Source of the DNA: Solirubrobacterales bacterium
GTDB taxonomy: Bacteria > Actinomycetota > Thermoleophilia > Solirubrobacterales > 70-9
Length of the DNA: 40,827 nt
Direction: 5' to 3'
NCBI GenBank assembly: GCA_013821475.1
Contig: JACDGU010000004.1
Location: 1-40,827 of the forward strand
The notes under the pieces are model-generated. The model made no database searches and was not told where the DNA came from. It was given only the letters and a program-made list of their open reading frames with translations. Shown piece by piece: positions 1 through 40,827 of the stretch; the first letter of the stretch is position 1, and each line of letters starts with the position of its first letter. Position numbers and translations under genes: made by a program.

Positions 1-50
1 GGGTGGGACTCGCCAAGCCTCCCCGCAGTTCGCGCAGGTGAGTCCCACCC
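1..50. repeat. Inverted repeat / hairpin upstream of miaA
   Basis: Positions 1-11 (GGGTGGGACTC) and 40-50 (GAGTCCCACCC) are perfect inverted repeats. Three further inner pairs (one G-T) extend the stem to 14 bp around a loop of about 22 nt. No T-run follows, so a classical terminator for a gene upstream of the window is possible but not proved. It could also be the edge of a dispersed palindromic repeat. The window starts here, so the element may be cut. Confidence 0.45.
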
Positions 51-87
51 GATCCCTGCTCGCTCGACCCCGGCTACCCTGCTCGCG

Positions 88-846
88 ATGGCGAAGAGCT
101 TTCACGTCACCACCGACGAGATCGAGCTGCTCGCCATCTTCGGCCCGACCGGTGTCGGCAAGACCGGTGTCGCCGTCGAGCTGGCAGGGCTGCTGCGAGG
201 GCGCGGCGAGGATCCGGTCGCGATCTCCTGCGACGCGCTGCAGGTCTACGAGGGGCTGGGGACGCTGACCGGCGTCGCCTCCGGCGAGGAGCGGGCGCGG
301 CTCGAACACCGGCTGGTCGAGTTCGTGCCGGTGACCGAGGACTTCTCGATCGGCGACTACATGCCGCTCGCCCACGCTGAGGTTGACGCGGCGCTGGCGG
401 CGGGACGGCGGCCGATCGTCCTCGGCGGTACCGGGCTCTACCTGCGGGCGGCGCTCGCCCAGCTGTCCCTGGTCAAGGCGCCGCCGGAAGCAGGGGACTC
501 GGAGCTGTGGTCGCCCGAGACTCGCCACCCGACCCAGATCTTCGGCCTCGACATGGACCGGGCCCGGCTCTATGAGCGGATCGATGCCCGGGTCGAGGCG
601 ATCGTCGCCGCCGGCGCTGCCGAGGAGGCGCGCCGCGCCGACGCTCTCGGACCGGGCCGCACGGCGCGCCGGGCGCTTGGCTTTGACGAGTTGCTCGCCG
701 GCGACGTCGAGCAGATGAAAAAACGCTCGCGCAACTACGCCCGCCGCCAGCTGACCTGGATGCGGAAAATCCCGAACCTGCAGGGGATCGACCGCACCGG
801 CCTCGACGACGCCGATGTCGCCCGCCGGATCGCCGAATCTCTCTAG
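88..846 (+). CDS. miaA: tRNA dimethylallyltransferase (MiaA), compact form
   Basis: Transfers a dimethylallyl group to N6 of A37 in tRNAs that read UNN codons, in the cytoplasm. The P-loop GPTGVGKT is at residues 19-26. It is followed by a family-type CDALQVY segment (usual form DSMQVY, so Ser is Ala here) and GGTGLYLRAAL. At 252 residues it is shorter than the usual 300 or so. The helical tRNA-binding insert after the GGTGLYL motif, which normally carries a P-x-D-x-x-R-x-x-R-A-L-E-like stretch, is reduced to about 30 residues. The C-terminal RNYARRQLTWMRK tail is intact. The ATG is supported by a TACCCT box at 75-80, 7 nt upstream, and no Shine-Dalgarno is seen, so the mRNA is probably leaderless. 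dapF follows after 9 bp. Family assignment is secure; full activity is inferred. Confidence 0.9.
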   Translation: MAKSFHVTTDEIELLAIFGPTGVGKTGVAVELAGLLRGRGEDPVAISCDALQVYEGLGTLTGVASGEERARLEHRLVEFVPVTEDFSIGDYMPLAHAEVDAALAAGRRPIVLGGTGLYLRAALAQLSLVKAPPEAGDSELWSPETRHPTQIFGLDMDRARLYERIDARVEAIVAAGAAEEARRADALGPGRTARRALGFDELLAGDVEQMKKRSRNYARRQLTWMRKIPNLQGIDRTGLDDADVARRIAESL

Positions 847-855
847 GCTGCGCCG

Positions 856-1704
856 ATGCGATTCGAGAAGTGGCAAGCGCTCGGCAACGACTACCTGATC
901 CTCGAGACCCAGAACCTTCCCTGGGATCTGAGCCCGAAGCGGATCGAGTGGCTCTGCGACCCGCACTTCGGCGTCGGTGCCGACGGGATCCTGCTGCTGG
1001 CCCGCAGCGAGGAAGCGGAGTTCGTCGCAACCCTGCGGATCTTCAACCCCGATGGCTCCGAGGCCGAGCTCTCGGGCAATGGCGCCCGCGAGGCAATTCT
1101 CTACCTGCGCCGCCACGGTTGGACCGACGAGGACGTCTTCGCGATCAGCACCGTCGCCGGCCCGATCGTGCCGACGATCATTGGCGAGCTGACCTGTGCG
1201 GTCGACATGGGCCGTGCCTCGACCACCTCCAAGGACTTCCCCGGCGGCGGCGAGGAAGGGAGGGGCAAGCTGACCTCCGCCGGGCGCGAGTGGGAGTTCC
1301 AGCACGTCTCGATCGGCAACCCGCAGTGCGCGATCGTCGTCGACGCTGATGAGCTCGACGAGCTCGACCTCGAGCAGATCGGGCCGGAGATCGAAGCCAA
1401 CGCGCTTTTCCCGAACCGGACCAACGTCTCCTTCCTGGCGGTCGAAGCCGATCGGGTGCGGGCGCGGATCTACGAGCGCGGGGTGGGGGAGACGCTCTCA
1501 TCGGGCACCGGCGCCAGCGGCGCCGCGGTCACCGCCCACCTGCTCGGCGCCCCGGATCACCTGATCGTCGAGCTCGAAGGCGGCGAGCTCGAGGTCGAGA
1601 TCGGCGAGGGCCTGGCGGTGCGGCTGACCGGCTGGGCGGAGCCCGTCTACGCGGGCGAGCTCTCGCCCGAGCTGCTGGCGGCGCTGTCCGAGCTGGACCA
1701 GTGA
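856..1704 (+). CDS. dapF: Diaminopimelate epimerase family protein with both catalytic Cys replaced by Ser
   Basis: DapF converts LL- to meso-diaminopimelate for peptidoglycan and lysine. The protein has 282 residues, normal for the family, and the two-fold architecture is intact. Residues matching the substrate contacts of Haemophilus influenzae DapF are present at nearly the same numbers: N11, N64, N155, N190, E208, R209. However the first catalytic Cys (usual CGNG) is S73 in ELSGNGAR. The second (usual ACGTGA) is S216 in TLSSGTGAS. The family GNPH is GNPQ (Q157). The serine codons TCG and TCG are plain in the sequence, with no frameshift nearby. The gene lies between miaA and dapL, which makes LL-DAP, so the pathway context is right. 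It is either an epimerase with altered chemistry, a slow enzyme, or a DAP-binding protein. A TAGGCT box at 844-849 lies 6 nt before the ATG. Confidence 0.85.
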   Translation: MRFEKWQALGNDYLILETQNLPWDLSPKRIEWLCDPHFGVGADGILLLARSEEAEFVATLRIFNPDGSEAELSGNGAREAILYLRRHGWTDEDVFAISTVAGPIVPTIIGELTCAVDMGRASTTSKDFPGGGEEGRGKLTSAGREWEFQHVSIGNPQCAIVVDADELDELDLEQIGPEIEANALFPNRTNVSFLAVEADRVRARIYERGVGETLSSGTGASGAAVTAHLLGAPDHLIVELEGGELEVEIGEGLAVRLTGWAEPVYAGELSPELLAALSELDQ

Positions 1705-1727
1705 GCCAGTCGCTAGGGTCCGCGCCC

Positions 1728-2897
1728 ATGGGAATCGCCGACCCCTCAAAGCGCCTGGAGGCGATGCCTCCCTACAAGTTCCAGGAACTCGAGCGCCAGA
1801 TCGCCGACAAGCGCGCCGCCGGGATCGACGTGATCAGCCTCGGCATCGGCGATCCCGACGGACCGACCTACCCCTACATCGTCAAGGCGATGCAGGAAGC
1901 GGTCGCCGACCCGGCGACCCACCAGTACCCGAGCAACCGCGGCCGCGATGACTTCCGCCAGGCCTTCGCCGAGTTCTACGACCAGCGCTTCGGGGTCGAG
2001 ATCGACCCGGAAACGGAGGTGATCCCGGCGATCGGCGCCAAGGAGTGCATCTACAACCTCTGCTTCGCCTTCCTCGACCCGGGCGACGTCGCCCTTGCCT
2101 CCGACCCCGGCTACCCGGTCTACACCGGGGGCCCGATCCTCGCCAACGCGACCCCGGAGCTGCTGCCGCTGGTCCCGGAGCTGGGTTTCGCGCCCGACCT
2201 CAGCGCCGTCCCGGCCGACGTCGCCGCCAAGGCGCGGCTGATGTTCATCAACTATCCGAACAACCCGACCGGCGCCGTCGCCCCAGAGGGCTTCTTCGAG
2301 ATGGTCGTCTCCTTCGCCCGCGAGCACGAGATCCTCGTCGTCCACGACAACGCCTACTCGGAGACCACCTACGACGGCTACGTCGCGCCCAGCTTCCTTT
2401 CCACCCCCGGTGCGAAGGAGGTCGGCGTCGAGGTCTTCTCGCTCTCCAAGGGCTTCAACATGACCGGCTGGCGCTGCGCCGCGATCCTCGGCAACGCCGA
2501 GGCGATCCAGACCTACTGGCGGCTGAAGACCAACGTCGACTCCGGCCTCTACGAGGCGGTCCAGGTCGCCGGCGCGGCGGCGCTGCTCGGCCCGCGCGGG
2601 CCGCTGGAGCGGATGAACGAGACCTACGCCCGCCGCCGCGACCTCGTGGTCGGTGCCCTGCGCGAGATCGGCGTCGAGGTCAAGGCGCCGAAGGGCACCA
2701 TCTACGTCTGGGCGCCGGTCCCGAGCGGCCACACCTCGACCTCCTTCTGCGAGGCCGTGCTGGAGGAGGCGGCGGTGGTGATCTCGCCGGGCTCGATGTA
2801 CGGGCCCAGCGGCGAGGGCTTCTTCCGGATCTCGCTGACGACGCCCGACGACCGCATCGAAGAGGCGGTCGAGCGGATGCGCGAGCACCTCAGTTAG
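1728..2897 (+). CDS. dapL: LL-diaminopimelate aminotransferase (class I/II PLP aminotransferase)
   Basis: Fold-type I PLP enzyme that most likely converts tetrahydrodipicolinate plus glutamate directly to LL-DAP, bypassing the succinylase/acetylase steps. Seen in the sequence: N-terminal RLEAMPPYKFQELE and SLGIGDPDGPTY typical of DapL-like enzymes, NYPNNPTGA, the PLP-contact HDNAYSE, the lysine motif SLSKGFNMTGWR, and a C-terminal FFRISLT arginine. Length is 389 residues. I chose ATG 1728 over an in-frame GTG at 1701 because a TAGGGT box at 1714-1719 lies 8 nt upstream and homologues begin near this point. It follows dapF closely, which supports the DAP role over a generic aspartate aminotransferase. 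Its TAG stop (2895-2897) is formed by the outer edge of the downstream inverted repeat. Confidence 0.85.
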   Translation: MGIADPSKRLEAMPPYKFQELERQIADKRAAGIDVISLGIGDPDGPTYPYIVKAMQEAVADPATHQYPSNRGRDDFRQAFAEFYDQRFGVEIDPETEVIPAIGAKECIYNLCFAFLDPGDVALASDPGYPVYTGGPILANATPELLPLVPELGFAPDLSAVPADVAAKARLMFINYPNNPTGAVAPEGFFEMVVSFAREHEILVVHDNAYSETTYDGYVAPSFLSTPGAKEVGVEVFSLSKGFNMTGWRCAAILGNAEAIQTYWRLKTNVDSGLYEAVQVAGAAALLGPRGPLERMNETYARRRDLVVGALREIGVEVKAPKGTIYVWAPVPSGHTSTSFCEAVLEEAAVVISPGSMYGPSGEGFFRISLTTPDDRIEEAVERMREHLS

Positions 2898-3061
2898 GAG
2901 GGACTAGCGAAACTCGGGTGTGCGGCTGGCGAGCGCCGGACCAAGCGGGGCAAGGACGGAGGGAGGCCGAATAGCAGCGCTATTTGGCCGACCGAGGACG
3001 CCGCACCGCGACGTGTCCGCCGCCGCCAGGCGTGCGCCGGGAGTTTCGCTAGTCCCTCCTA
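2895..3061. mobile_element. MITE-like palindromic element flanked by TA
   Basis: Perfect terminal inverted repeats of 19 bp: GGAGGGACTAGCGAAACTC at 2897-2915 and its complement at 3041-3059. Each is bordered on the outside by TA (2895-2896 and 3060-3061). The interior is an imperfect long palindrome, with AATAGC-AGC-GCTATT near the centre and the diverged pair CTGGCGAGCGCCGGAC / CTGGCGGCGGCGGAC further out, so the whole unit can fold into one long hairpin. A TA border fits target duplication by IS630/Tc1-mariner elements (known of that family); no transposase is present. The TAG stops of both convergent genes, dapL (+) and the MBL hydrolase (-), are formed by TA plus the first G of each repeat. 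A bidirectional terminator role is possible. I found no second full copy in the window. Confidence 0.55.
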
Positions 3062-3916
3062 GGCCGCTTCGGGCTCGGCCTTCTTGCGCCAGTAGCGGTC
3101 GAGGCCGCTCCACTGATATGCGGTCGGCACCGCCTGCAGCAGCTCGGCGACCGTCTCTTCGCCGTCGATGCCTTCCTCGCTCAACTGGGTCCGGATCCGG
3201 ACCTGTAGGTCGGCCTCGTATTCGCCCTCCGGCAGCTTCTGCGCCAGCTCGGCCTCTTCGCGCAGGCGGGCGCGGACGATCTCCAGGTGCGCGATCGGCT
3301 CGTCGATCGCGCCGAAATGGGTGAGGGCGAGGCGCTCCGGGCTCCAGTCGACGACAACGTCGATCGAGGCTTCCCACTTCTCGACGTCGATGTCCGGGGG
3401 CGGGGTGGGGGGAATGACCAGCTTCGAAGGCGGGATCCGGCAGGCGGCGACGTCGCCGACGAAAGCGGTGCCGCTCTCCTCGTGCAGGAAGCAGACGTGG
3501 TGAGAGGCGTGGCCGGGGGTGTAGGCGACGCGCATGCCGAGCACCGTCTCGCCGCCCGAGAGGACGGTGACGTTCTCGGCCGGCAGCGGCAGGATCCTGC
3601 CCCACAGGTACTCGAGTTTGTCGCCATAGAGGCGTCCGGCGCTGGCCAGCAGCTTCGAGGGGTCGATCAGGTGCGGGGCGCCGCGCTCGTGGACGTAGAC
3701 CTCGAGGTCGGGCCAGCGCTCGACCATCGCCCCGGTCGCGGCGGCGTGATCGAGGTGGATGTGGGTCAGCAGGACCGCCCGCGGCTGCTCCCCGCCCAGC
3801 GCCTCGATCACGGTCTGGAGCGCGGACTCGGGGCCAGGATCGACGAGGACGCCGTCGACCTCCCAGCAGCCGATCACGTGCGGTCGGCCCAGGTGCATGA
3901 CGTCGATGACGCGCAT
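3059..3916 (-). CDS. MBL-fold metallo-hydrolase
   Basis: Metallo-beta-lactamase-fold hydrolase of 285 residues. The zinc motif HIHLDHAAA sits near residues 52-60. Further metal ligands are in YTPGHASHH and VGDVAACR, and a late THFG supplies the last His. A C-terminal helical extension of about 90 residues (from about 200) is typical of larger glyoxalase-II/RNase-Z-like hydrolases. The substrate cannot be read from sequence. A TAAGCT box (3928-3923) lies 6 nt before the ATG, so it probably has its own leaderless transcript although it follows the epimerase on the same strand. The last codon and stop fall in the palindromic element, so the C-terminus may have been altered by its insertion. Confidence 0.8.
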   Translation of the reverse strand: MRVIDVMHLGRPHVIGCWEVDGVLVDPGPESALQTVIEALGGEQPRAVLLTHIHLDHAAATGAMVERWPDLEVYVHERGAPHLIDPSKLLASAGRLYGDKLEYLWGRILPLPAENVTVLSGGETVLGMRVAYTPGHASHHVCFLHEESGTAFVGDVAACRIPPSKLVIPPTPPPDIDVEKWEASIDVVVDWSPERLALTHFGAIDEPIAHLEIVRARLREEAELAQKLPEGEYEADLQVRIRTQLSEEGIDGEETVAELLQAVPTAYQWSGLDRYWRKKAEPEAA

Positions 3917-3942
3917 CGCGGCAGCTTATTGAGCCGCAACGC

Positions 3943-4938
3943 TCAGGCGGCAGCGGCGGCCGGAACCCGGCCTTCGACTTCGAGCATCTGGCGCAGGCCC
4001 TGCTCGAGCGGGCGCGGTTCGTAGCCCAGCTCGGCCTTGGCCTTGTCGTAGCTGGCCCAGAAGGTGACGCCGTCGGCGGAGGAGATCAGCTCGCGCAGGT
4101 TCGGCGGCTGGCCCATCAATTTTCCGACCAGCGGTCCGACCGGGATCATCGCCTTCATCAGCCCAACCGGCATCGCCCGCTTCGGCGCCACCTTGCCGGT
4201 CACCTCGGCGACGATCCCGATCGCCTCGCGGACCGTCGTCGCCGGCCCGCTGATCACGTAGGACTCGCCCGCCTTGCCCAGGTCGAGGGCGAGCAGGATG
4301 CCGCTGGCGATGTCTTCGACGTGGGAGAGGCAGATCCCCAGCTCGGGGAACGGTAGCAGCGGCATTTTTCCGGCCAGGAACTGGTTCAGCAGCTCGGCGA
4401 TCGAGGAGGTGTCGCCGGGGCCGTAGACGCCGCCGGGCTGGACGATCACGCAGGGCAGGCCCTCGCCGATCAGCCGTTTGGCGACCCGGTGGGCTTCCCA
4501 CTTGGTCTGCTCGTAGCACGAGGTGAACTCCTGGGCCGGATGCTCGTAGGACTCGTCGACGACCTCGCCGTGAGTGTTGCCGAAGACACCGACGGTCGAG
4601 ACGTAGACGACCTTGGGGATCTTCGCTTTCAGCGCGGCGCCGAGCACGCGCTCGGTGCCGCCGACGTTGGCCGCGCGCATCGCCTCGCGCGCCGAGACCG
4701 GGATCCCGACCTCGTAGATCGCCGCCGCGTGGATCACCGCGTCGCAGCCGGCCATCCCCTCGCGGATCGCCACCTCGTCGCCGAGGTCGCCGGAGACGAG
4801 CTCACAGCCCAGCGCTGCGGCTTTCTTGCCCTTCTCGGGGTTGCGGACCAGGCAGGCCACCTCGTCGCCGCGCTCGCGCAGCAGGCGCACCACTTCGCCG
4901 CCGATGAAACCGGTCCCTCCGGTTACGAAGACCCTCAC
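3943..4938 (-). CDS. NAD-dependent epimerase / dihydroflavonol-reductase-like extended SDR
   Basis: Extended short-chain dehydrogenase of 331 residues. The Rossmann motif GGTGFIGG is close to the N-terminus, followed by HAAAIYEVG, a Ser-containing VVYVSTVGVFG strand and the catalytic YEQTK (Tyr and Lys). It resembles the hopanoid-associated sugar epimerase (HpnA) and dihydroflavonol 4-reductase group, but no hopanoid genes are in the window, so no substrate is assigned. GTG 4938 is preferred to the upstream GTG at 4959, because the Rossmann strand starts directly (VRVFVTGG) and a TAGGCT box (4951-4946) lies 7 nt upstream. Divergent from hflX with a short shared promoter region. The C-terminus ends in a short alanine run. 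Confidence 0.8.
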   Translation of the reverse strand: MRVFVTGGTGFIGGEVVRLLRERGDEVACLVRNPEKGKKAAALGCELVSGDLGDEVAIREGMAGCDAVIHAAAIYEVGIPVSAREAMRAANVGGTERVLGAALKAKIPKVVYVSTVGVFGNTHGEVVDESYEHPAQEFTSCYEQTKWEAHRVAKRLIGEGLPCVIVQPGGVYGPGDTSSIAELLNQFLAGKMPLLPFPELGICLSHVEDIASGILLALDLGKAGESYVISGPATTVREAIGIVAEVTGKVAPKRAMPVGLMKAMIPVGPLVGKLMGQPPNLRELISSADGVTFWASYDKAKAELGYEPRPLEQGLRQMLEVEGRVPAAAAA

Positions 4939-4987
4939 GGCGGTCAGCCTATCCGCCACCGGCGTCCGACCCGTACAATTAACTTGA

Positions 4988-6322
4988 GTGCAACGTTCGA
5001 GAAATGGCCGCAGTACCGAGACGCGCTACAGCGCCGAAGACGGGGACGGTGCCGGGGTAGTAAACCCACGCGCCCGCCAGCGGGCGATGGCGATCGGCGT
5101 GATCGACGGCCGCGAGCACGGCGAGCCGCTGGCCGAGCTGCGCGAGCTGCTGCGCACCGCCGGCGTCGCCACCGCGGGGGAGGCGACGCAGCAACGTCCC
5201 AAACCCGACCCCGACCGCTACTTCGGCCGCGGCCGGCTCGACGAGCTGAAAGCCGAAATCGTCGCCTGCGACGCCAACGTGGTCGCCTGCGACGACGAGC
5301 TGGCGCCGCGCCAGGAGCGCAACCTCGAGGCCGCCCTGGGGGTGCCGGTGATCGACCGCACCGCGGTGATCCTCGACATCTTCGCCGACCACGCGCACTC
5401 GGCCGAGGGCAAGCTCCAGGTCGAGCTCGCCCAGCTCGAATACAACATGGCCCGCATGCGCGGGCTCTGGACTCACCTCGAGCGCCTTGGCGCCGGCCGC
5501 ATGGACGGCGGCATCGGCACCAGGGGTCCGGGCGAGACCCAGATCGAGACCGACCGCCGGCTCGCCCGCGACCGGATCGCCGCCCTGCGCCGCCGGCTCA
5601 AGGACCTCGAGCGCAACCGCGGCGTGATGCGCGCCCGCCGCGACCGCTCCTCGCTGCCGCGGGTCGCCCTCGCCGGCTACACCAACGCCGGCAAGTCGAC
5701 CCTGCTCAACGCCCTCACCGGGGCCGAGGTCGGGGTGGGTGACATGCTCTTCCACACGCTCGACCCGACCACCCGCAGCCTCGAACTCTCCGGGCGCGAC
5801 TACCTGCTGACCGACACCGTCGGCTTCATCGAGAAGCTGCCCCACCAGCTCATCGAGGCCTTCAAGGCGACGCTCGAGGAGACCGTCCTCGCTGAGCTGA
5901 TCCTGCATGTGGTAGACGCCTCCGAGCCGGAGGAGCGCCGCGTAATCGCGATGAAAGCCGTTGACGACGTGCTCGAGGAGATCGGCGCCGGCGAGACGCC
6001 GCGCCTGCTCGTGCTCAACAAGGCCGACCTGCTCGACGAGGAGGAACGCCGCGACGTGTCGCTGGCACACCCCGATGCCGTCCTCGTCTCCGCCCTCGCC
6101 GACGAAGGGCTCGAGGAGCTGCGCGAGAAGGTCGAGATCGCCTTCGAGGAGACCCTGACCGAGGTCGAGCTGCTGATTCCCTACGCCCAGGGCGAGCGCC
6201 TGCACGAGCTGCACGAGGTCGCCGGCAACCTGGTGCGGACCGATCGCGAGGACGGCGTCCTCGTCCACGCCAGGGTGCCGGCGGCCGAGATGCACCGCTT
6301 CGACGATCTCGCCGTCGTCTAG
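4988..6322 (+). CDS. hflX: GTPase HflX
   Basis: Ribosome-associated GTPase that splits stalled or hibernating 70S ribosomes. The N-terminal HflX domain holds KPDPDRYFGRGRLDEL, ELAPRQERNLE and VIDRTAVILDIF. A glycine-rich linker with GGIGTRGPGETQIETDRR follows. The G domain has G1 GYTNAGKST, a G2 threonine in LDPTTR, G3 DTVGFI and G4 NKAD. Length is 444 residues. The GTG start at 4988 lies 8 nt after TACAAT (4974-4979), a good -10 box, and no Shine-Dalgarno is visible, so it is likely leaderless. Neighbours miaA, dapF and dut match a conserved actinobacterial housekeeping neighbourhood. Confidence 0.93.
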   Translation: MQRSRNGRSTETRYSAEDGDGAGVVNPRARQRAMAIGVIDGREHGEPLAELRELLRTAGVATAGEATQQRPKPDPDRYFGRGRLDELKAEIVACDANVVACDDELAPRQERNLEAALGVPVIDRTAVILDIFADHAHSAEGKLQVELAQLEYNMARMRGLWTHLERLGAGRMDGGIGTRGPGETQIETDRRLARDRIAALRRRLKDLERNRGVMRARRDRSSLPRVALAGYTNAGKSTLLNALTGAEVGVGDMLFHTLDPTTRSLELSGRDYLLTDTVGFIEKLPHQLIEAFKATLEETVLAELILHVVDASEPEERRVIAMKAVDDVLEEIGAGETPRLLVLNKADLLDEEERRDVSLAHPDAVLVSALADEGLEELREKVEIAFEETLTEVELLIPYAQGERLHELHEVAGNLVRTDREDGVLVHARVPAAEMHRFDDLAVV

Positions 6323-6342
6323 GACTGGCTAGGCTGGCTGCC

Positions 6343-6774
6343 GTGGAGCTCCCGGTCGCAAAGCTGAAGGACGAGGCGATCCTGCCGAGTCGTGCCCACG
6401 AGGGCGACGCCGGCCTCGATCTCTACGCCTGCGAGGCGGCTCACATCGGCCCCGGCGAGCGCTGGGGGGTCGGGACCGGGATCGCGATCGAGATCCCCGA
6501 CGGCTACGCCGGGCTGGTGCTGCCGCGCTCGGGCCTCGCCCGCGACCACGGCATCGCCCTGGTCAACGGCCCCGGGCTGATCGACTCCGGCTACCGCGGC
6601 GAAGTCCGCGTCCTGCTGCTCAACACCGACCCGGCCGAGACCCACAGGGTCGTCGCCGGCGACCGCATCGCCCAGCTGCTGCTGATCCCGATCGCGCTGG
6701 CGGATCCGGTCGAGGCGCCGGCGCTGGCCGAGTCGGCCCGGGCCGAGGGCGGCTTCGGCTCCAGCGGCCGCTGA
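6343..6774 (+). CDS. dut: dUTP diphosphatase
   Basis: Trimeric dUTPase that hydrolyses dUTP to dUMP and pyrophosphate, keeping uracil out of DNA and feeding dTMP synthesis. All five family motifs are present in 143 residues: DAGLDLYA, PRSGLA, GLIDSGYRGEVRVLLLN with the catalytic Asp, RIAQLLL, and the C-terminal Phe lid RAEGGFGSSGR. The start is GTG at 6343, 7 nt after a TAGGCT box at 6330-6335 and 20 bp after hflX, so it probably has its own leaderless transcript in addition to readthrough. Confidence 0.93.
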   Translation: MELPVAKLKDEAILPSRAHEGDAGLDLYACEAAHIGPGERWGVGTGIAIEIPDGYAGLVLPRSGLARDHGIALVNGPGLIDSGYRGEVRVLLLNTDPAETHRVVAGDRIAQLLLIPIALADPVEAPALAESARAEGGFGSSGR

Positions 6775-7014
6775 GCCGCGCGCTTAGACGTCGGCTTCGG
6801 CCACGCGCCTGAGCAGGACGGTCGTGGCAGCAGACCGCTAGTCAAGGAGCCTCGGTGAGACCACAATTTTCGGGATTCCCACTCGGGGCATCGCGGTAGA
6901 GCTTTTCTGCGCTATGCGTCGAGAAGCTCAACCTCATTCCGATGAGCTGGGACCGCCGCCTCCATCCCTAGCGAGGAATCGGCGACCTAACTGATTTGGG
7001 CGGGACTCAATCGC
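6775..7014. other. Intergenic region between convergent dut and gatD
   Basis: 240 bp with no convincing gene. It is less GC-rich than its surroundings. A stem GAGCTTTTC (6899-6907) with GAGAAGCTC (6921-6929), 9 pairs with one G-T and a 13-nt loop, could act as a terminator for either convergent gene, though no T-run follows. The rest shows no tRNA-like T-loop and no repeat shared convincingly with other places in the window. Confidence 0.3.
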
Positions 7015-7749
7015 CTATGCGCCGGCCGCAGCCCGGGCGCCGGCGTGGGCGGCGTCCTCGAAGGCGTCGTCGAGCGGCTCCAACTGGGGACGGGTGCCGT
7101 AGCGACGCTCCAGCGCCTGGGCGATCAGGTGGTCCGCGAGCCAGGCGTTCTTGGGCAGCAGCGGCCCATGCAGGTAGGTGCCGATCAGGTTGTCGCGCCG
7201 CACCCCCTCGAAGCCGTCGCGGCCGTTGTTGCCGTGGCCCTCGAGCACCCTCCCGAGCGGCTGGGCGCCGGCGCCGAGGTAGGTGCGACCGCCGTGGTTC
7301 TCGAAGCCGGCAAGCAGGTTCGGGCCGCCGCCGAGGTCGACCTCGATCGCGACGTTGCCGATCAGCCGCGCGCCGGGCTCGCGGACGGTCTCGAGCTCGG
7401 CCAGGCCGAGGCCGGGAAGCACCTCCTCGCCGAGCTGGTAGCTGTTGCCGAGCAGCTGGTAGCCGCCGCAGACGGCGAGCAGCGCGGCGCCGTCGTCGAC
7501 CGCGCCCACCAGCGACTCGCGCTTGCTGGCGACCATGTCGGCGGCGACCATGCGCTGGTCGCGGTCCTGGCCGCCCCCGATGTAGAAGAGGTCGTGGGCG
7601 CCGGGGTCGACCGCATCGCCGGGTCCGGCGCCGGCGTGGGAGAACCCGATCCCGCGCCACTCGCAGCGGCGCTGGAGGAAGACGATGTTGCCGCGGTCGG
7701 CGTAGATGTTCATCTGCTCCGGGTAGAGGCTGAGGACGCGCAGCTCCAT
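7015..7749 (-). CDS. gatD: Lipid II isoglutaminyl synthase, glutamine amidotransferase subunit GatD
   Basis: CobB/CobQ-like class I glutaminase that supplies ammonia to MurT for amidation of the D-glutamate of lipid II to D-isoglutamine, at the cytoplasmic membrane face. Seen: N-terminal LYPEQMNIYADRGN, the nucleophile C94 in LLAVCGGYQLLGNSY (the same residue number as in Staphylococcus aureus GatD), GFENHGGRTYLG, and H194 in TYLHGPLLPKN. Length is 244 residues. The ATG at 7749 follows the TGA of the upstream methyltransferase by one base, so the genes are translationally coupled. It is the last gene of the envelope operon. The open frame runs further upstream, but that part lies inside the methyltransferase and has no family match. 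Confidence 0.92.
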   Translation of the reverse strand: MELRVLSLYPEQMNIYADRGNIVFLQRRCEWRGIGFSHAGAGPGDAVDPGAHDLFYIGGGQDRDQRMVAADMVASKRESLVGAVDDGAALLAVCGGYQLLGNSYQLGEEVLPGLGLAELETVREPGARLIGNVAIEVDLGGGPNLLAGFENHGGRTYLGAGAQPLGRVLEGHGNNGRDGFEGVRRDNLIGTYLHGPLLPKNAWLADHLIAQALERRYGTRPQLEPLDDAFEDAAHAGARAAAGA

Positions 7750-7750
7750 C

Positions 7751-8467
7751 TCAGCCCGCCTTGCCGAGGACGACGACGGTGGAGCCGACGTGGATGTCGG
7801 TGGGGGAGATCTCATGCCGGGCGACGGGAAGGAGCCCCGCCTCGGCGGCCTCCGCCTGCAGCTGGGCGGCAGGGAAGGTGGCGATCCGGACCTGATTGTC
7901 CTCCTCGCCCAACTCACCGACGGGAGAGACCGTCTGGCGCAGGCGGTGAATGACGATCTCACCGTCGCCGACGGCGACCTCGACCGCGAGGCTCGAGTAG
8001 ATCCAGCCATCGACCTCACGGACGTCGGGCAGCGGCGGCGGCGAGTCGTCGGGCTCGGGCATCTGCTCGAGTATCGCGGCGGCGAAGCGCCCGCCCGGAC
8101 GCAGCTGCGATGCGACCCGGCGCAGGCAGGCGACGCGGGCGGTGGAGTCGGGCAGTAGCTGCATGACCTGCATCGGCGCCACCGCCAGCGGGAACTCGTC
8201 CTCGAGGCGGAAGTCGCGAGCGTCGGCGACGACGCCCTCCAGCGGCAGGCCCCTACCGCGCTCGCGCAGGGACTCGATCAGCGCCGGCTCGAGGTCGATT
8301 CCGACCACGCGGTGGCCGCGTCGGGCCAGGTGCAGGGCGACCCGGCCGGTGCCGCAGCCGAGGTCGAGCACGGGTCCACCGCCGGCGCGGGCCAGCTCCT
8401 CCCAGAGCGGCAGGTCGGCCGAGTATGAGCCGCACTCGACGTCGTGCCAGATCGCTTTGGCGCTCAT
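7751..8467 (-). CDS. Class I SAM-dependent methyltransferase between murT and gatD
   Basis: Rossmann-fold methyltransferase of 238 residues. Motif I LDLGCGTGR is at residues 34-42 and the acidic end of strand 2 is in VVGIDLEP. VVADARDFRL and LRPGGRFAAAILEQ are motifs II and III. The C-terminal half is rich in beta-strand, like small-molecule N- or O-methyltransferases of the glycine/sarcosine type. The substrate is unknown. It overlaps the end of murT by 4 bp (ATGA) and precedes gatD by one base, so it sits inside what is normally an adjacent two-gene enzyme pair. This makes a wall-precursor or related substrate plausible, but that is inference only. Confidence 0.85.
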   Translation of the reverse strand: MSAKAIWHDVECGSYSADLPLWEELARAGGGPVLDLGCGTGRVALHLARRGHRVVGIDLEPALIESLRERGRGLPLEGVVADARDFRLEDEFPLAVAPMQVMQLLPDSTARVACLRRVASQLRPGGRFAAAILEQMPEPDDSPPPLPDVREVDGWIYSSLAVEVAVGDGEIVIHRLRQTVSPVGELGEEDNQVRIATFPAAQLQAEAAEAGLLPVARHEISPTDIHVGSTVVVLGKAG

Positions 8468-9870
8468 CGCCAGAAGTCCTCGGCCAGGCCGCGGGCGGTG
8501 AGCAGCTTGTGCAGTTCGAGCAGCGCCGTGTAGGTGGGGAGGGCGTAGAGGCTCCCGGAGGCGGCGGCGACGGCACGGTCGAGCGAGGCCTCGATCCCGA
8601 CGACGACCTCGATCCGGTCCGTCGGCCAGCCCGCGTACTTCAGCCGCAGCGCCATTTCCGGAGCCCGGGTGCCGGCGCAGACGACGCGCCGGACGGCGCC
8701 GTCGAGGAGCTCGAAGTCGGCATCCCAGATCCAGGAGACGTCGCGCCCGTCGGCGATCCGATCGTTGAGGGCGATCCAGAGGGCGATTGGCTCATCCTCG
8801 GCCTCGAGGCGCAGGGTGCGCAGGACCTCGTTGGCGCCGGCAGGGTTCTTGATCAGCAGGATCGAGAGGTCGACCCCATCGACCGCGATCGTCTCGACCC
8901 GGCCGAAGGCAGCGCGCATCTCTCCCAGGGCGGCGGCGATCCGGTCCGGGGCGACGCCGAGCCGCAGGCTGGCGGCGATCGCCGCCAGCGCGTTGTAGAC
9001 GTTGTAGACGCCGGGCAGCGGCAGCTCAAGCTCGATCTCCCCGGCCGGGGTCCGGATCGTCGAGCGCGAGCCGCGCATCCCGTCCAGCTCGATCCTGGTC
9101 GCGGCGACGTCGGGCCGCGGCCGGCGGGCGCCGCAGTTGGGGCACGAGTAGTGGCCGAGATGGCCGACGAAGGCGCGCTCGTAGGCATAGGGATGGCCGC
9201 AGCGGCGGCAGTGCTTGGCGTCGAAGGCATGCTGCAGCTCCGGCAGCGCCTGGGAGTCGTCGTCGATCCCGAAGTAGATGACGCCCGGGCGCGGCTCCTC
9301 GTCGGAGTCGCGGCCGAGGTCGGCGATCAGCGGATCGTCGGCGTTGAGGGCGAAGCCGGTGCCGTCGCCGCGGGCGGCGACCGCCCGCGCCCACTCGTCG
9401 GCCAGCGCCTCCATCTCGCCGTAGCGGTCGAGCTGGTCGCGGAAGAGGTTGCAGAGCACGATCAGCGACGGCTCGAGCTGCTCCGCGACCCGCGGCAGCC
9501 AGGCCTCGTCGACCTCGAACAGGCCCTCGTTCCCGTCCTGCTCGAGCAGCGCGGTGGCGACGCCCCAGGTCATGTTCGAGCCGGCGCGGTTGTGGACCGG
9601 CGCGCGTCCCTCGGCAGCGAGCACGGCGGCGATCATCCCGGCCGTCGTCGTCTTGCCGTTGGTGGCGCTGACCAGCGTCGTGCCGCGGTCGAGGCCGGCG
9701 CCGAGGCGGGCGATCGCGTCAGGCTGCAGCCGCAACAGGATCCGGCCGGGCAGCGTCGTGCCGCCACCGCGACCGCTGGCCCTGCTGGCGGCGCCGATCC
9801 CGCGCGAGGCGAGGACCTTGGCGCCGAACAGCACTCCGCCCTGGCGCCTGCCGCTCGCCGCCGCGCTCAA
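8464..9870 (-). CDS. murT: Lipid II isoglutaminyl synthase, Mur-ligase subunit MurT
   Basis: ATP-dependent Mur-ligase-like subunit that activates the alpha-carboxylate of D-Glu in lipid II for amidation with ammonia from GatD. The ATP loop SATNGKTTT is at residues 68-76, with FEVDEAWLP and NLFRDQLDRYGE further on. A four-cysteine zinc ribbon (C221, C224, C243, C246) is inserted in the central domain, as is typical of MurT. The C-terminal DUF1727 domain carries LNDRIADGRDVSWIWD at 368-383; one of its Asp residues should complete the GatD catalytic triad. Length is 468 residues. It overlaps the upstream lipid kinase by 4 bp and the downstream methyltransferase by 4 bp. Confidence 0.92.
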   Translation of the reverse strand: MSAAASGRRQGGVLFGAKVLASRGIGAASRASGRGGGTTLPGRILLRLQPDAIARLGAGLDRGTTLVSATNGKTTTAGMIAAVLAAEGRAPVHNRAGSNMTWGVATALLEQDGNEGLFEVDEAWLPRVAEQLEPSLIVLCNLFRDQLDRYGEMEALADEWARAVAARGDGTGFALNADDPLIADLGRDSDEEPRPGVIYFGIDDDSQALPELQHAFDAKHCRRCGHPYAYERAFVGHLGHYSCPNCGARRPRPDVAATRIELDGMRGSRSTIRTPAGEIELELPLPGVYNVYNALAAIAASLRLGVAPDRIAAALGEMRAAFGRVETIAVDGVDLSILLIKNPAGANEVLRTLRLEAEDEPIALWIALNDRIADGRDVSWIWDADFELLDGAVRRVVCAGTRAPEMALRLKYAGWPTDRIEVVVGIEASLDRAVAAASGSLYALPTYTALLELHKLLTARGLAEDFWR

Positions 9871-10763
9871 GCGTCGCCCTGCCCCGGGACCAGCACGCTG
9901 AGCGAGCGGGGCAGGACCCGCAACGAGGCGGGCAGGTCGGTGAGGTGCTCGCCGTCGGCATAGACCGGGAAGGGCCGGGAGGCGGTCAGTTCGAGGTGCT
10001 GGGCGCGAAACACCTGCACCTCCTCCTCGTCGACGTGGGTGCCCTTGAACACCTTCGGCAGGTTACGGACGAAGCGCAGCTTGGAGACCTCGCCGACCGC
10101 GACGATGTCGAACTCGCCGTCGTCGAGCTGGGCGTCGGGTGCGATCCGCATGCCACCGCCGAAGGTGCTGTTGTTGGCGACCGAGATCGAGTAGCCGCTG
10201 ACCCGGGTGCGTTCCTGGTCGACCCGGATCGTGAAGCCGGCCGGCCGCCAGCTCAGCAGGGTACGCAGGGCCGAGTAGGCGTAGACGAGGTTGCTGCGCA
10301 GGAAGCGGACTTCGTTGGCGAGCTGGTTGCACTCGGAGTCGAAGCCGACGCTGACGATGCCGAGGAAGCGCTTGCCGTTGGCCTCGCCGACGTCGATCCG
10401 GCGGCTCTGGCCGCCGAGCAGCACCGCGACCGCCTGCTCGGGGTCGTCGGGGATTCCCAGCACCCGGGCGAGGTCGTTGCCGCGCCCGCCGGGGACGATC
10501 CCCAGCGGCGTCTCGGCGCCGGCCATGGCGCCGCCAACCGCGCCGACGAGCCCGTCGCCGCTCATCACCACCGGCACCTCCTCGGCTTCGACCGCGAGCA
10601 GCGCCTGCTCGGCGCCGTGCTCGAGACCCTTGGTGCGCTGGACGCGAAAGTCGACCCGGCTCGCGTCCAGAGCCTGCTCGACGCGGGGCAAGAGCTTCAG
10701 GGTCCTTCCGCCGGCAGAGGCCGGATTTACTAGCAGCGTCAGAGGCATCCCCGCGATGTCCAT
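9867..10763 (-). CDS. Diacylglycerol/lipid kinase, YegS/DagK family
   Basis: Lipid kinase of the diacylglycerol kinase catalytic-domain family, probably phosphorylating diacylglycerol or a related lipid at the membrane. Seen: LLVNPASAGGRT at the N-terminus, the nucleotide motif MSGDGLVGAVGG (usual form GGDGT), PLGIVPGGRGNDLARVLGIP, and the C-terminal DDGEFDIVAVGEVSK and PVYADGEHL. Length is 298 residues. The ATG at 10763 is preferred because a TAGGCT box (10778-10773) lies 9 nt upstream; an internal ATG five codons on is possible. The TAG of that box is also the stop codon of the preceding methyltransferase. It overlaps murT by 4 bp, linking lipid turnover with wall amidation in one transcript. 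Confidence 0.88.
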   Translation of the reverse strand: MDIAGMPLTLLVNPASAGGRTLKLLPRVEQALDASRVDFRVQRTKGLEHGAEQALLAVEAEEVPVVMSGDGLVGAVGGAMAGAETPLGIVPGGRGNDLARVLGIPDDPEQAVAVLLGGQSRRIDVGEANGKRFLGIVSVGFDSECNQLANEVRFLRSNLVYAYSALRTLLSWRPAGFTIRVDQERTRVSGYSISVANNSTFGGGMRIAPDAQLDDGEFDIVAVGEVSKLRFVRNLPKVFKGTHVDEEEVQVFRAQHLELTASRPFPVYADGEHLTDLPASLRVLPRSLSVLVPGQGDA

Positions 10764-10775
10764 TCGATTTGCAGC

Positions 10776-11282
10776 CTAAACGGCGGCGGCAGCGGTCTCG
10801 CCGCGGCGCAGTCTGCCGACAGAGAAGCTGCCGTCGCCGACGCCGACCGGCTCCGTCAGTTCGATCCCGTGGCGCTCGAGTCGCCGCCGCGCCAGCCAGC
10901 CAGAGAGGCCCGGGAACGGGGTGGAGCCACTGGTCCGAGCCAGGATCAAATGGCCCCCGGGACGCAGGACGCGGGCGATCTCCGCCGCCGAGGGATTGGC
11001 GTCGAGCCCGGCGACGAGGTCGAAGTTGTCGGCCGGGAAGGGGAGCGACCCGGCTCTGCCGACCTTGAACGCGACCCGCCCCTCGGGATCGAGCCCGACC
11101 CGCCCCTGCGCCGCACGCACCAGCCGCTCGGAGGGATCGACGCCGCGGACCCGCGCCCGCGGGAACTCGCGGGAGAGGAACAGGGTGGCCTCGCCGTCGC
11201 CGCACTCGAACTCGAGAAGCCGCTCCGGGGTGCCGACCTCGAGTACGGCGGTGGCGAGCGGAGTCAGCGGTGGCAGCGACAC
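10776..11282 (-). CDS. Small class I SAM-dependent methyltransferase
   Basis: A 168-residue methyltransferase-like protein. Motif I is LLEFECGDGEATLFL, a diverged form of the usual DxGxGxG. VRGVDPSERLV is the adenosine-binding strand, with FPADNFDLVAGLDANPSAAEIARVLRPGGHLIL resembling the Methyltransf_11 domain. The substrate is unknown, and the diverged motif I leaves SAM binding less certain. GTG 11282 is supported by a TAGGAT box (11294-11289) 6 nt upstream. It is the first gene of the operon running to gatD and is divergent from the cyclophilin gene, with only 34 bp between the starts. Confidence 0.75.
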   Translation of the reverse strand: MSLPPLTPLATAVLEVGTPERLLEFECGDGEATLFLSREFPRARVRGVDPSERLVRAAQGRVGLDPEGRVAFKVGRAGSLPFPADNFDLVAGLDANPSAAEIARVLRPGGHLILARTSGSTPFPGLSGWLARRRLERHGIELTEPVGVGDGSFSVGRLRRGETAAAAV

Positions 11283-11316
11283 TCGAAGATCCTAGTTTGC
11301 TCTACCATCCCCCGCC
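11283..11316. promoter_or_regulatory. Divergent leaderless promoter pair
   Basis: The 34 bp between two divergent GTG starts contain two -10-like boxes pointing outward: TAGGAT on - (11294-11289), 6 nt before GTG 11282, and TACCAT on + (11303-11308), 8 nt before GTG 11317. The -35 region of each must therefore lie over or beyond the other's start codon. No Shine-Dalgarno is present for either gene. The boxes are seen; promoter activity is inferred. Confidence 0.5.
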
Positions 11317-12018
11317 GTGGGGGACCGGAAGATAGATCAGCGCTGGATCATCCTCGCCGTCTTCGGGGTGAGCATCGTCGGCGTCGTCGCCGCGATCCTG
11401 TTCTCGCGCGGCGGCAGCGACAGCGCCAGCAGCGACTCCTCGACGGCCAAGACCAGTGCCGGCGGCGCCAGCGGCTGCAAGGAAGTCGAAGCGCCCGAAC
11501 CGAAGCACGTCAGCCTCAAGGCGCCGCCGCAGACGGTCAAACCGGGCGAAAAGCTGACCGCGGTGGTCGAAACCAGCTGTGGCACCTTCGACATCGCCCT
11601 CAACACGAAGGAAGCCCCGACGACGACCAACTCCTTTGCCTATCTGGCCGAAGAAGGCTTCTACGACGGCCTCGACTTCCACCGGATCGTCCCCGGCTTC
11701 GTGATCCAGGGCGGCGACCCGCTCGGCACCGGCCTCGGCGGCCCCGGCTACAAAGTCGTGGAGAAGCCCCCGTCGAATGTCTCCTACACCAAAGGCGTCG
11801 TGGCGATGGCAAAGAGCTCGGCCGAGGCCCCGGGGACCTCCGGCAGCCAGTTCTACGTAGTCACCGGTGCCGACGCCGGCCTGCCGCCCGAATACGCGCT
11901 GGTCGGCAAGGTCAGCAAGGGCCTATCGGTTGTCGAAACTATCGGCGAACTCGGGACGGCTGCGGAAAAACCCAAACAGACCATCCTGATCGAACAGATG
12001 ACGATCGAAAAGGGCTAG
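11317..12018 (+). CDS. Membrane-anchored peptidyl-prolyl cis-trans isomerase, cyclophilin type
   Basis: A signal-anchor helix at about residues 10-29 is followed by a Ser/Thr-rich linker (about 30-50) and a cyclophilin domain from about residue 60 to the end (233 in total). The active-site block FHRIVPGFVIQGGDP (with the catalytic Arg), SSAEAPGTSGSQFYVVT and ALVGKVSKGL are clear. It should catalyse proline isomerisation in exported proteins outside the membrane, which fits the VKOR and DsbA-like genes 1.5 kb downstream. GTG 11317 has a TACCAT box 8 nt upstream. Confidence 0.9.
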   Translation: MGDRKIDQRWIILAVFGVSIVGVVAAILFSRGGSDSASSDSSTAKTSAGGASGCKEVEAPEPKHVSLKAPPQTVKPGEKLTAVVETSCGTFDIALNTKEAPTTTNSFAYLAEEGFYDGLDFHRIVPGFVIQGGDPLGTGLGGPGYKVVEKPPSNVSYTKGVVAMAKSSAEAPGTSGSQFYVVTGADAGLPPEYALVGKVSKGLSVVETIGELGTAAEKPKQTILIEQMTIEKG

Positions 12019-12039
12019 CCGGCAGGCTAAGCTCAAGCG

Positions 12040-12492
12040 GTGGCCAAGCTCAAGGTAGGTGACCAGGCGCCGGAGTTCGAGCTGCCGGGCACCGGCGGCA
12101 AGACCTACCGGCTGTCCGACTACCGTGGCCGCAAGGTGATCCTCGCCTTCTACCCGGGGGACTTCACCGCCGTCTGCACCAAGCAGTTCTGCTCCTACCG
12201 CGACCAGAGCGACAAGCTCGACGGCCTCGGCGCCGACGTGCTGGGGATCTCGCCGCAATCGGTCGACTCGCACGAGCGCTTCGCCCAGGAGAAGAGCCTC
12301 AACGTGCCGCTGCTGGCCGACGAGGACAAGGAGGTCGCGAAGGCGTACGGGGTGCTGGCGGGGCCGATGGTGCGACGGGCGATCTTCGTCATCGACGAGC
12401 AGGGAATCGTCCGTCACCGCAAGGTCACGCTCGCCGGCCTCACCTACGAGTCCGTCGACGACCTCGAGCAGGCCCTGAGCGCGATCGGTTGA
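12040..12492 (+). CDS. bcp: Thioredoxin-dependent peroxiredoxin, BCP type
   Basis: Reduces hydrogen peroxide and organic hydroperoxides. Length is 150 residues. The peroxidatic C46 is in [15 protein letters not shown] and a second Cys, C51, lies five residues later, the spacing of atypical 2-Cys BCP enzymes. The Thr three residues before C46 is present, and the conserved Arg is in [12 protein letters not shown]. The GTG start at 12040 follows a TAAGCT box (12028-12033) by 6 nt. The stop overlaps the ATG of the next gene by one base. Confidence 0.92.
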
Positions 12493-13352
12493 TGGCAGGC
12501 CCGGCGGCGGCGGCGTTTGTCGTCGGCCCGGCGCCGGAGATCCGCGGCGAGGCGGCGGGGGAGGGGCCCGCGATCGTCCTCTGCCACGGCATCACCGCGA
12601 CGCGTCGCTACGTCGTCCACGGCTCCCGTTCGCTGGAGCGCGCCGGGCACACGGTCGTCAGCTACGACGCCCGCGGCCACGGCGAGTCCGATCCGGCGCC
12701 GACCGCGGAGGGTTATGGATACCCGCAGCTGATCGTCGACCTCGAGCGCGTCGTCGCGGCCGAGGTGGGGGAGGGACGGTTCGTGCTGGCCGGCCACTCG
12801 ATGGGCGCCCACACGGCGGTCGGCTACGCGCTGGCGCATCCCGACCGCCTCGCCGGTCTGGTCGTGATCGGACCGACCTACCTGGGAGAGATACGCCCGT
12901 CATCGCTCGAGTACTGGGACGGGCTGGCGACGGCGCTGGAGAGCGGCGGCATCGAGGCTTTTGTCGAGTACATCGGCGACAAACAGGGGATCGACGCGAC
13001 CTGGCGCGACTCGGTCCTGCGCTTCAGCCGCGAACGGATGCTGCTGCACAGGCGGCCCGAGGAGCTGGTCCGGGCGCTGCATGAAGTTCCCGGCTCGAGG
13101 CCGTTCGGGTCGCTCGAGGAGCTGCGCGGCCTGGAGCTGCCGGCGCTGATCGTCGCCAGCCGCGACGAGGCCGACCCCGGTCATCCGCATGCCGCGGCGC
13201 GCGCCTACGCCGAGGCGCTGCCGCAGGCGCGGCTGATCAGCGAGGCGGAGGGGGAGTCGCCGCTGGCCTGGCAGGGAGGCAAGCTCTCACGCGAGATCGC
13301 CGCCTTCTGCGCCGAGCCGGCGGTCGTCGCCGCCTCTCAATCCAGCCTTTAG
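12492..13352 (+). CDS. Alpha/beta hydrolase lacking the usual catalytic histidine
   Basis: Alpha/beta-hydrolase fold of 286 residues. The oxyanion segment is CHGITATRRY, DARGHGESDPA follows, and the nucleophile S103 is in the elbow AGHSMGAH. The acid residue is probably the Asp in ASRDEADPGHP. Where homologues have G-H-S-P in the last loop, this protein has EGESPLAWQ (codons GGG GAG TCG), so the expected catalytic His is Glu. Other His residues (in DPGHPH) are next to the acid, not in the usual place. It could be inactive, use another His, or be a binding protein. ATG 12492 overlaps the peroxiredoxin TGA, so the two are translationally coupled. Confidence 0.78.
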   Translation: MAGPAAAAFVVGPAPEIRGEAAGEGPAIVLCHGITATRRYVVHGSRSLERAGHTVVSYDARGHGESDPAPTAEGYGYPQLIVDLERVVAAEVGEGRFVLAGHSMGAHTAVGYALAHPDRLAGLVVIGPTYLGEIRPSSLEYWDGLATALESGGIEAFVEYIGDKQGIDATWRDSVLRFSRERMLLHRRPEELVRALHEVPGSRPFGSLEELRGLELPALIVASRDEADPGHPHAAARAYAEALPQARLISEAEGESPLAWQGGKLSREIAAFCAEPAVVAASQSSL

Positions 13353-13377
13353 GCAGGACGAAGTTCAAGGCATTATC

Positions 13378-13854
13378 GTGATCACTATGAAATTTCCGAC
13401 CGAAGCCACGCTGCGCCGCATCATCGCCTTCGTGGCGGCCCTCGGCATCGGCGTCGCGACCTACATCACGATCGCCGATTCCGGCGGCGGGGCGCCGACC
13501 TGCCTGGCGGGTGGGGGCGGCTGCGAGACGGTCGCCAACAGCTCCTACTCGCATATCGCCGGCGTCAACGTCGCCGTCTTCGGCATCCTCGGTTACGTGC
13601 TGCTGCTGGCCAGCGCCTTCGTCGTCAGCGACCTGGCCCGCTTCGGCGGCTTCGCCGTCGCCCTCGGCGGCTTCGGTTTCAGCGTCTACCTGACCTACCT
13701 GGAGATCTTCAAGATCGAAGCGATCTGTCAGTGGTGCGTCTCCAGCGCGGTCCTGATGACGATTCTCTTCCTGCTCAATGCCACTCGCCTGATTGGATAT
13801 GTCGGCACCGCCGGCGCGGCCGTGCAGGGGCCATTGCAACCGGAAAACACCTAG
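13378..13854 (+). CDS. Vitamin K epoxide reductase family protein (disulfide-forming membrane oxidoreductase)
   Basis: Integral membrane protein of 158 residues with four likely transmembrane helices (about 14-32, 60-82, 90-107, 118-136). Loop cysteines C42 and C49 and the active-site pair C117-Q-W-C120 at the start of the last helix match bacterial VKOR. It would reoxidise a DsbA-like partner and pass electrons to quinone, and that partner is encoded 11 bp downstream. The start is either GTG 13378 (weak AAGG upstream) or ATG 13387; the difference is three residues outside the membrane part. Confidence 0.88.
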   Translation: MITMKFPTEATLRRIIAFVAALGIGVATYITIADSGGGAPTCLAGGGGCETVANSSYSHIAGVNVAVFGILGYVLLLASAFVVSDLARFGGFAVALGGFGFSVYLTYLEIFKIEAICQWCVSSAVLMTILFLLNATRLIGYVGTAGAAVQGPLQPENT

Positions 13855-13865
13855 GGAGGACAAAA

Positions 13866-14636
13866 GTGAGCGGCAAGCAGGACAGGGAGCAGCGCAGGCA
13901 GGAACGGATCGATGCGGAATCGCAGGTCAACACCAAAGACCGCCGCACGCGGCTGCTCCAGCTCGGCGCCGGGGCCGTTTTCCTGGTCATCGTCGCCGTC
14001 GTCGTCCTGATCGTCGCCAGCTCCTCGGGCAGCGGCAGCGGCGGCGACGCCGGCAACCTCAAGGAAGTCAGCGCCGTCGACAGCCTCGTTTCGAGTGTGC
14101 CGCAGAAGGAAATGGTGCTCGGCGAAGCGAATGCGCCGGTCACGCTCTACGAGTACGGGGACCTGCAGTGCCCGGTCTGCAAAGAGTACTCGGAAGAATT
14201 TCTACCGGGCGTGATCGAAAGTCAGGTCGACCAGGGGCAGGCCAAGATCGACTTCCGCAACTTCACCATCATCGGCCCGCAATCGCAGCCGGCGGGCGCT
14301 GCCGCAATCGCCGCCGGCAAACAGGGCCGTGGCTGGAACTACCTCGAGCTCTTCTATCGCAACCAGGGCGAAGAGAATTCGGGCTACGCCACCGACGAAT
14401 TCCTCACCTCGGTCGCCGAGGGCGCCGGCGTCAAGGACATCGCCCAGTGGAACAAGGACCGCAACAGCGCCAAGGTCAAGGAAGAAGTCAAGAAAACGAC
14501 CGCAGAAGCCGTCAAATTCGGCTTCACCGGGACGCCGTCGTTCGCGATCAGAGGCCCGAGCACCAAGGGCCTCGAACTGCTCGGCACGCCGCAGACCACC
14601 GGCGAATTTGAAGAAGCGATCAACAAGGCCAGCTGA
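13866..14636 (+). CDS. Membrane-anchored DsbA-like thiol oxidoreductase
   Basis: 256 residues: a charged cytoplasmic N-terminus, a transmembrane anchor at about 30-51, a Gly/Ser linker, then a thioredoxin-fold domain with inserted helices. The active site C102-P-V-C105 is in EYGDLQCPVCKEY, and the cis-Pro loop is GFTGTPSFAI. It should introduce disulfides into exported proteins, with VKOR upstream as its recycling partner. GTG 13866 has one of the strongest Shine-Dalgarno sequences in the window (AGGGAGGA, 13853-13860), so this gene is read as the second cistron rather than leaderless. A longer open frame upstream lies within the VKOR gene and is rejected. Confidence 0.9.
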   Translation: MSGKQDREQRRQERIDAESQVNTKDRRTRLLQLGAGAVFLVIVAVVVLIVASSSGSGSGGDAGNLKEVSAVDSLVSSVPQKEMVLGEANAPVTLYEYGDLQCPVCKEYSEEFLPGVIESQVDQGQAKIDFRNFTIIGPQSQPAGAAAIAAGKQGRGWNYLELFYRNQGEENSGYATDEFLTSVAEGAGVKDIAQWNKDRNSAKVKEEVKKTTAEAVKFGFTGTPSFAIRGPSTKGLELLGTPQTTGEFEEAINKAS

Positions 14637-14644
14637 GCGGGGTA

Positions 14645-14674
14645 GCGGCAGGGGGCTCGAAAGGGCCTTGCCGC
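14645..14674 (+). terminator. Hairpin after the DsbA-like gene
   Basis: GCGGCAGGG at 14645-14653 pairs with CCTTGCCGC at 14666-14674 (nine pairs, one G-T) around a 12-nt loop, starting 8 nt after the stop codon. No T-run follows, as is common in high-GC actinobacteria. A terminator role is inferred. The rest of 14675-14882 contains no gene that I can support, only a separated inverted repeat CCCGTTTCGGG (14776-14786) / CCCGAAACGGG (14864-14874). Confidence 0.4.
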
Positions 14675-14882
14675 ACCGGCTCCGCCCGCCTTTTCGCTTC
14701 GGGTTTACATAACCACCATTATCGTGCGTTGAAGCTGCGGATCGGGGGAAGACCGCAACTCCCGACCCTCCTCGCCCCGTTTCGGGTGATTTCGCCTCCG
14801 ACGCTCTGAAAGCCGTTCTAAGCGCTCCGCATTGCCTGACGGATGATCCGCTTCGCGTCTTGCCCCGAAACGGGCCCTTTTC

Positions 14883-14905
14883 AGCGGCCGCCCTCACCGG
14901 CCGCT
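14883..14905 (-). terminator. Hairpin downstream of the broken phosphoesterase locus
   Basis: AGCGGCCG (14883-14890) and CGGCCGCT (14898-14905) are perfect 8-bp inverted repeats with a 7-nt loop, about 20 nt past the last stop codon (14926) of the - strand locus. On - the stem is followed by GAAAAGGG, not by a T-run, so the call is tentative. Confidence 0.4.
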
Positions 14906-14925
14906 TGCTCGATGCCGGCGAGCCG

Positions 14926-16142
14926 TCAGCCGCGGGCGCGGCGCAGGACGCGGACCTTGGTCGCCGCCGCCTGGCAGCCCGCCGGCCTGGCAACCGCGAG
15001 CCGCTTGCCGACCTTGAACAGCCGGGCTTTGATGTGGGCGCGGCCGCGGAGGTTGGTCTTGACCCGGTGGCCGGCGAAGCGGACCGTCGCGCCGGAGCGG
15101 CATTCGGGCAGGCTGCTGATCAGGTGGAAGCGAAAGACCCTGGTGCGGCGTTTGCGCACCCGGCGCGGCTGCACCCGCAGTCGCGTTGGCGCGCCGGATC
15201 AGGTTCCGCTGGGCCACCGCGCATCCCGGCACCACGCTCACCACCTCTTCGACGTCGGTGGCGAACTGCCGTTCCTGGCTGTCCTCGACGAAGGCACAGA
15301 TCGTCTCTTCGCCGACGCTGCCGACCGCGATGCTGGTGCTGACCCCGGCTCGAGCGGGCCAGCCCGGGCGCTCCCCACAGCGCCGAGACCGGGATGTCGG
15401 TGTAGAAGTAGTGATTCGAGATCCCCTTGGCGGAGAGCGCGTTGAAGATCGTCGAGTCGGGGAAGCCGAGTTCGCCGGGGCCAAACGGCATCGTGTTGTC
15501 GGTCCTGCCGTAGGACTGCGCCGCGTGCATGTACTCGCGGTTGGGATAGGTGGAGGCGAGGATCGAGCAGAAAAAGCGGTCGAAGGTGGTGAAGGCACGC
15601 GCCGCCGCGGGGATGAACGGCAGGTCCTGTTCGGCGTAGTAGCCGATCGAGAAGACGTCGTTTTCACCGGAGCGCAGAAAGCCGTCCATGCGGCCGCCGT
15701 CGAGCTGCTGGCGGCCTCCCAGCCAGGAGTGGTCGGGGTCGGGATGGGCGCAGCCCTGGAAATCGGGCGCCAGGCGGTGGGTGTCGTGCGGGTTGCCGGC
15801 GGCATCGTTGAAGACGAGTCCCCCCTGCCGACCGTCGGCCCCGGGCAGCCAGCCCAGGTAATGATCGAAGGAGCGGTTCTCCATCATCAGCACGATGATC
15901 GTGTCGAGCGGGACGTTGCGCGGATCGGGCACCGGTGCCCGCGAGATCTTGGCCGCCTGGGCGAGGATCGTGTCGGGGCTGAGGATTCCTGCCAGCCCGG
16001 CAGCCAGCCCCCCGGTCACCGCCGCCCGCTGGAGGAACTCGCGCCGCCGCAGCGCACCGTCCGGATCGCGCGCGGCGAGTTCCTCGGCTACCTCGGGATC
16101 GCGCTCATCGTTCGGATCAGGCGTCGCCTGACGGTCGCTCAT
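14926..16142 (-). pseudogene. Broken secreted phosphoesterase (phospholipase C/acid phosphatase type) joined to remnants of another exported protein
   Basis: The intact part starts at ATG 16142, 8 nt after a TATGAT box (16156-16151). It has a Tat-type signal RRREFLQRAAVTGG and the phosphoesterase start VPLDTIIVLMMENRSFDHYLGWLPGADGRQGG, with DPDHSW, FFCSILASTYPNREY and the family segment up to SALWGAPGLAR near 15350. Members usually have 400-500 residues. Here the frame then becomes low-complexity Arg-rich sequence, and the sensible reading moves by +1 to a segment with SVGEETICAFVEDSQERQF, resembling a cell-surface Ig-like domain. It moves by +1 again near 15175 to a Cys-flanked basic domain (FRFHLISSLPECRSG to GCQAAATKVRV) ending at 14926. 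I read this as a deletion fusion with two frameshifts; assembly error is the alternative. Confidence 0.6.
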
Positions 16143-16201
16143 TCCGGCCGATCATAGACACGGCGCTCGCCCAGTTGTGAACATCGCGTGGGGAAGTCTG
16201 A

Positions 16202-16840
16202 TCAAATTTTCAATCTGGCGGAGCCGCGAATCAGCGGCCTGACGATCGGGGGCGCCTTCGGCGTCCTCCCGCGCTCGACCTCGCCGATCTCGAAGCTACT
16301 CGCGGCGAGCGTCGCCAGGGTGTCGCGGTTGCAGTGACAGCCGTCGGCGAAGAAGCGCCAGGGCAGCTCGAGCCGGTCCTGCCAGGCGGCACCGCCGGCG
16401 TCCTCGGCACGGACGTGCTCGATGAAGAGCAGCTTGCCGCCCGGCCTCAGGACCCGCGACAGCTCGGCGACGGCGGCGACCGGATCGGGCACGGTGCAGA
16501 GCACCAGGGTCGTGACCGCGGTGTCAAAGCCGGCGCTCTCGAAGGGGAGCCGTTCGGCCGGCGCTTCGATGATCTGCGCCTCGCGCGAGGAAGCAGCCAC
16601 CCGTGCCCGCAGCCGCTTCGCCATGTGGGGTCCGGGCTCGACCAGCGCCAGCTCGCTCACCGCCTCCGGGTAGAGATCGAGGTTGACGCCGGTGCCGGCA
16701 CCGAGCTCGATCGTCCCCCCCGCTGCCCCGGCCAGCAGCTCGGCCCGCATCTGGCCCAGGCCAGCCTCCTCGGTCGCCTTCAGCCCGCGGTCGTAGGTCG
16801 CCGCGAACGCTCGCCCCCAGGTCGCCTCGTACAGTCCCAT
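16202..16840 (-). CDS. Class I SAM-dependent methyltransferase (UbiE/METTL7-like)
   Basis: A 212-residue Methyltransf_11 protein. Motif I is TIELGAGTGVNLDLYP, ALVEPGPHMAKRL follows, then APAERLPFESAGFDTAVTTLVLCTVPDP and LRPGGKLLFIEHV. A C-terminal WRFFADGCHCNRDTLATL segment is typical of the METTL7/UbiE-like group. The substrate is unknown; the group often acts on thiols, lipids or quinone precursors. It lies 9 bp after the SDR gene and is the last gene of a thiolase, SDR, methyltransferase operon, which points to lipid-type substrates. Confidence 0.85.
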   Translation of the reverse strand: MGLYEATWGRAFAATYDRGLKATEEAGLGQMRAELLAGAAGGTIELGAGTGVNLDLYPEAVSELALVEPGPHMAKRLRARVAASSREAQIIEAPAERLPFESAGFDTAVTTLVLCTVPDPVAAVAELSRVLRPGGKLLFIEHVRAEDAGGAAWQDRLELPWRFFADGCHCNRDTLATLAASSFEIGEVERGRTPKAPPIVRPLIRGSARLKI

Positions 16841-16849
16841 CGCGCTTGC

Positions 16850-17746
16850 TCAGGCGGCGTCTCGCTGCGCCGGCTCGGGCGACTCGGCGGCCGGGGCCCC
16901 CTCGGCGCTCGGCTCGCTGGCGGCGGCGCGCTCCTCGTAGGCGCGGCGGGCGCCGTGGTCGACCTCGAACATCAGCTTGTCGACCTTCATCAGCCGGCCC
17001 ATGCCCTCGCGGGCGCCACGGGGAAGCAGGGTCAGAACCTTGTAGAGGACGCCGTTGGCCTTCGGCACGAAGACGTCGAAGCGCGGCACTTCCATCGCGT
17101 CGACGATCTCGTTGGCGACGTCCTCGGGCTCGACCGGTTTCACCCAGCGCTGGGCGACGCCACTGGTCAGCTCGGTGTTGACGATCGTCGGCATCACGCA
17201 GAGGACCTCGACGCCGCTGCCGCGCAGCTCGGTCCGCACCGCCTCGCTGAGGCCGACCACCGCGTGCTTGGTGCCGGAGTAGGTGGCGATGCCGGGGATG
17301 CCGGCTTTGCCCGCCTGCGAGGCGATGTTGACGATGTAGCCGCTGCCGCGGGGCTGCAGGCGCTTGATCGCCAGCTGAGTGCCGGTGATGACGCCGTGGA
17401 GGTTGATGTCGATCTGGCGGCGGACCGAGTCCTCGCTCTCGTCGACGAACGGGGTCACCGGCATGATCCCGGCATTGTTGATCACCGCGTCGATCGGGCC
17501 GAGCTGGCGCTCGGCCTCGTCGAGGAAGGCGGCGAAGGAGGCGCGGTCGGTGACGTCGAGCTTGACCGCGACCGTGCCGCCGCCGAGGCCGGCCGCCGTC
17601 CCCTCGGCCAGGCCGAGGTCGAGGTCGCCGATTGCGACCCGGGCCCCTTTGCGGACCAGTGCCGTCGCAGTCGCCTTGCCGATCCCGCGGGCGCCGCCGG
17701 TGATCGCCACGACCTTGCCGCTCAGTGAACGCCGCTGCTTCGCCAT
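16850..17746 (-). CDS. Short-chain dehydrogenase/reductase
   Basis: Classical SDR of 298 residues: cofactor motif TGGARGIGKATA near residues 16-27, a DLDLG strand end suggesting NAD(H) preference, NNAGIMP, the catalytic Ser in VNIASQAGKAG, and YSGTKHAVVG with Tyr and Lys. The C-terminal extension of about 70 residues ends in a Glu/Ala/Pro-rich tail. A strong Shine-Dalgarno (AGGAGGAG) lies 7 nt before the ATG, and the upstream thiolase ends 28 bp away. In this context an oxidoreductase for a beta-hydroxy/keto acyl or sterol-like substrate is plausible. Confidence 0.9.
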   Translation of the reverse strand: MAKQRRSLSGKVVAITGGARGIGKATATALVRKGARVAIGDLDLGLAEGTAAGLGGGTVAVKLDVTDRASFAAFLDEAERQLGPIDAVINNAGIMPVTPFVDESEDSVRRQIDINLHGVITGTQLAIKRLQPRGSGYIVNIASQAGKAGIPGIATYSGTKHAVVGLSEAVRTELRGSGVEVLCVMPTIVNTELTSGVAQRWVKPVEPEDVANEIVDAMEVPRFDVFVPKANGVLYKVLTLLPRGAREGMGRLMKVDKLMFEVDHGARRAYEERAAASEPSAEGAPAAESPEPAQRDAA

Positions 17747-17774
17747 CTGCTGCTCCTCCTTGGTGCGGCGGGCC

Positions 17775-18968
17775 TCAGCTCGCCGGCTTGTAGACGGTGA
17801 CCACGGCGGCTCCGCCGAGGCCGATGTTGTGTTGGAGCGCCACCTTCGCGCCCTCCACCTGGCGCTTGTCCGCGGTCCCCCGCAGCTGCCAGGTCAGTTC
17901 CGAGCACTGCGCAAGTCCGGTCGCGCCGAGCGGGTGCCCCTTCGAGATCAGCCCGCCCGAGGGGTTGACCACGACCTGGCCGCCGAAGGTCGTCGCTTCG
18001 GCCTCGACCAGCTTGTGCGCCTCGCCCTCGGCGGCGAATCCGAGCGCTTCGTAGGTGATCAGCTCGTTGGCGCTGAAGCAGTCGTGCAGCTCGCAGACGT
18101 CGACCTCCTCGGCGCTGACTTCGGCTTCCTCGTAGGCCTGGTTCGCCGCCGTCTTCGACATGTCGGAGCCGACGATCGTCATGCAGTCGGCGTCCTCGTC
18201 GAAGGTGGAGCCGAGGTCGGTGACCATCGACTGGCCGACGATCTCGACCGCCTGGTCCCAGAGCGCGTGCTCATCGACGTAGCGCTCGGAGGCGACGATC
18301 GCGCAGGCCGAGCCGTCGGAGGTCGGAGAGCACTGCAGCTTGGTCAGCGGGTCGTGGATCATCTTCGCGCTCTTGATGTCCTCCAGCGAGTACTCATCCT
18401 GGAACTGGGCGTAGGGGTTGTTGACCGAGTGCTTGTGGTTCTTCCACCCGATCCAGGCGTAGTGGTCGGGGGTCGAGCCGTACATCTTCATGTGGTCGCG
18501 GCCGGCGTTGCCGAACATCTGCGGCGCGAACGGCGAGGCCTCGGGGTCGCGGATCTCGAACATGCGGGTGATGTGCTTGTCGAGCGCCGGCGTGCGGTCG
18601 TCGTACTTCACCCCCAGGCTGCCGCGCTCCATCTTCTCGAAGCCGATCGCCATCGCGCACTCGACGAGCCCGCCTTTGACCGCCTGGCGCGCCATGAACA
18701 GCGCCGAGGAGCCGGTCGAGCAGTTGTTGTTGACGTTGATGACCGGGATCCCGGTCAGGCCGAGGCCGTAGAGGGCGCGCTGGCCGTAGGTCGAGTCGCC
18801 GTAGCAGTAGCCGGCGTAGGCCTGCTCGATGTCGTCGTAGGGGATGCCGGCGTCCGCGAGCGCCTTCTCCCCCGCCTCCTTGGCCCAGTCGGGGTAGTCG
18901 CCCTGCTTGGTCCCGGGCTTGTCGAACTTGGTCATCCCCACCCCGATTACGAACGTCCGGTTGCTCAA
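17775..18968 (-). CDS. SCP2/lipid-transfer-type thiolase
   Basis: Thiolase-fold enzyme of 397 residues related to SCP-x and lipid-transfer thiolases used in degradation of branched acyl-CoA or sterol side chains. The nucleophile C83 is in [28 protein letters not shown] and [20 protein letters not shown] carry the second Cys and the His. I place the start at TTG 18968 because AGGAG lies 7 nt upstream and the protein then begins with the usual first beta-strand; no ATG or GTG fits as well. A TAGGTT box at 19030-19025 could start a leader of about 50 nt. It is the first gene of the operon with the SDR and methyltransferase. Confidence 0.88.
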
Positions 18969-19149
18969 AGTCTGGCTCCTGTGGTTCGCCGCGCCGAGCG
19001 GGCGGCAGTTTGGCTGACTGGCCAAACCTACCGGGCGGCGGCCTCCGGCGGGGCCAGCGCGCGAGATTCCGACCTCCTCTCCCCTTCCCCGGGATGACGG
19101 CGCCGACGACCGGCGGGATGACACCGCGCTGAGGGTAACCTGAGTGGCC

Positions 19150-19911
19150 GTGGTCACCGCGGTCGTCAGCTCCGATCCTGCTGCAGGAGTGGGCATTCTC
19201 GCCGCCCTCGCGGCGGGGATCGTCTCCTTCCTCTCGCCCTGCGTTCTGCCGCTCGTGCCCGGCTACCTCTCGGCGGTGACCGGCGTCTCCGCGGCGGAGC
19301 TGGACGACGCCAACTGGCGCCGCGTGCTCGGACCGAGCCTGCTCTTCGTCGCCAGCTTCTCGGCGATCTTCATCCTCCTCGGGCTGACCGCGACCGGGCT
19401 CGGCTCGACCCTGCAGGACCACAAGCAGCTGCTGACCAAGATCTCCGGCTGGCTGATCATCGCGATGGGGGTGCTCTTCGTCGCCTCGCTCTTCATCACC
19501 CGCCTCAACCGCGAGTGGCACGTCGACGCCCTGCTCGAGCGCGCCGGCAAGGGCGGGCCGATCGTCGCCGGGGCTGCCTTCGCGATCGCCTGGACCCCCT
19601 GCATCGGCCCCACCCTCGGCGCGATCCTCACCGCCGCCTCGCTCTCGGGCTCGGCCGCGCGGGGAGCCTTGCTGCTCGCGGTCTACTCGGCCGGGCTGGC
19701 GATCCCCTTCCTGCTCACCGCGCTCGCCTTCTCGCGGATGACGACCGCCTTTGCCGTCGTCAAGCGCCACTACCAGGCGATCGTCGCCGTCGGCGGCCTG
19801 ATCCTGATCGCGATGGGTGTCCTGATCCTGACCGGCGAACTGCGCCAGCTCAACATCGAAGCCCAGAGCTGGCTGTCAGGTTTGGGGCTCGACTTCTGGA
19901 ACCAGATTTAG
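19150..19911 (+). CDS. ccdA: Cytochrome c biogenesis protein CcdA (thiol-disulfide membrane transporter)
   Basis: About six transmembrane helices in 253 residues. The paired redox Cys residues sit in [13 protein letters not shown] (helix 1) and [11 protein letters not shown] (helix 4), the signature of CcdA/DsbD-beta proteins that carry electrons from cytoplasmic thioredoxin to outer thiols. No TlpA/ResA-like partner or cytochrome genes are next to it, so the acceptor is unknown. Two in-frame GTG codons are possible, 19144 and 19150. I prefer 19150 because a TAACCT box (19136-19141) then lies 8 nt upstream, as for other genes here. Confidence 0.88.
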
Positions 19912-19930
19912 GAAGACGCCCGACCGGCGC

Positions 19931-20209
19931 TCAGTTGTTGGCCGGGGCGACCGGGTGCAGCTCCTGGCCGATCGCCTCGACCTCCTCGAGCTGCTCGCCG
20001 TCGACGTCGCGCGAGCAGACGATGCGGAAGCGCCCGGTGCCGATCTCGCCGTCGGGGATCACCGGCAGGCCGCGGATCTGATCCCAGCCGAGGCGTTCGA
20101 TCTCGAAGGGGTTCATCCGCACCTCGGCCGCCGGGAACGGGCAGTTCGCGTTGTGCTGGTCGATCGCCTCGGAGATCGCCTCCAGGTTCTTCGCCTCGGG
20201 AGATGCCAT
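19931..20209 (-). CDS. Small conserved-looking hypothetical protein
   Basis: 92 residues, no family recognised. It is acidic, with no signal peptide or membrane segment. It begins MASPEAKNLEAISEAIDQHN and holds one CPFP motif, a NPFEIERLGWDQI segment and a C-terminal VDGEQLEEVEAIG stretch. The start is well supported: a TAGGCT box (20223-20218) lies 8 nt before the ATG. The gene is convergent with ccdA and divergent from the TMEM175-type gene. Coding is supported by start context and codon pattern; function is open. Confidence 0.65.
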   Translation of the reverse strand: MASPEAKNLEAISEAIDQHNANCPFPAAEVRMNPFEIERLGWDQIRGLPVIPDGEIGTGRFRIVCSRDVDGEQLEEVEAIGQELHPVAPANN

Positions 20210-20287
20210 CGCGACAAAGCCTAGAGGGTGTCGCCCGGTGCCCGATCCCAGCACAGGAGCCGCAACCGCGCCGGCGAACCCACCTCC

Positions 20288-20908
20288 ATGAGCACGAACA
20301 GGGTCGAGGCATTCTCCGATGGCGTCTTCGCGATCGCTATCACGCTGCTGGTCCTGCAGATCAACGTCCCCGAAAGCGGCTCCGGCGAACACCTGGCCCG
20401 CGCCCTGATCTCCGAGTGGCCGAGCTACGCCGCATACGCGACCTCCTTCTTCACGATCGGGATCATCTGGATCAACCACCACGTGATGATCAGGCGGCTC
20501 GAGATCGTCGACCACTCGATTCTGATCTGGAACCTGGTGCTGCTGATGTGCGTAGGCCTGCTCCCGTTCACCACGGCCCTGATGGCCGCCTACCTGAAGG
20601 GAAGCGAGGGCGAGGCGCTCGCCGCCGCTGTCTATAGCGGCTCCTTCCTGGTGATGACCCTGGTCTTCGCCGCGACCAACCACCACGTCCTCTTCCGCAA
20701 GTCCGAGCTGCTGATCGACGAGGTCGACGACGCCACCCGCCACCTCACCGTCAAACGCGGCGCCGCCGGCTCACTGCCCTACCTGCTGGCGACCGGCCTG
20801 GCCTTCGTCTCCCCCTACCTGACCTTCGCGATCTGCGCCGGCGTTGCCGTCTTCTACTCCCTCCCCTTTGCGACGGCGAGCGAGAGTCCGACCTCCGTCG
20901 CGACCTAG
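20288..20908 (+). CDS. TMEM175-family membrane protein (putative potassium channel)
   Basis: 206 residues starting with the family signature RVEAFSDGVFAIAITLLVL, in which the FSDG motif lines the pore of TMEM175 channels. About six hydrophobic helices follow, with paired-His motifs WINHHVM and TNHHVLF. Prokaryotic members conduct potassium as tetramers (known of the family). No clear Shine-Dalgarno or TANNNT box is close to the ATG. It stands alone, with no potassium transport genes beside it. Confidence 0.85.
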   Translation: MSTNRVEAFSDGVFAIAITLLVLQINVPESGSGEHLARALISEWPSYAAYATSFFTIGIIWINHHVMIRRLEIVDHSILIWNLVLLMCVGLLPFTTALMAAYLKGSEGEALAAAVYSGSFLVMTLVFAATNHHVLFRKSELLIDEVDDATRHLTVKRGAAGSLPYLLATGLAFVSPYLTFAICAGVAVFYSLPFATASESPTSVAT

Positions 20909-20944
20909 CCTGGGGGCGGTGGTTCAGCTCGACCGGAAATTCGG

Positions 20945-21718
20945 TCAGCCCGCCGGCGTACAGGGCAGGTCGTGGGTTACCTTCAGCGCCGTGCCGTCGC
21001 TGAACTGGACTTTGCCTTCGGCGAAGTAGTGCCCGGTCGGGCAGCTGGCGGTCAGGTAGCTCTCCTTCCTGCCCCTGTAGGTGAAGGTCCGCCCGATCGT
21101 GATTCTGAACTTCGTGACCGAGCCGGCGCCGCCTGCGATTGGCGGGATCTCGGCGACCGCGTGGAGGCCGAAGTGGCCACGGTGGATGTGGGTCAACTCG
21201 ACCGAGGCGACCACGGCGGTCGGCGCCGGGACGCTGACGTAGGTGTGGATGTAGAGAACCGTGGTGTCGCCGTGGACGCCGCCGTTGAAGACGGTGATTG
21301 GGCCGGTGGCGCCAAACGGCGCCTGTTCGGGGAAGGCGACTTCGACTTCGGCTTCTCCGGAGCCGATGATCGCCTCGGGGCAGGCCCTCTTGGCGTCGGC
21401 GGTCGAGCGCGCCACGAGCTGCTTCTCACTGCAGTCGGGGAGCCCCGTGGCGTCGACCTGGATCGTCTTGTCGAAGTCCGCGATCACACCTTCGATCGCC
21501 GGCGGATGAGTGCCGTCCACGGCCTTGATCTGGCCCTTGAGGTGGGCCGAGATCGGCGCCTGTTCATGCCTGGGGAGCTTGGTCGGCGAGATGCCCCCGT
21601 TGTCGGTGAAGATCAGGTTCCCGGTCCGCACCACCTCCGGCTTCCCCAACGCGCTGGCGACGACGATCAGCGCCAGACCTGCCGCAACCGCCACGCCCAA
21701 GATCAGCAACTTCCTCAT
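20945..21718 (-). CDS. Secreted hypothetical protein
   Basis: 257 residues with a clear signal peptide (MRKLLILGVAVAAGLALIVV, cleavage likely after about residue 24). The mature part has four well-spaced Cys (in LPDCSEKQ, KRACPEA, TASCPTGH, HDLPCTP) that could form disulfides, and beta-rich segments such as PITVFNGGVHGDTTVLYIHTY and RITIGRTFTYRGRKESYL. I do not recognise a named domain; similar exported proteins are common in Thermoleophilia. The start is supported by AGGGGG about 7 nt upstream of the ATG. A longer upstream frame is rejected because it would bury the signal peptide. Confidence 0.75.
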   Translation of the reverse strand: MRKLLILGVAVAAGLALIVVASALGKPEVVRTGNLIFTDNGGISPTKLPRHEQAPISAHLKGQIKAVDGTHPPAIEGVIADFDKTIQVDATGLPDCSEKQLVARSTADAKRACPEAIIGSGEAEVEVAFPEQAPFGATGPITVFNGGVHGDTTVLYIHTYVSVPAPTAVVASVELTHIHRGHFGLHAVAEIPPIAGGAGSVTKFRITIGRTFTYRGRKESYLTASCPTGHYFAEGKVQFSDGTALKVTHDLPCTPAG

Positions 21719-21842
21719 GTTCAGCCCCCTGCGTCCGTGAGATGGAATCGGACAGATCCTCGCCTGCCGTGGGGGACGCCGCTTCCACAATGTGCGGCCT
21801 TGCCGAGCTCGGATTCACCAACTTGGGAAAGCGGACGCCCGC

Positions 21843-23024
21843 TCAGCCGTCGAGCTGCAGCGCGACCTCGAGCTCGATCGCGATCTCCCGGAGCTGGCGG
21901 CCGAGCAGCTCTTCGATCGCGTGGATCCGATTGCTGACGGTGCGACGATCGACGCCCAGCGCGGCAGCCGTCGAGGAGACGTTGCGCTCGGCGGCGAAAT
22001 AGGCGCGCAGGGTCTCGCAGCCGACCTCTCCCCCGTCCCGCGCCCGTTCCAGCGGCTCCAGGTAGAGCCGGCGCAGCGAGGTGACGAGGAGGTCGTCGCG
22101 CAGGACTGAGGCGAGCAGGGCAACGTCGACGTAGGGGACGATCGGCTGGCTTCTGCGCTCGGCGACCGGCAGCGCTGCCTTCGCCTGGCGATGGCTGAAG
22201 CGCCAGCCCGAGAGCCCCTCGCCAGGCTCACCGACGGTCACGAACACCCCGCCGAGGTCGATCTGGCCCAGCGCCCGCAGCGCCTCGTCGGTAGCGAGCG
22301 CGGAGCGCCCGCCGAGCCAGCAGGCCCAAACCGGCTCCTCCTCGCGGTTGATCGCGAGAAGGCGGCGGTCGAGTCGTCCCGCCAGCACGCTCATCGCCTC
22401 CGGCACTCGCTCTCCCTTGGCCATCAGCGCGAGATGATGGCCGCCGAGGTCGTAGCCCAGCTCGGAGTGGTCGACCAGCTCGCCGGCGAGCAGGCTCTTG
22501 ACGCACTCGCGGCGACGCTCCGAGGCGCTGCTGGGCCGGTTCTTCGCCTCGCGGGCGAACTCGGCGCTGACAGCGTCAAGCAGCCGGTCTCCGAGCGTCG
22601 CCTGCGCGGCGAGAAGTGAGCGCAGAGCGGGGTTCGGTACCCCGGCCCGCTCCGCCTCTTGGACGAGGAAGTTCCCGAACAGGCTGTTGCCGGCGAAGTA
22701 GCGGCGCAGGACGGTGTCGAGGGAGACGCCGTCGCGCGCGTCCAGCCGGGCCTGGGCGAGCAGCAGCGGCGGTATCGCCGGCGCGCGGCGCTCGCCGGTC
22801 TCGAGCACGACGAGCCGGTGCTCGACTGCGGCGGCAAGCGCCGCGTTGAGGCCCTCGAGGTAGGCGGGGTCGGCGACGTCGCGGGGATCGGAGATCGCGT
22901 AGACACGAGTCGCGACCGCCGCCTGGATCTCCGGCAGACGCTCGCGCAGGCGGGACGAGAGCACGGCGCAGGCCTCGTCGACCGAGCGCGGACCACCGGC
23001 TGGGCGCAAGCCACCCCTGTTCAC
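21843..23024 (-). CDS. PucR/CdaR-type transcriptional regulator
   Basis: 393 residues. The C-terminal PucR helix-turn-helix domain is clear: ETLRAYFAAERNVSSTAAALGVDRRTVSNRIHAIEELLGR. The N-terminal 150 residues are helical (SSRLRERLPEIQAAV) and the middle resembles a GGDEF-like sensor fold as in CdaR regulators. Members usually respond to small metabolites. GTG 23024 is preceded by a TAGGCT box (23036-23031) at 6 nt. It is divergent from dinB, but the two promoters are 75 bp apart, and a regulatory link is not shown by the sequence. Confidence 0.85.
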   Translation of the reverse strand: MNRGGLRPAGGPRSVDEACAVLSSRLRERLPEIQAAVATRVYAISDPRDVADPAYLEGLNAALAAAVEHRLVVLETGERRAPAIPPLLLAQARLDARDGVSLDTVLRRYFAGNSLFGNFLVQEAERAGVPNPALRSLLAAQATLGDRLLDAVSAEFAREAKNRPSSASERRRECVKSLLAGELVDHSELGYDLGGHHLALMAKGERVPEAMSVLAGRLDRRLLAINREEEPVWACWLGGRSALATDEALRALGQIDLGGVFVTVGEPGEGLSGWRFSHRQAKAALPVAERRSQPIVPYVDVALLASVLRDDLLVTSLRRLYLEPLERARDGGEVGCETLRAYFAAERNVSSTAAALGVDRRTVSNRIHAIEELLGRQLREIAIELEVALQLDG

Positions 23025-23123
23025 GGGCTCAGCCTAGCGGCAACGCGCACCCCCCACGCCACTCCTCAGATTCACCGGCGAAGCACCCGATCGTCCAACC
23101 GCGGCGGGCCGTACCTTGGGTGG

Positions 23124-24230
23124 GTGTCGATCGAAAACTGGCCACGCTCCATCGCCCATCTGGATATGGACGCCTTCTACGCGTCGGTCGAGCTGGGCAA
23201 GCGGCCGGAGCTGCGGGGGAAGCCGGTCGTGGTCTGCGGGTCGGGGCCGCGGGCAGTGGTGACGACGGCGAGCTACGAGGCGCGCAAGCTGGCCGGAATC
23301 CACTCGGCGATGCCGGCGGCGGTGGCGCGGCGGCGGTTGCCGGACGCGGTCTACCTGCGGCCCGACTTTCCCGCCTACCGCGAGGCCTCGGCACAGGTGA
23401 TGGAAGTGCTGCGACGCAACGTCGAGACGGTCGAGGTGGTCGGGCTCGACGAGGCTTACCTCGACCTCACCGGGCTGTACTCGCCGAAGGCGACGATGCG
23501 GCGGATCGCGGCTGAGATCCGTGCGGACACCGGGCTCACCTGCTCGGTCGGGATCTCCGAGAGCCGGATGCTGGCCAAGATCACCAGCGAGCTCGGCAAG
23601 CCCGCCGGGCTGGTGGTGCTCTCACGCGAGGATGCGCTGGTGCGCTTCGCCGGCGATTCCCCGGGCCTGGTGCCGGGGATCGGGCCGAAAACCGTCGCCA
23701 GGCTGGAGGCGATCGGGATCGCGACGCTGACCGAGCTCGCCCGGCGTCAGGCGTCGGAGCTCGAATCGACCTTTGGACCGCGCTCGGGCGCCTGGCTGCA
23801 CGCCCGCGGCCGGCTCTGGGACGAGACCCCGATCACCGTCTCACGCGAGACGAAATCGCAGTCGACCGAGATCACCTTCGACGTCGACGTGCGTCAGCGC
23901 GGCGAGCTCGAGAAGCACCTGGTCGAGCTCGCCGCGGAGCTCTGCCGGCGGCTAGCCAAGCGTGAGCTCGAGGGCCGCACGATCGGGATCAAGATCCGGC
24001 TCGACGACTGGACCAACGTCAGCCGCTCGCACTCGGTCGAGGCGCCGACCAACGACCTCGCTGTCGTCACCCGCGTGGCGCTCGAGCTGCTGCGGGCTTA
24101 CGACCCCCAGCGCCCGGTGCGGCTGCTCGGCGTCCGCCTCGCCTCGTTTCAGGGCGAAGCGGACCCCGTCGCGGCCGAGTCCGAGGCGCCCGCTGGGCAG
24201 CTCCGGCTCGGCTTCAGCTCCGCCGCCTGA
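23124..24230 (+). CDS. dinB: DNA polymerase IV (Y-family translesion polymerase)
   Basis: 368 residues: catalytic HLDMDAFYASVE at the start, YEARKLAGIHSAMP, the second acid pair in VVGLDEAYLDLTG, CSVGISESRMLAKITSELGKPAG, the helix-hairpin-helix VPGIGPKTVARLEAIGI, and a little-finger domain. The C-terminal QLRLGF resembles a sliding-clamp binding motif. It copies past damaged bases at stalled forks. The GTG start at 23124 lies 6 nt after a TACCTT box (23112-23117), so it is probably leaderless. No SOS box was recognised in the short upstream region. Confidence 0.93.
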   Translation: MSIENWPRSIAHLDMDAFYASVELGKRPELRGKPVVVCGSGPRAVVTTASYEARKLAGIHSAMPAAVARRRLPDAVYLRPDFPAYREASAQVMEVLRRNVETVEVVGLDEAYLDLTGLYSPKATMRRIAAEIRADTGLTCSVGISESRMLAKITSELGKPAGLVVLSREDALVRFAGDSPGLVPGIGPKTVARLEAIGIATLTELARRQASELESTFGPRSGAWLHARGRLWDETPITVSRETKSQSTEITFDVDVRQRGELEKHLVELAAELCRRLAKRELEGRTIGIKIRLDDWTNVSRSHSVEAPTNDLAVVTRVALELLRAYDPQRPVRLLGVRLASFQGEADPVAAESEAPAGQLRLGFSSAA

Positions 24231-24232
24231 AT

Positions 24233-24275
24233 CCGCGGTTCCTTATGCACCTCCTGCGTGCAAAAGGAACCACGG
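24233..24275. terminator. Bidirectional terminator between dinB and the RlpA-like gene
   Basis: GGTTCCTTATGCAC (24237-24250) pairs with GTGCAAAAGGAACC (24258-24271) with one mismatch in 14 positions and a 7-nt loop. Outer CCG/CGG pairs extend it to 24233-24275. A run of A on + (T on -) lies inside the stem. It sits exactly between two convergent stop codons. Confidence 0.75.
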
Positions 24276-24283
24276 GATGGGGC

Positions 24284-24937
24284 CTAGTGGTTGGCAAGCA
24301 GCGTGTCGACCCCGGGGAAGCCGAGGCGGTCCTTGGTCGCTTCGGTCAGGTCGAATTCGCGACCGGCGACATAGGGGCCGCGGTCGATGACCGGGACCGT
24401 GATCGAGCGGCCGCGGTAGCGCAGCTTGACCATCGTCCCGCAGGGCAGGGTCTTGTTGGCGACGCCGGGCGTGTCCGGCTCGAGGGTGCCGCCGCAGGCG
24501 ACGCCGTTGCCGTAGAGGCCGGCGCCGTAGTAGGAGGCTCCGGCTTCGCGGTAGCTGGTGAGGTGGCGCGCCTTGCTGGCGGCGGCGTGGGTGTGGGCGC
24601 CGTGGGCACCGTAGGCCCGGGCGGCATAGTTGCCGATCGCCTCGGGCGAGAAGCGCAGCGCGAAAGTGCCGTTGGCCCTGGTGGTCGTGGTGAGCACCTT
24701 CGTCTCGGGGCCGCGGAAGACGACCTTGACCCGGTGCCGGCCGCTCGGCTGCGCCTTGCCGCGGACGGCGATGCCGTTGCCGCTGACGATCGTGTGGCCG
24801 GAGAGATGTAGGGAGACGTGGGACCTGACCCGCGCCTGATGGCGTTGATGCTTGTGGTGGTGCGAATTCGCCGCGGCCGGCACGACGCCGACTGACAGCG
24901 CGGTGGCGGCTGCCACCGCAGGCAGGATGAAACGCAT
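24284..24937 (-). CDS. Secreted RlpA-like double-psi beta-barrel protein
   Basis: 217 residues: a signal peptide (about 1-23), a His-rich segment SHHHKHQRHQ, a beta-rich Ig-like middle domain (about 40-120), and a C-terminal double-psi beta-barrel with ASYYGAGLYGNGVACGG, LPCGTMVKLRYRG and the conserved IDRGPYVAGREFDLTEATKDRLG. The barrel matches RlpA and resuscitation/3D-type proteins that bind or cleave peptidoglycan. The catalytic Asp-type residue is probably in VIDRGPY. Control is by a c-di-AMP riboswitch directly upstream, as known for other wall-remodelling genes in actinobacteria. Confidence 0.85.
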   Translation of the reverse strand: MRFILPAVAAATALSVGVVPAAANSHHHKHQRHQARVRSHVSLHLSGHTIVSGNGIAVRGKAQPSGRHRVKVVFRGPETKVLTTTTRANGTFALRFSPEAIGNYAARAYGAHGAHTHAAASKARHLTSYREAGASYYGAGLYGNGVACGGTLEPDTPGVANKTLPCGTMVKLRYRGRSITVPVIDRGPYVAGREFDLTEATKDRLGFPGVDTLLANH

Positions 24938-25272
24938 CTGATCACTCGCTTTCTGGCTGCCTACGGGGTTAGCTGACGGGCTCGCGGGCGCGTCGGATCT
25001 CCGGACACTCGCTACAGGCGGCTCGCCGCCCGATTCGCCCCCGCCACGGCCGTTCGCCGTGACATTTGGGTCCCCCGTTCCCGCTCGCCAGGGGCGAGGG
25101 GATTCGGCAGATGGGTTCGGTCGTTTAGTTGCTGAACACCGTAGGCAGCCCGTTCGGAGCGCGATGTGAGCGGACGCACACATGGCCCGAACCGCCACTA
25201 ATCGCCCAAATCGTTCTACAGAGCCAAAAGTCACCCCTATCGCGCCTGACGGTCGTGTGCGAAGATGCACAT
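24938..25272. other. Divergent intergenic region (335 bp)
   Basis: The left half (to about 25112) is the riboswitch leader of the RlpA-like gene on -. A TACGGT box on - at 25143-25138 could be its -10, but no good -35 is seen. The right 130 bp form the upstream region of the acyltransferase and contain a small inverted repeat TGTGC (25256-25260) / GCACA (25267-25271) directly before the ATG. No further gene is supported. Confidence 0.5.
24955..25112 (-). promoter_or_regulatory. c-di-AMP riboswitch (ydaO/yuaA class)
   Basis: Read on -, the leader contains the conserved blocks of this class in order: CTGCCGAATCC near 25110-25100, GGGGGACCCAAATG near 25076-25063, GGGGCGAATCGGG near 25045-25030, and the hallmark GTCAGCTAACCCCGTAGGC at 24977-24959. 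Variable hairpins lie between them, and the aptamer ends about 18 nt before the ATG (24937). Riboswitches of this class usually turn expression off when c-di-AMP is high and often precede wall-hydrolase and osmolyte genes. Seen: the conserved motifs. Inferred: control of the RlpA-like gene. Confidence 0.88.
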
Positions 25273-26727
25273 ATGGCAGCGGAGAGATTGACCGGGTTGG
25301 ACACCTCGTTCCTTCACATGGAGCGCGCCGGCGCCCATATGCACGTTGCCTCGACGATCATCTTCGAGGGTCCGGCGCCCTCCCACGAAGAGTTCCGCAA
25401 CCACATCGCCTCGCGCCTGCACCTGGTCCCGCGCTTCCGCCAGAAGCTGCGTTTCGTCCCCTTCGACCAGGGCCGGCCGGTCTGGGTCGACGACCCCCAC
25501 CTCAACCTCGACTACCACGTCCGCCAGAGCGCGCTGCCGGCGCCCGGCTCCGAGGAGCAGCTGCGCAACCTCGCGGCGCGGATCTTCTCCCAGCAGCTCG
25601 ACCGCAGTAAGCCGCTCTGGGAGCTCTGGTTGGTCGAGGGCCTTGCCGACAACCGCTTCGCGATCGTCGGCAAGAGCCACCACGCGCTGGTCGACGGCGT
25701 CTCCGGGGTCGACATCACCACCGTCCTCTTCGACCTCGACGCCGAGCCGGAGGGAGGGTCGAACTCTCCCCCACCCTGGCTCGCGCGCCCCGAACCGACC
25801 GACATGAAGCTGCTCGGCGACGCCGTCAAGGAGCGCCTCACCAGCCCCAAGGAGATCGTCCGCGGCTTCCGCGCCGCGCTGCGCGGCCCGCGCCAGGTAC
25901 TGCACGGGATCGGCGCCACCTCGAAGATGATCGGCGCCGGGATGTCGGCGCCGGAATCGGTTTTCAACGTTGACATCGGGCCGCACCGGCGCTTCGCGAT
26001 CACCCAGACCGACCTCGGCCAGCTGAAGCTGGTCAAGGACAAGCACGGCGGCACCGTCAACGACGTGATCCTGGCGATCGTCGCCGGCGGCATCGGCCGC
26101 TACCTGCGCGCCCGCGGTCACGACACCGAGGGCCTGGAGCTGAGGGCGATGGTCCCGGTCAGCGTCCGCGCGGACGAGGAGCACGGCGCCCTCGGCAACC
26201 GGATCACGGCGATGATGGCGCCGCTGCCGGTCTGGGCCGAGGACCCGGTCGAGCGCCTGCGAGTCGTCACCGCCGAGATGGGCGACCTGAAGTCCTCCGG
26301 CCAAGCCGTCGGCGCCGAAATCCTGACCAAGATCACCGACTTCGCGCCGCCGACGATCGCCTCCCAGGCGGCACGCCTGCAGCCGGCGCAGCGCTTCTTC
26401 AACCTCGTCGTCACCAACGTGCCGGGACCGCAGTTCCCACTCTACGTCCTCGGCCGCAAGATGGAGTCGATCTTCCCGATGGTGCCGCTGGCGCGCCGAC
26501 AGGCCCTCTGCATCGGGATCATGTCCTACAACGGCCAGGTCAACTTCGGTCTGATCGGCGACTACGACGCGATGGCCGATCTCGACAGCTTCGCCCTCGA
26601 CCTCGAGGCGGCGACTGCGGAGATGATCGCGACCGCCCCGAAAAAGCAAAAGAAGGCGGCCAAGAAGAAGCTGGCGGCGGTCTCCTCGAACGGCGCCGGC
26701 GCTGTAGTCGCCGAACCCAGCAGCTAG
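25273..26727 (+). CDS. Wax ester synthase/diacylglycerol acyltransferase (WS/DGAT) family
   Basis: 484 residues. The N-terminus LTGLDTSFLHMERAGAHMHV and the catalytic HHALVDG (HHxxxDG, near residues 136-142) are diagnostic. The C-terminal NVPGPQFPLYVLGRKMESIFPM block is typical of the second half. The enzyme uses acyl-CoA to esterify diacylglycerol or long-chain alcohols at the membrane, giving triacylglycerol or wax esters. The C-terminus has an unusual Lys-rich tail (KKQKKAAKKKL), which may help membrane binding. ATG 25273 is chosen because the family starts here; the frame stays open upstream, and no strong Shine-Dalgarno is seen. Confidence 0.9.
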   Translation: MAAERLTGLDTSFLHMERAGAHMHVASTIIFEGPAPSHEEFRNHIASRLHLVPRFRQKLRFVPFDQGRPVWVDDPHLNLDYHVRQSALPAPGSEEQLRNLAARIFSQQLDRSKPLWELWLVEGLADNRFAIVGKSHHALVDGVSGVDITTVLFDLDAEPEGGSNSPPPWLARPEPTDMKLLGDAVKERLTSPKEIVRGFRAALRGPRQVLHGIGATSKMIGAGMSAPESVFNVDIGPHRRFAITQTDLGQLKLVKDKHGGTVNDVILAIVAGGIGRYLRARGHDTEGLELRAMVPVSVRADEEHGALGNRITAMMAPLPVWAEDPVERLRVVTAEMGDLKSSGQAVGAEILTKITDFAPPTIASQAARLQPAQRFFNLVVTNVPGPQFPLYVLGRKMESIFPMVPLARRQALCIGIMSYNGQVNFGLIGDYDAMADLDSFALDLEAATAEMIATAPKKQKKAAKKKLAAVSSNGAGAVVAEPSS

Positions 26728-26736
26728 CCGCGCCGC

Positions 26737-28176
26737 TTAACGAACGATTCGGCCGCTGATCTCGTAGGGGACGCGGTCGGTCAGGTAGCGCCAGTCGAGC
26801 CGGCGGGCGTTGTAGCCCGAGGCGCTGGCGCCGGCGTTGACCAGAACCGCGGTGATGCGGCTGAAGCGGCGGGGGTCGGGTAGGCGGACCCGCAGCTTGC
26901 CGCCGCTCTGGCTGTAGTCGACGCGGGAGATCGTGTGCCCGTGCTTCTCGCTGCCGATCCTGCCGACCAGGGCCAGGCCGGAGGCGACTCCGCCAGGCGC
27001 GACGGCATGGACAACCACCGCGCGGCCGCCGTGGGCGGGGACGCCGAGCAGCTCGAAGGTGGTGTGGTTGAGCAGGCGGGTCAGGTGGGCGGGGCCGAGC
27101 GGCAACCGGCCCTGACGCGGCATGTCCGGGTAGAGCCGGCTCTCGCGGAACCCCTTGCCGGTGCGCCACTCGGCGACGTCGGCGGCGAAGCGGGTGAAGT
27201 CGTGGCCGAGATCGGACCCGCCGGCGGAGGCGGCACCGATCGCGCCTTCGTAGACGTTGATCGAGAAGCCGCCCGGCCGGGTGTGGATCGCCCGCGCCCA
27301 AGCCCGGCGCACGAAGGAGAGCCCGTAGCGGCGCGCCAGCCACTCGTTCCAGACCGCCGAGCCGTACTCCTTGATCGAGCTGGTCGTCAGCGGCGTGTCG
27401 AAGCGGTGGATCCAGCGGCCGACGTAGCGCAGGTAGTCGTCGATGCCGTTGTAGACCTGATCCTCCATCCAGGTCGCGCTCGACTCGGCGAACCAGGGGT
27501 CCTGGAAGGCGTCGTAGCCGAACTGGAGGATGTGGTTGTACTCGTGGGCGACGGTCACCTCGAGGTCGCTGAGCGGCTTCGTCCCCGGGAACTCGAAGGC
27601 GCTGTAGTCGTTGTCGAGGACCAGGTAGCCGTGCAGGCGGCGCGGGATCTGGTGCTGCCTGGTCGCCTGCCCGCGGTCGGGGGCCGCGTAGCCGAACAGT
27701 TCGCCGCCGATCTGCGAGAGGTAGATGTCGGTCTTGCCGTTGCCGCCGCCCGTGTGGCCGTCGCTCTTGGGCTCGCGCCAGCCGAGCTTGTCGTTCTCGA
27801 CCGAGTGCACGTGTTCAGCGACGCCGAGGACCGCTTCGACGTAGTCGGGCACGCCGTCGCCGTTTGAGTCCTTGAGGCTCGGCGCGTCGAGCCCCTCGGC
27901 GACCCAGTGGACGCAGAAGTTCGGGCCGCAGGCGGGCGAGCGGGGCGCCTGCGGGACGGAGTAGGCGTTGCGATTGGGGTCGGGGTCGTCGGTCGGCCTG
28001 CCGCGCGTTTCGGTCGGCCGCGGCTGCGGCACGATGAACGGCTTCTGCGACGGCGAGGCGAGGCTCGGCACCGCGTCGGCCAGCCCCTGCGCGGCCGAAG
28101 CAGCGCTGGGCATGGCCGCGAGCGCGAGGAGCGCCGCCACCGAGATACCGGCCAGGTGGCGACGGCGGTCCCGCAT
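26737..28176 (-). CDS. Secreted putative zinc metalloprotease (MXAN_6640-like)
   Basis: 479 residues with a signal peptide (cleavage near AASA, about residue 28). The zinc motif is H201-E-Y-N-H205 in TVAHEYNHILQFGYD, and a downstream Glu in FAESSATWMEDQVYN is a likely third ligand. A calcium-type loop DSNGDGVPDYVE lies near 103-114. The C-terminal 130 residues form a beta-rich domain. Such HExxH exported proteins are found in myxobacteria and actinobacteria; the substrate is unknown. The ATG is 7 nt from a TAAGGT box (28189-28184). Convergent with the acyltransferase gene. Confidence 0.82.
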   Translation of the reverse strand: MRDRRRHLAGISVAALLALAAMPSAASAAQGLADAVPSLASPSQKPFIVPQPRPTETRGRPTDDPDPNRNAYSVPQAPRSPACGPNFCVHWVAEGLDAPSLKDSNGDGVPDYVEAVLGVAEHVHSVENDKLGWREPKSDGHTGGGNGKTDIYLSQIGGELFGYAAPDRGQATRQHQIPRRLHGYLVLDNDYSAFEFPGTKPLSDLEVTVAHEYNHILQFGYDAFQDPWFAESSATWMEDQVYNGIDDYLRYVGRWIHRFDTPLTTSSIKEYGSAVWNEWLARRYGLSFVRRAWARAIHTRPGGFSINVYEGAIGAASAGGSDLGHDFTRFAADVAEWRTGKGFRESRLYPDMPRQGRLPLGPAHLTRLLNHTTFELLGVPAHGGRAVVVHAVAPGGVASGLALVGRIGSEKHGHTISRVDYSQSGGKLRVRLPDPRRFSRITAVLVNAGASASGYNARRLDWRYLTDRVPYEISGRIVR

Positions 28177-28261
28177 CGCAAAGACCTTAGTCGCAATTCC
28201 TAAACCCCCGCGCAAGGCGGGCGCACCCTCCCCCGCTTCCGGCGATGGCGATAATCCCGCG

Positions 28262-28291
28262 ATGACCCGCGGCCGGCCGCCATGCGCATAG
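28262..28291 (+). CDS. Possible 9-codon leaderless upstream ORF of nadE
   Basis: ATG 28262 opens a short frame (MTRGRPPCA, stop TAG 28289-28291) that overlaps the nadE start at 28282 in another frame. A GATAAT box at 28250-28255 lies 6 nt before this ATG, the spacing seen for leaderless genes in this window, so transcription would begin at the short ORF and not at nadE. No Shine-Dalgarno precedes nadE. It could tune nadE translation or be chance. Confidence 0.3.
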   Translation: MTRGRPPCA

Positions 28292-29955
28292 CCCTCGCCC
28301 AGATCGACCCGACGGTCGGCGACCTCGACGCCAACGCGGCGAAGATCGCCGAGTGGATCGGCCGCGCCCGCAGCGAGGGCGCCGACCTGGTCGTCTTCCC
28401 CGAGCTCTGCCTGCCCGGCTACCCCGCCGAGGACCTCTACCTGAAGCGCCACTTCCTCGAGGCCAACAGCCGCGCCGTGCAGGAGCTGGCCAAGGAGGTC
28501 AGCGACATCGTCGCGCTGGTCGGCTACGCCGAGCCGGTCGTCGGCGACGAGGACTTCCGCCACGCCTACAACTCCACCGCGGTCCTCGCCGACGGCGCCG
28601 TGCAGGCGGTCTACCGCAAGAACAGGCTGCCCAACTACGCGGTCTTCGACGAGCAGCGCTACTTCATCCCCGGCAACGGGCCGCTGACCGTCGAGGTGTC
28701 CGAGCTCGGGGTCGGGTTGACGATCTGCGAGGACTGCTGGGTCAGCGGGCCGCCGGCCCAGACCGAGGTCGAGCAGCAGGGAGCGAAGCTGATCGCCAAC
28801 CCCTCCGGCTCCCCCTACCACCGCGGCAAGGGCCACGAGCGGGAAACGATGTTCGCCGAACGGGCCCGCGAGTACGGTACCCACTTCGCCTTCTGCAACC
28901 TGGTCGGCGGCCAGGACGAGCTCGTCTTCGACGGCCAGAGCCTGCTGATCGGGCCCGATGGCGAGGTCCTCGCCAGGGGCGCCCAGTTCGAGGAGGACCT
29001 ACTCGTCTGCGACGTCCCCGGTGGCCCTCCCGGTCCGCTGGCCGAGCCGCTGGCCGACATCGACGAGGTCTACGCGGCGCTGACCCTGGGCCTGCGCGAC
29101 TACGTCGGCAAGAACGGCTTCCAGCACGTCGGCGTCGCCCTCTCGGGCGGCATCGACTCGGCCCTGGTGGCGCTGCTCGCCGCCGACGCCGTCGGCCCCG
29201 AGCGGCTCAGCTGCGTGGTGATGCCCTCGCCCCATTCCAGCTCTGCAACCCAGGGCGACGCCAGAACCATCGCCGCGAACCTGGGCTGCGAGCTGATCGA
29301 GATCGGGATCGAGCCGATGATGGACGGCTACGAGCGGGCGCTGGCGGGGCTGCTGAGCCCCGGTGCGGCGCCGGCGGTCGGCGAGGAGGAGCCGCCGCGA
29401 GACCCGGCGCGGCCCTCCGAGCCCGACCTCGCCGCCGAGAACATCCAGGCCCGGATCCGCGGCAACCTGATGATGGCGCTCTCCAACCGCCACGGCTGGC
29501 TGGTCCTGACGACCGGCAACAAGAGCGAGATGTCGGTCGGCTACGCGACGCTCTACGGCGACATGGCGGGCGGCTTCGCGGTGATCAAGGACGTGCCGAA
29601 GGGGCTCGTCTACGACCTCGTCCGCCGTTGCAACGAGCGCGCCGGCAAGGACCTGGTGCCGGTCGCGGTGATCGACCGCCCGCCCTCGGCCGAGCTCCGC
29701 CCCGATCAGCTCGACAGCGACTCGCTTCCCGACTACGACCTGCTCGACCGCATCCTTGAGGCCTACGTCGAGCGCGACCAGGGGCAGGAGGAGATGATCG
29801 CCGCCGGGATGCCGGGTGAGACAGTCGACGCGGTGATCCGCCTGGTCGACCGCTCCGAGTACAAGCGCCGCCAGGCAGCGCCGGGAATCCGGATCACCCC
29901 CCGCGCCTTCGGCAAGGACCGGCGTCTGCCGATCACGAATCGCTTCGGCGGTTAG
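28282..29955 (+). CDS. nadE: Glutamine-dependent NAD+ synthase
   Basis: Makes NAD+ from deamido-NAD+, ATP and glutamine. Two domains lie in 557 residues. The N-terminal nitrilase-type glutaminase (about 1-250) has the triad Glu in FPELCLPGYPAEDL, Lys in RKNRLPNYAVFDE and Cys in TICEDCWVSGP. The C-terminal synthetase has the P-loop LSGGIDSALVALLAADAVG, SSATQGDA, NIQARIRGNLMMALSN, TGNKSEMSVGYATLYGDMAGGF and a C-terminal RITPRAFGKDRRLPITNRF. The stop overlaps that of the convergent thioesterase by 3 bp. Confidence 0.95.
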   Translation: MRIALAQIDPTVGDLDANAAKIAEWIGRARSEGADLVVFPELCLPGYPAEDLYLKRHFLEANSRAVQELAKEVSDIVALVGYAEPVVGDEDFRHAYNSTAVLADGAVQAVYRKNRLPNYAVFDEQRYFIPGNGPLTVEVSELGVGLTICEDCWVSGPPAQTEVEQQGAKLIANPSGSPYHRGKGHERETMFAERAREYGTHFAFCNLVGGQDELVFDGQSLLIGPDGEVLARGAQFEEDLLVCDVPGGPPGPLAEPLADIDEVYAALTLGLRDYVGKNGFQHVGVALSGGIDSALVALLAADAVGPERLSCVVMPSPHSSSATQGDARTIAANLGCELIEIGIEPMMDGYERALAGLLSPGAAPAVGEEEPPRDPARPSEPDLAAENIQARIRGNLMMALSNRHGWLVLTTGNKSEMSVGYATLYGDMAGGFAVIKDVPKGLVYDLVRRCNERAGKDLVPVAVIDRPPSAELRPDQLDSDSLPDYDLLDRILEAYVERDQGQEEMIAAGMPGETVDAVIRLVDRSEYKRRQAAPGIRITPRAFGKDRRLPITNRFGG

Positions 29956-30356
29956 GCCTTCGGCAACGGCCTGACGGCGATCGTCATTTGGGCGATCGCG
30001 CAGACCCTTCCGTCGTCATCCAGCAATTCGGCGTCCCAGACCCAGGTGGTGCGGCCGCGGTGGCGGGCCCGGGCGTGGACCTCGGCGGCGCCCGCGGTGA
30101 CCGGGCGGATGAAGTTGACGTTGATCGACTGGCCCATCGCGATCATCCCGTCGCCGAAGACGGCGCGCGCGGTCGCCCGCGAGCAGACGCTCTCGACCAG
30201 GGTCGAGATCACTCCTCCGTGCAGCAGCCCGACCGGCTGGCGCAGCTCGTCGCGCATCGGCAGTCGCACGCGGGCATGGTCGGGGTCGTCGTCGAGCCAT
30301 TCGGTCCCGACCAGCTCATCGAAATGGGACACGGTGCGGTTCAGATCGGCTGCCAT
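29952..30356 (-). CDS. PaaI-type hotdog-fold thioesterase
   Basis: 134 residues with the hotdog motif GLLHGGVISTLVESVCSRAT, MGQSINVNFIRPVTAG and GRTTWVWDAELLDDDGRVCAIAQMTI. It likely hydrolyses an acyl- or aryl-CoA thioester in the cytoplasm; the exact substrate is not readable. The ATG at 30356 is preceded by a TAGGGT box (30370-30365) at 8 nt, so it is probably leaderless. The divergent HTH-membrane gene starts 95 bp away. Confidence 0.87.
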   Translation of the reverse strand: MAADLNRTVSHFDELVGTEWLDDDPDHARVRLPMRDELRQPVGLLHGGVISTLVESVCSRATARAVFGDGMIAMGQSINVNFIRPVTAGAAEVHARARHRGRTTWVWDAELLDDDGRVCAIAQMTIAVRPLPKA

Positions 30357-30450
30357 CGCGGGCAACCCTACCGGCGCCGAGATTAAGCTTTCGAGTCCCT
30401 GCCGGGGCGGCAGCCAACTCGTCGGCCGCTCGGCATAAGGTTTGCCGCGG

Positions 30451-31410
30451 ATGCCGCTCAGCGACGACCAGAGAGCGATGCTGCGCCTGCTGGCGCAGCG
30501 GGAGCAGGGATACGAGGACATCGCCGCCCTGATGGGGCTGAGCCTCGACCAGGTGCGCGCCAAGGTCAAGGAGGCGCTTGCCCAGCTCGAAGATGAAGGC
30601 GTGGCGCCGCCGCTGCTGCCGGCCGAGCCGCCGGTTGCCCTCGTCCCGGAGCCACCCGCCGCAAACGAGCCGGCTCCAATCCCCACCCCGGCCGCGCCGG
30701 CCCCGGAGAAGAGCCCGCCACCGGCTCCCCCCGCCGCGCCGCGCGCGTCCGGCGCACCGAAACTGACGCTGCCGAGCGGCAAAGGGGCGCGCGCGGCGAT
30801 CGGCGCCGGGATCGCGGTGGTGATCGCCCTCGTCGTCGTCCTGATCGTCAGCGGCGGGGGTGGCGGCAGCGACTCGAGTACCTCGGCGTCGACCGAACCG
30901 AGCGCGGCGGAAAGCGAAGCCTCGAACGAAACGTCGCCGACTGCGGCCGGCTCGAAAGAAATCACCAAAGCGGTCCTCAGTCCGGTCGGCGACGCCAGCG
31001 GCAAGGGGGTGGCGATCTTCGGCCGGGTGAAGAACAAACTGGCGCTGCAGATCGAAGCCGAAGGCCTCGAACCGAGCACCGGCACCACCGCCTACACGGT
31101 CTGGCTGGCGCAGTCGCCGCAGCGGATGCTGCCGCTGGCCTCCACCGAAGTCGGCACCAGCGGCAAGATCGGCGCCCAGTTCGAAGTCCCGACCGAAGTG
31201 CTCGCCTACCTCGCCAACGAAACCTTCAGGCAACTGGTGATCACCAAGACCGACGACGCGGCGCTGAAAGCGGCGCTGGCGAAAGCGACCAAAGAAGAAC
31301 GCGCCCCCGCCTACACCGGCACCGCCGTGCTCGAAGGCGAAGTCACCGGCCCGATCGTCGGCGCCGCCAAGGAAGCCGAAGAAAAAGAAGGCGAAGAAGA
31401 AGGCAAGTAG
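30451..31410 (+). CDS. HTH domain, proline-rich linker, transmembrane helix and extracellular domain
   Basis: 319 residues in a one-pass layout. Residues 1-50 resemble a sigma-70 region 4-like helix-turn-helix (QGYEDIAALMGLSLDQVRAKVKEAL). Residues 52-105 are a Pro/Ala-rich linker. A transmembrane helix (about 113-134) follows, then a Ser-rich stretch. The exported domain of about 160 residues contains TTAYTVWLAQSPQRMLPLAS and a Glu/Lys tail. The outer part resembles the extracytoplasmic domain of anti-sigma factors such as RskA, but no anti-sigma domain is on the inside. It could be a membrane-bound transcription factor that senses the outside. The ATG is 9 nt from a TAAGGT box (30436-30441). 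Confidence 0.75.
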   Translation: MPLSDDQRAMLRLLAQREQGYEDIAALMGLSLDQVRAKVKEALAQLEDEGVAPPLLPAEPPVALVPEPPAANEPAPIPTPAAPAPEKSPPPAPPAAPRASGAPKLTLPSGKGARAAIGAGIAVVIALVVVLIVSGGGGGSDSSTSASTEPSAAESEASNETSPTAAGSKEITKAVLSPVGDASGKGVAIFGRVKNKLALQIEAEGLEPSTGTTAYTVWLAQSPQRMLPLASTEVGTSGKIGAQFEVPTEVLAYLANETFRQLVITKTDDAALKAALAKATKEERAPAYTGTAVLEGEVTGPIVGAAKEAEEKEGEEEGK

Positions 31411-31413
31411 CGC

Positions 31414-33039
31414 TCAGCCGAGTAGCTTGCGGGGGTTCATGATCCCGCTGGGGTCGAGCCGCTCCTTCACCGCCCGCAGGAGCTCGAGTCCCGTCTCCCC
31501 CACCTCAGCCTTCATGTACGGGGCGTGATCGCGGCCAACCGCGTGATGGTGGGTGATCGTGGCGCCGGTGGCGACGATTGCCTCGCAGGCGGCGCCCTTG
31601 ACCGCGGCCCACTGCTCGAGCTCGGCGCCGCGGCGGGCGCGCGAGATGAAGGTGAAGTAGAGCGAGGCGCCGTCGGCGTAGGCGTGCGAGAGGTGGCAGA
31701 AGACCAGGCCCGGCGTCCCCTGGCGCTCGAGGGAGGCGTGGATCGCGGCGGCGACGGCGTCGTGCAGCTCGCCGAGCCGGGACCAGGTATGTGAGGTCTC
31801 GAGCGTCTCGACCATCGCCCCCATCCCGATCAGGGCGTCGCGCAGATATGGCCCTTGGTAGCGGCCGTGCTCCCAGGAGCGACCGGCCGCCTGGCCGAGG
31901 TAAGCGCCGCCGCCGGAGCGCAGCGCCCGCACGCTCAGCGCCCGGCTGCGCGCCACCGACTCCTCGTCGCCCTCGAAACCGACGATCAGCAACGCCCCGC
32001 CGCGGCGCTTGCGCAGCCCGAGGTAGCCGTCGAAGAGCCGGCCGGCGCTGCCACGGGGGCCGGAGAGCGCCAGCGACCCCTGCGTCTCCTCCTCGTCGGA
32101 GACCCGGACGATCGTCGGCAGGCCCGGTCCCTGGGCCAGGGCGCGGACGATCTCGGCGCCGACCTCGAAGCTCTCCGCCATCCAGGCCTCGTAGCGGCGT
32201 ACGGCGGGCGCTGGGCGCACGCGCACGGTTACGTCTGGGATCACCCCGAGGACGCCCTCGGAGCCGACCACGAGCTCGCGCAGCGCCGGTCCGGCGGCAG
32301 TGTGCGGCGTCTCCAGCGTTCGTAGGTCGCCGGCAGGGGCGAGCAGGCGGATCGAGGCTACGAGCGCGTCGAAGCGTCCGTAGCCGCTCGACGCCTGCCC
32401 GGCCGAGCGGGTCGCGGCGAAGCCGCCGATCGTCGCGTACTCGAAGGACTGCGGGAAGTGGCCGAGGGTGAGCCCCTGGCGCCCGAGCGCCGCCTCGGCC
32501 TCAGGGCCACGCAGCCCCGCTCCGAGGCGGGCGGTAAGCGAGCGGCGATCGACGGTGACCTCGCGCAGCGCGGCGAGGTCGAGGCTGATCAGACGCGAGT
32601 GGGCGCCGCGCAGGGGCTCGACGCCGCCGACGACGCTGGTGCCGCCGCCGAACGGTACGACGGCGATCCCCTCCGCTTTGCAGATCTCCAGCACCCGCCG
32701 CAGCGCCCCGGCGTCTGCGGGCATCAGTACGGCGTCTGGAGCCGCGTCGAGCGACCCCATCCGCATCCGCGCCAGGTCGGCGTAGCCGCAACCGCTGGCG
32801 TGCCGCAGGCGGTCCTCGTCTCCGGCGAAGACGTTCTCGGCGCCGACTGCATCACTCAGAGCGCTCGGCAGCATCTCGGCGACCGGCAACTCGAAGTCCT
32901 CGAGGCTCCTCGCCAGCGGCCACGCCTCGAGCTCGCCGATCCGCTCACTCAGCACCGCCTTCGCCTCGGCGTCGAGCTCGGGCGCGACGGCGGGGTCGCC
33001 CCAGCCCCACCAGTTCGAATCGCGGCGCGGCTGGGTCAC
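31414..33039 (-). CDS. FAD-binding oxidoreductase, alkyldihydroxyacetonephosphate synthase-like
   Basis: 541 residues of the VAO/FAD_binding_4 family. The FAD segment is AVVPFGGGTSVVGGVEP, with ATIGGFAATRSAGQASSGYGRFDALV. The C-terminal cap carries HHHAVGRDHAPYMKAEVG and ERLDPSGIMNPRKLLG, very close to AGPS, the enzyme of ether-lipid synthesis. N-terminal RRDSNWWGWGDPAV also fits that group. AGPS swaps an acyl for an alkyl chain on DHAP; related dehydrogenases act on D-2-hydroxy acids, so the activity is not certain. GTG start. It is last in the - strand run after rsiG, FHA, merR and SRPBCC. Confidence 0.85.
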   Translation of the reverse strand: MTQPRRDSNWWGWGDPAVAPELDAEAKAVLSERIGELEAWPLARSLEDFELPVAEMLPSALSDAVGAENVFAGDEDRLRHASGCGYADLARMRMGSLDAAPDAVLMPADAGALRRVLEICKAEGIAVVPFGGGTSVVGGVEPLRGAHSRLISLDLAALREVTVDRRSLTARLGAGLRGPEAEAALGRQGLTLGHFPQSFEYATIGGFAATRSAGQASSGYGRFDALVASIRLLAPAGDLRTLETPHTAAGPALRELVVGSEGVLGVIPDVTVRVRPAPAVRRYEAWMAESFEVGAEIVRALAQGPGLPTIVRVSDEEETQGSLALSGPRGSAGRLFDGYLGLRKRRGGALLIVGFEGDEESVARSRALSVRALRSGGGAYLGQAAGRSWEHGRYQGPYLRDALIGMGAMVETLETSHTWSRLGELHDAVAAAIHASLERQGTPGLVFCHLSHAYADGASLYFTFISRARRGAELEQWAAVKGAACEAIVATGATITHHHAVGRDHAPYMKAEVGETGLELLRAVKERLDPSGIMNPRKLLG

Positions 33040-33094
33040 GCCAGGCCGCCCGGTGGCGCTTTCTGGCCGGATAGCGGGCAGAACGCGCCACGCC

Positions 33095-33547
33095 TCACGT
33101 CAGCGCCCTCTCGATCGCGTCCAGTGCCTGGTCGAGGTTCGCGCCCTGGGCGCGGCGCATCATCGGCGACCCCATCCGCGACATCCCTTTCATCGCCTGC
33201 AGCGAGGCGATCGTCACCTGGGTCCCCTCCTCGCGCCCGCGCAGGCCGATCTCGACCTTGGAGCTGCGCAGGTGGCGCGCGAACGGCGTCCCCTCGAGCT
33301 CCTGCTCCCAGACGTAGCGCTCGTTCTCGGCCGAGCTGATGCAGCGGAAGTCGGCCCGGACCCCGCGCCCCTCGGCGGTCTCGAGCACCTTCGTCCACTG
33401 CGTGCGGCGGCCGGCACTGCGCTGCTCGACGTTCTCCACCCTGCCGGTCCGCGGCCACCAGCGCGGCAGGCTGTAGGGGTCGGACACGAGCCGCCAGACC
33501 TCCTCGACGGGCGCGGCGATGGTCCGCTTGCGGGTGACCCGGGGCAC
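33095..33547 (-). CDS. SRPBCC-fold (polyketide cyclase/START-like) protein
   Basis: 150 residues. The N-terminal TRKRTIAAPVEEVWRLVSDPYSLPRWWPRTGRVENVE is the usual start of SRPBCC coenzyme/lipid-binding proteins, followed by beta-strands (VEIGLRGREEGTQVTIASLQA) and a long C-terminal helix with ALDAIERALT. The ligand is unknown. I chose GTG 33547, which leaves 13 bp after merR; a longer frame would overlap merR and adds no family-like sequence. Confidence 0.78.
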   Translation of the reverse strand: MPRVTRKRTIAAPVEEVWRLVSDPYSLPRWWPRTGRVENVEQRSAGRRTQWTKVLETAEGRGVRADFRCISSAENERYVWEQELEGTPFARHLRSSKVEIGLRGREEGTQVTIASLQAMKGMSRMGSPMMRRAQGANLDQALDAIERALT

Positions 33548-33560
33548 GCGCGCCGGGCCG

Positions 33561-34307
33561 TCAGTCGCCGGCGAGGCGGCGGAGATCGCGCACAAGCAGC
33601 AGGTGCTTGAGATGGCTGACCGTTGCGGCGAGGCTTTCCAGGCTCTGCAGCGCCTCTTTGCGGCGCTCGGGGTTGCGCGAGCGCAGCGAGGGGCCGAGCA
33701 GCGCTTCCAGCAGGTTCGCCTCGCGATCGGCGGAGGAGCGGAAGACGCGCAGGTTGCGGGCGCCGACGCCGACCCGCGAGAGTTCGTTGGCGGCGCGGAC
33801 GATCTCGCGGTCGGTCTCGTCGTAGACGGTTTTGCCCTCGCGCTTCTCGGGCTCGACGATGCCGAAGTTCTCGAGCTCGCCGATCAGCTCCTCGCGGGCG
33901 CCGGTCTCCTCGACCACTTCCTCGAGGCTGAGATGGGCGCGCGAGGTGTCGACCAGGATTGCCCGTCGGGCAGCGCCGTTGGTCGGTTTGCGCTCGGTGT
34001 CGCCGCCGAGGATCAGCTCGCCGCCGCCGGCCAGCTCCTGGCGGATCACCCGCAGCGGCAGGAACTCGTCGCGCTGCAGGCGCAGGATCGTCCGCAGCCG
34101 CTCGACGTCGGACTGGCTATAGAGGCGGTAGCCGCCCGAGGTGCGCCGTGGGCTGAGCAGCTTCTGGTCCTCGAGGTAGCGGATCTTCGAGATCGAGACA
34201 TCGTCGAACTCGCTCTGCAGGATCTTGCAGACGGCGCCTATCGTCAGCGCCTTGCGCGGCCGGCTGGCGGATTCGGGGGTTCGGGTCGGCTGCTCGGAGA
34301 CGGGCAT
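33561..34307 (-). CDS. MerR-family regulator (FtsR/Rv1828-like)
   Basis: 248 residues. The winged HTH at about 20-93 reads LTIGAVCKILQSEF and ISKIRYLEDQKLLSPRRTSGGYRLYSQSDVERL, typical of the actinobacterial MerR regulators encoded next to garA. The C-terminal effector region is long and helical (LEEVVEETGAREELIGELENFGI, then a Leu/Arg-rich tail), with no metal-binding Cys. The Corynebacterium homologue FtsR activates ftsZ (known); a cell-division role here is inference. It starts 4 bp after the FHA gene, so the two are co-translated. Confidence 0.85.
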   Translation of the reverse strand: MPVSEQPTRTPESASRPRKALTIGAVCKILQSEFDDVSISKIRYLEDQKLLSPRRTSGGYRLYSQSDVERLRTILRLQRDEFLPLRVIRQELAGGGELILGGDTERKPTNGAARRAILVDTSRAHLSLEEVVEETGAREELIGELENFGIVEPEKREGKTVYDETDREIVRAANELSRVGVGARNLRVFRSSADREANLLEALLGPSLRSRNPERRKEALQSLESLAATVSHLKHLLLVRDLRRLAGD

Positions 34308-34311
34308 GTCC

Positions 34312-34785
34312 TCAGCGCTCCAGGTAGCTGAGCTTGTACTTGCCGACCTGGATCTCGTCGCCGTCGGCGAGCCGGTGGGACTCGATCCGGCGGCGGTTGA
34401 CGTAGGTGCCGTTGAGCGAGCCGAGGTCATCGATGTAGAGGCCGTCGCGGCGGCGGACCAGCAGCGCGTGGTTGCGCGAGACGGTGACGTCGTCGAGGAA
34501 GACGCCTGCATCGGGGCTGCGGCCGATCGAGACCCGGTCCTCGCCGATGCTGAAGCTCTCGCCGGCGCGGCCGCCGCCGGCCCGGATCACCAGCGCCGCG
34601 CCCGACTCCTCGACCACCTCGTCGATGTCGACCGGCTGCATCTCGCCGGTCTCGTCGACCCGGTAGGTCATCGTCGTCGGGTCCTCCCCGCCCTCGGTCG
34701 GACCGCCCAGGTACGCACCGCACTTCTGGCAGTAGTTGGCGCCCTCGGGGTTCGAGAACCCGCACTCGGGACAGTGAACGGCCAT
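34312..34785 (-). CDS. Zinc-ribbon plus FHA-domain protein (GarA-like)
   Basis: 157 residues. The N-terminal zinc ribbon has C5, C8, C19 and C22. A linker with several Thr (PTTMTYRVDETGE, about 36-48) is a candidate phosphorylation segment, in the place where GarA has its ETTS motif. A C-terminal FHA domain (about 75-157) has VSIGRSPDAG, TVSRNHALL, DLGSLNGTYVNRRRI and GDEIQVGKYKL, all phosphothreonine-binding motifs. Actinobacterial GarA/OdhI controls 2-oxoglutarate metabolism under Ser/Thr kinases; whether this one does is not shown. GGGGAG precedes the ATG, and rsiG ends 16 bp upstream. Confidence 0.88.
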   Translation of the reverse strand: MAVHCPECGFSNPEGANYCQKCGAYLGGPTEGGEDPTTMTYRVDETGEMQPVDIDEVVEESGAALVIRAGGGRAGESFSIGEDRVSIGRSPDAGVFLDDVTVSRNHALLVRRRDGLYIDDLGSLNGTYVNRRRIESHRLADGDEIQVGKYKLSYLER

Positions 34786-34801
34786 GCCGATGCTCCCCGC
34801 G

Positions 34802-35068
34802 CTAGGCGGCGGAATCGTCTTCCGGCGACTGGGCCTTGCCGGCCAGGATCTCGGTCAGCTTGCTGACGTCGTCGCCGGTGATCATCGAATCGCCGCGCTC
34901 GTGTTTGTCCCGCAGCCGGTTGACCAGCTCCGCGCGCAGAATGTCGATCTTTCCGTGCAGGACGCGTCGCTTGTAGGAGATCTCGTTCTCCTCGGCCATC
35001 AAGTTGTCGATCAGGTCCTTCAGCTCTTTGTCGCTGAGGGAGCCAAGATCGGGAAAGGTGTCCTCCAT
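34802..35068 (-). CDS. RsiG-like anti-sigma/c-di-GMP-binding protein
   Basis: 88 residues, mostly one helical hairpin with high coiled-coil character. The segment EENEISYKRRVLHGKIDILR at 26-45 matches the RsiG c-di-GMP signature E-x3-S-x2-R-x3-Q-x3-D, with E27, S31, R34, H38 (His in place of Gln) and D42. Streptomyces RsiG has two copies and holds the sporulation sigma factor WhiG when bound to c-di-GMP; Rubrobacter RsiG has one copy and works as a homodimer (known). This protein has one copy. ATG 35068 has AGGAG 4 nt upstream. It is the first gene of a run with FHA and merR, under its own promoter. No partner sigma factor lies in the window. Confidence 0.8.
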   Translation of the reverse strand: MEDTFPDLGSLSDKELKDLIDNLMAEENEISYKRRVLHGKIDILRAELVNRLRDKHERGDSMITGDDVSKLTEILAGKAQSPEDDSAA

Positions 35069-35085
35069 CGTGCTCCTAGTCTCGA

Positions 35086-35103
35086 GGAGGCCCATGGGCC
35101 TCC
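35086..35103. promoter_or_regulatory. 18-bp perfect palindrome in the rsiG leader
   Basis: GGAGGCCCATGGGCCTCC is identical to its reverse complement. It lies between the likely transcription start (about 35113) and the Shine-Dalgarno (about 35077-35073) of the rsiG-like gene. As DNA it could be an operator for a dimeric regulator; as RNA it gives a 7-bp stem with a CAUG loop next to the ribosome site. Roadblock or translational control is inferred. Confidence 0.5.
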
Positions 35104-35119
35104 GTTTGCGCGGACGGCG

Positions 35120-35149
35120 ATTATAAGTCGAGAACCGCCAAAGGTTCAA
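35120..35149 (-). promoter_or_regulatory. Near-consensus sigma-70-type promoter of the rsiG operon
   Basis: Read on -, TTGAAC (35149-35144) and TATAAT (35125-35120) are separated by 18 bp. This is the closest match to the housekeeping consensus that I see in the window and lies in a short AT-rich patch. The expected start is near 35113, giving a leader of about 45 nt that contains the palindrome. Confidence 0.75.
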
Positions 35150-35180
35150 CTGTAGGTTGAAGGTTTCGCGGGATTGGCGC

Positions 35181-35816
35181 TCAGCGTGCAGTTCCGGCCC
35201 GCACCGCGCGCATGCCGGCGCGGGCGTAGAGCACGGTGGCGAGGATCGCCATCCCCACCCCCCAGACCAGCAGCGCGGTCGCCACCCAGCCCGGTGCCAG
35301 CAGGGCGAGGAAGATGCCGCCCATGATCGGGAAGACCGAGATCCGGCCGGGCCAGTTGATCTCGATGTCGACGCCGTGGCGCAGCCCGTACTGGGCGAGG
35401 TAGAGCATCGTCAGCTCGCGCAGAGCCAGCAGCGCCAGGGCCCAGCGCGGCAGCAGCTCGAAGCTCCAACAGACGACGGCGCCGGCGAGAATCGTGAGCC
35501 GGTCGACCAGCGGGTCGAGGAGCGCCCCCATGCGGCTGTACTGGCCGGTGACGCGGGCGAGGAAGCCGTCGAGGTAGTCGCCGGCGGCGATCGCCCAGAA
35601 GACCATCGCCGAGGCCGGCGAGGTGCCGTCGTCGGTGCTGTAGGCGAGGACGAGGAAGACCGGTAGCGCCGCGAGGCGCACGTAGCCGACCAGGTTCGGG
35701 ACCGTCCAGGGGTTGAGCGGCTCGCCCTTGCGGGTCGAGCGCGGCGGCGGCGCGCTGCGGTCGAGGCCGAAGAGGCGGCGCGTGCGGCCGCGGCCGAAGG
35801 GGTTCTTCTCAGACAT
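35181..35816 (-). CDS. pgsA: CDP-alcohol phosphatidyltransferase (PgsA-like)
   Basis: 211 residues with about five or six transmembrane helices. The family motif DG-x2-AR-x8-G-x3-D-x3-D is complete in LDGFLARVTGQYSRMGALLD and the following PLVD. It probably makes phosphatidylglycerol phosphate from CDP-diacylglycerol and glycerol-3-phosphate; phosphatidylinositol-phosphate or cardiolipin synthases share the motif. The start overlaps the end of proS by 8 bp. The N-terminal 35 residues are basic and polar. Confidence 0.85.
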   Translation of the reverse strand: MSEKNPFGRGRTRRLFGLDRSAPPPRSTRKGEPLNPWTVPNLVGYVRLAALPVFLVLAYSTDDGTSPASAMVFWAIAAGDYLDGFLARVTGQYSRMGALLDPLVDRLTILAGAVVCWSFELLPRWALALLALRELTMLYLAQYGLRHGVDIEINWPGRISVFPIMGGIFLALLAPGWVATALLVWGVGMAILATVLYARAGMRAVRAGTAR

Positions 35817-37497
35817 CGAGCCCGTCGAGGAGTGCGATCGCCCGCTCGGCGGCATCCTCCACGGGCAGCTCGGGGGCCGAGCCGCTGCGGCGCTCGGTCG
35901 CCTCGACGACCCCCTTGGCGAGACCGCGACGCCCGACGACCAATCGCAGCGGGCAGCCGATCAGGTCGGAGTCGTTCAGCTTGTTCCCGGGACCGACGTC
36001 ACGGTCGTCGTAGAGGACCTCGGCCCCGGCGGCGCGGAGGGCGTCGTAGATCTTGTCCGCCGCCTCGCGCTCGGGCTCGCCGGGCTTGGAGAGCGAGACG
36101 AGGTGGACCTGCCAGGGGGCGAGCGCCCGCGGCCAGACGATCCCGTGCTCGTCGGCGCGCTGCTCGATCGAGGCGGCGACGATCCGCGCCGGGCCGATCC
36201 CATAGCTGCCCATCACGATCGCCTGCTCCACCCCGCTCTCGTCCAGATAAGAGGCCCCGAGCGGGTCCGAGTAGCGGCTGCCGAGCTTGAAGATGTTGCC
36301 GACCTCGATCGCCGGCTCGATCGCGATCGTGCCGCCGCCGGGAGCGGTGTCGCCGGCCTCGACCACGCGCACGTCGAGCTCCTCGGACTCGAAGTCGCGA
36401 CCGGGCTGGACGCCGCGCAGGTGGGCGTCGGACTCGTTGGCGCCGCAGACGTAGGAGTCGCCGGCGATCGCGGCGTCCTTGACGACCGGGATCCTCGCCC
36501 CGACCGGGCCGATGTAGCCGACCGGGCCGAGCTCGGCGCCGATCTCCTCCACTCCCGCCGGTCGGAAGCCGGCGCCGAGTGCGTTGCGCAGCTTGATCTC
36601 GTTGAGGCGATGGTCGCCGCGGACGAGGACCAGGACCATGCCGCGACCCTCGACGATCACCGGCAGCGCCTTGATCAGGGCGCCGGGCGCCAGACCGAGC
36701 GAGCCTGAGACCTGCTCGACCGTGGTCAGGCCCGGGGTCTCGATTCGCTCGGGAGCCGGCAGCGGCGGCGGCAGCTCGGCCGACTGCGCCGTGGCCGAGG
36801 CGACCTCGACGTTGGCGGCATAGCCGGGGGCCAGGGCGACCTCGTCCTCTCCCGCCGGGCAGGGGGCCATGAACTCGTCGGCGCCGGAGCCGCCCATCAT
36901 CCCGACATCGGACTCGACCTTATACCAGCGCACCTCACAGCGGTCGAGGATCCGCTCGTAGGCGCCGGCCTGCGCCTCGTAAGAGCGCGCCAGTCCCTCC
37001 TCGTCGCGGTCGAAGGAGTAGGCGTCCTTCATCGTGAACTCGCGGGTGCGCAGGACGCCCGCGCGCGGGCGGCCCTCGTCGCGCTCCTTGGTCTGGATCT
37101 GGAATAGCATCAGCGGCAGGTCGCGGTAGGAGCGGACCTCGCGGGCGACGTGGTAGGTGATCGCCTCCTCGTGGGTCAGCGCCAGAACCATCGGCGATCC
37201 CTTGCGGTCCTCGAGCTTGAACAGCTCGGGAATCGCGTAGCGGCCGGTCTTCTCCCAGTTCTCAGCCGGCTGCAGCAGTGGCATCAGCATCTCCTGGCAG
37301 CCGATCGCCTCCATCTCCTCGCGAATGATCGCCTCGACCTTGCGCTGCACCCGCCACCCCGCGGGCAGATACGTCCACAGCCCCGCGCCCAACTGGCGGA
37401 TCAGGCCGGCGCGAACCATCAGCTTGTGAGAAATGGCCTCTGCGTCGGCAGGGGCATCCTTGAGGGTGGGAATGAACGTCTGCGACTGTCGGCTCAC
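35809..37497 (-). CDS. proS: Prolyl-tRNA synthetase, bacterial type
   Basis: 562 residues. Class II motifs: motif 1 around LIRQLGAGLWTYLPAGWRVQRKVEAIIREEM, motif 2 FQIQTKERDEGRPRAGVLRTREFTMKDAYSFD, and motif 3 in MGSYGIGPARIVAASIEQ. The bacterial editing insert lies between motifs 2 and 3 (about 220-400, with PALITVV-like APGALIKALPVIVEGRG). The C-terminal anticodon domain begins near PWQVHLVSL. The GTG start at 37497 follows a TAGGTT box (37510-37505) by 7 nt. Located between ispG and pgsA. Confidence 0.95.
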   Translation of the reverse strand: MSRQSQTFIPTLKDAPADAEAISHKLMVRAGLIRQLGAGLWTYLPAGWRVQRKVEAIIREEMEAIGCQEMLMPLLQPAENWEKTGRYAIPELFKLEDRKGSPMVLALTHEEAITYHVAREVRSYRDLPLMLFQIQTKERDEGRPRAGVLRTREFTMKDAYSFDRDEEGLARSYEAQAGAYERILDRCEVRWYKVESDVGMMGGSGADEFMAPCPAGEDEVALAPGYAANVEVASATAQSAELPPPLPAPERIETPGLTTVEQVSGSLGLAPGALIKALPVIVEGRGMVLVLVRGDHRLNEIKLRNALGAGFRPAGVEEIGAELGPVGYIGPVGARIPVVKDAAIAGDSYVCGANESDAHLRGVQPGRDFESEELDVRVVEAGDTAPGGGTIAIEPAIEVGNIFKLGSRYSDPLGASYLDESGVEQAIVMGSYGIGPARIVAASIEQRADEHGIVWPRALAPWQVHLVSLSKPGEPEREAADKIYDALRAAGAEVLYDDRDVGPGNKLNDSDLIGCPLRLVVGRRGLAKGVVEATERRSGSAPELPVEDAAERAIALLDGLDV

Positions 37498-37528
37498 CCG
37501 GTGAAACCTATCCGGCCGAGGGTGAGGC

Positions 37529-38782
37529 CTAGGCCCTGGTGAACCTGCGCCCGGCCGTGGGCGAATCCGCCTCGTCGAGCAGGACCCGGTCCGACTCCCC
37601 TTTCTCGACCGCTTCCTTCTCCATCGCCGCGATCCGCTCGGGAGTCATTTCGTGGGCGTTTTCCGCCTCGATCTTGGCCAGCCAGGCGGCACCCTCGGCC
37701 GACTCGTCGGCGTCGATCTCGACCTTGCCGCGGTCGAGCGATTTGTCGATCTCCTCGAACAGGGTGTCGACCAGCGTCTCCTGCGGCACCTTCCGCAGCG
37801 GCTTGCCGTGGGTGAAGATCAGGCCCTCGTTCTTGGCCCCGGCGATGCCGAAGTCGGCGTGACTGGCCTCGCCGATGCCGTTGACGGCGCAGCCGAGCAC
37901 CGCCACCTCGACCGGCTCGGCGTAGCTTTCCAGGCGCTGCTCGATTTCGGCGACGACCGAATCCATGTCGAACTGCAGGCGGCCGCAGGTCGGGCAGGCG
38001 ATCAGCACCGGGCCGCGCTCGCGCAGCTGCAGCGCCTTGAGGATCTCCCAGGCGACCTTGACCTCCTCCTCGGCATGGAAGGTCGAGAGGCTGATCCGGA
38101 TCGTGTCGCCGATCCCGTCGGCGAGCAGCGTCCCCAGCCCGACCGCCGATTTCAGCGACCCCGCCCATTTCGTTCCCGCCTCGGTGATCCCCAGGTGCAG
38201 CGGATACGGGACCTTCTCCGCCAGTAGCCGGTTGGCGGCGATCGTGTTGGGCACGTTGGTCGACTTGATCGAGATCTTGAAGTTCGTGAAGTCGAGGCCC
38301 TCCATCAGCTCGGTGAACTCGACCGCGGCGGCGACCAGCGCCTCGACCGGCGCCTCGCGCTCGAGCTCGTGCAGGTGCTTGGGCAGCGAGCCGGAGTTGA
38401 CCCCGATCCGCATCGGCACGTTCGCCGCGTTGGCCTTGACCGCGACCTCGGCGACCTTGTCGCGGCCGCCGATGTTCCCCGGGTTGAGGCGGATGCAGTG
38501 GGCGCCGGCGTCGATCGCTTTCAGCGCCAGGGTGTGGTTGAAGTGGATGTCGGCGATGATCGGGATCGGCGATTCGCGGACGATCGTCTTCAGCGCCTCG
38601 GCGTCCTTCTCGCGCGGCACCGCGCAGCGGACGATGTCGGCGCCGGCGGCGGCGACCTTGCGGATCTGCTCCATCGTCGCCGCCAGGTTCGCGGTCTCGG
38701 TCTTGGTCATCGTCTGCACGGCGACGGGGGCGCCGCCGCCGATCGGGACCTTGCCGACGAAGATTTGGCGTTTTGAGGCCAC
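37529..38782 (-). CDS. ispG: 4-hydroxy-3-methylbut-2-en-1-yl diphosphate synthase
   Basis: Iron-sulfur enzyme of the MEP isoprenoid pathway that reduces MEcPP to HMBPP. The TIM-barrel half has VQTMTKTETANL, ADIHFNHTLAL and RLNPGNIGG, and the C-terminal half carries the [4Fe-4S] ligands in CPTCGR and LGCAVNGIGEA (three Cys and a Glu). Length is 417 residues, about 40 more than the usual one-insert bacterial form, because of a charged C-terminal tail after the EIDADESAEG segment. GTG 38782 follows a TACGCT box (38794-38789) by 6 nt. Confidence 0.95.
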   Translation of the reverse strand: MASKRQIFVGKVPIGGGAPVAVQTMTKTETANLAATMEQIRKVAAAGADIVRCAVPREKDAEALKTIVRESPIPIIADIHFNHTLALKAIDAGAHCIRLNPGNIGGRDKVAEVAVKANAANVPMRIGVNSGSLPKHLHELEREAPVEALVAAAVEFTELMEGLDFTNFKISIKSTNVPNTIAANRLLAEKVPYPLHLGITEAGTKWAGSLKSAVGLGTLLADGIGDTIRISLSTFHAEEEVKVAWEILKALQLRERGPVLIACPTCGRLQFDMDSVVAEIEQRLESYAEPVEVAVLGCAVNGIGEASHADFGIAGAKNEGLIFTHGKPLRKVPQETLVDTLFEEIDKSLDRGKVEIDADESAEGAAWLAKIEAENAHEMTPERIAAMEKEAVEKGESDRVLLDEADSPTAGRRFTRA

Positions 38783-38880
38783 GGGCGAAGCGTACCGGGA
38801 CGACCTCGCGACCCGATTGAACCCGGCGGCCTGACGCTCCGTACCCGCAAACAGATGCGTTTCTCATTGAGGGAGAGGCG

Positions 38881-40467
38881 GTGAGACGGCGGCGCTCGCG
38901 CGGGCGCGTTCTGCTGCCCCTGCTCGGCGCGCTGCTCGCGCTGCTGGTCGGCGCTCCGGCCGCGCAGGCGACCTTCCACCTGATCAAAGTCCGCGACGTC
39001 TACCCCGGCAGTCAGAACGACAGCTACGTCGAGCTGCAGATATTCGCGGCCGGGCAGACCCTCCTCTCCGGCCACTCGCTGACGGTCTACGACGCGACCG
39101 GTGCCCTCACCCACAGCTCGACTTTCTCCTCTGGGGTCGCCGGCGGCGCCAACCAGAGCACGGTGCTGATCGGCGACAGCGGCACCGCAGCCAAATTCGG
39201 CATCCAACCCGACCTGGTCGACTCCGCCCTCTCGATCCCCGCCGCGGGCGGGGCCGCCTGCTGGAACGCCGGCGGGATCCCGGCCGATTGCGCCGCCTGG
39301 GGGAACTTCAACGGCGCCGCGGCGCTGCAGTCGGCGACCGGGACCAGCACCGGCTCGCCGGTCTCGCCCGGCGGCGTCACCGCCGGCAAGGCGATTCGCC
39401 GCACGATCGAACCGGGCTGCCCGACCCTGCTCGAGGAAAGCGACGACTCCAACAACAGCGTGACCGACTTCAATGAGGTCGTTACCCGCGCCCCGCAATA
39501 ATGCCACCGCGGCGACCGAGACCACCTGCGCCGGGGCCCCGGACACCGCGATCGACGACCGGCCGGCGCTGAACTCGAACAGCACCAGCGCCGCCTTCAC
39601 CTCTTGCCCGGCGATTGGGACGGAATACACGGTGCTGGCGGACGGCAGCCACGCCTTCCAGGTCCGCGGCGTCAACGCATCGGGCCCCGATCCCACCCCC
39701 GCCGGCTTCACCTGGAAAGTCGACACGGTGCCTCCGACGACGGCGATCGACACCCACCCGGTCGACCCCAGTCCCGGCAAAAAGCGCGAGCTTCATCTTC
39801 CACGCCGGCGAGACCGCTTCCAAATTCGAATGCAGCCTCGCCAAAGGCGCCGAAGCCGACGCCTTCTCCGTCTGCAGTTCCGGCAAGAGTTACTCGGCGC
39901 TGGCCGACGGCACCTACACCTTCAAGGTCCGCGCCACGGACCTGGCGGCCAATCAGCAGTCGACGCCGACGGCCTTCAGCTGGCAGGTCGACAACTCGCT
40001 CGCCGACACGACGCCGCCGCAGACGACGATCGACTCGAGGCCGCCGGATTCGAGCGACGGCCCGACGGCGACCTTCAGCTACGAGTCCAGCGAGGCGGGC
40101 TCGAGCTTCGAATGCGCGCTCGACTCGGGCCCCTTCGCTCCCTGCCCGGCCGCGGGTATCACCTATGCCGGCCTCACCGACGGGCCCCACAGCTTCCAGG
40201 TGCGGGCGATCGACAGCAGCGAAAACGTCGACCCCTCCCCCGCCGGCTACTCCTTCAGCGTCGCCGTCCCGGCTCCCCCGCTGCTGCTGTCGGCTCCCAC
40301 GCCGCCGCCACTGACCGCCGCACCGGGGCCGCCGCGGACCGTTCTCGGTGGCAAAGGCCCACGACCGGACCCCGACCTTCCACTTCAGTTCCGACCTCGC
40401 CGGCGCCGCCGGTGTCAGCGCGCCACCGACTGCAAAGGTCGGCTTCACCGTGGTCAAGGGCCGGTGA
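38881..40467 (+). pseudogene. Degraded secreted protein with N-terminal domain and Ig-like repeats
   Basis: GTG 38881 with GAGGGAGAGG upstream begins a signal peptide (to about AAQA, residue 30) and a domain ATFHLIKVRDVYPGSQNDSYVELQIFAA that resembles a lamin-tail-type fold, ending with RTIEPGCPTLLEESDDSNNS. The frame stops at 39501. The protein sense continues in the next frame (NNATAATETTCAGAPDTAID), again in the next after a run of five A near 39780 (SASFIFHAGETASKFECSL), and once more after AAA near 40353 (AHDRTPTFHFSSD). All three shifts are +1, as from single-base insertions. About two Ig-like modules of some 95 residues (TTAID, FEC, DG.YTFKVRA) are readable. Decay or sequencing error in short runs would look the same. 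Confidence 0.65.
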
Positions 40468-40471
40468 GCGC

Positions 40472-40827
40472 GTGAGGGGGACGCGGTGGCGTTGCGGGGT
40501 CTGCCGCTCTCCTGGCCCTGGTCGTGCTCGCCGGCATGGCGCCCTCGGCGTCGGCGACCTTTCACCTGATGCAGATCCGCGAGGTCTACCCGGGCTCGCT
40601 CGCGGCGCCATCTGCTGGGAAGCGCTCGACTGCGTCTCCTGGGGAAGCTTCGCCGGCTCCCTCCCCAGTCCCGCCGGGACCCCCGCCAACCCGGCGGCAA
40701 TCCCGGACGGCATGGCCCTGCGCCGGACCATCGCCCCCGGCTGCCCCACCCTGCTGGAGCCGACCGACGACCACGACAACAGCGCCGCCGACTTCACTCC
40801 GGTCTTCCCGGGACCCAGGCCGAACTC
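40472..40827 (+). pseudogene. Second, truncated copy of the same secreted-protein family, cut by window end
   Basis: The segment ALVVLAGMAPSASATFHLMQIREVYPGS (from about 40512) is a signal peptide end plus the same first beta-strand as in the neighbouring gene. The nearest start, GTG 40472, is in another frame. After YPGS about 80 residues are missing and the sense resumes in a further frame at 40604 with AICWEALDCVSWGSF and then RRTIAPGCPTLLEPTDDHDN, matching the end of that domain. So this copy has one frameshift and one internal deletion. It runs off the window at 40827. Confidence 0.6.

What the first reader, a model, noticed from the sequence alone, without database searches (positions are those of the whole stretch)
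856..1704. DapF homologue with both catalytic cysteines replaced by serine
Seen: S73 in SGNG and S216 in SSGTG replace the two acid/base cysteines, and Q157 replaces the His of GNPH, while all substrate-contact residues (N11, N64, N155, N190, E208, R209) remain at nearly the numbering of the Haemophilus enzyme. Known: in characterised DapF the two Cys carry out proton abstraction and return, and Ser mutants are nearly dead for epimerisation. The neighbour dapL makes LL-DAP, so this gene sits at exactly the right step. Either the enzyme uses Ser chemistry, or another epimerase exists and this protein binds DAP, or the wall uses LL-DAP. Retention of every binding residue argues against random decay.
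Basis: partly seen in the sequence, partly recalled or inferred. Interest (0 to 1): 0.75.

Follow-up and report, generated by a model that had tools for sequence, protein, structure and literature searches.

The report
Epimerase with both catalytic cysteines replaced
A whole order of soil bacteria (Solirubrobacterales) carries, as its only recognisable copy, a version of the cell-wall and lysine enzyme DapF in which both catalytic cysteines are serines, although these bacteria do make the product that DapF is needed for; either serine can do a job thought to need cysteine, or an unknown enzyme does it.

Summary
The gene at 856-1704 is a full-length DapF (TIGR00652, 189 bits) with Ser73, Ser216 and Gln157 in place of Cys, Cys and His. 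It is neither a sequencing error nor decay. Every readable site in over 130 distinct homologues from the same order (Solirubrobacterales: Patulibacter, Conexibacter, Solirubrobacter and many MAGs) has Ser/Gln/Ser. They form one clade (SH-aLRT 99) nested among Cys/Cys/His sister orders, evolve at the same rate, and mostly keep the ancestral miaA-dapF-dapL order. About 98 of 101 genomes have a single DapF protein; lysA and murE (DNPR motif) are in 20/20, meso-DAP dehydrogenase in 1/20. Published chemistry gives meso-DAP walls for the order, including one strain whose DapF I read as Ser/Gln/Ser. The LL-DAP-wall option is therefore unlikely. I favour a working housekeeping epimerase using Ser/Ser acid-base chemistry (about 0.68); an unrecognised second epimerase is the main rival. 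Cys-to-Ser changes also arose repeatedly elsewhere in Actinomycetota, at one or both sites. No published Ser/Ser DapF was found; engineered Cys-to-Ser mutants of a relative keep under 0.1% activity. No activity was or could be measured here.

The parts
856..1704 (+). dapF, diaminopimelate epimerase homologue of the Ser/Gln/Ser type, 282 aa
   Evidence: TIGR00652 189 bits over cut-off 114.65; two PF01678 domains; model superposes on substrate- or inhibitor-bound DapF, Z 37.7 to 9mro
1072..1074 (+). codon TCG = Ser73, in the place of the first catalytic Cys (SGNG), at the start of predicted helix 74-86
1324..1326 (+). codon CAG = Gln157, in the place of the catalytic-site His (GNPH to GNPQ)
   Evidence: one H-to-Q change on the tree
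1501..1503 (+). codon TCG = Ser216, in the place of the second catalytic Cys (SSGTG), at the start of predicted helix 217-229
88..846 (+). miaA-like gene (tRNA dimethylallyltransferase), upstream partner of the conserved miaA-dapF-dapL order
   Evidence: TIGR00174 106.6 bits, below its cut-off of 148.65; synteny
1701..2897 (+). dapL, LL-diaminopimelate aminotransferase (makes LL-DAP); its GTG start overlaps the dapF stop (GTGA)
   Evidence: NF006756 536.5 bits over cut-off 507; TIGR03540 515 bits, below its cut-off of 593; overlap read

Best explanation
This is the housekeeping DAP epimerase of Solirubrobacterales. [quoted passage not shown] DapL makes LL-DAP; the two domains close around it and shut out water; Ser73 and Ser216, at the N-termini of two facing helices, sit on opposite faces of the alpha-carbon. 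By analogy with LL-aziDAP alkylating the first Cys, Ser73 would take the proton and Ser216 (next to the retained Glu207) would return one, giving meso-DAP for MurE and LysA. Gln157 replaces the His as a neutral neighbour of Ser73. Shown: the residues, their fixation, orthology, gene order, absence of another known route, predicted fold. Inferred: activity, direction and the role of each Ser.
For: Every readable homologue of the order is Ser/Gln/Ser (79 of 80 named loci exactly SGNG/GNPQ/[SA]SGTG and one SGHG; all readable G loci; 133 of 137 distinct sequences parsed cleanly as S/Q/S, the other four being two truncated or masked and two in which the pattern took Thr218 for the motif residue). 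One clade, SH-aLRT 99, stem 0.30, MRCA-tip 0.61 against 0.59 for Cys/Cys family f5. Ser is kept across both codon boxes (73: TCN 135, AGY 2; 216: TCN 109, AGY 26). dN/dS 0.18-0.41 by a simple count. miaA-dapF-dapL on one strand in 51 of 70 order loci and also in Cys/Cys sister lineages. Single DapF in nearly all of 101 genomes. lysA 20/20; murE 20/20 with DNPR; Ddh 1/20; usually one Alr and at most one MurI-type racemase. Meso-DAP stated for all Solirubrobacterales (PMC3035278) and measured in S. deserti CPCC 204708 (PMC10722151), whose loci L169/L170 are of this type. Model pLDDT 97, closest to a ligand-bound closed DapF. Precedent: catalytic Ser in the proline racemase superfamily (Ser/Cys 4-hydroxyproline epimerase, Ser/Thr dehydratase; PMC4113996). 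Ser/Cys and Cys/Ser DapFs exist, mostly as the only copies of other genomes and often in the same gene order.
Against: Engineered Cys-to-Ser DapF-like enzymes keep very little activity (under 0.1% for PddB, PMC8225329; greatly reduced for HisR, PMC11602996). The His counted among the four catalytic residues (PMC3581254) is lost as well, so no obvious base remains beside Ser73. In another actinobacterial family (f25) a Ser/Ser paralogue coexists with a DapF in the ancestral locus, so Ser/Ser copies can have another role. No assay data.
Confidence: 0.68

Rival explanations
1. Another, unrecognised enzyme (a moonlighting Alr or other PLP enzyme, or a new epimerase) makes meso-DAP, and the Ser/Gln/Ser protein is a catalytically silent DAP-binding protein, for example a regulator or a subunit that holds or channels LL-DAP from DapL.
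For: Cys-to-Ser mutants are nearly dead (PMC8225329). Family f25 shows that Ser/Ser paralogues can persist beside another DapF. An Alr is present in 19 of 20 genomes.
Against: No other DapF, no spare Alr-type racemase and no Ddh in nearly all genomes. The copy sits in the ancestral dapF position, unlike the f25 paralogues. The active-site residues Asn11, Asn64, Asn155, Asn190, Glu207 and Arg208 are retained. No rate increase after the change. A silent protein would not need Ser rather than Ala, Gly or Thr at both sites.
Confidence: 0.17
2. The enzyme is catalytic, but on a different substrate or in a different reaction (for example a beta-elimination or racemisation of a DAP-like amino acid), with DAP epimerisation done elsewhere.
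For: DapF-fold enzymes have changed substrate (histidine racemase, PMC11602996; Dab racemase PddB, PMC8225329), and Ser/Thr pairs in the proline racemase superfamily do dehydration (PMC4113996). Position 192 changed from Glu to Ser, and position 79 is Glu or Gln.
Against: The DAP-contact residues are kept and dapL is the neighbour. No other DAP epimerase is known in these genomes.
Confidence: 0.08
3. The wall contains LL-DAP and no epimerase is needed.
For: None found beyond the missing cysteines.
Against: Meso-DAP reported for the order and in a strain of this type (PMC3035278, PMC10722151); lysA, whose enzyme needs meso-DAP, in 20/20; MurE DNPR motif in 20/20.
Confidence: 0.04
4. Sequencing or assembly error, or a decaying pseudogene.
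For: None.
Against: Same residues in over 130 distinct sequences from independent assemblies, with different Ser codons and purifying selection.
Confidence: 0.01

Closest known systems
Canonical diaminopimelate epimerase DapF (TIGR00652; H. influenzae, E. coli, Anabaena, Arabidopsis)
   Same: Fold, length, two PF01678 domains, SGNG and SGTG loops with the helix N-termini, Asn11, Asn64, Asn155, Asn190, Glu207 and Arg208, gene order with dapL shared with Cys/Cys sister lineages
   Different: Both catalytic Cys are Ser, the catalytic-site His is Gln; order-specific Glu/Gln79, Ser192, Gly222, Trp260
Proline racemase superfamily members with a catalytic Ser (4-hydroxyproline 2-epimerase Ser93/Cys; trans-3-hydroxyproline dehydratase Ser90/Thr256; PMC4113996)
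   Same: Same overall fold (Z about 25); Ser at the first acid/base position works in an epimerase
   Different: Different family and substrate, 10-18% identity; only one side is Ser there; no Ser/Ser pair is described in the passages I read
Ser/Ser/His DapF of another Thermoleophilia family (f7; L074, L077, L078, L086, L087, L188) and family f11 (L070)
   Same: Ser at both positions; the f7 members lie next to miaA and several near a dapL-like gene
   Different: His is kept, several f7 members are shortened (230-255 aa), faster evolving, separate clade
Ser/Ser paralogue of families f25/f39 (L219, L221, L222, L224, L227, L229, L231-L233)
   Same: DapF homologue with Ser at both positions
   Different: Coexists with another DapF copy (Cys/Cys, once Ser/Cys), outside the miaA-dapF-dapL locus, SAAG/SATG instead of SGTG, different clade
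EcL-DER and other Cys/Thr aspartate/glutamate racemases (PMC8142540)
   Same: Hydroxyl residue replacing one catalytic Cys of a cofactor-independent racemase
   Different: Different fold family; one side only; the E. coli enzyme is irreversible

Membership tests
DapF (TIGR00652 / PF01678) | Sequence match over the curated cut-off | tested here: met
   189.1 bits against 114.65; both PF01678 halves over cut-off
DapF (TIGR00652 / PF01678) | Two-domain DapF fold | tested here: met
   Predicted model pLDDT 97; Z 37.7 and rmsd 1.9 over 267 residues to 9mro
DapF (TIGR00652 / PF01678) | Two catalytic cysteines as a thiol/thiolate pair | tested here: not met
   Ser73 and Ser216. The only cysteine invariant in the clade is C34, which is also common in the Cys/Cys relatives; C114 and C158 are not invariant
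DapF (TIGR00652 / PF01678) | His and Glu of the catalytic site (His159 and Glu208 in H. influenzae) | tested here: not met
   His is Gln157; Glu207 is retained
DapF (TIGR00652 / PF01678) | Orthology and pathway position (dapL neighbour, lysA and murE in the genome) | tested here: met
DapF (TIGR00652 / PF01678) | LL-DAP / meso-DAP epimerase activity | not testable with these tools
   Needs purified protein
Proline racemase superfamily Ser-type enzymes | Membership of the proline racemase sequence family | tested here: not met
   Pfam match is DAP_epimerase and the sequence search of solved structures returned only DapF and O-ureidoserine racemase; the relation to proline racemases is by fold only, 10-18% identity

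The most novel reading that the evidence does not exclude
An order-wide essential epimerase does a two-base alpha-proton transfer with two serines and no catalytic-site histidine, showing that the thiol/thiolate pair is not required for cofactor-independent amino-acid epimerisation; Cys-to-Ser switching of this active site has happened repeatedly in Actinomycetota, with natural Ser/Cys and Cys/Ser forms.
Probability: 0.6. Interest if true: 0.85.

Novelty: new variant of a known kind. Interest (0 to 1): 0.7.

Why it matters
How a weak thiolate removes an alpha-proton of pKa about 29 is a standing question in enzymology, and the thiol/thiolate pair is treated as the defining feature of DapF. A natural, apparently essential Ser/Ser enzyme, with sister Cys/Cys enzymes and Ser/Cys and Cys/Ser forms in one phylum, makes the question testable by comparison. 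It would also mean that aziridino-DAP and other thiol-directed DapF inhibitors should fail in these bacteria. If the protein is inactive instead, an unknown DAP epimerase must exist in a whole order.

Tried and rejected
Relocated catalytic cysteines: rejected, since the invariant C34 is also common in the Cys/Cys relatives and C114 and C158 are not invariant. Second DapF in genomes with extra hits: the two G227 copies are both Ser/Gln/Ser; the G005 and G210 extras are marginal; G187 has a divergent Cys-type sequence on another contig, possibly contamination. G002, G035, G074, G230 and some other genomes lack a DapF hit; I take these as draft gaps but did not check each. Test for compensating substitutions by independent pairs on the tree: too few independent changes to reach significance, so the shared states at 8, 80, 215, 257 and 192 are only suggestive. 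Literature searches found no Ser/Ser DapF; subscription journals and preprints are not covered, so absence is weak. Family names of the f-groups outside the named loci could not be read.

Full report
What is there. The ORF at 856-1704 translates to a 282-residue protein with SGNG, GNPQ and SSGTG where canonical DapF has CGNG, GNPH and ACGTG. It scores 189 bits against TIGR00652 (cut-off 114.65), has two PF01678 halves and matches solved DapF structures along nearly its whole length, E 4.6e-46 to the best. Codons 73, 157 and 216 are TCG, CAG and TCG. miaA ends at 846, and dapL starts at 1701 inside the dapF stop as GTGA.

Not an accident. The window lies in a 2.72 Mb draft genome (89.6% complete) with one PF01678 protein. 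Fifty-nine of 61 genomes searched among its relatives hold a homologue. All that I could read from the same order are Ser73/Gln157/Ser216, down to 54% identity. A scan of named genomes returned 80 loci, 79 with SGNG/GNPQ/[SA]SGTG and one SGHG. Most sister families of the class are Cys/Cys/His.

History. On a tree of 116 DapF rows with the motif columns removed, the Ser/Gln/Ser proteins form one clade (SH-aLRT 99) inside Thermoleophilia. The fewest changes are 7 at site 73, 8 at site 216 and 1 at site 157. The clade is not faster than Cys/Cys family f5 (MRCA-tip 0.61 against 0.59). Ser is encoded by both codon boxes at both sites. Simple dN/dS values are 0.18-0.41. Other lineages show Ser/Cys (L190, L192, L195, L226), Cys/Ser (L236, L237, L238, L243, L249, L257) and Ser/Ser with His kept (L070, L074, L077, L078, L086, L087, L188, L189, L193). 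Family f25/f39 genomes carry a copy in miaA-dapF-dapL (Cys/Cys; Ser/Cys in L226) plus a Ser/Ser paralogue with SAAG or SATG elsewhere.

Is an epimerase needed? Every one of 20 order genomes tested has lysA over cut-off and murE over cut-off, the latter with the motif DNPR (reading this as the DAP-type motif is from my own knowledge). Ddh, the direct route to meso-DAP, was found over cut-off in one of 20 (G036). One Alr was found in 18, two in one and none in the window's draft; one PF01177 racemase was found in 16, three in one and none in three. PF01678 gives one protein in nearly all of 101 order genomes; the exceptions were looked at. The genome paper of Conexibacter woesei states that meso-DAP is the diagnostic amino acid of all Solirubrobacterales (PMC3035278), and meso-DAP was detected in S. 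deserti CPCC 204708 (PMC10722151), whose locus here is Ser/Gln/Ser. So a source of meso-DAP must exist, and this is the only recognisable candidate.

Orthology and gene order. miaA, dapF and dapL lie on one strand in 51 of 70 order loci, in 30 of 48 loci of other Thermoleophilia (many of the rest are too short to show it), and in 24 phylum loci. The Ser/Gln/Ser gene is thus the ancestral dapF changed in place, unlike the f25 paralogue.

Mechanism. The model is confident (mean pLDDT 97). Its best matches are DapF structures with ligand or inhibitor bound (9mro Z 37.7, 3ejx 36.1, 5m47 35.1) together with O-ureidoserine racemase (7vdy 35.7), above open forms such as 1gqz (32.9). Ser73 and Ser216 directly precede predicted helices 74-86 and 217-229, as the cysteines do. 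In Anabaena DapF the sulfurs are stabilised by helix dipoles and backbone amides, and L,L-aziDAP alkylates the first Cys (PMC12039745); the equivalent glycines are kept here. I infer Ser73 as base and Ser216 as acid for LL to meso. How Ser becomes basic enough without the His is unknown. Order-specific residues (Ala8, Leu72, Glu/Gln79, Ala80, Ser192, Ser215, Gly222, Trp260) are candidates for compensation; some are shared with the separate Ser/Ser family f7, but the tree has too few independent changes to test this.

Against. Engineered Cys-to-Ser mutants of PddB keep under 0.1% activity, with similar reports cited for M. tuberculosis DapF (PMC8225329), and HisR mutants are greatly reduced (PMC11602996). 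In the proline racemase superfamily, however, natural Ser/Cys epimerases and Ser/Thr dehydratases work (PMC4113996), so mutants of a Cys enzyme are a poor guide to an enzyme that has evolved around Ser.

Verdict. It is broader than claimed in one way (order-wide, with repeated Cys-to-Ser changes across the phylum) and narrower in another (not all Thermoleophilia). By homology it belongs with DapF, yet two defining catalytic features were tested and not met, so it is best called a DapF-like enzyme that most likely works as DapF with altered acid-base residues. No report of such an enzyme was found in the open literature searched.

Noticed in passing
L311 (G049) and L313 (G040), also L285 and L282: Glutamate racemase MurI of two order members has the second catalytic Cys replaced by Ser (LGSTHY instead of LGCTHY), the first Cys kept; the other MurI loci read keep Cys there.
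   Followed up: partly
Order genomes G038, G039, G041, G042, G045, G052, G058, G137, G168, G177 and others: 14 of 61 Solirubrobacterales genomes show no MurI (TIGR00067) match, so the source of their D-glutamate is unclear.
   Followed up: no
L219, L221, L222, L224, L227, L229, L231, L232, L233: Families f25/f39 carry a second DapF-like protein with Ser at both sites and SAAG/SATG, beside the copy in the miaA-dapF-dapL locus; function unknown.
   Followed up: partly
L190, L192, L195, L226 (Ser/Cys) and L236, L237, L238, L243, L249, L257 (Cys/Ser): Natural DapF forms with only one Cys replaced by Ser, mostly as the only copy found in their genome.
   Followed up: partly
L074, L077, L078, L086, L087, L188: Thermoleophilia family f7 has Ser/Ser/His DapF, several shortened to 230-255 aa and faster evolving; may be losing or changing function.
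   Followed up: partly
L286 (G036:C1:345697-346665): One order member has a strong meso-DAP dehydrogenase (444 bits) in addition to its Ser/Gln/Ser DapF.
   Followed up: no
L114: Record titled 'Bifidobacterium breve' MAG carries a Solirubrobacterales-type dapF (67% identity to the Patulibacter query); the title is probably wrong.
   Followed up: no
window 88-846: The miaA-like protein is 252 aa and scores below the TIGR00174 cut-off (106.6 against 148.65); short or divergent.
   Followed up: no
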